From positions 1-34,989 of the IMG/VR virus record IMGVR_UViG_3300042309_000652: a stretch of 34,989 nucleotides of DNA. The stretch is one strand, 5' to 3'. A model generated the notes under the pieces. The model did not search any database and was not told the origin of the DNA. It saw nothing but the letters and a program-made list of their open reading frames with translations. The position numbers were made by a program, and so were the translations under genes. Source of the stretch: a virus. Each line of letters opens with the position of its first letter. The stretch's first letter is position 1. Positions 1 to 34,989 of this stretch are shown here, one piece after another.

Positions 1-79
1 CAATGGGCCACCGGAACTACAGGTCATCGTTATCCGCTCTGCCGAGCGTGGCGTGACTCGTAGTTCCGGTGGCCCATTG
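1..79. repeat. Inverted repeat at contig start (likely assembly artefact)
   Basis: Bases 1-20 are the exact reverse complement of bases 60-79, with 39 bases between the arms. The other copy of this sequence, at the right end of the window, lacks the inverted arm and continues into the tail tube gene instead. Bases 1-18 are therefore probably a foldback or assembly error rather than phage sequence. A real terminal hairpin is the alternative, but nothing else supports one. Confidence 0.8.
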
Positions 80-115
80 GATGTTGTGCGGGCCTGTGAC
101 GTTCAGAATCGACAT
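19..115 (-). pseudogene. Duplicate 5' fragment of tail tube gene (contig-end copy)
   Basis: A minus-strand reading frame starts at 115 and encodes the first 32 or so residues of the tail tube protein found whole at 34457-34960. It then runs into the artefactual inverted repeat at the contig edge. A strong ribosome site (GGAGG, 7 nt before the ATG) lies at 123-127. This is not a second gene. It is the same gene seen twice because the circular molecule was cut inside it. Confidence 0.9.
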
Positions 116-144
116 GGAATTGCCTCCGTGGTTTGAGTTTATCT
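19..144. repeat. Terminal direct repeat, left copy (126 bp)
   Basis: This copy is identical to 34864-34989. It falls inside coding sequence: the start of the tail tube gene and the last codons of the tail completion gene. Those genes are intact only if the two ends are joined. This fits the k-mer overlap of a circular assembly (circularly permuted or short-repeat genome) better than a separate functional repeat. Confidence 0.9.
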
Positions 145-714
145 AGCACCCAATGCCCGAGCGATAGCACGCGCCACCTCGCGGCGGGCTGTCTCGGGCA
201 TCGCAAAGATCGGTCGGGCGGGAACGGTCACGCCCTTACCCGCCACAAGGCCAGCAGGCTTGGAGATTGGGTAGGTCGCGTTCGATGGCTTCGACTTGCG
301 CTTCGTCCCGGCCCTGCGCTTGGCCTCGTCCTGCTCAACCCATTGCTTCGCAGCCTTCCGGGTGAACGGGATGAAGTTCGGCCCGCTGGTTCGGAATCCG
401 GTCTGGTGCATTGCGGCGATGATGCTGCCTTGCAGGGTCATACGAACCCCGTTCGCCACCGCAGCCGTGGTAGCCGTCAGGCTGCGGAAGGTGTCGCCCG
501 TGTCGTACAGCGGAACCCCGCCCTTGCGGTAATGGGCCTGCTCCCGCCGCCGCTTGCCTTTGCCGATGATGATCTTCGCCGTATCGGCCCACAAGGGCGC
601 GTAGCCGCCCACGTCGCTGCCCCGCGCCTTGATACGGGCTTGCGCCTGCTTCACCAGCACCCGAGCGACCTCGGAGCCTTGTAGCCGCTTTAGGAGCAGG
701 GCGCGAATATCCAT
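139..714 (-). CDS. Tail completion / virion morphogenesis protein (HK97 gp10- or Mu gpG-like)
   Basis: 191 aa, soluble and basic. The central part (about residues 35-85) has the pattern of this family: a tryptophan-containing segment (YAPLWADT), a Lys/Arg-rich stretch, then LYDTGDTFRSL, matching the usual 'W..L...T ... L..tG.L..S' arrangement. The C-terminal part has VPARPIFAMPETARR, resembling the conserved PARPF element. Proteins of this family join head and tail or complete the tail end. Its place between the capsid/connector genes and the tail tube gene (next across the circle junction) supports that role. It starts 10 nt after the upstream gene. The last codons lie inside the 126-bp terminal repeat. 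The assignment rests on motif pattern and position only. Confidence 0.6.
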   Translation of the reverse strand: MDIRALLLKRLQGSEVARVLVKQAQARIKARGSDVGGYAPLWADTAKIIIGKGKRRREQAHYRKGGVPLYDTGDTFRSLTATTAAVANGVRMTLQGSIIAAMHQTGFRTSGPNFIPFTRKAAKQWVEQDEAKRRAGTKRKSKPSNATYPISKPAGLVAGKGVTVPARPIFAMPETARREVARAIARALGAR

Positions 715-724
715 CGTTTATGCG

Positions 725-1216
725 TCAGAACGCTTGGGTGCGCCGGGTCGGGAAGAACGTGCTATCCGCGTTCATGGCGAGGCTGCCGCGCGTCGAGGCC
801 ATGATGACCTCAACGGTAGCCGTGCCGCTGGCCCGCTTGATGTCCACCGCGAACAAACGCTTCCCGTCCCGCAAGTCGGAGAGGGTCGCCTGCGCCCGGT
901 TGGCCTTGGCCTTGACGCTCTCGGGAACGTCGCCACCTCTCCGCTCAAACAGGAAGCACAGAGCGAGATCCGCAACCAGCCCGCGAAGCATCCCGTTACT
1001 GTCCGTCGCCAGCGTTTCGAGTTCGGACACCGTGTAGGCGTTCGACCGAGTAGCCGCGCTGGCAACCTCCTCGCCAGCCCGGAGCAGGCTTTCGGTAATG
1101 ATCGTGCTGCTCGATACCGTACCGTCCGAGTTGGTATCCGATGCAAGTTCGGCCAGCAGGCGAGTATCGACGTACAGCGCAAAGTTGGCGTTTGACAGGA
1201 GTTGCGCCATCGGCAT
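725..1216 (-). CDS. Head-tail connector / adaptor protein (DUF1320-like)
   Basis: 163 aa, mostly helical in appearance. The N-terminal 95 residues look like the gp36/DUF1320 adaptor pattern: an N-terminal helix, a loop, an 'I.ESLLRAGEEV...' helix, then 'LVADLALCFLFERRG'. This kind of protein sits under the portal and begins the neck. The start at 1216 is fixed by GGAGG at 1225-1229, 8 nt before the ATG; a second in-frame ATG at 1210 is less well placed. It follows the capsid gene after a terminator-like hairpin, so it probably receives fewer transcripts than the capsid gene. The family assignment is by pattern and context, not close identity. Confidence 0.5.
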   Translation of the reverse strand: MPMAQLLSNANFALYVDTRLLAELASDTNSDGTVSSSTIITESLLRAGEEVASAATRSNAYTVSELETLATDSNGMLRGLVADLALCFLFERRGGDVPESVKAKANRAQATLSDLRDGKRLFAVDIKRASGTATVEVIMASTRGSLAMNADSTFFPTRRTQAF

Positions 1217-1237
1217 AGATCAATCCTCCAAGAAAGA

Positions 1238-1266
1238 GGGCCGCCCGGTTGTTAGCCGAGCGGCCC
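1238..1266 (-). terminator. Partial terminator after major capsid gene
   Basis: An 11-bp GC-rich stem (1238-1248 with 1256-1266, one mismatch, 7-nt loop) is followed on the minus strand by CTCTTTCTT. It lies between the capsid stop and the next ribosome site. Placed inside a co-directional operon, it would lower transcription of downstream neck and tail genes relative to capsid. Confidence 0.65.
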
Positions 1267-1292
1267 GTGGTTGCTGCCGTTAGGGGCCGCGA

Positions 1293-2336
1293 TCAGGTGA
1301 GCGCATCCTGCAAGTACAGGCCGGACGCTGGCGCAGTCAGAACCACCGCGCTGTTGTCGGTCACGCTGCCCTTGATGCGCCGATTCCACGGATCATCAAG
1401 AGTCTCAACCGTCATGTCCTCGTAAGCAAACACGGTGGCGGTGCTGAAGGACGGGCCTTCGTTACCGAGCAGGCCGCCGGGACGGCTCACGAACACGATC
1501 TCGGGCGTAGTCGCATCGCCGTAGAAGAAGCCACGCGCCGGGCTGCTGTTGCCCTTACGAGTCGACACACGCACGGTGTCATCGACAACGACTCCACCCA
1601 GACCAAAAAGGTTCTGCGGCAGACCGTAAGCGGCGAAGGTCGCGTCACCCTTCAGGAAGTTCAGCGCGTGAGGAGTGTTCTTGATGTAGTCGCGAACACC
1701 ATCGTTGGTCGCCATGATGCGAGCCGTGATGGGGTTCACGATCATCAGAATGTCCTGCGGGCCAACCGCGCCAACGGTGTTCTGCACGATCTTCTCAATC
1801 GCGGAACGAATGATGCTCTGCACAGAGTCAGTCGAGCCGTTGATAGGATTTGCACCACCAGTCAGGGCAGTAGTGTTCGCAAACACCTGCGTCGAAGGCC
1901 AGCCCGAACCACCGGAGGTGGTCAGCAGTTCCGACATTCGGTACGAGCGGTGCGTCATCATCTTCGCAGCCGCGATGCGAGCGTGGCTAGCCACGACATC
2001 CCATTGCGCCTGACGAGCAGTCTCCTGCGGAATGTGGAACGAAGACTGGAAACGCTGGCAGGTGAACTGCACCCAGTCAATGTCGCTGTTGATGCCCGTG
2101 GGACGATCCTCGCCGAGAGGCCATTGGTAGTCCTGCGTGTTGACCACCCTAGCAGTCTCCTCCTCGTCGATGCGAAGGAAGTAGCCTGCGGCCTGCTGGA
2201 CGGGAACAATCTGCGAGTACTGGGTCAGCGGGAAGCGGTTCACCGCGCGGGTGAACTCAACCTGAATCTGACCCGTCGCAGCCGAGAAGGTGGGGACGAA
2301 GGTATTCAGCCCACCGCCAATTCCGACTTCAGCCAT
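1293..2336 (-). CDS. Major capsid protein
   Basis: 347 aa, typical length for an HK97-fold coat protein. Features include the ARIAAAKMMTHRSYRMSELL helix near residues 120-140, a central stretch on nucleocapsid-like lines (DILMIVNPITARIMATNDGVRDY) and a late beta-rich region (VFVSRPGG...VFAYEDMTVETLDDPWNRRIKGSVTDN), as in coat proteins of phages with DUF935 portals. It follows protease-scaffold and decoration genes in the expected order. AGGAG lies about 10 nt before the ATG, suggesting strong translation. Residues 3-15 (EVGIGGGLNTFVP) nearly repeat residues 181-193 of the protease-scaffold protein, see findings. No large N-terminal delta domain is present. The exact fold subfamily is not proven. 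Confidence 0.85.
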   Translation of the reverse strand: MAEVGIGGGLNTFVPTFSAATGQIQVEFTRAVNRFPLTQYSQIVPVQQAAGYFLRIDEEETARVVNTQDYQWPLGEDRPTGINSDIDWVQFTCQRFQSSFHIPQETARQAQWDVVASHARIAAAKMMTHRSYRMSELLTTSGGSGWPSTQVFANTTALTGGANPINGSTDSVQSIIRSAIEKIVQNTVGAVGPQDILMIVNPITARIMATNDGVRDYIKNTPHALNFLKGDATFAAYGLPQNLFGLGGVVVDDTVRVSTRKGNSSPARGFFYGDATTPEIVFVSRPGGLLGNEGPSFSTATVFAYEDMTVETLDDPWNRRIKGSVTDNSAVVLTAPASGLYLQDALT

Positions 2337-2372
2337 TTGTCATTTCTCCTTGTGTTGGGGTTTGGCTGTGAT

Positions 2373-2810
2373 TTAAAGCGCGGTCGGGTAGTACACCATG
2401 CCGCCGTTACGATAGATGCGGATAATCTGACCCGTTGCGCCAGTCTCAAGAGCCACATAGCCCTGATAACGGAACAAAGGGCCAGCGGTCACGACCGCAG
2501 AAATCGCCTTGCCATCCGAATCGGCCTGAACTCGACCGCCGCGAACGACCGCGCCACCGCACTCGACCAGAACGACATCACCACCCTGAAGGGTGATCGG
2601 ATCGCCTTCAGCGGCGTGAAGGCTGCTGCTGAATGACTTGGTGCTGCCGTCAGCGACACCAACAACATTGTCCGCAGCCGAAGTGACCTGCTCGCCCTTG
2701 TTGTCGCTGATCGTAGCGGGGCTACCAGCGGTGGTTTCCACACGCACAAAGCGGTACGGGTAAACGTCACCCGTCGAGAGAAGTGCCGGAGTGTCAGAGA
2801 AAGATCCCAT
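2373..2810 (-). CDS. Head decoration (capsid cement) protein
   Basis: 145 aa, rich in Gly, Ala, Val and Thr and nearly all beta strand in appearance, with no cysteine cluster or membrane segment. The composition, length and position immediately before the capsid gene are those of DUF2190-like or lambda gpD-like cement proteins that bind the outside of the mature shell. A good ribosome site (AAAGGAAG) precedes the ATG at 2810 within the 18-nt gap after the protease gene. It sits between protease-scaffold and major capsid, the usual place for this protein. A minor virion protein with another role cannot be excluded. Confidence 0.7.
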   Translation of the reverse strand: MGSFSDTPALLSTGDVYPYRFVRVETTAGSPATISDNKGEQVTSAADNVVGVADGSTKSFSSSLHAAEGDPITLQGGDVVLVECGGAVVRGGRVQADSDGKAISAVVTAGPLFRYQGYVALETGATGQIIRIYRNGGMVYYPTAL

Positions 2811-2828
2811 GATCGTGCTTCCTTTCGA

Positions 2829-3551
2829 TTAGGCCTTCTGGCCCGAATACTTGGCGAAAAGCGACTTGAACTTCGTCAGGTCGCCAGCGGCCTCATGCAC
2901 CGCACGAGCGGTAGCGGCCTTGATGTCCATGCTCTCGTGAGCCTCGTCGGTGACGGTGTGCTGCGCCACGGTCGGCACGTTGATGGGATTCTTCGCCATC
3001 GTCGCCTTCCAGAACGCCATCTTCGCGGTGGGGTTGGCCGTGTCGGCCAGTTCCTCAACCATGCTGTTGCGGAACTTGCCGCAGCGGTAGCCGTCGCGGA
3101 TCATCGAATCGACCTCGCGACCAAAACGCTCAAGGCGCAACTGGCGCTCAAGTTCCTGCACACGAGCGAACAGAGCCTTCTCGCTGGTCTTGCCCTTGCT
3201 CATCTTTGCCTTTCCGCCGTAAGCGGCCTCCATCTCCTCGTCCTCCTCCTCCTCCTCCTCCTCGCCGGAGTGGGAGCCAATGTCCACGTGGACACCATCC
3301 TGCATCTCGTCCTTGTCCTCGGCGGCGTAGGCCATCTCGGCCTCGTCCTCGGCAGCCATCGCAGCCGCGTCGGCCATCTCGGCCATCTTGTCCTCGTCCT
3401 CGTCAGCAGCGCACTCGTCTGCCGCAGCAGCCGCGAGAGCCTTCTTGGCCTCCTCGTCGTGCTGCTCCATCTTCTTCTTCATCTTGCTTGGCATGGGCTT
3501 TCTTCCTGTTCCTGACGGGATGAAGGTGTTGAGTCCACCTCCGACCCCCAT
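2829..3551 (-). other. Possible internal start producing free scaffold (240 aa)
   Basis: Met182 of the protease-scaffold protein (codon 3549-3551) opens the sequence MGVGGGLNTFIP. This matches the beginning of the major capsid protein (MAEVGIGGGLNTFVP). Initiation here would give the scaffold alone, as with Mu Z and lambda Nu3, with a capsid-like N terminus. The upstream ribosome site is weak (GGTGAA just before the ATG, AAGG farther away), so this is inference. Met201 is another possible start. Confidence 0.35.
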
Positions 3552-4094
3552 TTCACCGAACTTTGCCTTGGAGTCAATAGAAACGCGCACAACTCCCATA
3601 GGCCGCTCGAAGACCACCTTCGAGCCGTGCTTACCGAATCGCGTGTCGGGCAGCGGCCTGCGCGGCGTATCACGGCCAAGCAGAGCGACTTCCGACAGGT
3701 GATTATCCTTCCAAATCTCTGCGCTGCGACGGGGATAGGCGTTCGTCGCCAGCAGCGAATCGAACGCTTCCTTCGGCATCTCGACATCGCCCACGACGTA
3801 GGCAACGCCGTTGCGCTCCTCGTAGCGGACGCTGGTGATGTCGCCAACCGCCTCGGGCCGCGTGGGCTTGCCGTCCTTCTCGTGTTCGATGACAAGTTTC
3901 GGGCGACTGCCGCGCTGGATGAACTTGCCCGTGCGGGAAACGATGTCCTTCACGCGGGCGTTGTCATAGCCCTGCATGGCCTCGTCCTCGTCCGAGTCGA
4001 TGGACGGATCGAAGCCCATGAACAGTTCAAGGTTGCGGATGCGAACCTTGCCTTCCTCGGTGTTCTCGACGGTGTGGGAGGCTTGCATGGTCAC
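2829..4094 (-). CDS. Prohead protease fused to capsid scaffold
   Basis: 421 aa in two parts. Residues 15-165 form a phage prohead (assemblin-type) serine protease domain. His71 in VIEHEKDG and Ser124 in RRSAEIW are the likely catalytic pair, followed by the family segment LSEVALLG at 133-140. Residues about 200-421 are a scaffold: very charged, Ala- and acid-rich (nine acidic residues in a row after Gly277), then a coiled-coil stretch (KALFARVQELERQLRLERFG) and a C-terminal helical tail likely to bind the coat protein. The join (180-193) copies the coat protein N terminus. Mu I/Z and lambda C/Nu3 have the same protease-then-scaffold plan. The start at 4094 is coupled to the upstream gene by an ATGA overlap. 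Confidence 0.85.
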   Translation of the reverse strand: MTMQASHTVENTEEGKVRIRNLELFMGFDPSIDSDEDEAMQGYDNARVKDIVSRTGKFIQRGSRPKLVIEHEKDGKPTRPEAVGDITSVRYEERNGVAYVVGDVEMPKEAFDSLLATNAYPRRSAEIWKDNHLSEVALLGRDTPRRPLPDTRFGKHGSKVVFERPMGVVRVSIDSKAKFGEMGVGGGLNTFIPSGTGRKPMPSKMKKKMEQHDEEAKKALAAAAADECAADEDEDKMAEMADAAAMAAEDEAEMAYAAEDKDEMQDGVHVDIGSHSGEEEEEEEDEEMEAAYGGKAKMSKGKTSEKALFARVQELERQLRLERFGREVDSMIRDGYRCGKFRNSMVEELADTANPTAKMAFWKATMAKNPINVPTVAQHTVTDEAHESMDIKAATARAVHEAAGDLTKFKSLFAKYSGQKA

Positions 4095-4678
4095 TTGCCA
4101 AAGTAGAAGCGATCCTCGACCTTGAAGGTTGCCTTCGCGCCGGGGCGGGAGAACAAATAGAACGCTTGCATTTGTGCAAACTCGATATTTTTGATCGCAT
4201 CATCGACTTTATTGCTACGAAGCGCGATGATCGCTCTAGCAACATTGGCTGCAATTTTCCCGTCAGTAAGAAATGCTCCCTGCTGTGCAGCCCGCGATGC
4301 TTCAGACAAGATGGATGATGGATTCTTGCCGTCACGAATTGCTGCGAGTGCTTGATTCAATATCTCATTGAACTTCCGCGTTTCCGGTTGCCATCCCATC
4401 GTGTCCTTCTCGCCGGGGCGGGAGTAATTGGCTCGCCGCTCAATCGCAGCAACGCCACGAGCCTCGCGCTTGCCCATGCCTTCAGCCTGACGCTTCAGAT
4501 CAACAACAGATCCGGAGGCAATGCGCTCATATCCCCGAAGATCGTTCCAAAGATACAGAACGCCCTTATCAGAACCTTCGGAAGCCTCAATGCGGAACGC
4601 CTGACCACGAATCTGCGCGTCGTGTTCCTCAATTGGCTTGTTGTATCGCTTGGTTTTGTTCACTTCCCAATTAGCCAT
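4091..4678 (-). CDS. Head-operon protein with SRPG motifs, unknown function
   Basis: 195 aa. I do not recognise the family. It appears to be a mixed helical protein: N-terminal 1-80, then the motif YSRPGEK (85-91), a helical block (100-172), then FSRPGAK (176-182) and a C-terminal EDRFYFGK (188-195). That octapeptide is identical to residues 6-13 of the next-upstream protein, which carries further copies of the SRPG motif. The gene overlaps its upstream neighbour by 8 nt and the protease gene by ATGA, so the products are probably made together. Position between gpF-like and protease genes suggests an inner-head, scaffold-associated or ejected protein. The repeated motif may be a docking or cleavage site (inference). 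Confidence 0.75.
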   Translation of the reverse strand: MANWEVNKTKRYNKPIEEHDAQIRGQAFRIEASEGSDKGVLYLWNDLRGYERIASGSVVDLKRQAEGMGKREARGVAAIERRANYSRPGEKDTMGWQPETRKFNEILNQALAAIRDGKNPSSILSEASRAAQQGAFLTDGKIAANVARAIIALRSNKVDDAIKNIEFAQMQAFYLFSRPGAKATFKVEDRFYFGK

Positions 4679-5834
4679 TCTTCACCTCCACATTCCAATA
4701 GCGTCCGGTGGTAGCCACGGGACTGGTTGCGCTGTAGCCCTTCGACGCGACCCGCCGACCGAAATCGCGGGCAAGGTCTGCGTCCTCAAACGAAATCACG
4801 AGCGTATCGCTGCCGACCTGCACGGCCCGCCATCCGCCGTCCGGCATCGCCTTCGCCGCGAGCAACTTGCCGAGCATGGGCGACTTGCTGGCCTCGGCAA
4901 ACGCGCCGCGCTCAAGGCTGGATGCGTCGAAGGTGTCTGCGTCCTCCTCGGCGTTCTTCATCGGCACACAGTTCGGCACGGTCTTTCCGTCCTTCTGCTT
5001 CGTGCCGACAGGCTCGTAGCCCTCCCAACACGCGCCCTCCATGTCAAACCGCTCGGGCTGGCCGGGGCGGGAATGCGCGTCCACGCGAACGTGCGATATT
5101 GCTCCAGAGGTCAAAACAACATACTTGCCACCCTGATAAATCCGCAGATCTCCCTTGCTATCCACCTTGAACAAGGGCGTGCCCGATGCCTTCCACTTTG
5201 CATAGTTCTTGGGCGTAATGACCGTGCTTTTCATCATGTTGGAGAGATACACCGTTTTCCCGGCTGCAAGTGCTGCTTCGATCTTGTTCAGCACCGTCTG
5301 ACCAATCGATGCCTGCGATGATTCCTCAAACCTCTCGGGCTGGCCGGGGCGGGAGAACCTCCCCCCAAAAATATTGACCTTTTCATAAGCGTTCCTCACA
5401 TTCACACCCAAGTTGAACACCCTCACCATTTCAGCACGCTTTGGGCCATCAAAGTTCTGAAACTCGTCATACAACAGGTTGAGAACATGGTTGAGTTCTC
5501 TTGGTTTGTATGTGTTCTTTATGTCTTTGAGCAACGCCTCGACTTCCTTGTAACCCAAGTCAATTCGTCTTTCGACAATTCGATCATTCGACTCCATTCT
5601 TGTCATTTTTCCGCGCTGCATCAATTCGATTGCAGTCAGAAACGCGCGGCGCGTCGGCTCAATAAAAGCATCCAACCTTCGATTTCCTGTTAGTGGGAAC
5701 AAATTGAGTTGCTTCTTCAACTCATTTAGTGTGCTTTTGTATTCCGCAGGGTGCATTCGCATTTCTGAATCTGAAAACCGCTCGGGGTGGCCGGGCTTGC
5801 CGAAGTAGAACCGATCTTCTGTCTTGTTGGTCAT
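4671..5834 (-). CDS. Modular head-operon protein with three (S/K)PG(x)PERF motifs
   Basis: 387 aa built of distinct blocks joined by a repeated motif: RFYFGKPGHPERF (8-20), a helical block (25-155), RFSRPGQPERF (159-169), a mixed block (172-250), HSRPGQPERF (254-263), a short CWEGYEPVGTKQKDGKTVPNCVP element (269-291) and a C-terminal alpha/beta block (302-387). The CWEGYE...VPNC element resembles a small module I recall in other phage head proteins. The second and third motifs share 21 identical nucleotides, indicating recent duplication. Coupled by ATGA to the gpF-like gene upstream. No enzyme signature is visible. Candidate roles are an internal head protein or a precursor cut by the prohead protease; both are inference. 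Confidence 0.75.
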   Translation of the reverse strand: MTNKTEDRFYFGKPGHPERFSDSEMRMHPAEYKSTLNELKKQLNLFPLTGNRRLDAFIEPTRRAFLTAIELMQRGKMTRMESNDRIVERRIDLGYKEVEALLKDIKNTYKPRELNHVLNLLYDEFQNFDGPKRAEMVRVFNLGVNVRNAYEKVNIFGGRFSRPGQPERFEESSQASIGQTVLNKIEAALAAGKTVYLSNMMKSTVITPKNYAKWKASGTPLFKVDSKGDLRIYQGGKYVVLTSGAISHVRVDAHSRPGQPERFDMEGACWEGYEPVGTKQKDGKTVPNCVPMKNAEEDADTFDASSLERGAFAEASKSPMLGKLLAAKAMPDGGWRAVQVGSDTLVISFEDADLARDFGRRVASKGYSATSPVATTGRYWNVEVKNG

Positions 5835-6889
5835 CGTTTGAATCCGGGGTCGGGGTACTCGCCTCTGTCGATGATGCGTTGCCGTGCTGCGTTATATCGC
5901 GCAAGTGCCTTCCGATCTAGCGTTTCGTCCTCGCGCACGAAACCCATCTCGCGGGCCTCGTCAAAGGTCACGGGCGTTAGCGCACCTCGGCAGTTGAAGC
6001 CGTTGGGAGGCACAAGCCCCTGCCGCTTGAAGTCCGCAGCCGTGGCGATATAGCCGTCCATCTGCCAATGGCTACCGGGGTTGCGGCTCTGCCCTCTGCG
6101 CCGGTAAACGCCACCCGGCGCACCGCGCGTCCTGCTGTCGTGGATCTCGACCAATCGTAGCAGGGGTGCCCACCGGGCCACGGCTGGCTTGTCCATTACC
6201 TCGGCGGTGGCCTCGTTGTACGCGGAAGCGGTGTTCGTGCGGTAGACCGTTTCCATCCGCGCCGTGGTCATCCCGATGATGCCCTCGACCTGCGCCCGCC
6301 GGATGAAGCCCGACAGCCCGCCCGTCTTTAGTCCCGCCGGGATCGCGCTGGTTTCGATGCTGCGAGCGATCAAATCTTGTATGCGTTGTGCTTGTTGCCA
6401 TGTTGCACCTTTGATCCGAAAGGCTTTTGACACAACATCTCGCAAACCATCCAAACGCTTTGTCATCTCGCGCAACGCATTCTTGTTTTCGGTCACGGCA
6501 ATGCGATTTGCAAGGCTTTGTGATTCTGCCCGTATTCGCTGCACCTCGCTCCACGAAATTGGAACTCGCCTTCGGAAGGCTCGCAAGGCTTCCCAGAACA
6601 CTCCCGGCTCAAAGCCGACCTCAACCGTAAGTTCCGCGAACGTGTCCGGCTTCTCGTCCGGCCACTCCTGCGGCTCCCATTCGTTCCCTTGCTGCTTCGT
6701 CGCCGCGTAGGCGCGAGCCTGTCCCGCAAGTTTCGTCAGCGTAAGCACTTGGCCCAACGCCTCGCCGTATCGCTCCCACGCCTCTGCAGCGTCCTCCGGC
6801 TCCTCGCGCACCTGCGCTGCGAGAGCGGCGCGATACCACCGCGCTACTTCGCGCAGCCCGCGCTTGTAGATGCGGTCGAACTCGGTCAC
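5831..6889 (-). CDS. Head morphogenesis protein (Mu gpF-like minor head protein)
   Basis: 352 aa. The C-terminal third has the Mu F signature: HDSRTRGAPGGV, then HWQMDGYIAT, then VPPNGFNCRGALTPV (about residues 245-310), matching the usual D.RTR ... H..(L/M)DG ... PPNG.NCRC pattern. The preceding region is long and helical (IEGIIGMTTARMETVYRTNTASAYNEA), as in the family. These minor head proteins associate with the portal during prohead assembly. ATGA overlaps at both ends couple it to portal (upstream) and the SRPG-motif protein (downstream). Usual Mu F has CRC in the last motif; here it is CRG, so one possible metal-binding cysteine is missing. Confidence 0.85.
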   Translation of the reverse strand: MTEFDRIYKRGLREVARWYRAALAAQVREEPEDAAEAWERYGEALGQVLTLTKLAGQARAYAATKQQGNEWEPQEWPDEKPDTFAELTVEVGFEPGVFWEALRAFRRRVPISWSEVQRIRAESQSLANRIAVTENKNALREMTKRLDGLRDVVSKAFRIKGATWQQAQRIQDLIARSIETSAIPAGLKTGGLSGFIRRAQVEGIIGMTTARMETVYRTNTASAYNEATAEVMDKPAVARWAPLLRLVEIHDSRTRGAPGGVYRRRGQSRNPGSHWQMDGYIATAADFKRQGLVPPNGFNCRGALTPVTFDEAREMGFVREDETLDRKALARYNAARQRIIDRGEYPDPGFKR

Positions 6890-8862
6890 TTGCGGCGGCG
6901 GGCCTTGGGCTTGGCAGCCTTGGCCTTACGGCCACGCTTTGCGGCTACGCGCTTGCGTCCGGGCTTGGAGTGCAGTTCCCCGCGCCGCTTCATCGACAGC
7001 GCGATAGCCACGGCTTGATCCTGCGGGTAGCCCTCGTCGCGCAACAGCGCGATCTTGCGGCTTACCGCATCGTCCTTCGCGGCCTGCGTGTCCTTGCCTT
7101 CGGCCTTGTCGAGTTCCTTGTCCTTGCGCTTGGCCCATGCCCTGCCGGGATCGCCGCCCCACAGCAGCCACGCGATGTAGCCCGCTGAATCCTCGCCCCA
7201 GCCCTCGCCCTGCTTGTCCACCTCGTGACGGGCGAAGTACGAGTTCATGCGTCGCACCGTGGACGGCGAGAGCGTCTTGCGGTTCGACAGGTCACGCGCC
7301 CGAGCCACGCCGACTTCCGTGCCGCCGCGCCCGTGCTTCTTCCGCAGTTCCAGCCCGCGCTTCGCGGCGTTCGCCATCTCCTCGGTCGGGGTCAAATCGA
7401 CGTCCGACAGAGCGAACTTGTCCTTGGCGAACGGGGTAGGCTCCTCCGCCTCCTGCTCGCCTGCCATCGGCCCAATGTCGAGTCCACCGATGCCGCCCAT
7501 GCCTCCCTCGGCAGGGGCCTGCAACACAGCCTCGTCATCCTCCGGCTCGGCCAGACCAAGCACCTTCCGAGCCTCGCGCTCGCTGACGCGGCCACCCAAC
7601 TTCGTGAAGGCTTCAATGGCCTTCATGTATTCATCCGGGTTCGGCTTGCTCACGCTGAAGGAGAACTGCGGCGGGGTTCCATCGTCGCCGAAGTTGAACC
7701 GATAGAGCGGCGTGACGATTTCGCGCGTGATGGTTTCACCGAGCGCGTTGGCGATGTAGGTCAACTGGCGGTTTAGCGTCTGCGCGTGCTGGTCGCCAAT
7801 GGAACTGCCTAGCCCGCTAGTCACGGCCTGCGAAGTGCCCGTCTGGCCAAGGATGACTTCCTTGATGTTCTCGGTCAGATACTCGACCATCTTCGCGAAC
7901 GCTTCGGCGTTGCCGCCGTTGGGCTCAAGAATCTTGATGTCGTAGCCCGCATCCGTGCCGTCGCCGTTCTTCGGGATCAGCACCGAGACATCGCCGAGCA
8001 AGTTCTGCATGGCCGTTTCCATGTCGGCCTTCGCGGCGTCGTTGCCCACCGGGTAGTTGCCCACTCGGATGCCCATGCTGTATCGCTCAATGTAGGTCGC
8101 CCAATTCTGTAGCGCGGCCTGCTTGAGCGACCAGTAGTACCACACGAGGTCGCGCATACCTCGACCGAGATAGGCATTCTCGGCCTCGTATGGATCGTCG
8201 AAATCCACGCCCTGCGGCTGGTAGGTGTGGAGCGCGATCGTGCTGCGCTGCTCGTCATCGAGCGGCAGGACGCGGCTATCCCAGCCGATCACCGTGCCAT
8301 TGATCTTGTCCGTGTCCGGGGCTGCGCCTCCGATGGTCTGCGTGTAGTAGCGCGGGCCGACTTTCAGGCCGAGTTGCCCGAGTTCGGTCATGGTCAGGCT
8401 GTCACCGTGGATCGGCAGCCAGTCGCGCAGGTACACGGTTTCGCCGTGCTTGCCGAACACCATGTTCACCGCGCTGCGCCCGTACCAGAGCGCATCCAGC
8501 AAGTGCCGCATAAGGTCGGTGAAGCGCGGCGTGTTCTTCAGGAGTTTGTTGATGAACGCGGCCTGCTCGGTCGCGTCCTCGTCGCCCTGCATATCGGCGG
8601 GGGATTGCACCGCCCACTCCGAGCAAGCGACCGAGAGTTGCAGCATGAGCAGCGGCCCCATGATGTCTGGGTCGTAGCGCATCTGCCGCTGTAGGTTCCG
8701 ATCCTTGCGGAACGCCAGCGAGCCTTGGCGAAGGATCTTGTTGACCGAGAGGTAATACGAACGCTGCATCTCGACAGGCGTGACAAGTGCCTGAAAGACG
8801 GGCGCGGCTCGCACCATGTCTGCTGCTTGGGTCTGGTTCGCTTCGCTGTTGAGTTCGTTCAT
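6886..8862 (-). CDS. Portal protein (DUF935, Mu gp29-like) with fused C-terminal modules
   Basis: 658 aa. Residues about 25-445 are the DUF935 portal core: RYDPDIMGPLLMLQLSVACSEW, LLDALWYGRSAVNMVF, then VILGQTGTSQAVTSGLGSSIGDQH. The portal forms the dodecameric vertex ring for DNA passage. The tail is unusual. After an acidic linker there is a module at 492-583 (GRGGTEVGVARARDLSN ... RMNSYFARHEVDKQGEGW ... AGYIAWLLWGGDPGRAWA), a second at 600-630 (KIALLRDEGYPQDQAVAIALSM) and a Lys/Arg-rich end (632-658). I recall these modules in other phage head proteins, often fused to different partners. Starts 3 nt after the terminase gene. The basic tail could contact DNA or the acidic scaffold (inference). 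Confidence 0.85.
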   Translation of the reverse strand: MNELNSEANQTQAADMVRAAPVFQALVTPVEMQRSYYLSVNKILRQGSLAFRKDRNLQRQMRYDPDIMGPLLMLQLSVACSEWAVQSPADMQGDEDATEQAAFINKLLKNTPRFTDLMRHLLDALWYGRSAVNMVFGKHGETVYLRDWLPIHGDSLTMTELGQLGLKVGPRYYTQTIGGAAPDTDKINGTVIGWDSRVLPLDDEQRSTIALHTYQPQGVDFDDPYEAENAYLGRGMRDLVWYYWSLKQAALQNWATYIERYSMGIRVGNYPVGNDAAKADMETAMQNLLGDVSVLIPKNGDGTDAGYDIKILEPNGGNAEAFAKMVEYLTENIKEVILGQTGTSQAVTSGLGSSIGDQHAQTLNRQLTYIANALGETITREIVTPLYRFNFGDDGTPPQFSFSVSKPNPDEYMKAIEAFTKLGGRVSEREARKVLGLAEPEDDEAVLQAPAEGGMGGIGGLDIGPMAGEQEAEEPTPFAKDKFALSDVDLTPTEEMANAAKRGLELRKKHGRGGTEVGVARARDLSNRKTLSPSTVRRMNSYFARHEVDKQGEGWGEDSAGYIAWLLWGGDPGRAWAKRKDKELDKAEGKDTQAAKDDAVSRKIALLRDEGYPQDQAVAIALSMKRRGELHSKPGRKRVAAKRGRKAKAAKPKARRRK

Positions 8863-8865
8863 GGT

Positions 8866-10293
8866 TCAAGATCCATAGAGCCTCCACAGTTTCGGGCGAT
8901 TGCTCGCTACCGTGGTTGGCTTTGCTTGTGGATCATAACGGCGGGTTCTGCCATGCTGTAGCAAATCGACCACCGCATCTACGGTGTCATCATGCTCACC
9001 AGCAGGGAAAGCGACCATCTCATCGCGGATTGGCTCTTGGGACGGTTCGAGCCTGCCGTCCGCTCGGCATCGAAGCCGGAGCCGCCCTTGCTCAACCATC
9101 GGCTGCGCCTCGCTGGCCCGCGTCACCTTGTCCTTCGTCCGGGCGATCTTCAGCACGGGGATGCGCGTGGACTGTGCGAGTTGCTGGCAGAGGCCCGCCT
9201 GCGGCCCGTTGCCTTCCGCGAGGATCTGGGAAACGCCTAGCCGCTCGCAGGCATCCACCGCGCGGCGCATGAAATCGGGGAAGGTCGCCTGCACCCGCAG
9301 GCATTCAAGCACCCAGCAGTTCGCATCCTTGTCGATCAGCGCGATAACGCAAACGCTGTAGTCGCCGGATTCGTCCCGTTTCTCTGTGAACGCCCAGTCA
9401 ATCGCCGCGACCACGCGCCCGTTGTTCTGCGCGTACTCCGATGGGTCGTTCGCGTAGAAGCCCGATTCGATCCACTCGGGCCGGAAGATCAGGCTGTCTT
9501 GGCTGATTGGGATCAGTTCATACGCGCGGGCGTATCCGAGCGGCCCCATCTCGCGCCGCTGGCTCTCCAGCACCTCGGGCGTAAAGACCTCGCCCCACGG
9601 CGACTCAAAGCCCCTGCACGGCTTCCAGAACAGCGAACCGTCTTGCTCGGCGGCTCGCTTCCAATCTGCGGTCAAGTCATCGTTGTGGTAGGGCGTGAAC
9701 AACCGCCATGTACGCGGCTTGCCTGCGCTGAAGTCCCGCATTGGCAACCAGTTATTGCGCCACGCCTCTTTCACCTTGGCCCGCTCGGCTGGCACAAGAA
9801 TGGAGTTTCGCAGGTCGCACACGTCATCGCCGCAAAGCAAGTCCGCTCGTCCGCCTGCGCGACCGAAGATGTTCGCGGCCTGCATCGTGGCATCGCGGTG
9901 CATCGACGGAGACTTCACCACGATCTCGTTGCTGCCGTCCGTGGACGGGTCGGGCTTGACCATCTTGATGTCGGGGAACACGATGCCGTAGACCTCGGAT
10001 CGCATGATTTGAACCACCATGCGGATCTGCTCCTGCGCCTTCGCTACGGTCTGCCCGATGTGCTTGATGCGGATAGACGGGTTCCGGCCAATCTCCCACG
10101 CCTGTCGGATACCCAACTGCACCGACTTGCCGTGACCACGCGGCATCCCAATGGCGGCATCGCCGTGCTTCGATAGGTGCGCCTGCATCGCGGTGTGCAA
10201 GCCCGACTGGCTGAACCCAAGCCACTCCGCGAATACGTCCGGGCATGCCCTCGCGGCCTCGGCTATCGCCTGCTGGTCAGGATCGAGTTTCAT
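8866..10293 (-). CDS. terL: Terminase large subunit
   Basis: 475 aa, the usual length. ATPase: Walker A PRGHGKS at 51-57; Walker B DLLCGDD at 151-157. Nuclease (RNase H-like): VVAAIDWAF with Asp299, LAEGNG with Glu360, and GEHDDTVDA with Asp435/436, giving the three acidic metal-binding positions. The protein packages DNA into the prohead and cuts the concatemer. It overlaps the small subunit gene by 17 nt and is followed at once by portal, the standard order. The Walker A form with Arg and His (RGHGKS) is common in phage terminases. The packaging type (cos, pac or direct repeat) cannot be decided from the protein. Confidence 0.95.
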   Translation of the reverse strand: MKLDPDQQAIAEAARACPDVFAEWLGFSQSGLHTAMQAHLSKHGDAAIGMPRGHGKSVQLGIRQAWEIGRNPSIRIKHIGQTVAKAQEQIRMVVQIMRSEVYGIVFPDIKMVKPDPSTDGSNEIVVKSPSMHRDATMQAANIFGRAGGRADLLCGDDVCDLRNSILVPAERAKVKEAWRNNWLPMRDFSAGKPRTWRLFTPYHNDDLTADWKRAAEQDGSLFWKPCRGFESPWGEVFTPEVLESQRREMGPLGYARAYELIPISQDSLIFRPEWIESGFYANDPSEYAQNNGRVVAAIDWAFTEKRDESGDYSVCVIALIDKDANCWVLECLRVQATFPDFMRRAVDACERLGVSQILAEGNGPQAGLCQQLAQSTRIPVLKIARTKDKVTRASEAQPMVEQGRLRLRCRADGRLEPSQEPIRDEMVAFPAGEHDDTVDAVVDLLQHGRTRRYDPQAKPTTVASNRPKLWRLYGS

Positions 10294-10687
10294 CCGTGCC
10301 GAGTCTACGGGCGATGATGGCCCGGGCCCGCGCGGCTACCTCCGGGCTAATGACCACGCGCTCGGTGGCCTCTCCATCGTCGAGCCGTTCCATCTTGTCG
10401 AGGGCAATCGCGGCGTTGATCTTGTCTCGCGCCATCGCGGCTAGCACTTCGGCGGCTCGTAGGCGATCGCGGGGCTGCGCCATGTCATCGCTCAAGATCC
10501 GCGAGCAGATTTCGGGAGCCTGCTCCATAACCGCATCGGGAATCTTCCACCCGTGCGTAACGGCTCGCTGAAGCAGACGCAAGGCCGATCGCTGGCGGGC
10601 TGGCGGCTCATCTAGCACCGGATGCGGCGGCGGCTCCGCAGGCAGTTCAATCGGCGCAATCGGCTTTGGTGTGACTTTCTTTTCCAT
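10277..10687 (-). CDS. terS: Terminase small subunit (by position and form)
   Basis: 136 aa. Start chosen at MEKKVTPKP (10687); the frame is open further upstream, but that part runs through the hairpin at 10704-10727. The N terminus is Pro-rich (PIELPAEPPPHPVLDEPP). The rest is helical, including LRLLQRAVTHGWKIPD and RDRLRAAEVLAAMARDKINAAIALDKMERL, the latter likely an oligomerising helix. This helical plan and the 17-nt overlap with terL fit a small subunit that recognises the packaging site. No strong sequence family signature is seen, so the name depends mainly on position. Confidence 0.65.
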   Translation of the reverse strand: MEKKVTPKPIAPIELPAEPPPHPVLDEPPARQRSALRLLQRAVTHGWKIPDAVMEQAPEICSRILSDDMAQPRDRLRAAEVLAAMARDKINAAIALDKMERLDDGEATERVVISPEVAARARAIIARRLGTDETRS

Positions 10688-10703
10688 AGGTGCAGGAATG
10701 CAA

Positions 10704-10727
10704 CCGCCCCGACGGAAGCCGGGGCGG
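10704..10727 (-). terminator. GC-rich hairpin between holin-like gene and terminase
   Basis: A perfect 8-bp stem (10704-10711 with 10720-10727) has an 8-nt loop. On the minus strand it is followed by TTGCATT, a poor T tract, so it may be a weak or factor-dependent terminator. It separates the lysis-like genes from the packaging and head operon and may set their ratio. Confidence 0.5.
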
Positions 10728-10750
10728 CGCACCGAACAGTCCTTTGCTCG

Positions 10751-10888
10751 TCAGTCCTTCTTACCGGGAATCCATCCGGCGATCTTGGACAGCGGGACGA
10801 GATTCCCGCCGATGTAGCCGATGGCAAATGCGGCCACGGCTCCCCACACACTTCCGATCAGACTCTCAATGCTCGCAAGCGTCATCAT
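10751..10888 (-). CDS. Small membrane protein, holin-like (45 aa)
   Basis: 45 aa read directly from the sequence: starts MMTLASIESLIGS and ends SKIAGWIPGKKD. One hydrophobic stretch (WGAVAAFAIGYIGGNLV, about residues 15-31) is rich in Ala and Gly, followed by a basic end. An excellent ribosome site (AAGGAG, about 8 nt before the ATG at 10888) argues for real expression. It lies directly after the lipoprotein gene in what looks like a lysis group, so a holin or holin-like pore is the likely role. The ending GWIPGKK also echoes GWIPKPK in the neighbouring membrane protein (residues about 118-124). The short length leaves the family undecided. Confidence 0.6.
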   Translation of the reverse strand: MMTLASIESLIGSVWGAVAAFAIGYIGGNLVPLSKIAGWIPGKKD

Positions 10889-10890
10889 GG

Positions 10891-11409
10891 TCAGACTCCT
10901 TTCGCGTGAGATTGTACCGCGCGTCTGTACGCGGCGTCGAACTCGGCATCCTGCGCTCTCATTGCCGCGATTGCCTCCCTCGTAGTCTCTGGCCGCGCGT
11001 CATCGACCGCAGCAGCCAGCAGACTGGCCGCACGAGCCTTCGGCTTTGGTATCCAGCCCAGAGCGGCCCGGATGGCAGCGAGGATGCCCGATGCCGTCAG
11101 CAGCCACACGGCGGCGGCTCCGGCTGCTGCGATGGCAACCCATTTCAGCGTGGCCCAAATCGGAGAAACCTTGTCCGTCACACCGGGCAGGGCGGTATGT
11201 ATTTCCGCCACGCCGTGACGAATCTGCATGGCCTCGGTAGCGATGCTGGCCGCGTCGGAAATCGTGTCCGGCTCGGCAGACCGCTCACCGATGCGGATAG
11301 CCAGCGCGTGAATCGTGCCTGCCCGCTCCCCGATGCCGTTGGCCTCGACTGCGATCCGCTCCGACGCGGAGCAGCCGACGAGGAGCAGGCAGGCGAGTGC
11401 GATTCTCAC
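10891..11409 (-). CDS. Putative lipoprotein with internal membrane segment (spanin candidate)
   Basis: 172 aa. The N terminus MRIALACLLLVGC is a short lipoprotein signal with lipobox LVGC, Cys13 being the acylation site, followed by Ser. A second hydrophobic segment lies at about 90-115 (WVAIAAAGAAAVWLLTASGILAAI), then a basic, Ala-rich tail to 172. A lipoprotein anchor plus a membrane segment in one chain is the plan of unimolecular spanins, which fuse inner and outer membranes at lysis. However, those carry the membrane segment at the extreme C terminus, and here about 55 residues follow. It sits between a small virion-like gene (ATGA overlap at 11406) and a holin-like gene. No endolysin is recognisable nearby. 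Confidence 0.6.
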   Translation of the reverse strand: MRIALACLLLVGCSASERIAVEANGIGERAGTIHALAIRIGERSAEPDTISDAASIATEAMQIRHGVAEIHTALPGVTDKVSPIWATLKWVAIAAAGAAAVWLLTASGILAAIRAALGWIPKPKARAASLLAAAVDDARPETTREAIAAMRAQDAEFDAAYRRAVQSHAKGV

Positions 11410-12206
11410 GAGTGGAACGATGCACCGATGGCTGTGAAGTCAACCGATGAAATCGAACCTGCCGTGGCCGCGCCCGTGATGGTCGTGGTTTCAGACGATC
11501 CGAATAGTTCCGGCATCAACAGAATGTTCGTACAGCCCTTGAGCGGAATGAGTCCGCTGACGGAATCCCACGCGGAAGCCGTGATGGTAATTGAGGCGCC
11601 TTGCAACGGCTGGTTATTTGACGACAAGGACATTGACGCCACAAGACCACCGTTGACAATCGGATTGATAATCAAACGCCGAGTTGTCGAAACACGGTAG
11701 TTGAGAGCACCTGCGCTAGTTGTCGAGATATTGTCCGCAAACGCAAGAGTGCTGTTGATGGTCAATTGGATGTTCGCAAGTGGTCGCCAATAGCCGTAGG
11801 TTTCATTGATCTCAACGGCGTTCGACAAACCTGCTTCGTATGGGCCAAACAGATTTGCCGAAGGCGCAGATGGGAACCGACCGAACAGACGCATTGCATA
11901 TCCGGTCATGCTGCCCGTTCCAAGTTTCGCCGAGAGCGAGTTGATGGATGCTCCCGTATCGCTCAAAACCGCTTGCGTCATCCAGAACAAGCCGACATGG
12001 GTCGCCGACTGCGGAACGCGCAGGTTCACTTGGTATTGATTGTTTGTGGCATCGCCGTCAATGATGCTTTGGATGCTGTAAGGCCGAAGGATTCCCTTCG
12101 TCCAATCCTTGTGCAAAACATACGGGCTAGAGCAAACTGCGGTGTTCGTGACTGCACGAGCACTTGCCGCCGTGCTGACATTGAACTTGACTGCCGGGTC
12201 TGGCAT
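11406..12206 (-). CDS. Hypothetical virion-like protein (266 aa)
   Basis: 266 aa. I do not recognise it. It is rich in Ser, Thr, Asn, Ala and Gly with alternating hydrophobic residues, the composition of beta-structured virion or fibre proteins. No signal peptide, catalytic motif or cysteine cluster is visible. The N terminus (MPDPAVKFNVSTAASARAVTNTAV) is polar. It lies between a small coiled-coil membrane protein (1-nt overlap, TAATG) and the lipoprotein gene (ATGA overlap), away from the tail module. It could be a decoration, fibre or head-surface protein transcribed with the lysis group. Function undetermined. Confidence 0.6.
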   Translation of the reverse strand: MPDPAVKFNVSTAASARAVTNTAVCSSPYVLHKDWTKGILRPYSIQSIIDGDATNNQYQVNLRVPQSATHVGLFWMTQAVLSDTGASINSLSAKLGTGSMTGYAMRLFGRFPSAPSANLFGPYEAGLSNAVEINETYGYWRPLANIQLTINSTLAFADNISTTSAGALNYRVSTTRRLIINPIVNGGLVASMSLSSNNQPLQGASITITASAWDSVSGLIPLKGCTNILLMPELFGSSETTTITGAATAGSISSVDFTAIGASFHS

Positions 12207-12490
12207 TACTTGATCCTTTCGAGTCGGTCGATGCGGAGGAGGATGCTGTCGATTCGTGCGCCGAACTCTCGGTCGGTCGCGGAGAGGGTTCCCACGGTCT
12301 TGGCGAGGTCAGACGTGATCGCGGCCAGTTCCTTGATGCGTTCACCGTGCCCGTCAAGCATGGCATCTCGCCTGCCAACGGTCAGAAACACCGCCGCGAT
12401 TGATCCAAGCAGCACAAGGGTTTGCACTCCCTGAAGCACGGTCTGAACGGACACCTTGTGGCTCAAGTTCGATTCTGTCTGCTCGCTCAT
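12206..12490 (-). CDS. Small membrane protein with coiled coil (94 aa)
   Basis: 94 aa; start chosen at 12490 because it overlaps the upstream stop as ATGA (the frame stays open upstream but antisense and in conflict with the neighbour). A polar N terminus is followed by one membrane segment (about 21-38, GVQTLVLLGSIAAVFLTVG). Then comes a charged heptad-rich region (GERIKELAAITSDLAKTVGTL ... RIDSILLRIDRLERIK). N-in topology with a long coiled coil outside the membrane resembles inner-membrane spanins or phage Xhl/holin-accessory proteins. Together with the lipoprotein and the 45-aa holin-like protein it suggests a lysis group, though lysis roles are inferred from form only. Confidence 0.65.
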   Translation of the reverse strand: MSEQTESNLSHKVSVQTVLQGVQTLVLLGSIAAVFLTVGRRDAMLDGHGERIKELAAITSDLAKTVGTLSATDREFGARIDSILLRIDRLERIK

Positions 12491-12798
12491 GTCTTTGCCT
12501 TGTGACGGGATGCTAGCGGCTTGCGTCGCCACCCCAAAGAGAAAAGGACACGCGCGATGTCGTGGGCCGTTTCGGTCACGGCCTCCTCGGAAAGCGAAGG
12601 GAGGCTTGCGTGTAGCACCTCGTGGATCGCGGTATCCAAGAGGTCGCGCTGCGGTAGGTTGCGGCGGATTCGGATTGTTGGGTGTCGCCCCGGTGGATGG
12701 TCGCAATCGCCGAGCGCGTCGCGTGGCATCTCGCGAGCCGGGACGAGGCGCACCCGCCACTTGCGGCCAGCGATGCTTACGCGGGCCTCATATTGCAC
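12487..12798 (-). CDS. Small HExxH metallopeptidase-like protein
   Basis: 103 aa. Residues 56-63 read TAIHEVLH, a zincin HExxH motif (His59, Glu60, His63), with Glu72 or Glu76 as possible third ligand and hydrophobic residues placed as in a metallopeptidase helix. The domain is shorter than SprT-type proteins and has no zinc-finger half. Such small HExxH proteins are common hypothetical genes in phages; a substrate is unknown. It overlaps the metallophosphoesterase gene by 11 nt and the membrane-protein gene by ATGA. A role in cell-wall or host-protein cleavage is possible but unproven. No export signal is seen. Confidence 0.65.
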   Translation of the reverse strand: MQYEARVSIAGRKWRVRLVPAREMPRDALGDCDHPPGRHPTIRIRRNLPQRDLLDTAIHEVLHASLPSLSEEAVTETAHDIARVLFSLGWRRKPLASRHKAKT

Positions 12799-13747
12799 GG
12801 GTCAACTCCGCAGCGAGTCGGTATTCCTTCTGCGTACCCGCGATGTGGAGGCGCATCCAGACCGCGCCAAGTCCCTTTGGTGGCAATCCACGTTCCACGC
12901 TCCAACCCCCGTAAGCGTCCCCGTGCTCATCTTTGTACGTGCCCAATCTGCAATGGATCTGCTCGTCTAGGACGATTTCCGCGTTCCCAAGGAACTGCCG
13001 CAGGCGTTCACGCGCGAGCGGCACGATCCAATGGTGGTGCGAATGGCCTGATATGAGCAGGTCAGCGTCCGGGTAGATCGAGGCATCACGTCTGGTTGTC
13101 AAGACCCCGTGGGACATGAATGCTCCGCCACCGGAACCGTGGAAATAACGACAGCGGAACGAGAATGAGCCTCCGTGGCGCGACACGAGCCGGAACAGAA
13201 CGTAGCCGCCGTATCCGCCGGAGTAGACGGGACACGGCCCCGCCGCGCTCAAACCAGCACATACGCGCTCGGTGTAATCCACCTCGTGTCTTTTGAGGAT
13301 GCTCTGTTCGTGATTGCCCCTTCCGATCGTCACGAAGCGATCCGCCCACGGGCTGTAGAACTTCACGGCCTCGCGCACCACCGCGTCGAGGTAGTCGCCG
13401 CATTGGTATTCCTCGCGCAACGCAGAGCGGTCAGCCCTCAAATCGAAACGACCCTGCATCAAGCACCCGTGGTCGCCCACGTCGATGCAGCCGCCTTTGC
13501 GCCGAGTCAACTCGTCTAGGTGCTTGCGCTCCAAGTCCCAGTCGGTGTGCGCGTTATCGTGGTGGCGATCACTAGACAATAAGCCCCACCATTCAAACTG
13601 GTGCGGTGTCTCGCACAGCATCGTCACGCGGTGAATGTTGCGGGACAGTTTCTCGACCGTCCATTGCGTTCCCGGCGTGATGCCGTCGCGCCAGTAGTGG
13701 CCCTTCAATTCCTCGCGGATTCGGGCCTTGTCACATTTACGCGCCAT
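12788..13747 (-). CDS. Calcineurin-like metallophosphoesterase
   Basis: 319 aa. The metal-binding motifs are in the canonical order: SSDRHHD with Asp60 and His62, VGDHG with Asp92, GNHE at 144-147, a histidine at 203 (YFHGSGG), and GHSHHH at 234-239. The family hydrolyses phosphomonoesters or phosphodiesters with a two-metal centre, often Mn2+. In phages it may process nucleic acid ends or nucleotides. The first motif has Asp-Arg-His as expected for DxH. The N-terminal 40 residues are basic with a possible helix and could bind nucleic acid. It overlaps RusA (13737-13747). The biological substrate cannot be read from sequence. Confidence 0.85.
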   Translation of the reverse strand: MARKCDKARIREELKGHYWRDGITPGTQWTVEKLSRNIHRVTMLCETPHQFEWWGLLSSDRHHDNAHTDWDLERKHLDELTRRKGGCIDVGDHGCLMQGRFDLRADRSALREEYQCGDYLDAVVREAVKFYSPWADRFVTIGRGNHEQSILKRHEVDYTERVCAGLSAAGPCPVYSGGYGGYVLFRLVSRHGGSFSFRCRYFHGSGGGAFMSHGVLTTRRDASIYPDADLLISGHSHHHWIVPLARERLRQFLGNAEIVLDEQIHCRLGTYKDEHGDAYGGWSVERGLPPKGLGAVWMRLHIAGTQKEYRLAAELTRAI

Positions 13748-14195
13748 CGCTCACCTCGTATTTCTTCAGGTGGATCTCCACGCGCGGATTCTTGGCGTCC
13801 ACGAGGATGACCAGCGGCAGATGCGTTATGGCGTTGTCATCGATCAGCAGGCCCGCGTCCACTAGCCCGTCGAACGTCGCCTTCAGGCTGGCTAGGCAGT
13901 TGTCCTTGTCTCGCCTGCGCGAGTCACGCGCGTACCAATGCACCTCGGCGGTCGCCTCTTTCCAGCCGCCCTTGACGTTGGCCTCGTACATGGAGACTTG
14001 CGCCGCCGCCCACGCCTCGACACGCGCCCGCTTCGTGGCCTTGGCTTTCACGCCCCAATGGCAACGCGCGTTGGGCGAGAGTGTTCGCGCCGGGATGCCG
14101 ACCGTGACGGTGATGACATCGGGCATGACGGCATGATGCCATGCTCCGATCCAGCGTAGAAGGCGATCGGCCATCCTTGGCCCCTCGTCACTCAT
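13737..14195 (-). CDS. rusA: RusA-family Holliday junction resolvase
   Basis: 152 aa. The RusA pattern is clear: N-terminal beta strand with PNARCHWGVKAKATK (41-55), then RDKDNCLASLKATFDGLVDAGLLIDDNAI (95-123) carrying the acidic metal ligands (Asp96, Asp98, Asp119/120) and Lys105. RusA cuts four-way junctions; in a phage it would resolve recombination or replication intermediates before packaging and fits with the ERF annealase. A second start at Met24 (14126) matches the usual N terminus more closely. The upstream start at 14195 gives a 9-nt spacing to the preceding gene but has a poor ribosome site. The true start is uncertain. Confidence 0.88.
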   Translation of the reverse strand: MSDEGPRMADRLLRWIGAWHHAVMPDVITVTVGIPARTLSPNARCHWGVKAKATKRARVEAWAAAQVSMYEANVKGGWKEATAEVHWYARDSRRRDKDNCLASLKATFDGLVDAGLLIDDNAITHLPLVILVDAKNPRVEIHLKKYEVSDGA

Positions 14196-14204
14196 GCTGG
14201 AATG

Positions 14205-14456
14205 CTACTCGCTGTCCTTGTCCTTGCGGTACTTGCGGCGCGGGATCGGTTCCACCAGCGCGAAGACCTGCGCGGCGAGCCGCAGTCCCTCGACCGCCTC
14301 GGAGATGTCGTGCTCGGTCGGGAAGTGCTTAAGGCATGAACTCGCCTCCTGCCGGATGGGTGCTGGCAAACCCGGCGTTCGCTTCGGATCGCACAGCGCG
14401 GCCAGCAGGTGCCGCGTCTTTCGGATTGCTCGGAATCGTTCGTTGGGTAGCGTCAT
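14205..14456 (-). CDS. BPSL0761-family small protein
   Basis: 83 aa. The opening MTLPNERFRAIRKTRHLLAAL, then DPKRTPGLPAPIRQEASSCLKHFPTEHDI, has the pattern of the BPSL0761 family seen in Burkholderia, Pseudomonas and their phages ('M..P.ER..A...TR.FL..L.....P...R..A...L.HYP'). No function is established for it that I know. It is helical and basic and carries no catalytic motif. A GGGAGG ribosome site lies upstream, preceded by a small hairpin (AAACC/GGTTT) around 14481-14495. It lies between the nuclease-like gene and rusA, among DNA-metabolism genes. The C terminus is strongly basic. Confidence 0.65.
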   Translation of the reverse strand: MTLPNERFRAIRKTRHLLAALCDPKRTPGLPAPIRQEASSCLKHFPTEHDISEAVEGLRLAAQVFALVEPIPRRKYRKDKDSE

Positions 14457-14502
14457 GGGCGCAGTCCTCCCTTATCCCTCAAACCGAAAGGGTTTGCGCT
14501 GG

Positions 14503-15075
14503 TCATTCTAACGTTTTCTCAACCGACCAAATCAATTCGATGGCAGACAGTTCCGGCGCTGCGATTGCGTATGCGCCGACGAATGGCCCGGATGTCTTGG
14601 TCGGCGTTTTCCTAATTGTGTATCCGCTAGCGACTCCGGCGAGATAAACCACGTCAGAAGCATTTGCTGCCACTAACGCAAGTATGTACCAAACGTCATC
14701 GTGCAACTCCGCTGGACGGACGATCAGGTGGTATTCGTTTGGTTCCGGCGAGCGGCGCATCCTGCTTCCCTTTACATCCAAGGGCCATCCTAGAAAATCC
14801 GTTCCGCCGTCCCCTTTGGTCGGGTTTGCATCGGCTTGTTTCCTCTGCTCTATCCACGGCTCAAACGATCCGAACAGGTATTCGCTTACAGCGGCGTGAC
14901 ATAGTTGCCCGGTCATTTGATCTTCGTATAGGCGTTCCATTCGATCGTTGGTAGACCGAATGTTTGATCTGCCACCGATCATCGCGTTTCTCGCGTAGTG
15001 ATCTGCCTTGTGAATAATTGACGCGGGCAGTTTGATTGGAATTGGGTATGCGGCCTTCCGAAGTGCTGGCCTCAT
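14503..15075 (-). CDS. Putative PD-(D/E)xK nuclease
   Basis: 190 aa from the start at 15075, chosen because it overlaps the upstream stop as ATGA; the frame is open farther upstream. A glutamate in a helix (AAVSEYLFGSFEPW), then GDGGTDFLGWPLDVKGSR, gives the spaced E ... D ... (D)xK of the PD-(D/E)xK fold, followed by a hydrophobic strand EYHLIVRP. Phage proteins with this fold act as recombination exonucleases, resolvases or restriction-like enzymes. It sits among replication and recombination genes (RusA, ERF), so a recombination or DNA-end processing role is most likely. The base composition of this gene looks less GC-rich than its neighbours. No closer family is recognised. Confidence 0.55.
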   Translation of the reverse strand: MRPALRKAAYPIPIKLPASIIHKADHYARNAMIGGRSNIRSTNDRMERLYEDQMTGQLCHAAVSEYLFGSFEPWIEQRKQADANPTKGDGGTDFLGWPLDVKGSRMRRSPEPNEYHLIVRPAELHDDVWYILALVAANASDVVYLAGVASGYTIRKTPTKTSGPFVGAYAIAAPELSAIELIWSVEKTLE

Positions 15076-15215
15076 CGCCTGTCCTTCGCTTCCTCGCCTT
15101 CGCATTCGCGGAGCGCGTCCCGGAGCCGCTTGATTTCTGCGGCGGCCTCTAGAGCGATGCCGTAGCCGTAAGCCTGCCATAGCGATTCCAACCGCTGCAC
15201 CACGTCACGCTCCAT
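15072..15215 (-). CDS. Small coiled-coil protein (47 aa)
   Basis: 47 aa read directly: MERDVVQRLESLW ... ALEAAAEIKRLRDALRECEGEEAKDRR. It overlaps the upstream gene by 11 nt and the nuclease-like gene by ATGA, and carries the EIKRLRxxLxxxE element shared with the two genes just upstream. It is a shortened member of that local family, missing the C-terminal WDCFKEE. It may bind as a coiled coil to those proteins; function unknown. Confidence 0.55.
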   Translation of the reverse strand: MERDVVQRLESLWQAYGYGIALEAAAEIKRLRDALRECEGEEAKDRR

Positions 15216-15453
15216 CGTCGGTTTCCTCCTTGAAGCAGTCCCATTGCAACTGCGCCGCGATGTCTTCAGGCTTCTTGCCTTGGATCGCTGCCGCCCGGTG
15301 TCTGCACACCTCTCGCCGGAGCAGGTCGCGCTCTAATCGGAGGCGTTTGATTTCATAAATCGCCAGTTTCACTCCCATTGCGATTTGAAGATTGCCACAC
15401 GCCGCATCGCTGCATTGAATTCTTCGCAGAGTTTCGATGATGTCCTTGCTCAC
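15205..15453 (-). CDS. Small coiled-coil protein, paralogue (82 aa, GTG start)
   Basis: 82 aa starting with GTG at 15453, which overlaps the upstream stop as GTGA. The protein opens (M)SKDIIETLRRI, has the central EIKRLRLERDLLRREVCRHR helix and ends QWDCFKEETDDGA. The 81-aa protein immediately upstream has the same plan (TQDIIDALREV, EIESLRRERDEARRELCEF, GWDCFKEDGK), so the two are tandem duplicates. No catalytic residue is visible. The conserved cysteine and the WDCFKE tail suggest a shared binding partner. The neighbourhood is replication (DUF1376) upstream and nuclease downstream. Confidence 0.65.
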   Translation of the reverse strand: MSKDIIETLRRIQCSDAACGNLQIAMGVKLAIYEIKRLRLERDLLRREVCRHRAAAIQGKKPEDIAAQLQWDCFKEETDDGA

Positions 15454-15695
15454 TTACCGTCCTCCTTGAAGCAGTCCCAGCCGCGTTCCTGTGAATACTG
15501 CTGCGGATGTTGCACACGCATTCCCGCGCGCTGCCAACCCACCGCGAATTCGCACAGTTCCCGCCTCGCCTCGTCGCGTTCGCGGCGCAGACTTTCGATC
15601 TCATCCGCCGCGACGGTCATTAGGTTCTCGTCGCCCAACTTGTCCTCAAACTTCGCTGCGACTTCTCGCAGCGCGTCGATGATGTCTTGTGTCAT
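15450..15695 (-). CDS. Small coiled-coil protein, paralogue (81 aa)
   Basis: 81 aa. The start at 15695 is fixed by an ATGA overlap with the upstream stop; a longer open frame exists but runs through the upstream gene. The helix from about 30 to 52 (ADEIESLRRERDEARRELCEF) is heptad-like, and the end GWDCFKEDGK matches its downstream duplicate. Function unknown. Similar small 'DII..LR ... EI..LR.ER' proteins are frequent in phage early regions, where many serve unknown regulatory or host-interaction roles (recalled, not verified). Confidence 0.65.
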   Translation of the reverse strand: MTQDIIDALREVAAKFEDKLGDENLMTVAADEIESLRRERDEARRELCEFAVGWQRAGMRVQHPQQYSQERGWDCFKEDGK

Positions 15696-16147
15696 GCGAA
15701 CACTCCTTTCATGTCCATTGCAGCCCACACTACGCCACGCGCGTATTCCGACCACTCCTCCACCTTGGCCGGTAGCGGCTCGGCTGTGAGCGCACCGATC
15801 TTCCGTGCGTAGGCGACGCCTACGGCGATCTCCTCGCGGGTAGCAAGAAGGAGCATCCGCCTCATGTCCTCGCGGTCGCGCCTGACTTGTTCTTCGTTGA
15901 TGCCCTCGTTGTCCGCCTTGGCTGCGATCTCGTTTCGTCGTCGGAGTCGCCGCACCTCGCCGACGATTTCCTCGACGGTGCATTGTGCGCGAGCGAGCGT
16001 TCGCCGCAGGCTCTTGACCGCTTGCGTCAAGTCGGTTTCGTTGTAGGGGGCGAGAGCCGCCATCGACTCCTCGTATTTCTTGCTCGATGGCTTTGCCCAA
16101 GTGCTGCTTGGGAAATGCTCTATGACAATCTGCGCTGCTGGTGTCAT
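15692..16147 (-). CDS. Hypothetical protein next to replication initiator (151 aa)
   Basis: 151 aa. I do not recognise the family. A helical, charged protein: MTPAAQIVIEHFPSSTW, then AVKSLRRTLARAQCTVEEIVGEVRRLRRRNEIAAKA, and a C-terminal helical part ending WSEYARGVVWAAMDMKGVFA. ATGA overlaps couple it to the DUF1376 gene upstream and the 81-aa gene downstream; GGAGG precedes its start. Proteins in this position are often replication partners (loader or primase accessory), but no Walker or zinc motif is visible. It may work with the DUF1376 protein by proximity only. Confidence 0.6.
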   Translation of the reverse strand: MTPAAQIVIEHFPSSTWAKPSSKKYEESMAALAPYNETDLTQAVKSLRRTLARAQCTVEEIVGEVRRLRRRNEIAAKADNEGINEEQVRRDREDMRRMLLLATREEIAVGVAYARKIGALTAEPLPAKVEEWSEYARGVVWAAMDMKGVFA

Positions 16148-16908
16148 CGTGCCTCCGGTACGGGGTCAAGGTATCGCTGCTGCGAAAGCCAAGTCGCTGG
16201 GTGCGGGATGTATTGCTGCTCTTTGTTGCGGTACTGGTCTGCCATCCGAGCGATGTGCTCTCGGAACACTTCGACGGCGGAATCCATCTCGGGCAATTCC
16301 CATTCGTCGGCATAGGCCCGGATCGCCTGCTCAAGCAATTTCATCGCTCGACCCTTTCCGACCTTCCTCGGAAACAGATTCCAAAGCCGCTCTAGCGCAC
16401 CGTCTGGTATCGGCAACTTCCTCTTTCGATTATCAGACGCAGGCTCGGCAACGCCGAGCGAATGTGTTTGACCGCTCTCGCTCTCGTTCCCGATCTCGCT
16501 ATCGGTATCGCTTTCGTTATCGTTATCGTTATCGTTGGCATCGTTCTGCATTGCTCCCGCATTGCTCCCGCTATGCCACCGCATTGCCGCCGCATTGCGC
16601 GCCTGCTGCCGCTTCCGGTCGCCTGCCGCAAGGCTCCGGGATCGGATCTCCTCGCACCGGATGTTCCGTAAAAGCCCGTCCGGCCCCTGCGTGAACTTGC
16701 GCTTGATTCGATCCCAATGCGCGACCGTGCCGGGAGCGATCTCCTCCAGCACTTGCGGATCAGGGTTCAAGCCGCCGGTGCTGTATTGCTCGCAGAGCAG
16801 GAACAGGTAAGCCATCGCGGCATCGGCGGGCCAGCCTCGCGTAGACCACGCGAAGCGTTGGTAGTAGAACGGCATGAAGCCCAGCGCACCTTCGGGTTGT
16901 AAACTCAT
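16144..16908 (-). CDS. Replication initiator / helicase-loader-like protein (DUF1376)
   Basis: 254 aa. Residues about 12-80 (FMPFYYQRFAWSTRGWPADAAMAYLFLLCEQY...) are the DUF1376 domain, a winged-helix-like N terminus. A low-complexity acidic/Asn linker follows (about 110-145, alternating Asp, Asn, Glu, Ser), then a C-terminal replisome-organiser domain (ERLWNLFPRKVGKGRAMKLLEQAI ... IPHPATWLSQQRYLDP) typical of proteins that bind the phage origin and load the host helicase. No DNA polymerase or helicase is encoded here, so the phage probably relies on the host replisome through this protein. The linker DNA contains a near-perfect repeat of TCGTTATCGT type, which could be unstable. Confidence 0.75.
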   Translation of the reverse strand: MSLQPEGALGFMPFYYQRFAWSTRGWPADAAMAYLFLLCEQYSTGGLNPDPQVLEEIAPGTVAHWDRIKRKFTQGPDGLLRNIRCEEIRSRSLAAGDRKRQQARNAAAMRWHSGSNAGAMQNDANDNDNDNESDTDSEIGNESESGQTHSLGVAEPASDNRKRKLPIPDGALERLWNLFPRKVGKGRAMKLLEQAIRAYADEWELPEMDSAVEVFREHIARMADQYRNKEQQYIPHPATWLSQQRYLDPVPEAR

Positions 16909-16951
16909 CGAAGCCTCTCTGCGGCCTGATACGCCGCTATGGGGTTAGAAG

Positions 16952-16975
16952 CGGCTCGCCGTCGGAGGCGGGCCG
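16952..16975 (-). terminator. Hairpin between methyltransferase and DUF1376 genes
   Basis: A 9-bp stem with one G-U pair (16952-16960 with 16967-16975, 6-nt loop) is followed on the minus strand by CTTCT. The T tract is poor. It lies in the only sizeable gap in this part of the leftward operon, 78 nt after the methyltransferase stop, so a partial terminator or processing site is plausible. Confidence 0.45.
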
Positions 16976-16986
16976 TTTCGCTTTCA

Positions 16987-17877
16987 TCATCCGCCATGCG
17001 CGACGGATTGCAAGTCATCGCGACGCGCAGACAGCAAATCCTCAACCATCTGAATGCGCTTGCCGACCCACCGGGCTACGGGAACGCACCACGAATTACC
17101 GAGAGCCTTGTATCGCTTTGAATCTGTTGCTCCCATGATGTCGGTATAACCATCTTGAAAGCCCATCAATCGCTCAACCTCTGTTGCCGTGAACAGTCTT
17201 ACTCCATTGGCATCTTGGATGTATGTAAAGCCGTTGTCCGACATACTTTTGCCCCATCCGACTGTACCGATAGAAGTCGAAACGATTTGCTTGGAAACTT
17301 CCTGCGATCTGTATTCAAGAGCTCTATGGAATGGTTGGTCAAATAGAACCGCTGCGGGATTTCTCCAGTCTCTATGATCGTCTCCACGGTACGCAACGAG
17401 AAAGACTCGTCTTCGGGACTGGGCGACTCCGAAATAGCGAGCGTCAAGCACTCGGTAGCACCACCCATACCCACAGTCTCCCAATGCCCGGAGGAAGGCT
17501 CCAAAGTCCCGGCCTCCGTTGGAAGACAAAACTCCCACGACATTTTCCCAGACAAGCCAGCGAGGCTGCAAGCGTGCAGCAATTCCGACAAAGGCAAGGG
17601 CCAATCTGCCACGAGCATCTGCCATTCCTTCCCTTGCACCCGCGACACTAAACGCTTGGCAGGGTGTTCCACCTGCCAGAAGAGCGACAGTTCCGGGCTT
17701 GATGTCCCATTCTTCATGTTTCGTCATGTCTCCGTAGTTCTTTGTCTCTGGGTAGTGATGCTGCAACACCTCGCACGGGAACTGTTCAATCTCGCTGAAG
17801 CCGACAGGCTTCCACCCAAGCGGCTCCCACGCAACTGTCGCGGCTTCGATGCCGCTGCACACGCTCAAGTATCGCAT
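16987..17877 (-). CDS. DNA (cytosine-5) methyltransferase
   Basis: 296 aa. Motif I SVCSGIEAA (5-13), motif IV GGTPCQAFS with catalytic Cys73, motif VI ENV (111-113), motif VIII QSRRRVF (153-159) and the late motifs ending GNSWCVPVARW are all present. The protein methylates cytosine C5, most simply to protect phage DNA from host restriction. No partner endonuclease is recognised next to it. The target-recognition region between motifs VIII and IX is short (about 165-235). It overlaps the upstream 110-aa gene by 13 nt; GGAGAG lies before the ATG. A second open frame of 172 codons covers 17199-17717 in another frame of the same strand, see findings. Confidence 0.93.
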   Translation of the reverse strand: MRYLSVCSGIEAATVAWEPLGWKPVGFSEIEQFPCEVLQHHYPETKNYGDMTKHEEWDIKPGTVALLAGGTPCQAFSVAGAREGMADARGRLALAFVGIAARLQPRWLVWENVVGVLSSNGGRDFGAFLRALGDCGYGWCYRVLDARYFGVAQSRRRVFLVAYRGDDHRDWRNPAAVLFDQPFHRALEYRSQEVSKQIVSTSIGTVGWGKSMSDNGFTYIQDANGVRLFTATEVERLMGFQDGYTDIMGATDSKRYKALGNSWCVPVARWVGKRIQMVEDLLSARRDDLQSVAHGG

Positions 17878-18197
17878 CGACTCTCCAGCGATTGCAGTCT
17901 TTCCGTTCCCCGGTCAATCTGCGTCTTTACATCGTCCAGCCACGCCTGCCTGTCCTTCGGCGTTCGGTAGAAACCGTGCGCTGCCTGCTGCATCGCTAGC
18001 GCGGTCGCAGCCGTGCAACCGATGAGTTTGGAGATGCCTGTCGGTGTCGCGCTGGTGAACGTGTGCAGCGCGTCGAACGCGAGCCGCCGCGCGGCTACCG
18101 CTTCCTTGCCGATTCCGCTGTTCGGCTGGGGGAACGCGAAGCCTCGCGCTCGTAGTGCGGCCTCGACGGCGGGAATGACGATGCTTGGTGCGTACAT
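17865..18197 (-). CDS. Small helical protein, DnaA C-terminal-like (110 aa)
   Basis: 110 aa. Residues about 30-75 (AVAARRLAFDALHTFTSATPTGISKLIGCTAATALAMQQAAHGFY) resemble the helix-turn-helix of DnaA domain IV ('vaR.iA..l......s...Ig...g..hsTvl.a...'), a DNA-binding fold some phages carry alone. The match is only to spacing and hydrophobic positions. The ends are helical, with a heptad-like C terminus (WLDDVKTQIDRGTERLQSLESR). Coupled by a 1-nt TGATG overlap with the Gp157 gene and 13-nt overlap with the methyltransferase gene. It might bind the origin or regulate early transcription; other small DNA-binding proteins would look alike. Confidence 0.5.
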   Translation of the reverse strand: MYAPSIVIPAVEAALRARGFAFPQPNSGIGKEAVAARRLAFDALHTFTSATPTGISKLIGCTAATALAMQQAAHGFYRTPKDRQAWLDDVKTQIDRGTERLQSLESRCDT

Positions 18198-18712
18198 CAG
18201 GAAACCTTCAAGTAGGGTTGCTTCGGAACAAGGTACGCGAACGGCAGCGTTTTGCCGGACTCCAGCGCGGCCCGGATTGCGTCCTTATCGGGGGTGATCT
18301 TGATCTCCTCGCGCGTGAACTCCGGCGGAACATCGCCGACGATTTCCATGCTCGGCTTGCCACCCGGCATCGCAGCCGTCGCCCGCCAGCGCGGCGACTC
18401 CAATTTCTTCATGCCCTGCGCCTGCATCGCGCGAAGCACCTGCGCCTTGAACCACTCTGCTACCGCCTCGTCGCGCCTTGCTCGAGCCTTCAGCCTGTCG
18501 GCCTCGGCCTTTCGAGCCGCCGCGCGGTGTTCGATCTCCGCGACCAGCGAAAGCACATCGTCAATCGCTGCGGGCAAGTTCTCCGCTTGCTGCGCGAGGA
18601 TGTCGAAGTGCCCCTCCATCGCCTCGGTCAACTCGCCCTCGCTCTCGGTGAGCATGGCTTCGAGTTCGCGGGCCGCGTTGCTTGTCTCGTACAGTCGTTG
18701 AATTGCGCTCAT
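18197..18712 (-). CDS. Sipho_Gp157-family protein
   Basis: 171 aa. The order of elements is that of Gp157 (PF05565): an N-terminal helical half (MSAIQRLYETSNAARELEAMLTESEGELTEAMEG), a long charged coiled-coil region (VAEIEHRAAARKAEADRLKARARRDEAVAEWFKAQVLRAMQ), then a beta tail (KKLESPRWRATAAMPGGKPSMEIVGDVPPEFT). The family is linked to phage recombination genes and to resistance in streptococci by name, but its action is not settled. It is next to the ERF annealase, as often seen. The start is preceded by GAGACACC, the repeated early leader, and by three 10-bp direct repeats. Confidence 0.8.
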   Translation of the reverse strand: MSAIQRLYETSNAARELEAMLTESEGELTEAMEGHFDILAQQAENLPAAIDDVLSLVAEIEHRAAARKAEADRLKARARRDEAVAEWFKAQVLRAMQAQGMKKLESPRWRATAAMPGGKPSMEIVGDVPPEFTREEIKITPDKDAIRAALESGKTLPFAYLVPKQPYLKVS

Positions 18713-18713
18713 G

Positions 18714-18721
18714 GGTGTCTC
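18714..18721 (-). promoter_or_regulatory. Early leader octamer GAGACACC
   Basis: GAGACACC on the minus strand, 1 nt before the Gp157 ATG. It is one of six copies in 18.7-22.4 kb (others at 19751, 20116, 20363, 21365 and 22428). Four of the six end 0-1 nt before a start codon, with AGGAG overlapping or just upstream. Confidence 0.55.
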
Positions 18722-18722
18722 C

Positions 18723-18752
18723 GTGAGGATGCGTGAGGATGCGTGAGGATGC
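18723..18752. repeat. Three tandem 10-bp repeats upstream of Gp157
   Basis: GTGAGGATGC occurs three times head to tail, followed by the partial copy GTGA. On the minus strand these lie within 45 nt upstream of the Gp157 start. The 10-bp period equals one helix turn and fits protein binding on one face; replication iterons or a regulator site are possible. Replication slippage alone could also create it. Confidence 0.7.
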
Positions 18753-18808
18753 GTGACGGAAATAGCCGGGGAGGGACTTGCGTCAACCTCCCCAGCCGTT
18801 CCGGGGGT

Positions 18809-19750
18809 TCAGAATGGGATCTCGTCCTCGGCTGCTCCGACCGCAGCCGGGGCAGCCTGTTCGGATGCTACCGCAGTCCGCAGGCCGTAGAGAGTCCAAC
18901 CGTACTGCCCCTCCTGCACGAAGGCTTCCACGGTGTCGCCGCCCATCGCGTCCTGCGCGGCCTGCATAAGAGCCTGATCGAAGCAACTGCACCATTGCTC
19001 GCCATTGCCCGTGTCGAACAGGATCGGCCAGCGGTTCCCGCCCTTGGCCGTGGGCTTGCCCTGCCCGACCTTGACCACCTTCAATCCCTGTCGCCAAGTG
19101 CAGTCCTTCGCGGGTCGCGAGGCCATGACCTCGCCAAACGCGCTAGGAGCCGTTGTGGCGGGTTCCTGCGCCTTTGCCGGGGTCGGGGTCGCCTGCGGGG
19201 CCGGAATCGAACTTGGGGCATCCTGCGCGGCCTGTCGGGATGCCGGAGCGTTTCCGCTAGAGTTGCCCGCAGGTGTAGCGGAATTGCTCCGCGCTGGGGC
19301 CGGGGCTGCCTTGCGCGGCTGATACTTGGAATCGTCCTGCCGATCCATTTCGTTCTCGTCTTCGCGCGGAACGAGGAGCAAATCCCGGAGGTAGTAGCCC
19401 ATCGAAGCCGTGAGTGCGCCAGCCATCGCCTTGTCGATCGGCTGCTGGCCGCGCGGAACGGCCACCCACGCCACCTCATCGGTGACGCTCTCTCCGCTAC
19501 CCGCGTGCGTAAGGATGAACTGGCTCGTGACCAGCCCGCCGCCCTCCGGCGTTCCATCGAACTTCCAGCCCGCGCGGCGCAACGTCAACCCGGCTCCGTG
19601 CAGAACTTCGCGGCAAGCCGCAATCATCGTTTCGCTGCTGGTGTAGGCGTACCCGTAGGTGCCGCCCTTGAACTGGCTGTCCTTCCCGACGCTCGGGAGG
19701 GCGCGTTGCGCCGCCAACAGGGCGGTCGCTAGTGTCTCTGTCTTGCTCAT
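18809..19750 (-). CDS. erf: ERF-family single-strand annealing protein with OB-like C-terminal domain
   Basis: 313 aa. Residues 1-130 are an ERF annealase: FKGGTYGYAYTSSETMIAACREVLHGAGLTLRR, then a central VAWVAVPRGQQPIDKAMAGALTASMGYYLRDLLLVPR. A Pro/Ala-rich linker (145-205) follows, then a compact beta-rich domain (215-295: DCTWRQGLKVVKVGQG ... GNGEQWCSCFDQ ... GGDTVEAFVQEG-YGWTLYGL) that looks like an OB fold. The chain ends with an acidic tip AEDEIPF, as in SSB. ERF anneals complementary single strands during phage recombination. The tip could recruit host SSB-interacting proteins. Start at 19750 is preceded by GAGACACC and a hairpin covering part of the AGGAG site. Confidence 0.85.
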   Translation of the reverse strand: MSKTETLATALLAAQRALPSVGKDSQFKGGTYGYAYTSSETMIAACREVLHGAGLTLRRAGWKFDGTPEGGGLVTSQFILTHAGSGESVTDEVAWVAVPRGQQPIDKAMAGALTASMGYYLRDLLLVPREDENEMDRQDDSKYQPRKAAPAPARSNSATPAGNSSGNAPASRQAAQDAPSSIPAPQATPTPAKAQEPATTAPSAFGEVMASRPAKDCTWRQGLKVVKVGQGKPTAKGGNRWPILFDTGNGEQWCSCFDQALMQAAQDAMGGDTVEAFVQEGQYGWTLYGLRTAVASEQAAPAAVGAAEDEIPF

Positions 19751-19758
19751 GGTGTCTC
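19751..19758 (-). promoter_or_regulatory. Early leader octamer GAGACACC (ERF)
   Basis: GAGACACC on the minus strand directly abuts the ERF start codon. An AGGAG site lies farther upstream (19763-19767), 12 nt from the ATG, so the GAG of the octamer is the better-spaced anti-SD contact. Confidence 0.5.
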
Positions 19759-19764
19759 GTTTCT

Positions 19765-19782
19765 CCTGCCTAACGGGGCAGG
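19765..19782 (-). promoter_or_regulatory. Hairpin over ERF ribosome site
   Basis: CCTGCC (19765-19770) pairs perfectly with GGCAGG (19777-19782), with a 6-nt loop. On the minus-strand transcript the right arm includes the first bases of AGGAG. Formation of the stem would hide part of that site, so ERF translation may be regulated or may rely on the GAGACACC contact downstream. Confidence 0.4.
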
Positions 19783-19787
19783 CCGTC

Positions 19788-19805
19788 CCGCCCCCGTAGG
19801 GGCGG
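19788..19805 (-). terminator. Stem-loop in the ERF leader
   Basis: A 7-bp GC stem (19788-19794 with 19799-19805) has a 4-nt loop in the 69-nt gap between the 91-aa gene and ERF. No T tract follows on either strand, so it is a leader structure or weak terminator, not a strong one. Confidence 0.35.
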
Positions 19806-19819
19806 TGGGGCCAGAGCCG

Positions 19820-20095
19820 TCACGCGGCGGCGCGATCCAAAATCACCGCATTGTTGATGATGGGGAGAATCATGTGTTCGGTTGCCCTCATAATTCCTCC
19901 GCTAACCCACTTGTACGCTGGGCTAACTTCAATCACGCGCTGAAGCGATTCGATTCCCTTTGCGGAGCAGTTGCTAATCCGATAGGTGTTGTCGGGGAAC
20001 ATCGCCACGATTGCGTGCGTGTATGGCTTGCCGGTGGTCTTGCGGGTGTAAACCGTCTGCCCATTCACGATCAGGTTGATGCAGGTCTTGGTCAT
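19820..20095 (-). CDS. First leftward early gene, hypothetical (91 aa)
   Basis: 91 aa. Not recognised. It opens MTKTCINLIVNGQTVYTRKTTGKPYTHAIVAMFPDNTYRISNCSAKG, a beta-rich start, then VSPAYKWVSGGIMRATEHMILPIINN. No motif for DNA binding or catalysis is clear. It is the promoter-proximal gene of the leftward operon, with AAGGAA before its ATG and a leader containing GAGACACC (20116-20123) and an 8-bp hairpin (20125-20143). First genes of phage early operons are often host-takeover or anti-defence factors, which is only a guess here. Confidence 0.6.
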   Translation of the reverse strand: MTKTCINLIVNGQTVYTRKTTGKPYTHAIVAMFPDNTYRISNCSAKGIESLQRVIEVSPAYKWVSGGIMRATEHMILPIINNAVILDRAAA

Positions 20096-20115
20096 TGTCA
20101 GGTTCCTTTCGGTTA

Positions 20116-20123
20116 GGTGTCTC
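20116..20123 (-). promoter_or_regulatory. Early leader octamer GAGACACC (far copy)
   Basis: A minus-strand copy about 20 nt before the first leftward gene, not adjacent to its ATG. It lies immediately after the perfect hairpin at 20125-20143 in the transcript direction. This copy cannot act as the ribosome site for that gene, which has AAGGAA of its own, so the octamer may have a role beyond initiation. Confidence 0.4.
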
Positions 20124-20124
20124 T

Positions 20125-20143
20125 GTCAGCCGCCCCGGCTGAC
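20125..20143 (-). promoter_or_regulatory. Perfect leader hairpin of leftward operon
   Basis: GTCAGCCG (20125-20132) pairs with CGGCTGAC (20136-20143) with a 3-nt loop, giving an 8-bp perfect stem. It lies in the leader of the leftward early transcript. No T tract follows, so it may stabilise the RNA or be an operator; its function cannot be read. Confidence 0.45.
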
Positions 20144-20188
20144 GTTCGTACCGTACCCCATATCGGCAGGAATACAACCCCTTCCCAA

Positions 20189-20276
20189 AGATTTCCTACA
20201 GATTTCCTATATCGCCATTCTAGCCCTAGGAACCGGGTTTCCAGCCATCCTATAGAAATGTTGGAGAATTCCTATT
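20189..20276. promoter_or_regulatory. Array of TTCCTA-type sites in divergent control region
   Basis: Four related sites share a (T/A)TCCTA core: AGATTTCCTACA (20189), AGATTTCCTATA (20200), AGCCATCCTATA (20243) and AGAATTCCTATT (20265). The spacings are 11, 43 and 22 bp, near multiples of a helix turn. The array lies between the two divergent early transcription units, in the only long gap in the genome, which suggests an operator or origin array. The intervening CCTAGG at 20225-20230 is a palindrome near the same core. Confidence 0.55.
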
Positions 20277-20284
20277 GTAGTGGC

Positions 20285-20313
20285 TTGACATAGGCCGAAG
20301 ATGCGTCACAATT
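20285..20313 (+). promoter_or_regulatory. Sigma-70-type promoter for rightward genes
   Basis: TTGACA (20285-20290) is a perfect -35. The -10 is CACAAT at 16-bp spacing (20307-20312) or ACAATT at 17 bp (20308-20313). Transcription would start near 20320, about 50 nt before the first rightward ATG. The leader contains two small GC hairpins (near 20319-20333 and 20342-20356). The matching leftward promoter was not clear; TACAAT on the minus strand at 20274-20279 has no good -35. Confidence 0.7.
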
Positions 20314-20362
20314 ACCGCGTGGCCGGGGCGGCCACCCGAACCCGCCGGACGCGGGCGAACAG

Positions 20363-20370
20363 GAGACACC
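20363..20370 (+). promoter_or_regulatory. Early leader octamer GAGACACC (rightward gene 1)
   Basis: GAGACACC one nucleotide before the ATG at 20372, directly following AGG so that AGGAG is the ribosome site. Together with the copy at 21365 it shows that the same leader serves both strands. Confidence 0.55.
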
Positions 20371-20371
20371 G

Positions 20372-20596
20372 ATGGAAACCACTCTCGCAACCGTTGCTTT
20401 ACCCGCTCGCTTCTCTTGGATCGTCGGCGGCGATCGCCGCGTCGAAATCATCTCAATGGGCGGCGTGTCGATCGTCCAGATCGCCGCGAAGGCTTACGCC
20501 GTCGTGCGCGATGACACGCGCGAGTTTCTCGCCTGCTGCCCGAGCCTCGGCCTCGCCTCTCGAAGCCTCTCGCGGATCGTGAAGGGAGGCCGCTGA
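20372..20596 (+). CDS. Rightward early gene 1, hypothetical (74 aa)
   Basis: 74 aa, not recognised: METTLATVALPARFSWIVGGDRRVEIISMGGVSIVQIAAKAYAVV, then DDTREFLACCPSLGLASRSLSRIVKGGR. Mixed beta and helix, with a basic end and a CC pair. The start at 20372 has AGGAG at 20361-20365. A possible alternative start at 20301 lies inside the -10 region and is rejected. The next gene overlaps by TGATG. As first gene behind the rightward promoter it may be an early regulator or host-interaction protein, without direct evidence. Confidence 0.6.
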   Translation: METTLATVALPARFSWIVGGDRRVEIISMGGVSIVQIAAKAYAVVRDDTREFLACCPSLGLASRSLSRIVKGGR

Positions 20597-20940
20597 TGCG
20601 TAGCACGATCAAGGCGACGCTGGCGCAGTTGGTCGAGGGTCACACTCGCGCCAACGGCTACAGCGAGGAACAGCGCACCCAGCAGTTCGTGGATGCGGTC
20701 AGGCTCCGCGCTGGGGTCAGCCCCGCGCAACTGACCGCCGTTCACGTCTGGCAGTCGGCTCGGCTCCTGCGTGATGCGGCGTACCTCCGGCTGGAGCAAG
20801 TTCGGCGCGGTGAGATCCACGAGCGCGTCGAGGATGCGGAGGATGCATACGAGGCCGCATACGAGGCGTGGGTCGAGGCGGACGGCAACCTGTTCCGCCT
20901 GTGCGGCGAGGTCGAGGCGGAGGTGAGCATCCGTGTCTGA
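20596..20940 (+). CDS. Rightward early gene 2, helical acidic protein (114 aa)
   Basis: 114 aa, not recognised. An N-terminal half (MRSTIKATLAQLVEGHTRANGYSEEQRTQQFVDAVRLRAG) is followed by a long acidic helix (QSARLLRDAAYLRLEQVRRGEIHERVEDAEDAYEAAYEAWVEADGNLFRL). It is coupled to its neighbours by 1-nt (TGATG) and 8-nt overlaps. No catalytic or metal-binding motif is present. Coiled-coil or helical-bundle association is likely; the biological role is not known. Confidence 0.6.
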   Translation: MRSTIKATLAQLVEGHTRANGYSEEQRTQQFVDAVRLRAGVSPAQLTAVHVWQSARLLRDAAYLRLEQVRRGEIHERVEDAEDAYEAAYEAWVEADGNLFRLCGEVEAEVSIRV

Positions 20941-21364
20941 CGCAATCCGCGCATACCGTGATACCAGCCGCGCGGCCTACGCGACCGCGAGCCTGCGGCA
21001 GAATCAAAATCGCGTTTTGGATTTTGTGCGCTCGGCAGGGGCGCACGGAGCGACCTGCGACGAGGCCATCGACCGCCTCTCCATCGCGCACCAGTCCGCG
21101 TCCCCGGCGTTCACCGCGCTAGAGAAGTCCGGCCACATCCGGCGCACCGATCGCCGCAGGGAAACACGCACAGGGGCACAAGCCGCCGTCTACGTCTACA
21201 CGGAACCGGGCACTTTGTTCTCAAGTCCTCGGCAGGGGCGAGCCGATACATACAGAGCAATCGTAAGGGCCGCAATCGCGGCCCGCGCGACAGGGGATTG
21301 GATGGCGTTCGACGCGGCTCTCGGCGCGTTGCCGGAGCGTGAGCGAACGCGACTCACTAACTAG
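20933..21364 (+). CDS. Winged-helix DNA-binding protein (143 aa, GTG start)
   Basis: 143 aa starting with GTG. Residues 22-88 read as a winged helix: QNRVLDFVRSAGAHGATCDEAIDRLSIAHQSASPAFTALEKSGHIRRTDRRRETRTGAQAAVYVY. Here a first helix, a recognition helix beginning QSASPAFTALEKSG and a beta wing (IRRTDRRRETRTGAQAAVYV) are in order. This pattern occurs in phage DNA-binding proteins and MarR-like regulators. It may regulate the early promoters or bind the origin. It is the best candidate to recognise the TTCCTA array, only by proximity. Overlaps the preceding gene by 8 nt. Confidence 0.7.
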   Translation: MSDAIRAYRDTSRAAYATASLRQNQNRVLDFVRSAGAHGATCDEAIDRLSIAHQSASPAFTALEKSGHIRRTDRRRETRTGAQAAVYVYTEPGTLFSSPRQGRADTYRAIVRAAIAARATGDWMAFDAALGALPERERTRLTN

Positions 21365-21372
21365 GAGACACC
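21365..21372 (+). promoter_or_regulatory. Early leader octamer GAGACACC (rightward gene 4)
   Basis: GAGACACC directly abutting the ATG at 21373, inside TAGGAGACACCATG. The TAG of this leader is also the stop of the preceding winged-helix gene (21362-21364), so the leader uses the full gap between the two genes. Confidence 0.55.
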
Positions 21373-21573
21373 ATGCTGCACCTGAAACTCACCCGCGAAG
21401 AAGCCCGTTTCATCCTCGACCGTATGCGCCTCACCGCGATGAACGAGTCGGGACACACCGCTGCGCTCGCATCGCAGATCGTGGAAGCCATCGAACCCGA
21501 ACTCGCTGGCTCGCAAATCTTCCGAGACATCCGCGAGATGTTCGCAGACCTGTATCCTGCGGGGCGCGAATGA
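21373..21573 (+). CDS. Rightward early gene 4, small helical protein (66 aa)
   Basis: 66 aa, not recognised: MLHLKLTREEARFILDRMRLTAMNESGHTAALASQIVEAIEPELAGSQIFRDIREMFADLY. Two or three helices, no motif. A strong AGGAG ribosome site (part of the GAGACACC leader) points to good expression. It ends within an ATGA overlap with the next gene. A small regulatory or host-interaction protein is the likeliest kind. Confidence 0.6.
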   Translation: MLHLKLTREEARFILDRMRLTAMNESGHTAALASQIVEAIEPELAGSQIFRDIREMFADLYPAGRE

Positions 21574-21896
21574 CCCCGGCGCAAACCGCACTCGACATCA
21601 TGCAAACGATCCCGCGCGTAGTGCCATGCTGCAATGGGACGCAGGCCGTCCCCGCCGCCACGCTCAACGCCCTGCGCGACGCGGTGCAGAACGCGGCGGA
21701 GGAGGAGCAGATCATCTACCGCATCCTCCAGCGGGCCAAGCCCGTAGCAGCCGCGCACGTCGTGCGGATGCAGGCCGAGGCCGATGGAGCGGTGGCGTTG
21801 GCTGGCAAACCAAACGCCGCCAGCGAGGAATGGCTTTCTCAAGCGCGGGAACTGCTATACAGCATCAACGCGCGGCTAGGGGGGAACGATGACTGA
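21570..21896 (+). CDS. Rightward early gene 5, hypothetical (108 aa)
   Basis: 108 aa, not recognised. The start at 21570 is chosen because it overlaps the upstream stop as ATGA; the frame is open farther back but crosses the previous gene. Helical: MTPAQTALDIMQTIPRVV, ATLNALRDAVQNAAEEEQIIYRILQRAKPVAAAHVVRMQAEADGAVAL, then EEWLSQARELLYSINARLG. Two adjacent cysteines occur near residue 20. It overlaps the membrane-anchored gene downstream by 8 nt. No function can be assigned. Confidence 0.6.
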   Translation: MTPAQTALDIMQTIPRVVPCCNGTQAVPAATLNALRDAVQNAAEEEQIIYRILQRAKPVAAAHVVRMQAEADGAVALAGKPNAASEEWLSQARELLYSINARLGGNDD

Positions 21897-22377
21897 CGCG
21901 CTCCTGTTCATCCTCGCGCTTCTCGTAGGCGCGTACTTGTGGCATCTGCTCACGCGAAACGTGCCGCCGCAAGCGCGAATCGTCCTACCCGGCCAGCCCA
22001 TGCACCGACCCGACCACGCCCGCGAAATCCCGTGGCACACGCCGACCGTACCGATCGACGCGACGCACATCGCGTGGATCATGCACGGCGCAGGCGACCT
22101 TGGAACCGTTCACACGCTGTACCTACAGACGCTGGAATCCCTCCGGCGCGAGGTCGAGGAGTCGCGTTCACCGTGGGGGCCGATCATTACCCACAGCATC
22201 GAATTGGAATGCGATATCCGGGGCCGGGGATGCGAACCCACCTCGGAGGTGCTGTATGCAGTCGCCCGCGTGGACGAGAACGGCAACGAAACGTGGCTGT
22301 CCCGATCCGGCGCGTGGGTCGCTCGCTGGAGCGATGAAGCGGAAATCTACGAGGTGTTCCCCGGCCAAGTGCGCTAG
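21889..22377 (+). CDS. Membrane-anchored early protein (162 aa)
   Basis: 162 aa with one N-terminal membrane segment (MTDALLFILALLVGAYLWHLL, residues 1-21) and a soluble part of about 140 residues with charged, mixed structure (SLRREVEESRSPWGPIITHSIELECDIRGRGCEPTSEVLYAVARVDENGNETW). It could be an inner-membrane anchored protein facing the cytoplasm, since the segment is followed by a basic residue (TRN), or an uncleaved signal anchor. Possible roles include superinfection exclusion or host-membrane modification, based on position in the early cluster, not on sequence. It is the last of six coupled genes. Confidence 0.6.
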   Translation: MTDALLFILALLVGAYLWHLLTRNVPPQARIVLPGQPMHRPDHAREIPWHTPTVPIDATHIAWIMHGAGDLGTVHTLYLQTLESLRREVEESRSPWGPIITHSIELECDIRGRGCEPTSEVLYAVARVDENGNETWLSRSGAWVARWSDEAEIYEVFPGQVR

Positions 22378-22427
22378 CCGCTACAATCCACCCGCGCGGG
22401 TCGCCCCCCCGATACTGCCCGCGCCTA

Positions 22428-22435
22428 GGTGTCTC
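22428..22435 (-). promoter_or_regulatory. Octamer GAGACACC inside the structured region
   Basis: The sixth copy, in reverse orientation relative to the rightward genes, lies just before the first long stem. It does not precede a start codon. Its presence supports the idea that the octamer may also be a binding site and not only part of ribosome sites. Confidence 0.35.
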
Positions 22436-22559
22436 GCCTCACTCGTCTAATCGCGGGTGAGGCTTTCCAGACGGAACATCCCGGCTCCGGTCGCAACCGG
22501 AGGTCAACCATTCCGGATGCCTGCGCGACGCGAATGGTAGAGGCGGTCGCCGCCCACTC

Positions 22560-22587
22560 AACCCCCCTACGCGGGGGTTGTTTCTTT
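22560..22587 (+). terminator. Intrinsic terminator of rightward early transcript
   Basis: AACCCCC (22560-22566) pairs with GGGGGTT (22573-22579) with a 6-nt loop, followed by GTTTCTTT (22580-22587). This is a classic plus-strand rho-independent terminator. On the minus strand the hairpin is not followed by a T run. It should end the early transcript or the noncoding RNA before the last rightward gene. Confidence 0.8.
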
Positions 22588-22609
22588 GTACGCTGCCTGC
22601 GTGGCAAGG

Positions 22610-22894
22610 ATGCCCAAACCAAAACCCCCTCCCGACCTCGTTCAAGCATTGGAGCAGTCCACGCTCCTCCTGCGAGCGCAGGGCATCGCTGACATTGCAG
22701 GCGACCTAGAAGCCTTGTTCGACGCGCTCCGCTCGATGCTGGAACTGACGCGCTACGGCGACTGCCTGTTTGGCGACGAGATCCGGAACATCCTTGGTAT
22801 CCGTCACGCGCTACGGCCTCGACGCGGAAGCAACGCAGACCCCATGAAGGGAAGGCGCAAGTCTCGCCGGGTTCGCCGCCGATCGTTCAGATAG
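22610..22894 (+). CDS. Small basic-tailed protein after terminator (94 aa)
   Basis: 94 aa from the ATG at 22610. It opens MPKPKPPPDLVQALEQ, has a helical centre (LRAQGIADIAGDLEALFDALRSMLELTRYGDCLFGDEIRNILG) and ends in a very basic run (GRRKSRRVRRRSFR). The start is uncertain, as AAGG lies too close and GTG at 22601 or TTG at 22586 are alternatives. It lies after the terminator, so it would need read-through or its own promoter. It runs tail to tail (8-nt overlap) into the minus-strand virion gene. The helical centre reads like real protein, but expression is unproven. Confidence 0.5.
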   Translation: MPKPKPPPDLVQALEQSTLLLRAQGIADIAGDLEALFDALRSMLELTRYGDCLFGDEIRNILGIRHALRPRRGSNADPMKGRRKSRRVRRRSFR

Positions 22895-24263
22895 TCACGA
22901 GGGAATCGGCCAGCGTTGGGCTGGTCGAGACAGGCAGATACACGCCCTGCCGCTCGAAGCCGATGAACCGCGAGAACGCGGCCATGAACTTTCCGTTCGT
23001 GCTGGTGGTACTAACCACGTCCGTACTGAACGAATCCTCTACCGCCCAGTCAATCGTTCCGGGGTAGATGATGACGCTAGGCCCGCCCGCGTACATACGG
23101 GTCATCGGAGCCAGCACCAGTTCGTCAATGATGAGCGTATTTGCGCTGGCAATCGCCGTGGTGCTGTAGATATCGAGATAAACCGTGGTGGGCACCGCGC
23201 TTTTGGCGATGCTGAACGTGGCCGAGTAGACGGCATACGAGGTGGTCACACTCGCAAGATCCAGCGTGATTTCGCTGCTGCCAGTCACCACCGTACCGGA
23301 AACATCGCGCAGACCGATCTTCACGATGCCCGTTGTGCCTGCCGCCGTCTTTCGCGCGTACACCACAAGCGCGTAGTCGGTGTCCGGCTGGATCGTCACA
23401 GGCGTGGAGTTGGAGTACGCCAACTGCTGCCGAAGCGTGGTAAGGGTCGAGCCGTTGCCAACGATCGACAGCGCATACTCGCCGCGAGCCGGGACGCTAG
23501 ACCGAAGCACCTGCGTACCAGCAGACCCAACCGTAATCGTCCATTGGGCCGGGGTGTTCGTGCTCCAATTCTCGAACGCGCCGTTTGCGATGATGCTCTT
23601 GCCAGCGTCGCCCGTTGGGCTGTTGATCGCCGCCGGGGTCGCCGTGATGTTCGCGCTAGAACCAGAGCCACCCGGCCATTCGGTGTTCGTGGACGCGCGG
23701 CTTGCCTCCGACGTGATGCGGAAACTAGCCGCACCGAAGTTGAGGACATTGCCCGCAGCCGTGCAAGTTCCGGTCAAAGTCTCGTCGTAGATTTCCTGCA
23801 ACTGGTCGGTAGAGGCCGGACGGTTCGCCCGCGAAAGCACCGTGCCCGTTCCAAGGTTGCCAGCCGTAATCGTGGTGGTGATGCTCGACGTGCCGACCTT
23901 TCGGAAGGACGCGCTCTGCGCGATCATCGAATCCCGCAGGCCCTTGTAAGCGGTCAGCAACGTTCCGTCGTACAACTGACCCTCGGCCCGGATCGTGTTC
24001 AGGATCAGGTTGTTCGCGGAGTTCTGCACCATCGTGTAGAGGGTCTGCCCGAGGAAGGTGGGCATTCCCGTCTGTGGGTTATCCATGCCAGCCCATTGGG
24101 CGACGGCCTGCCGGTAATCCGTGCCGTCGAACTGCGTCAGCAGGCTAGACAGGTTCGCGCCGTAGAGCGTTGCAACCTGCGTCTTCACGCTGTTGGCGTA
24201 GCCGAACAGTTTGCCGAGCCGCGTAGCCAGATTCGTGAGGTTGACCGAGGAGAGCGTAGGCAT
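22887..24263 (-). CDS. Virion protein with carbohydrate-binding-like domain, copy 2 (458 aa)
   Basis: 458 aa. N-terminal helical part (1-125, NLATRLGKLFGYANSVKTQVATLYG...), a middle region with WPGGSG (196-201), then from NGAFENWSTNTPAQWTI (227-243) a beta-rich domain of about 150 residues like the CBM4/9 family start. The C-terminal domain starts about 405 (IDWAVEDSFSTDVV) and ends SPTLADSLVTI. It matches the 422-aa protein at 32659-33927 along its whole length, so the two are paralogues. Probable virion protein with sugar-binding or surface-display role. It is the last gene of the leftward late unit. Starts 9 nt after the zinc-ribbon gene. Confidence 0.7.
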   Translation of the reverse strand: MPTLSSVNLTNLATRLGKLFGYANSVKTQVATLYGANLSSLLTQFDGTDYRQAVAQWAGMDNPQTGMPTFLGQTLYTMVQNSANNLILNTIRAEGQLYDGTLLTAYKGLRDSMIAQSASFRKVGTSSITTTITAGNLGTGTVLSRANRPASTDQLQEIYDETLTGTCTAAGNVLNFGAASFRITSEASRASTNTEWPGGSGSSANITATPAAINSPTGDAGKSIIANGAFENWSTNTPAQWTITVGSAGTQVLRSSVPARGEYALSIVGNGSTLTTLRQQLAYSNSTPVTIQPDTDYALVVYARKTAAGTTGIVKIGLRDVSGTVVTGSSEITLDLASVTTSYAVYSATFSIAKSAVPTTVYLDIYSTTAIASANTLIIDELVLAPMTRMYAGGPSVIIYPGTIDWAVEDSFSTDVVSTTSTNGKFMAAFSRFIGFERQGVYLPVSTSPTLADSLVTI

Positions 24264-24272
24264 GGCGGAATC

Positions 24273-24824
24273 TTACTCCTCCTTCGACCACTTTCCGATA
24301 GGACAAGCCTCGCTTGGGAGCCGCACCTTGAGCGACGTGAAGCATCCGCATTTCTTGCACTTGCTGCCCGTCCAATGCTCGCAGCCCTTGCAGACCTCTA
24401 GCCGCTTGAGGGCCATCGGGCTATCGGATGGCTTGAGCATGGCCGAGAGGATCTTGGGGCCAGCCTTGACCATATCAATGATGCTCGCTCCGTTCCTCTC
24501 AACCTCGGCTTGCTCGCGCTGCTGCTGTTCCAGCGCAGCCGTGGCCTCGGCCTGAAACCGCTGGTTCGCCGCCTCGTGGTCAGGCTCGCCGCGCTCGTAG
24601 ACCACACCCGGCGCGGTCATGCGGATGACCGGAACCGCTACGCCCGTCTTGGGGTCAGGTGTCACGCCGTCCTCGGCCTGCGCGGCCTTGTCGGCCTCCC
24701 AATAGCCGGGGTCAACCTGCTGCGCCTCGTAGTGCCGCTGGCGGATCGCGGCGCTGGCTTGCGCCAACTCTCGGGCCATGAGGTACGAATACTTCACCCG
24801 CAGGCTGTTCGCGTCATAGATCAT
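24273..24824 (-). CDS. Protein with C-terminal zinc-ribbon-like Cys motif (183 aa)
   Basis: 183 aa from the start at 24824, which overlaps the upstream stop as ATGA; ATGs at 24836 and 24866 lie inside the upstream gene. A helical N terminus (MIYDANSLRVKYSYLMARELAQASAAIRQRHYEA) and a charged centre (QAEATAALEQQQREQAEVERNG) precede a cysteine element at about 143-178: LEVCKGCEHWTGSKCKKCGCFTSLKVRLPSEACPIGKW. This CxxC...CxxCGC...K...CPxGKW pattern is one I recall from many marine and cyanophage proteins, thought to bind zinc. It is located next to the cysteine-rich tail-region gene. Role unknown; a late assembly or nucleic-acid factor are options. Confidence 0.65.
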   Translation of the reverse strand: MIYDANSLRVKYSYLMARELAQASAAIRQRHYEAQQVDPGYWEADKAAQAEDGVTPDPKTGVAVPVIRMTAPGVVYERGEPDHEAANQRFQAEATAALEQQQREQAEVERNGASIIDMVKAGPKILSAMLKPSDSPMALKRLEVCKGCEHWTGSKCKKCGCFTSLKVRLPSEACPIGKWSKEE

Positions 24825-26188
24825 GGCTTCTTGCATGATGGATGGTTCCGGTCGTAGCCGACGCACACTTGGTTTCGCAAGTCAAGGACTACCGTTTCGG
24901 CGGGATAATACAGAGTCCAAACGCCGTTTTCTTTAATGCCCGTTTCGGGGATTTGGAACTGGAGAAAGTTCATCTTGGTGTCGCAACAGCCGCGCAGGAA
25001 TTGCGCTGTGTTGCACACGATCTTGAGTTTCTGCTGGAGGAAGTCGGGACAGAACGGGCACTCGTATTTGTAGCGGTAGATTTCCTGCTCGTTATCGCAG
25101 GTGAGCGTCACGAAATCGTCGGAGTAAAACGTCGTTCCGATGTTGCAATCTACGTCTTGCAGAATCCGCCGAACGCTGAACGATTCCGCATTCTGACAAC
25201 TCGGGATAGGTGCGCCGCAGCATTGCAACGTGTTGCAGGAATCGCTGCCCATAAAGTCCGGCGACCGATACAGGTTGATGACTTCGCGCGTGTAGTTGCG
25301 GCACGGATCTTCATATCGTTCGGTATATAGAACGAACCACACCTTGTACGAGCAAGATGGAGCATAGTCCGCTGGCCGGGTGCAGGGCTGCGGCGGCTTG
25401 GGAGGCTGCGGAGGTCGCGGCGGTGTGGGAGGCGTGACGGGCGGGCCACCACCACCACCTCCACCGCCGCCACCACCACCGGGAGGGCCGCCGGACTGAC
25501 TACACGCCGTCACGAGCGAGGCGTAATACGTCGGATCTTGTGCTTGAATTGACGCGCACGCGCCATTCTGTATAAACGCTGCGCTCGTCAAAGCAGAACA
25601 TTCCGTAGATGCGTATGACGCAAGAGATTTGTTGATGCAGGCGCACACAGCGCAACTCGTCGCGCACGTCGTACCCTGCCCTCGCCATCCGCCCGGATAT
25701 TGAGTGCCGGGGCCAGTCGAACTAACTAGATCATTGCATTGGCATCGCGTTACATTCTCCGCGCATCCACAGTCGTAGCAACACGCGCCGCGTTCCGTAT
25801 CGGTACACGGTACGTTCGGATTTTCGCATTCACCATCTATGGCAAACGTCAATCGCGCGAGCGTCGTGCCTGCTGGACATCTAAACAGTTGTGGATTGAA
25901 CAAACGATCCGTTGCCCGAACACGAGTAACGCTGCCCGCGCTAGCCGTGGAGGTATTGTCTCCGGGTCGGAAGCAGTATCTGCACAACCAACATTTTTCA
26001 TCGCGCACTTGATTGAATGTGCTGCCATCGGGGATTTCATGCCATTGATGTCCGCGTGATAAGCAACCACATTCGGTATCGAGATCCGCGTACGAACCGC
26101 CGCCGAAACCAATGCCTTCAAAACTGCAACACACGCCCTGTTTTGTGTTGTCGCATCCGGGACGATCGCAGCAGCAGTCCGCGCTCAT
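24821..26188 (-). CDS. Very cysteine-rich virion-region protein (455 aa, 43 Cys)
   Basis: 455 aa with 43 cysteines by my count, mostly in clusters. N half: CCCDRPGC, GVCC at 18-21, CWLCRYC at 66-72, then GACCYDCGC at 134-142 and G-rich spacing to TTCATSCAVCAC. The two G(V/A)CC units resemble the GACC repeats known from cyanophage and planctomycete proteins. A run of 12 glycines (237-248) and a Pro-rich stretch (PPVTPPTPPRPPQPPKPPQ) link to a C half with CC and CxxC pairs. No signal peptide is seen. It lies in the tail gene block, so a disulfide- or metal-stabilised tail-tip, fibre or adhesin protein is most likely. ATGA overlaps at both ends. Confidence 0.75.
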   Translation of the reverse strand: MSADCCCDRPGCDNTKQGVCCSFEGIGFGGGSYADLDTECGCLSRGHQWHEIPDGSTFNQVRDEKCWLCRYCFRPGDNTSTASAGSVTRVRATDRLFNPQLFRCPAGTTLARLTFAIDGECENPNVPCTDTERGACCYDCGCAENVTRCQCNDLVSSTGPGTQYPGGWRGQGTTCATSCAVCACINKSLASYASTECSALTSAAFIQNGACASIQAQDPTYYASLVTACSQSGGPPGGGGGGGGGGGGPPVTPPTPPRPPQPPKPPQPCTRPADYAPSCSYKVWFVLYTERYEDPCRNYTREVINLYRSPDFMGSDSCNTLQCCGAPIPSCQNAESFSVRRILQDVDCNIGTTFYSDDFVTLTCDNEQEIYRYKYECPFCPDFLQQKLKIVCNTAQFLRGCCDTKMNFLQFQIPETGIKENGVWTLYYPAETVVLDLRNQVCVGYDRNHPSCKKP

Positions 26189-26505
26189 GCGCCAACCACA
26201 CCCGATGCAACTAGACTGAACGCCGTTGCATTGTTTGCATACGCGCGCAGTTGATGCCCGTCCGGAACAAGTATGTTGACCAACTCGTGAAAGTTGTACG
26301 AAGTAATGGAATGGTTATAGAGGAGAAAATCGCCCTGCGTCATCTGCGCCGTACCACGCACGATCCCCAAATAAACGCGGTGCGTAGCGTTATCGCCGTT
26401 GCAAATCGTAATATTCTTGAAGAACAGCGATTGCCCCTCAAGGCCGGTCGCCACGGCTTGTTCAACATCCGTGATCGCAAATCGAATGAGGACTGGCTGG
26501 CTCAT
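26185..26505 (-). CDS. Small tail-region protein (106 aa)
   Basis: 106 aa; the start at 26505 overlaps the upstream stop as ATGA. MSQPVLIRFAITDVEQAVATGLEGQSLFFKNITICNGDNATHRVYLGIVRGTAQMTQGDFLLYNHSITSYNFHELVNILVPDGHQLRAYANNATAFSLVASGVV reads as a compact beta sandwich, with alternating hydrophobic residues and no motif. Such small all-beta proteins in tail operons often are tail-tip or fibre-base proteins. The family is not recognised. It lies between the 979-aa tail protein and the cysteine-rich protein. Confidence 0.6.
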   Translation of the reverse strand: MSQPVLIRFAITDVEQAVATGLEGQSLFFKNITICNGDNATHRVYLGIVRGTAQMTQGDFLLYNHSITSYNFHELVNILVPDGHQLRAYANNATAFSLVASGVVGA

Positions 26506-29441
26506 GCTGTCTCGATGATATCGGCCAGATCGCTTGCGGTTGAAGTAGCCGCGCCGCTTGCCCCCATATACGGCCATGTCGGCGGCGTTGGGGCTGGCAT
26601 TCCGCCCGGAGGATTCGGGGCGCACCGCTTCTCAAGGTCGGGCTGAACGGCAATCCAGTAGGACGAGAAACCAAGCCGATTCGCCACCTCGTACACGGTC
26701 ACGATGTTCGGAGCCGGGATGCGCGGCAGGATGATGTCCTGATCCTCGTTCTCGCCGGAATCCTGCACGAACGGCGTACCGCCTACCGAGGTCGGCGGAA
26801 CTTGAACCGACCCGTTATCGACTGGGTTGAACCATTGCTCGTACAGGTTGAACGCCACGCCAGAGGTCATGCCCTTGTAGCCCAGCGCGTCCGCCGATGA
26901 CCAATACATGGTGAACGGGTTTGCATCCGGCGTGGCCTCGACGAAGAAATACTTGGTGATGCTGAACGGCTGCGCGTCTTGCGGATTGTTTTCGGGGATC
27001 GCTGGAATGCTTTGCTTGCCGATGATCCGAGCCATAAACACCCGCAGCACGTTGCCCTTGTGAGGACGGCGAACGGTCAAGTGCCGGATACCCGATCGCA
27101 GGAACGCACCCGAGCCAGCACCCGCCGTCATGGTCTGAATCTTCGCGGCTTGCGGATACAGAAGCGGGTTTGTGTTGCTGCCCCAGATTCGATAAAGCAC
27201 GTTCTGAATGTCAGGCGCACCGAACTTCACGCACTCGTACTGCAAGCCAACGCTAGGCGTGATCTGCCGCAGAACGCCTCCCATGACACCCAGCGGCATT
27301 CGGTTGAAGGTGGCATCGCCATCCGCCACGAACCGCAGTTCGTTCATCCGCAGTTCAAGCAGTTCCCGCCGCCGCTTGAGGCTCGTGTCAAACCGAGCCG
27401 TCGAGTTCAAGTTGAAAACGTCGCTACTCTCAAGCGGCGTATCGGTAATCTGCGCGGGGTCGATCGACTTGTATGCCGTCCGCAGCAAGCCCGACGAGTA
27501 GTTCCACGGCGTTTCGTAGTCCACCACTTCCGCATCCGGCACGACCCCCGTATCAATCTTTAGGTTCGTGTTGCCTATGCCCTTGGTGCGACCGCCCGCC
27601 GCGAAGTACCACTCCGGCCAGAAGTTGAATGTTCCTCCCGTCGCGGTGTAGTGATTCGTCCCCGGCAGCCAAAGAGGGACATACCCCGCTGGCGAGTTGT
27701 GACCAACCATCGCCGGGATGTGATCGCGCAACTCAACCGTGATGTGCTGCGCCGCGCTACGGCTGCTGTGCCACATGGCCGCAGCGTCGGATGCAAGGCC
27801 CGTAACAAACCGGGTCGATAGAACGCCGTCGTTTGTCGTGTGGCTACGGCAATCGACTAGATGCGCGAACGTGTGTCCGAGATTCGTTGCTCGACTCGTA
27901 AACACACCGAACCAGTCGTAGCCAAGTTGACCTGATCCCTCTGGCCCAAAGCGCGAGCAGTAATGCGCCTCGTGTGTCAGAATCACCGTCTGCGGAAGGT
28001 CAATCGTCATCGTGTTGATGTAACCCGCGACCCTGTGCGTTTCCATGTTGCCCAACCATTCACCAAGGTTGGGAACAGACTGCCTAGGCACTCGGTCATT
28101 CTGGCCCGTGTTGGATCGACGCGCGAGTGACAAGATCAGCGATGGCACACCACGGTCATACAGCCATACACAGCCAAGACGCTGCGCGAATGCGTCCAAT
28201 GCCTCACCCAGCGTCATGCCTCGGAAGTCGAGGTTGATGATGTCGCCATCGTCAAACGCATCCTCGCCGCCGTTGATCTGGCGGTTGTAGAAATCCAAGT
28301 CGAGTTGCAACCCATAAGTGCCTGCCGCCATCGCCATCTGTGCTGCAAAGTGTGAAATCAGTGCGTCGCGGCTGTACGGCTGCTGGATGTGTGTGGGCGC
28401 ACCTGCGGTATTTGTCCAATGCCTATTGGTGCGGTTGTTCTTGATGTAGTGATTCCACGATGGCGCACGATCTCCATCTGCAACAATGTTTGCGAAGCCG
28501 GGGAATTCCAGCATCGCAGGTGGATACGAAACCGTGGTCTTGACCGTGTGCGATTCAAACGCCACGGGCGGATCAGCCAGCATATTGAATGCCGAACGCG
28601 CCATGCCGCCGCTGTAGGTCTTACCCTCTGCATCTGTTATTTCGCCATCGGTAACGATGCCATCCTGCACCGCGTTGAACATATACGCCGATGATCGAAT
28701 GCCATGCAGCATCCATCTCGCATCAACAAACTCAACGAGAAACAATGCGGATTCGGATTGACGTGGCCTACCTGAATCGTTCACGGCTGCCAACGCGCTC
28801 GCAGGCCGCAACAGTTCGATGACCTTTGTCAGAATCAAGCCCTTGTAAACCATCGACCTGCCGGGGCTAGGCAAGTGTTGCAACTTGCTCGATTGCGCTT
28901 GAACGCCCCGCGTGATGGGTAGTTGTGCAGGCCCTAGTTCCGTTGCCTTGCGATTCTCTGCAACCTCTCGGGTTTCAAGCGTTCCAAAACCGGAGTTTGG
29001 AGGTGGTCTTTCCGAATTGTCCTGCGCGGCCAAACCCTCTGCAGGTACAGGCTCCTCGCGCTCCGCAGGAATTGTGATACCCACGTTGTTGACAATCTTG
29101 ATTTTGGGCGCAGGCAATAACGCGGGGGTCGCTGGCGCGACTATTTCGCTACTTGCAGACGTGCCAAGCGGCTCAACGATATACAACTCCCAAGGATCTG
29201 TTGAGTCGTTCCCGCTTGCAGCCTGTGAGCGCCAGATTGCGCCCAAGGCAGAATCGGGCCGTACAAGCACTTTCGCATGAAGCCAGTTTGACGCGCCGAC
29301 GAGCGGCGATTCCACCTGATTCACGGTCGAGGGATCAAGTCCCGCTCGCACCAACAGCGCGTCTATCTCGGCGTTTCGGCATATGACCTCCGCATAGCCT
29401 GCGGATGTCGAGGTGATTATCCATCCTAATACGCCGGACAT
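26502..29441 (-). CDS. Large tail protein, hub/baseplate-like (979 aa)
   Basis: 979 aa; the start is MSGVLGWIITSTSAGYAEV at 29441, 1 nt after the upstream stop (the open frame continues upstream over the preceding gene and is rejected). The N terminus is followed by a Pro/Ala/Ser-rich stretch (about 85-170). A large beta-rich body includes GMTLGEALDAFAQRLGCVWLYDRGVPSLILSLARR near residue 400, an element seen in tail hub or baseplate proteins that bind as rings. The C terminus is Pro/Ala-rich. Position after the tape measure and the 596-aa protein fits a tail hub or central tip protein. No peptidase motif was found. The assignment is by position and size. Confidence 0.6.
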   Translation of the reverse strand: MSGVLGWIITSTSAGYAEVICRNAEIDALLVRAGLDPSTVNQVESPLVGASNWLHAKVLVRPDSALGAIWRSQAASGNDSTDPWELYIVEPLGTSASSEIVAPATPALLPAPKIKIVNNVGITIPAEREEPVPAEGLAAQDNSERPPPNSGFGTLETREVAENRKATELGPAQLPITRGVQAQSSKLQHLPSPGRSMVYKGLILTKVIELLRPASALAAVNDSGRPRQSESALFLVEFVDARWMLHGIRSSAYMFNAVQDGIVTDGEITDAEGKTYSGGMARSAFNMLADPPVAFESHTVKTTVSYPPAMLEFPGFANIVADGDRAPSWNHYIKNNRTNRHWTNTAGAPTHIQQPYSRDALISHFAAQMAMAAGTYGLQLDLDFYNRQINGGEDAFDDGDIINLDFRGMTLGEALDAFAQRLGCVWLYDRGVPSLILSLARRSNTGQNDRVPRQSVPNLGEWLGNMETHRVAGYINTMTIDLPQTVILTHEAHYCSRFGPEGSGQLGYDWFGVFTSRATNLGHTFAHLVDCRSHTTNDGVLSTRFVTGLASDAAAMWHSSRSAAQHITVELRDHIPAMVGHNSPAGYVPLWLPGTNHYTATGGTFNFWPEWYFAAGGRTKGIGNTNLKIDTGVVPDAEVVDYETPWNYSSGLLRTAYKSIDPAQITDTPLESSDVFNLNSTARFDTSLKRRRELLELRMNELRFVADGDATFNRMPLGVMGGVLRQITPSVGLQYECVKFGAPDIQNVLYRIWGSNTNPLLYPQAAKIQTMTAGAGSGAFLRSGIRHLTVRRPHKGNVLRVFMARIIGKQSIPAIPENNPQDAQPFSITKYFFVEATPDANPFTMYWSSADALGYKGMTSGVAFNLYEQWFNPVDNGSVQVPPTSVGGTPFVQDSGENEDQDIILPRIPAPNIVTVYEVANRLGFSSYWIAVQPDLEKRCAPNPPGGMPAPTPPTWPYMGASGAATSTASDLADIIETA

Positions 29442-29442
29442 T

Positions 29443-31233
29443 TCAACGCCGATTGTAGTAGGTCTGCGGCTCGGGATCGCCGTTGTAGTTCTGACGCAGG
29501 TTGTAGGTCTGCGCCGTTCCGAACGGTGTGCGCGGGCCTTGAATCTCCGTTGGAGTCCATGCGCGTACCAGCGTTCCGCCATCGCCAGTCAGGCTTACGC
29601 CGCCAAGCGTTTCGTTGGTCGTGTTCTGCGACAGCGGCACGTTGACCTGAAGCGTTCGGGTCGCACTAATCATGTAGAGGCGATTCCCGCTGGCATCTGG
29701 AGGAGCATCATTGACACTCATGGTCATATCTAGAACGATTGCGCCCTCGTCCATGCGCGGCCACGGGATCGGAGCGTTCGGCCCGGTCGTGACCGCCTCG
29801 ACGGACTGCACAACGATGACCTGCGGCAAGCGCATCTGGAAACTGTATTGGTTATATCCACCCATCGCCTCCAGCATCGTCAGCCCGGTGGTCTGTGTAA
29901 TCGTCTGCTTACTCGACCATCGCACCGTTCGCGCTGCGCTGTCTCGCGTTTCTGAATCGCCGTCCGTTGCAGGCGCATTGACGGGCAACTCATCATCTTG
30001 CCGCGTCTGCCCCTCGGACGGAGTACCCGCAATCACGTTGACGGTGATATTTGTTTCGCCCATGAACGACGCAAGACCAGAACCCGCCGTGCATGGGTCA
30101 TATCGCAGAAGTGCCGTTCGGCTTACAGAAGCCTTTGCAACCTCAAACAAGTTCCCGCCATAAGCGTCTGGGAACGCTTGTCCCGTAGGCTGCTCGGGCA
30201 GATATGGCGAACCAAACAGCATCGACTTCAGATTCGCGTCGATGTTGTTCCCAAGGTTGTTGGCTTCCGTGTTTGTGGGGAAGCCCATCGCCACAACCTC
30301 AAACGTGACCATGTTGCCCTTGAAGATCGACGGCTCGCCAATCTTGAAGGATTGGATGATGTCTGGATTCGTGCCGACGAAATTGATCCGCGTCATGGCG
30401 GTATCAATGCAGGCCGTAAGCAACTCAAACTTGTCTACGAATGCCGCCTCAAAGGACACCTTGAACGTCTTGGTGCCGAGCATATTGTCGAGGCTGCGTT
30501 CGTAATCGAACGACGCATCGCCATCGAACACAGGCTTCGGGAGGTTCCATTGCAACTGCTTGTCCTCAACATCAAAGACAAGCGTTCGCAAGGACGCATC
30601 AACGTAGTATTCCTGCTTCGTTCGCTGGAAGCCATACGGCAAGAACCCCGCCACCAGACGGCGATAGAAGTCCGGGTTCGGGCCAGCGTTGTAGGTCGTT
30701 TGCGGGCCGACGTATGGGTTCTGCTCGGTAGCCGATACGTTGGCGAACGTCAGCGGTGTAGTCCCGGTCGCTTGCGGGCTGATTGTCAGCGATCCCGAGC
30801 GATTGATGCGGAGATAGCCGCGCTCGTCAATTGTGTGCCGTTGAATGCACTCAAACCGCTGGATTGGCGTTGTTCCGCAGTCATAGAAGACGAACGTGAA
30901 GCCCACGACATAGGAAGCCACGTTGCCGCCGTGGATCTCGTTGATGTTCACCGTAGGCAACGGGCCATTCCGAGCATCTACCGTGTCGTCTGATAGCGTG
31001 AAGTTGCTACCGTCATCCCACTTCAGCACCAGCGACTTGCGCGGTGTGTTCAGCGTATTCTTCAACTCCGCGAACTTGGTGAACGTGCCAGTTTCCTTGA
31101 TGACACCGACACCCTCAAGTGTGCACTTCTTGCCCGTGCGATTGAACGCACCGCCCTCGTACTCGTTCTCAACCGAGAAACGCGTGATGCGAGCGTTCGA
31201 GATCGCGACCGAGTTGTAGGTAACGATGGCCAT
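29443..31233 (-). CDS. Distal tail or baseplate-like protein (596 aa)
   Basis: 596 aa, beta-rich. It starts MAIVTYNSVAISNARITRFSVENEYEGGAFNRTGKKCTLEGVGVIKETGTFTKFAELKN, a pattern of a tail-ring or tube-like beta domain, and continues in two or three such domains (FDVEDKQLQWNLPKPVFDGDASFDYERSLDNMLGTKTFKVSFEAAFVDKFELLT). GAGG lies 5-8 nt before the ATG. It starts 3 nt after the tape measure gene and ends 1 nt before the 979-aa gene. The order tape measure, this protein, 979-aa protein is that of distal tail protein and hub in siphoviruses. No sequence signature proves it. Confidence 0.6.
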   Translation of the reverse strand: MAIVTYNSVAISNARITRFSVENEYEGGAFNRTGKKCTLEGVGVIKETGTFTKFAELKNTLNTPRKSLVLKWDDGSNFTLSDDTVDARNGPLPTVNINEIHGGNVASYVVGFTFVFYDCGTTPIQRFECIQRHTIDERGYLRINRSGSLTISPQATGTTPLTFANVSATEQNPYVGPQTTYNAGPNPDFYRRLVAGFLPYGFQRTKQEYYVDASLRTLVFDVEDKQLQWNLPKPVFDGDASFDYERSLDNMLGTKTFKVSFEAAFVDKFELLTACIDTAMTRINFVGTNPDIIQSFKIGEPSIFKGNMVTFEVVAMGFPTNTEANNLGNNIDANLKSMLFGSPYLPEQPTGQAFPDAYGGNLFEVAKASVSRTALLRYDPCTAGSGLASFMGETNITVNVIAGTPSEGQTRQDDELPVNAPATDGDSETRDSAARTVRWSSKQTITQTTGLTMLEAMGGYNQYSFQMRLPQVIVVQSVEAVTTGPNAPIPWPRMDEGAIVLDMTMSVNDAPPDASGNRLYMISATRTLQVNVPLSQNTTNETLGGVSLTGDGGTLVRAWTPTEIQGPRTPFGTAQTYNLRQNYNGDPEPQTYYNRR

Positions 31234-31236
31234 AGA

Positions 31237-32184
31237 TCACCTCAAGTGCGCTGCGCCCCAAGGCTTCTTGCGATTGCTCGTGGCGTTGGCGGTCAGATCC
31301 CACAACTGCTGATTCACCCATGTATTCGGATCTTGCGAACCGGCCTTCCTGTTTCCCTTCTCAATCGCCTCTAGGATCTTGTGCAGTTCCGGGCTGATCT
31401 TGGCGAGGTCGGCTTTGACTGCTTCCCACTCGCTCGTAATGGCGATGCCCGCGATACCCGCGCCCGTGGTCGCTACGCCCGCCGCAAGCAGGCCATATGC
31501 ACCAAGCGACGCACCACCCGTGGGAGCAGCGGTTACAAGCGCAGCGATGCCGAGCAGCGTCATTAGTGCGCCACCTGCGCCAAGCAGTCCCATAGAGGTT
31601 TGTGCCTTGCCTGTGCTTGTCTGGGACAGATATTCCGTTAGTTTGGCAACGCCGATCAGCACCGCCTTCGACAGACTCAAGATCAACGGCGTAAGAGCCT
31701 TTACGGCAACCACCAGCACCCCACCAATAGCCGTGAAGATCGCGCTGATCGCCATGCGGACAGGCGCGAGCAACGCCATCAGTTCTCGATACCAGCGCAG
31801 CACGAGCGTATAGAGCGGCCCGAGCAAATTGCCCTGCGCGATGGTGTCGAGCGTGGACTGCACCTTGATGAGCGCGGCCTGCATCTGCACCGCGCCGGAA
31901 TACTTGCCGCCTTCCATGATGCCCGATACCGAGCGCGAGATAATGCTCTGCACCGTGTTGGCGTAGTCAGACAACTTGCCGACGAAGCCGCTGACAACGC
32001 CCGTCAAGGCCGTAAACGTGTTTCCAAGCGTCGCCGCCGTGCGGGCAACCGTCTGCACGAACGTCCCCGGCGACACCGCACCGCCACCGCTCGCGCCGCC
32101 GCTCTTTGGAAGCGGCCCTGTGCTGGAGCCTCCACCGAACATATCGGGAAACTCGATCTTGATAGATCCCAAGTCTTCAGGCAT
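31237..32184 (-). CDS. Putative short tape measure protein (315 aa)
   Basis: 315 aa. An N-terminal Gly/Ser/Pro part (FGGGSSTGPLPKSGGASGGGAVSPG), then helical stretches, and two long hydrophobic regions (about 145-170, SAIFTAIGGVLVVAVKALTPLILSL; about 200-250, LLGAGGALMTLLGIAALVTAAP...AGVATTGAGIAGIAITS). The C terminus is basic and Trp-containing. Membrane-like segments in a helical protein between the chaperone and the distal tail genes are typical of tape measures. At about 0.15 nm per residue it would set a tail of roughly 47 nm, short for a siphovirus. Two genes separate it from the chaperone, which is less usual. Confidence 0.6.
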   Translation of the reverse strand: MPEDLGSIKIEFPDMFGGGSSTGPLPKSGGASGGGAVSPGTFVQTVARTAATLGNTFTALTGVVSGFVGKLSDYANTVQSIISRSVSGIMEGGKYSGAVQMQAALIKVQSTLDTIAQGNLLGPLYTLVLRWYRELMALLAPVRMAISAIFTAIGGVLVVAVKALTPLILSLSKAVLIGVAKLTEYLSQTSTGKAQTSMGLLGAGGALMTLLGIAALVTAAPTGGASLGAYGLLAAGVATTGAGIAGIAITSEWEAVKADLAKISPELHKILEAIEKGNRKAGSQDPNTWVNQQLWDLTANATSNRKKPWGAAHLR

Positions 32185-32662
32185 CGCTCACCGTCCTAAT
32201 GATGGTGCGGAATTGTGCATACGCACTAGCCAGACCTTCGATATCGTCGTGCTGGCCGTTCTCGACCTTGAGCAACACCTGCGCGTCAACGCCCGTGCTT
32301 GGGTCGAACGCTGCGAGGGTCTTGGCCACCTCAAACGCAAGCGGGAACGCGCCGCGCGGAAGGATGCCCGTAGAACCGTCCATCAGAAGCCGCTTCGTGT
32401 CGCGCTTGCCGAGATCAAGTTCCACGCGCACGACTACATGGATTCGATACTCCATAACCATCGCGTTCATGCCGGAGTTCTCTCCGATGACGGTCAGATT
32501 GAGCGGCTCGATCTGGATGCTCGGAACAACACCCGATTGCAGCGTCAGACGGTCTACAACGAAGATTCGCGTGGTCGCAAGGGTCGCAGGAATCTGCGAC
32601 TGAATGCGCGTGACCATCGACGCGAAGAAAGTCTCTAGCGTTGTAGAGGTGGTCACGCTCAC
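32177..32662 (-). CDS. Tail terminator-like protein (161 aa)
   Basis: 161 aa: N-terminal helix (TSTTLETFFASMVTRIQSQIPATLATTRIFVVDRLTLQSG), beta core (IQIEPLNLTVIGENSGMNAMVMEYRIHVVVRVELDLGKRDTKRLL), a helical middle and a strand-rich end (QVLLKVENGQHDDIEGLASAYAQFRTIIRT). This alpha/beta plan and length match tail terminators (gpU-like), which cap the tail tube. The position, after the virion protein and before the tape measure, is plausible but differs from lambda, where the terminator precedes the tube gene. Overlaps by ATGA with the upstream gene and 8 nt with the tape measure. Confidence 0.5.
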   Translation of the reverse strand: MSVTTSTTLETFFASMVTRIQSQIPATLATTRIFVVDRLTLQSGVVPSIQIEPLNLTVIGENSGMNAMVMEYRIHVVVRVELDLGKRDTKRLLMDGSTGILPRGAFPLAFEVAKTLAAFDPSTGVDAQVLLKVENGQHDDIEGLASAYAQFRTIIRTVSDA

Positions 32663-33927
32663 GGAATCACGCTGTTGGTCACGGTGGGAGGTGCGGCGGC
32701 GAAGGTAGTGGGAAGTTCAACGCCATTGGCAAACGGCGCGAAGAACCGCTCGGTGTACGAAAGCACGGACGAGGCGTAGTTGTTCGTCACCTGCACGGTC
32801 ATGCGGTCGCCGATACGCCAGTCGGTCTCGCCGCTAATGATCTGGAAGAACTGGCCGTTCGTGCCAGCCTGCGCCGGAACGTAAACAAACATTCCGTCGA
32901 TCGCCACTTCAAGTCCCGAAGCGGTGGTGTCTTCAGCAAAAAACGTCGCATACAACGCAGTCACAGGCGCATCAAAACTGCTGCGATATGACGAATACAC
33001 CAGAGTCCACGAAGTTGCTGTTGGGCTGACCGCTGCCGATGCCGCAGCACCAGAGGTGTTGTCTTCTAGTTCCATCGTAATGTCGCGCGTAGCCGTTCCA
33101 GCCAATTTCTTGTACCAAAACCCGAAAATCACTCTCTTACCCGGCCCAAGTGCTTGTGTTGGAATTGTCTGCTTGATTTCTGTTTTGACGCTGTTGCTGC
33201 TGATCTTCAACGCAGACGATCCGCGCATCGCTCCGCTAGTCAGTTGCGAAATCATGGTTGAGTTGGACAAAATCGTCCAACCATCCGGCAAGCCACCCAC
33301 CCACGTTTCAAACGTGCCGTTGTTGATGAGGTTTGTTCCCGCCGTATAGTCATTGCTCGCCATCGTCGTTGACAGCCCCGTGCCACCCGGCCACAGGCTG
33401 TCGTTGATGTTGTTGTATGCCGCGCTCCCGGTCACGCTGAAGACCTCGCTACCAGCCGCCGCGCCCGTGGTGGTATCGCTGATGCATTGGAATTGGAGCA
33501 AGTCTGTCCGGCTCATTTGTGAAGCCGTACCAAACACGATGGTTCCCGTTCCCGTACCCGTGCGGCTAACACCACCGATGGTCACGGTGTTCTCAAGCAA
33601 CGTGGTTGAGCCCGCTCGCATCTGCCTAGCCAGTTCCCGCATGGCCGGAATCGTGGACTTCGGAATGTTGGCGTTGTCCGCCGTCACCATCTCCGTAAGG
33701 GTCTTGGTCGCACCCTGAACGGCGGTAGTAATCGTCGCGTCGGTGCTGTTGTAGATCCCAAGGAACTGGTTGAGGACGGGCGTGAACATATACCGCGTGG
33801 CTGCGGTGTATTGCGCGTCAAGGTTGGTCGCGCGAGTCACGATGCCAGAGCGAGCATCCAACTGCGTCTTGGCAATGCCGAAATGCCCGCCGAGGCGGTT
33901 GTAGAGCGTGGTCAGAGATACGGTCAT
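32659..33927 (-). CDS. Virion protein with carbohydrate-binding-like domain, copy 1 (422 aa)
   Basis: 422 aa. N-terminal helical half (1-115), a transition region with SEVFSVTGSAA...WPGGTG (179-184), then NGTFETWVGGLPDGWTIL (203-220) opening a beta domain of about 150 residues like CBM4/9, with a C-terminal domain from about 367 (TDWRIGDRMTV) ending TNSVIP. It aligns end to end with the 458-aa gene at 22887-24263. The start at 33927 overlaps the frameshifted chaperone stop as ATGA, so it is co-translated with tail assembly genes. Likely a tail or tail-fibre component able to bind glycans; sugar binding itself is inferred. Confidence 0.75.
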   Translation of the reverse strand: MTVSLTTLYNRLGGHFGIAKTQLDARSGIVTRATNLDAQYTAATRYMFTPVLNQFLGIYNSTDATITTAVQGATKTLTEMVTADNANIPKSTIPAMRELARQMRAGSTTLLENTVTIGGVSRTGTGTGTIVFGTASQMSRTDLLQFQCISDTTTGAAAGSEVFSVTGSAAYNNINDSLWPGGTGLSTTMASNDYTAGTNLINNGTFETWVGGLPDGWTILSNSTMISQLTSGAMRGSSALKISSNSVKTEIKQTIPTQALGPGKRVIFGFWYKKLAGTATRDITMELEDNTSGAAASAAVSPTATSWTLVYSSYRSSFDAPVTALYATFFAEDTTASGLEVAIDGMFVYVPAQAGTNGQFFQIISGETDWRIGDRMTVQVTNNYASSVLSYTERFFAPFANGVELPTTFAAAPPTVTNSVIP

Positions 33928-34435
33928 GCGCGGTTCCTATCTGTCTTGAGGCTATCCAGCATCATTTCGACCTGTTCCCGAGCCGATGGGGGCTTGCTGG
34001 TAATCGCAGATTTGAACTCATGTTCTGCGGTTTTGTCGCCCAAAGCAAGACGAACGGACATCAACGATGGCAGGCTGTGCCACGCGTTAGCCATCCGCAA
34101 GTTCATCATGCAGCCCAACGCCACCTCTTTCGGCATGGCGTAAGGACTCACGCCGTAGACGGCCATGAACATCGCTACGGCGCGAGCGCTTTTCCCAACT
34201 GCTGGAGCCTCATCGTGACCTTCAGGCCGATTGCCAGAAGGTATGCGTCGGGCAACGCTGCAACCACGTCGGAAGGCTCGGCGCACTTCCGCACCACCTC
34301 GATCAGTTGCGCGTTCTGGTTCTCCTCGACCTTGCCATTCAAGGCGACTTCGGCCATGACGAGCATCCCGTCGATGGTGAACTCCTTGCCCTGAATCGTC
34401 ACTCGGATATTGAAATCGTCGTTCTCGGTAGCCAT
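33924..34435 (-). CDS. Tail assembly chaperone, -1 frameshift product (gpG-T-like)
   Basis: 170 aa predicted: codons 1-82 of the short form, then after a -1 shift at GGGAAAA the frame continues as SARAVAMFMAVYGVSPYAMPKEVALGCMMNLRMANAWHS and ends KTDRNRA at 33924. The second part reads as genuine helical protein. Its stop overlaps the next gene by ATGA, and without the shift a 247-nt gap would lie here in an otherwise packed genome. The lambda G-T protein recruits the tape measure through its T domain; the same role is inferred. The alternative of a separate gene from an internal ATG (for example Met97 of the long form) is less attractive. Confidence 0.7.
34175..34435 (-). CDS. Tail assembly chaperone, short form (gpG-like)
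   Basis: 86 aa. The protein ends LKVTMRLQQLGKALAP in the zero frame. Helical, no catalytic residues; it opens MATENDDFNIRVTIQGKEFTIDGMLVMAEVALNG. It lies between tail tube and tail genes, where lambda G lies, and carries a -1 slippery site close to its stop (34190-34196). The short form should be made by most ribosomes, with the frameshifted long form as the minority product, as in lambda. The family sequence itself is not recognised, but gene order and the site agree. Confidence 0.75.
   Translation of the reverse strand: MATENDDFNIRVTIQGKEFTIDGMLVMAEVALNGKVEENQNAQLIEVVRKCAEPSDVVAALPDAYLLAIGLKVTMRLQQLGKALAP
34190..34196 (-). promoter_or_regulatory. -1 ribosomal frameshift site GGGAAAA
   Basis: The minus strand reads G GGA AAA in the frame of the short chaperone (codons 81-82), four codons before its stop. 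This is X XXY YYZ, differing from lambda GGGAAAG only in the last base. A possible small stem (CGCT ... AGCG) follows. Confidence 0.75.
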
Positions 34436-34456
34436 GTCGGAAGTCTATCCGCTTGG

Positions 34457-34960
34457 TCAAGTGACCGTGTAAATGGCTCGGTTCGCCGTGACGGGCAGAA
34501 TCTCAAACCGGAATGCAGCCCTCGTCGGCTTGTTGCCCACGTCGCGCAGGTTGTGCGAAATCAAGCGGCAGTTGTCCACCTGATAGGTGGGCCGACCAGC
34601 AATAGTCGGCGTGACCTTGATAGACACGAACTGATCCGTTGCCGTGTTTCCTGTGCTAATCAGAACGCCGACCGTAGGGAAAATGATGCCATTTGACCCC
34701 AAGCCGTTCATGGCACTAAACATGGACGCAATCGCAGAAGCGTCATACTGAACCAGCGTGAAATTGACGAACGCCGCCGCGCCCATCAAGATCGAGTTTG
34801 CTGGCATTGAGCCAAACTCGTTCGTTTGAATGTCGGAATACTTGTATTCCATCTCAATGTTGAACAGGTCATCGTTATCCGCTCTGCCGAGCGTGGCGTG
34901 ACTCGTAGTTCCGGTGGCCCATTGGATGTTGTGCGGGCCTGTGACGTTCAGAATCGACAT
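34457..34960 (-). CDS. Tail tube protein
   Basis: 167 aa. MSILNVTGPHNIQWATGTTSHATLGRADNDDLFNIEMEYKYSDIQTNEFGSMPANSILMGAAAFVNFTLVQYDASAIASM: a 'N(I/V)TGP..I ... G.(T/A) ... I.TD..G..P.D...MG....V..TL..YD' pattern I recall from phage tube proteins. The rest is beta-rich and ends ANRAIYTVT. A tube protein polymerises into the tail shaft. The start at 34960 has GGAGG 7 nt before the ATG (34968-34972), suggesting strong translation as for an abundant protein. It directly follows the tail completion gene across the circle junction. The first residues appear again as a fragment at 19-115. Confidence 0.7.
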   Translation of the reverse strand: MSILNVTGPHNIQWATGTTSHATLGRADNDDLFNIEMEYKYSDIQTNEFGSMPANSILMGAAAFVNFTLVQYDASAIASMFSAMNGLGSNGIIFPTVGVLISTGNTATDQFVSIKVTPTIAGRPTYQVDNCRLISHNLRDVGNKPTRAAFRFEILPVTANRAIYTVT

Positions 34961-34989
34961 GGAATTGCCTCCGTGGTTTGAGTTTATCT
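34864..34989. repeat. Terminal direct repeat, right copy (126 bp)
   Basis: Identical to 19-144. It contains the tail tube start with its ribosome site and, at the very end, the last codons of the tail completion gene. Joining the window here to 145 gives an uninterrupted gene order and a genome of about 34,845 bp. Confidence 0.9.

What the first reader, a model, noticed from the sequence alone, without database searches (positions are those of the whole stretch)
1293..4094. Scaffold and capsid protein share a 13-residue peptide; possible internal scaffold start
Residues 181-193 of the protease-scaffold protein (EMGVGGGLNTFIP) and 3-15 of the major capsid protein (EVGIGGGLNTFVP) agree at 10 of 13 positions, with the three differences all conservative. 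In the scaffold gene this peptide sits exactly at the join between protease and scaffold domains, and Met182 could be an internal start, so free scaffold would have a capsid-like N terminus. A shared peptide at the start of both scaffold and coat suggests a common docking site (for example on the portal or inner shell), a shared prohead protease substrate, or duplication of a targeting peptide. Internal scaffold starts are known (Mu Z, lambda Nu3); a shared N-terminal tag is not something I know to be described.
Basis: partly seen in the sequence, partly recalled or inferred. Interest (0 to 1): 0.75.

Follow-up and report, generated by a model that had tools for sequence, protein, structure and literature searches.

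The report
Capsid-protease scaffold shares coat-protein peptide
In a family of uncultured phages the coat protein's first residues recur in the protease-scaffold protein, just before a conserved internal start of the free scaffold, which suggests that one short signal, perhaps a cutting site, is used twice when the virus head is built.

Summary
The 13-residue peptide is shared (best 13-mer score 64 against at most 44 in 1000 shuffles). Of 296 related loci holding both genes it is found in both in 292; the other four genes are frameshifted or cut off. Its core, roughly G-G-x-(x)-[NS]-x-[FY]-[VI]-P, survives in six peptide types, down to about 32% protease-scaffold identity, with varied codons, so selection acts on the protein.

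An ATG 5-11 codons after the peptide (window 3494) is present in 160 of 160 distinct genes, with a Shine-Dalgarno-like motif in 154. Free scaffold would therefore begin after the peptide; only the long protease-scaffold form carries it. The protease domain resembles T4 gp21 and herpesvirus assemblin (moderate scores). The layout matches UL26/UL26.5, where the self-cleavage site lies just upstream of the internal start.

Best reading: one recognition motif used twice, most likely the protease's own processing site (release from scaffold, trimming of coat N terminus). Main rival: coat-arm mimicry that docks the protease to the shell. Nothing here separates the two. Phage 80alpha already shows a peptide shared by coat and scaffold, but motif and partners differ.

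The parts
1293..2336 (-). major capsid protein, HK97 fold, 347 aa
   Evidence: phrog_1005 'major head protein' E 3.3e-4; 17 of 26 family members match it at E up to 1; AlphaFold model aligns to HK97-fold capsids, best VIA Z 14.2
2292..2330 (-). shared peptide in coat, residues 3-15 EVGIGGGLNTFVP, at the extreme N terminus
   Evidence: kept in relatives
2373..2810 (-). small cement/decoration-like protein lying between the two genes; no such peptide seen in it
   Evidence: Pfam Phage_cement below its cut-off (E 7.9e-4); phrog_673 (labelled 'head scaffolding protein') E 2.6e-12
2829..4094 (-). protease-scaffold protein (long form), 421 aa from GTG; the ATG at 4088 is the likelier start
   Evidence: ORF; start alignment in relatives
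3627..4079 (-). protease domain, about residues 6-156, with invariant His71 and Ser124 (candidate catalytic residues)
   Evidence: VIA-align: T4 gp21 5jbl Z 7.3, then varicella-zoster, pseudorabies and other herpes proteases; invariant columns
3516..3554 (-). shared peptide in the protease-scaffold linker, residues 181-193 EMGVGGGLNTFIP
   Evidence: low-confidence region in the model, pLDDT under 50 at 137-209; G186 and N189 invariant, F191 and P193 at least 90% in 21 rows
3504..3507 (-). Shine-Dalgarno-like AGGA in front of the internal start
   Evidence: SD-like motif in 154 of 160 distinct relatives
2829..3494 (-). free scaffold (short form), predicted from internal ATG 3492-3494 (Met201), 221 aa, without the peptide
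   Evidence: Met201 invariant in 21 rows; ATG 5-11 codons after the peptide in 160 of 160 distinct genes

Best explanation
The gene makes two in-frame products, as herpes UL26/UL26.5 and Mu I/Z do: a long protease-scaffold and, from an internal start just after the peptide, a free scaffold. The shared peptide is one short linear recognition motif used in two proteins. Most likely it is the protease's own processing site. Cut in cis, in the linker, it separates protease from scaffold and leaves a scaffold almost the same as the internally initiated one. Cut in trans at the coat N terminus, it trims the coat protein during maturation. Shown by sequence: the motif, its constraint in both proteins, its position and the conserved internal start; by a medium-confidence model, an assemblin/gp21-like protease fold. 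Inferred: that both products are made, that the protease is active, and that it cuts within the motif.
For: Both copies kept in 292 of 296 loci. First glycine invariant in 76 of 76 distinct pairs, final P in 76 of 76 coats and 75 of 76 scaffolds, N/S state equal in 72 of 76. Codons vary. Position at the end of an assemblin/gp21-like domain, with an internal start 5-11 codons later. This is the layout of pseudorabies UL26, where the R-site product is 21 residues longer than UL26.5 (PMC4498786, passages). T4 gp21, the best fold match, cuts itself, degrades core proteins and removes a 65-residue N-terminal piece (PMC9958956, passages; that the piece is from coat gp23 is recalled). No third protein with a convincing copy was found.
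Against: No cleavage data were found for any member, and no cultured relative by tblastn. The scissile bond cannot be named: P1 residues recalled for this fold (Ala, Glu, Lys) are not conserved in the motif. The part [NS]x[FY][VI]P would lie on the prime side of a cut after glycine. The scaffold domain after Met201 gave no second hit to the motif that I saw. Similarity spans about 13 residues, long for a protease site. Coat spacing is fixed: 6 residues from the nearest upstream ATG to the first motif glycine in 281 of 292 loci, 11 in 8, 7 in 2 and 5 in 1, which fits a docking end at least as well as a disposable propeptide.
Confidence: 0.47

Rival explanations
1. Coat-arm mimicry: the coat N-terminal arm docks in a groove of the shell, and the protease-scaffold carries a copy of that arm so that the protease is anchored to the inner shell at the same site. 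The arm replaces the mimic after the scaffold leaves.
For: The coat copy is at the very N terminus with near-fixed spacing (6 residues in 281 of 292 loci) and runs on into a strongly conserved N-arm. A Gly-rich stretch followed by a short hydrophobic end looks like a docking peptide (encapsulin cargo peptides, recalled). The final proline and the F/Y-V/I pair are conserved.
Against: Why only the long form should carry it is explained only if it targets the protease. The MCP model is unreliable in residues 1-113, so no groove can be pointed to. No solved relative was found by sequence.
Confidence: 0.31
2. Both peptides bind a third party: a portal, a chaperone or a host protease, as considered for the shared coat/scaffold N-terminal peptide of phage 80alpha.
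For: Published precedent in which coat and scaffold share an N-terminal peptide that is essential in scaffold although its cleavage is not (PMC5744158, passages).
Against: The 80alpha motif is cut between F and A; here F/Y is followed by V or I in 76 of 76 distinct pairs in both proteins. The two relatives in cellular bins are labelled actinobacterium and Nitrospiraceae, so one host enzyme is less likely.
Confidence: 0.15
3. Chance, low-complexity resemblance or a duplication without function.
For: Gly-rich stretches match easily; own-pair similarity exceeds within-clade shuffles only weakly (157 of 5000 shuffles reach it). A loose form of the pattern also hits GSGASSYIPT-type stretches in tail/lectin-like proteins (19 hits).
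Against: 0 of 1000 shuffles reach the score; presence in both proteins across six peptide types; varied codons; two phages with a similar gene order, Mu and HW12, show no such match.
Confidence: 0.02

Closest known systems
Herpesvirus UL26/UL26.5 (assemblin with nested scaffold)
   Same: Protease fused to scaffold, free scaffold from an in-frame overlapping gene, the candidate site in the linker just upstream of that start; protease fold resemblance.
   Different: The second herpes target (M-site) is near the scaffold C terminus; here the second copy is at the coat N terminus. The pseudorabies sites quoted (Q-A-T, Q-A-S) have no counterpart in the motif. Cleavage is not shown here.
Phage Mu gene I/Z and the Casadabanvirus HW12 protease
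   Same: Protease gene shortly upstream of the coat gene; in Mu an annotated internal start for Z.
   Different: Neither shares a peptide with its coat protein (best 13-mer 25 and 24, within shuffles). An internal start in HW12 was not checked.
Phage 80alpha coat and scaffold N-terminal Prp sites
   Same: A short peptide shared by coat and scaffold proteins.
   Different: In 80alpha both copies are N-terminal, cut F|A by a host protease and shared with ribosomal L27 (PMC5744158, passages). Here one copy is internal, between protease and scaffold, and F is followed by V or I.
T4 gp21 prohead protease and capsid-targeting sequence
   Same: Closest solved fold to the protease model (Z 7.3); a short sequence conserved among internal proteins IPII and IPIII; an N-terminal piece is removed by gp21 (PMC9958956, passages).
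   Different: T4 has several core substrates; here no convincing third protein with the motif was found.

Membership tests
Assemblin/gp21-fold prohead protease | Herpes assemblin/gp21 fold | tested here: met
   VIA-align of a medium-confidence model (mean pLDDT 58.7): gp21 Z 7.3, rmsd 3.4, 116 aligned; the next ten rows are all herpes proteases (Z 4.5-5.7); unrelated folds appear from Z 4.4 down, mixed with more herpes rows. Z under 8, so moderate; Foldseek alone was not significant
Assemblin/gp21-fold prohead protease | Conserved catalytic Ser and His | tested here: inconclusive
   His71 and Ser124 invariant in 21 sequences; not superposed on a solved active site
Nested protease/scaffold gene (UL26/UL26.5, Mu I/Z) | Internal in-frame start giving free scaffold | tested here: met
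   By sequence only: ATG 5-11 codons after the peptide in 160 of 160 (counting the first ATG at least 3 codons on), SD-like motif in 154 of 160 against 606 of 2099 other in-frame ATGs; expression untested
Nested protease/scaffold gene (UL26/UL26.5) | Self-cleavage at a release site between protease and scaffold | not testable with these tools
   Needs proteomics or purified enzyme
80alpha-type Prp site | F|A cleavage motif shared with ribosomal L27 | tested here: not met
   The residue after F/Y is V or I in 76 of 76 distinct pairs in both proteins (the search pattern allowed V, I or L there)
T4-type capsid-targeting sequence | Same short sequence on several internal head proteins | tested here: not met
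   In 131 loci, hits outside coat and scaffold were 2, both the frameshifted scaffold of one contig. With a looser pattern in 314 loci there were 21: those 2 and 19 GSGASSYIPT-type hits in ORFs of which the three tested match a PHROG tail protein, two of them also weakly or clearly Pfam CBM/lectin domains
Encapsulin-like cargo-loading peptide | Peptide bound in a groove of the HK97-fold shell | not testable with these tools
   No complex could be run and no relative structure was found; coat N-arm model unreliable

The most novel reading that the evidence does not exclude
The protease-scaffold carries a molecular copy of the coat protein's own N-terminal arm and uses it as a place-holder. The long-form molecules occupy coat-arm sites in the prohead, which anchors the protease at the shell, and are displaced by the real arms (or cut off) at maturation. 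This would be a hand-over switch built from one duplicated peptide.
Probability: 0.28. Interest if true: 0.75.

Novelty: new variant of a known kind. Interest (0 to 1): 0.52.

Why it matters
How prohead proteases find their substrates, and how they are held inside the shell in the right number, is worked out for few phages (general knowledge, not from a call). Here one short motif, kept in two partners through six peptide types, gives a testable handle: a single peptide that should either be cut or bound, and whose loss from one partner only should separate the two functions. It also suggests that the herpes-type nested protease/scaffold design occurs in a sizeable uncultured phage family (330 IMG/VR hits).

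Tried and rejected
Met182 as internal start: rejected (Met in 2 of 25 rows; the conserved ATG is Met201). Recent duplication or gene conversion: disfavoured (4 of 10 identical codons; varied codons across relatives). Strict co-variation of the two peptides: only weak. Own pairs score 47.3 against 39.6 for free shuffles (0 of 5000) but 46.9 for within-clade shuffles (157 of 5000). So most of the agreement is clade-level, and discordant cases exist: coat LSTF with scaffold NVF in part of type III, coat NNAF with scaffold LNTF, coat LSTF with scaffold LSTY (L211). The six types were assigned by peptide patterns in a script, not by a tree; no tree was built.

A third protein with the motif: none convincing. 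One search (131 loci) gave 2 outside hits, both a frameshifted scaffold. A looser pattern over all 314 loci gave 19 more, of the form GSGASSYIPT or close to it. The three ORFs tested match a PHROG tail protein (E 1e-41 or better) and two match Pfam carbohydrate-binding or lectin models, one below cut-off. I take these as a different motif, but it is a judgement. Cultured relatives: none by tblastn of three coat proteins (window, L035, L102) and of the window's scaffold. Solved relatives by sequence: none for the coat; five low-complexity matches for the protease-scaffold profile, best E 0.76. Foldseek on the protease model gave no match at E up to 0.001; the VIA second look ranked gp21 and herpes proteases first. 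PHROG scans of the protease-scaffold members gave only scattered weak hits, a few named head maturation protease. The MCP model is poor in residues 1-113, so the N-arm could not be placed. Phage Pa193 was considered because its vertex structure contains a putative scaffold; its helix-turn-helix binds the A-domain, a different contact (passages). Literature searches. Besides 80alpha I saw no shared coat/scaffold peptide in those listings (titles and abstract starts, top rows only); two searches returned nothing, and most subscription journals are not held.

Limits of the counts: the 314 loci include the window and its copy L090. They come from scans that kept all 46 and 46 loci, 2, or the best 80 of 118 to 331 hits. 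Several loci are the same contig, and sequences are related, so p-values overstate independence. 18 of the 314 lacked a coat gene in the stretch.

Full report
WHAT IS THERE. The window is a virus record of 34,989 bases. On the minus strand lie, in order of transcription, a Mu-type portal (6886-8862; Pfam Portal_Mu), a Mu-F-like minor head protein (5831-6889), two ORFs without a Pfam match (4671-5834, 4091-4678), the protease-scaffold gene (2829-4094), a small cement-like gene (2373-2810) and the major capsid gene (1293-2336). Scaffold residues 181-193 and coat residues 3-15 share 10 of 13 residues. The score (64) is far above 1000 shuffles (maximum 44; extrapolated p about 9e-8). Only 4 of 10 identical residues share a codon.

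CONSERVATION. Seven scans gave loci from IMG/VR contigs and two MAG contigs. In one search, 314 loci including the window have the protease-scaffold and 296 have both genes. The motif is in both proteins in 292 (188 distinct pairs by the last 120 residues). The four misses are incomplete genes: L033 and L088 are the same contig with a frameshift, the peptide being in the next ORF; L100 and L120 are truncated. The pairs fall into six peptide types, for example GGGLNTF in both, SPGGSNTF (scaffold) with APGGGNTF (coat), SPGSANTY with APGQANTY, APGVGNVF with NIGGGLNTF, and GGGLSTF/Y with GGGLSTY. Among 76 distinct pairs the first glycine is invariant in both proteins, the final proline in 76 coats and 75 scaffolds, and the N/S state agrees in 72; the F/Y state agrees in only 50 and the V/I state in 47. 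Codons for the same residues vary. In the 21-row alignment A3, in which the more distant rows have 32-44% identity to the window protein, G186 and N189 are invariant and F191 and P193 at least 90%. Positions 166-178 and 194-200 on either side are more variable, except Phe179 at the edge. Agreement inside a genome exceeds free shuffling strongly but within-clade shuffling only weakly.

THE INTERNAL START. The first ATG at least three codons after the peptide (the counting rule) lies 5-11 codons on in 160 of 160 distinct genes, with an SD-like motif in 154 of 160 against 606 of 2099 other in-frame ATGs. The mean predicted pairing energy with the anti-SD is -6.8 against -3.0 kcal/mol. Six genes lack a recognisable motif. 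Met201 is invariant in A3. In the window this is ATG 3494-3492 with AGGA at 3507-3504. The window's version (the sequence listed for L001) is among the weakest of the 52, at -4.3 kcal/mol. If used, it gives a 221-residue scaffold without the peptide, and the peptide belongs to the long form only.

FOLDS. The protease-scaffold model (mean pLDDT 58.7) places the peptide in a low-confidence linker. Its residues 6-156 align best to T4 gp21 (Z 7.3, rmsd 3.4, 116 residues), then to varicella-zoster, pseudorabies, cytomegalovirus, HSV-2 and KSHV proteases (Z 4.5-5.7). Unrelated folds appear from Z 4.4 down, mixed with further herpes rows. Foldseek alone was not significant, so the fold assignment is moderate. 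His71 and Ser124 are invariant candidates for catalysis. The coat is an HK97-fold protein (best Z 14.2), but its residues 1-113 are poorly modelled.

HOW IT MAY WORK. The layout reproduces UL26/UL26.5: a protease, then a linker site, then the start of free scaffold. In pseudorabies virus the R-site product is 21 residues longer than UL26.5 (PMC4498786, passages); here the internal start is 5-11 codons beyond the peptide. A cut there would make the two scaffold products nearly equal and free the protease. A second copy at the coat N terminus would then be its trans substrate, as T4 gp21 cuts itself, core proteins and a 65-residue N-terminal piece (coat gp23 recalled). This is my first choice (0.47). 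The rival is that the linker copy imitates the coat arm and docks the protease at the shell (0.31). The [NS]x[FY][VI]P core, the near-fixed N-terminal position in the coat (6 residues from ATG in 281 of 292 loci) and the 13-residue span fit docking somewhat better, while position and parallels fit processing better. A third-party partner, as considered for 80alpha, remains possible (0.15).

KNOWN OR NEW. Protease-scaffold genes with nested scaffold are known (Mu I/Z annotated; herpes). A peptide shared by coat and scaffold is known in 80alpha. What I did not find in the searches listed under Tried and rejected is a motif shared by the coat N terminus and the protease/scaffold linker of the same phage. 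Mu and HW12 do not show one. Hence: a new variant of a known kind.

Noticed in passing
window 4091-4678 and 4671-5834 (minus) and equivalent ORFs in 130 loci: ORFs between the Mu-F-like gene and the protease gene carry repeated SRPG-type peptides (SRPGQPERF, SRPGAKAxF). The SRPG codons are strongly fixed at DNA level: TCCCGCCCCGGC in 145 of 187 distinct contexts (0.78) against 0.024 expected from coat and scaffold codon usage, with varied segments between. It may be a module-shuffling junction or a DNA site. Present upstream of the protease in 70 of 84 type I, 35 of 81 type V and 10 of 78 type VI loci; 1 of 12 type II (an unlike match), 0 of 33 type III, 0 of 4 type IV.
   Followed up: partly
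window C terminus of 4091-4678 and N terminus of 4671-5834: A second shared peptide, KVEDRFYFGK / KTEDRFYFGK (9 of 10 identical, E 2.9e-4), at the end of one protein and the start of its neighbour.
   Followed up: no
window 4671-5834, residues about 267-322: Module CWEGYEPVGTKQKDGKTVPNCVP lies in a stretch that matches several PHROGs of unknown function (best phrog_9737, E 5.4e-10).
   Followed up: no
window 2373-2810: Cement-like protein also matches phrog_673, labelled 'head scaffolding protein' (E 2.6e-12); one of the two labels is probably misleading.
   Followed up: no
window 1-20 and 60-79: Exact 20-base inverted repeat (CAATGGGCCACCGGAACTAC) at the very end of the record, read directly; possibly an assembly end or terminator-like structure.
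   Followed up: no
L129 (actinobacterium MAG contig, 45.7 kb) and L130 (Nitrospiraceae MAG contig, 6.5 kb): The only relatives found in cellular genome bins; possible but unproven host hints.
   Followed up: no
L033 / L088 (same IMG/VR contig): Protease-scaffold gene frameshifted between protease and linker; the peptide continues in another ORF. May be a sequencing error or a real break.
   Followed up: no
L244 about 2786-4372, L279 about 2861-4378, L156 about 2182-3531, and similar: Tail/lectin-like ORFs (phrog_5939) sit shortly upstream of the protease gene in some relatives, an odd place for a tail-type protein, and carry GAQxExGSGASSYIPT, which loosely resembles the motif.
   Followed up: partly

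Follow-up and report, generated by a model that had tools for sequence, protein, structure and literature searches.

The c4 RNA of phages P1 and P7 is a 77-nt antisense RNA that pairs in trans around a ribosome-binding site, and its complementary stretches lie in loops; the RNA differs between related phages (PMC12197685). OOP of lambda and sar of P22 are terminator-ended phage RNAs of about 70 nt that lower the expression of phage mRNAs, and VpdS of VP882 and PreS of lambda are trans-acting phage small RNAs (PMC12197685). Coordinate control of many genes at this level is exemplified by the T4 protein RegA, a translational repressor that acts at the start regions of approximately 30 phage mRNAs, both early and middle, in competition with the ribosome (PMC3014915).

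The intergenic element that we describe here (22382-22466) likely encodes, judging from its sequence and that of its relatives, an antisense RNA that acts in trans on early and recombination genes of the phage itself and represses them together. Comparison among related phages demonstrates the conserved element itself, the covariation of its stem, the placement of a complementary motif at gene starts, and the co-change of the two partners between lineages. Like c4 (Rfam: C4 antisense RNA), it would be a phage-encoded antisense RNA directed at ribosome-binding sites and variable between lineages; unlike c4, which has one target (ant) and serves lysogenic immunity, it faces several early and recombination genes that share a motif. 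OOP and sar each have a single target (cII and ant, respectively) and long complementarity, whereas here 8 nt are complementary to several separate genes. VpdS and PreS are Hfq-dependent and PreS acts on a host gene, whereas the targets identified here are the phage's own. The likeness to RegA lies in coordinate repression at start regions, with the difference that RegA is a protein and a base-pairing RNA is proposed here. The C4 covariance model of Rfam does not match the element, and a search of Rfam at gathering and permissive thresholds returned nothing credible. We class the element as a variant of the trans-acting antisense RNA and not as a member of the c4 family. In the part of the literature that we covered, we came across no account of a phage RNA acting through a motif repeated at gene starts to repress several early genes of the phage itself. 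C-rich hairpin loops are presumably also a feature of actinobacterial 6C RNA; that RNA has two C-run hairpins, unlike the single C-loop of the present element, which lies in a phage genome, and we found neither a match to the 6C Rfam model nor a second C-run hairpin.

The window, by which we mean the whole stretch of DNA analysed, corresponds to a complete virus record in IMG/VR, 34,989 bases long. Its portal match is of the Mu/D3112 type (phrog_113), a terminase gene is present, and the late genes run leftward. The early region is divergent at approximately 20.15-20.3 kb, with leftward genes at 20095, 19750 and 18712 onward and rightward genes from 20372 to 22377, and the gap under study, which extends from the stop at 22377 to the next start at GTG 22601, comes after the last gene of the rightward run. 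Because neither an integrase nor a resolvase turned up in 14 records, the window included, the life style of the phage is likely virulent; the C4 setting of an antirepressor target in a temperate phage is not what we find here, the targets that can be named being ERF and a Gp157/Gam-like gene. A C5 cytosine DNA methylase gene lies at 16987-17877 (-), with a homologue in most of the related records whose locus reaches that far.

Relatives were collected from IMG/VR phage records via the proteins that flank the gap, yielding about 20 distinct related contigs in which both flanking genes are present with a short element between them; in L083-L085 and L086 a similar element lies ahead of a homologue of the downstream gene. 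We refer to the window's lineage (window, L002-L013 and L016) as group A, to L080-L082 as group B, to L014 as group C, to L057, L060 and L062 as group D, to L063-L067 as group E, and to L083-L086 as group F. A search for DNA similarity among annotated phages found none, and tblastn with the downstream 97-aa gene gave no match. A pattern scan of genome contigs was set aside, its 16 matches being close to the chance expectation and falling in unrelated taxa.

Within the element the conserved order runs from a -10 box through a hairpin whose loop contains CGCCCCC to the linker GGTGTCTC and a terminator-like hairpin. The gap and the gene that follows it are laid out as below.

22382-22387 (+): predicted -10 box TACAAT, located 6-7 nt ahead of hairpin 1 and without variation among the 11 loci of group A that were compared
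22395-22423 (+): hairpin 1, stem CGCGGG/CCCGCG with loop TCGCCCCCCCGATACTG; the stem varies with pairing kept, the CGCCCCC of the loop is constant
22428-22435 (+): linker, or seed, GGTGTCTC, invariant in groups A and B (15 aligned sequences)
22436-22466 (+): first terminator-like hairpin, GCCTCACTCG...CGGGTGAGGC and then TTT, recognised by its fold and by its position, that of the relatives' terminator
22467-22558 (+): window-specific insert with further stems and no blastn match in any relative
22559-22587 (+): second intrinsic terminator, whose 3' end matches the end of the relatives' terminator
22601-22894 (+): downstream gene of 97 aa (MARMP...), whose GTG start aligns with the relatives' ATG

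The 5' end of the small RNA is predicted at about 22394. No -35 element is recognisable upstream of TACAAT, and as a putative free-standing transcription unit the element has a conserved -10 box and a terminator without a -35. At the -10 position groups A and B carry TACAAT or a poorer box, and groups D and E carry TAGAAT/TAGACT. Hairpin 1 in groups A and B has a stem of 6-11 bp and a loop of CGCCCCC plus 6-9 nt. Its pairing is kept despite a different stem sequence in L003, L016, L004, L009, L080 and L082; the stem occurs as CGCGGG/CCCGCG, CACGGG/CCCGTG, CGGAGC/GCTCCG, CGCGGT/ACCGCG and CGCCGC/GCGGCG, and two-sided changes are found at pairs 1, 3, 4, 5, 6 and 7, numbered from the loop.

The gap as a whole folds at -105.7 kcal/mol, compared with -92.8 +/- 4.4 for dinucleotide shuffles (z -2.9; 1 of 200 shuffles as good), which bears out the first-pass annotation in regarding it as structured, and the stems listed there, together with its TACAAT box (22382-22387) and its terminator (22559-22580), are all present. 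That annotation had proposed, without saying what it does, a noncoding RNA equipped with a -10 box and a terminator, and this idea gains support from an element that sits at the same place in relatives and keeps its stem by compensatory changes; when the relatives were checked for stems broken without compensation, the core favoured structure. The extent of about 200 nt was drawn too wide, however, as it joins the conserved core (22382-22466) to an insert seen in the window only, and because three of the listed stems lie in that insert the longer unit is unsupported. The alternative pairing CATCC/CCGGATG, which had been proposed as a switch, also falls inside the insert. The insert is 92 nt long, contains several perfect stems, and lies inside the small RNA unit. 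Ahead of it, the first terminator hairpin of the window (22436-22463) has a short T tract, TTT only, and beyond it the second terminator occupies the position of the single terminator of relatives.

Two other readings of hairpin 1 were discarded. The GTCGCCCCC start presumably resembles some type I-C CRISPR repeats, and mimicry of such a repeat was dropped because these bases form a loop and not the repeat stem. Pairing of the C-rich loop with the upstream gene's own Shine-Dalgarno sequence was rejected because that site is not G-rich in relatives.

The linker GGTGTCTC is the exact complement of GAGACACC. There are 7 copies of GGTGTCTC in the window against 0.83 expected, a number reached by 0 of 100 shuffles; one of them (13605) is inside a gene, and, relative to nearby genes, the copies other than the linker are GAGACACC on the coding strand. 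The larger group A records hold several copies of GAGACACC each, and the reversed pattern only 0-2. Across five divergent group A loci, 17 of the 31 occurrences fall within 0-4 nt of an ATG, compared with a base rate of 7.5%, which places GAGACACC first of 9,563 8-mers for start linkage (p 6.6e-12; counted by ATG anchoring, a gene-caller screen being noisy from spurious ORFs). Among 560 composition-matched permuted 8-mers it comes first with a score of 43, ahead of a runner-up at 15. All group A loci examined, and L082, have GAGACACC before starts in this way. The linker is accessible and complementary to the start regions of separately encoded mRNAs, as a seed should be. Because GAGACACC contains GGAG, common to Shine-Dalgarno sequences, part of the complementarity comes from a Shine-Dalgarno match. 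By duplex energy the five window targets rank 1, 3, 4, 10 and 12 of 41 start regions, a ranking that discriminates weakly; 26 of 500 shuffled linkers reach the summed duplex score. These targets, and the leader features of the two early mRNAs, are as follows.

20285-20312 (+): promoter of the rightward early operon, TTGACA-N16-CACAAT, with a predicted start at 20319 and equivalents in relatives
20319-20335 (+): 5'-terminal hairpin of the rightward early mRNA, GTGGCCGGGGCGGCCAC, loop GGGGC
20363-20370 (+): GAGACACC, 1 nt before ATG 20372 of a 74-aa gene, the first of the rightward early operon
21365-21372 (+): GAGACACC directly before the ATG of a 66-aa gene, 21373-21573
20125-20143 (-): 5'-terminal hairpin of the leftward early mRNA, GTCAGCCGGGGCGGCTGAC, loop GGGGC
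20116-20123 (-): GAGACACC in the leader of a 91-aa gene (ATG 20095), the first of the leftward early operon
19751-19758 (-): GAGACACC directly before the ATG of the ERF ssDNA-annealing gene, 18809-19750
18714-18721 (-): GAGACACC before the ATG of the Gp157/Gam-like gene, 18197-18712

The product of 18809-19750 is ERF by Pfam PF04404 and phrog_155, and that of 18197-18712 is Gp157/Gam-like by PF05565 and phrog_253. Directly upstream of the motif and start of the latter, at 18714-18760 (-), are at least 3 tandem copies of the 10-mer TCACGCATCC, and L013 has a comparable repeat at the corresponding position, near 1930; they could be an iteron-like site or a replication slip. The ERF leader carries GC-rich hairpins at 19770-19815 (-), just upstream of the Shine-Dalgarno sequence and similar in relatives; these might contribute attenuation or conceal the site.

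In group A both early mRNAs open with a hairpin, 6-10 nt past the -10 of a promoter of the TTGACA type, and GAGACACC or a closely related sequence comes after it. The loop of this leader hairpin is GGGGC (GGGTC once), which is complementary to GCCCC in the C-rich loop of the small RNA. The rightward hairpin (A5) has two-sided changes at 3 of 6 pairs and is 100% paired; the leftward hairpin (A4) has them at 4 of 7 pairs and is 98.9% paired, with a covariation score that 0 of 500 shuffles reach. Early mRNAs of L083, L085 and L086 likewise start with GGGC-loop hairpins, and the small RNAs of these phages have the CGCCCCC loop. Leader hairpins with a G-rich loop coincide with a C-rich loop in the small RNA, occurring in group A, L082 (imperfectly) and L083/L085/L086, and none was found in groups C, D and E, the lineages without the C-rich loop. 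Ahead of their first early genes, groups C and D have another hairpin (GCGC-AATACC or AATTCC-GCGC; L060 3174 (+), L062 3162 (+), L014 near 4385), with no obvious partner in the small RNA.

We infer that the small RNA is transcribed, pairs with its target strands inside the cell, represses them, and in this way serves the shift from early to late expression. The small RNA would be about 75-80 nt long, or longer in the window if transcription reads through to the second terminator. From 5' to 3' it would carry a hairpin whose loop is C-rich, the linker GGUGUCUC, whose 8 nt would be exposed, and an intrinsic terminator. It may be transcribed from a promoter of its own that has no -35 and might depend on activation, or it may be the stable 3' end of the rightward early transcript. 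The linker would pair in trans with GAGACACC at the ribosome-binding sites of ERF, the Gp157/Gam-like gene, the 66-aa gene and the genes that open the two divergent early operons, covering the Shine-Dalgarno region and stopping initiation so that the targets are repressed together. A second contact, between GCCCC in the small RNA loop and GGGGC in the mRNA loop, probably aids recognition in phages with the C-rich loop only. Because both RNAs have the hairpin first and the linker second, the hairpins would lie at opposite ends of an antiparallel linker duplex, and for this reason simultaneous loop-loop and linker-linker pairing is not assured. Early and recombination genes would thus be shut down as the phage moves on, and an origin within the rightward operon would create a feedback loop as well, because the first gene of that operon carries the motif.

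The RNA could instead pair with early mRNAs as a sponge, an activator or a stabiliser, which we consider unlikely. Such a role would suit the targets with leader hairpins, in which the motif lies about 20 nt upstream of the start and outside the Shine-Dalgarno sequence; in most targets, however, the motif shares bases with GGAG or abuts the start codon, and pairing there should prevent initiation.

The case for an antisense seed also draws on four other lineages with the same gene order, in which the linker differs and the pre-start motif differs accordingly. Group C combines the small RNA sequence GTGTCTCT with AGAGACAC-ATG, group D TGGTCTCC with GGAGACCA-ATG, group E TGTTCTCC with GGAGAACA-ATG, and group F CCTAGTGG with CTACTAGG, including one G-U pair. 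The table of lineage by motif is nearly block-diagonal, and the start region of the 66-aa gene orthologue reads AGGAGACACC-ATG in group A, TGGAGACCACC-ATG in D and AGGAGAACACAC-ATG in E. The motifs of groups C-F were chosen after seeing the data and have 1-3 sites per locus. An assignment test free of motif choice, based on 8-nt complementarity to the 20 nt before the terminator, ranked the true group assignment 1 of 120 permutations, and group A small RNAs match 4.5 starts per locus on group A compared with 0.15-1.3 on other groups. Covariation between seed and target is strongest in A and D and weaker in C, E and F: the rank of groups E and C taken singly is not significant, and group F scores low under strict Watson-Crick pairing. 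An out-of-sample test on L094 failed; the leader sites of that contig are near its end.

These co-changes weigh against the view that a phage protein controls early genes by recognising GAGACACC in RNA or DNA, and that the gap copy serves as an operator or binding site rather than as an antisense seed. Repetition of the motif upstream of genes in both operons is operator-like, but within operons it lies between the ribosome-binding site and the start codon, an implausible place for an operator, and the copy in the gap is oppositely oriented and set between a covarying hairpin and a terminator. A protein site would also leave unexpected both the match of C-rich and G-rich loops and the fact that four lineages changed both sides yet stayed complementary, and we regard it as quite improbable.

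As promoter box, hairpin and terminator lie directly upstream of the 97-aa gene (22601-22894) in all relatives, the element might also be taken for a 5' leader with an attenuator for that gene. However, the gene seems to own a leaderless start: a TANNNT box lies 6-7 nt upstream of it in group A and most other relatives, and this box, together with the lack of a Shine-Dalgarno sequence, makes a leaderless mRNA probable, judged from these signals, and hints at the expression habits of the host. In the window TACGCT is located exactly 6 nt upstream of GTG 22601 (22589-22600), without a Shine-Dalgarno sequence. No conserved leader peptide was seen, and an attenuator would leave the complementarity to start regions of other genes unexplained, making this explanation very improbable. 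Ordinary terminator clutter without trans function, which might be suggested by the position of the gap, where a gene cluster ends opposite convergent late genes, is hardly credible given the invariant linker, the covarying hairpin and the start-region complementarity.

Phage antisense RNAs reviewed to date mostly control one phage gene or host genes. The one proposed here would, as an RNA, repress early phage genes coordinately. Its targets can be read from the sequence, and the several natural rewritings of seed and target make its pairing rules directly testable. The approach can be carried over to uncultured phage genomes by scanning for short intergenic RNAs with a linker complementary to a motif over-represented ahead of start codons. 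More tentatively, it is possible that one small RNA resembles the 5' ends of the two early mRNAs in having a hairpin plus linker, that it recognises them at two points, loop-loop and linker-linker, that its linker also represses internal recombination genes, and that this code has been rewritten several times, lineage by lineage. If so, each lineage would silence its own early genes and not those of the next, and lineage-specific interference between co-infecting phages would be possible, as with c4 in P1 and P7.
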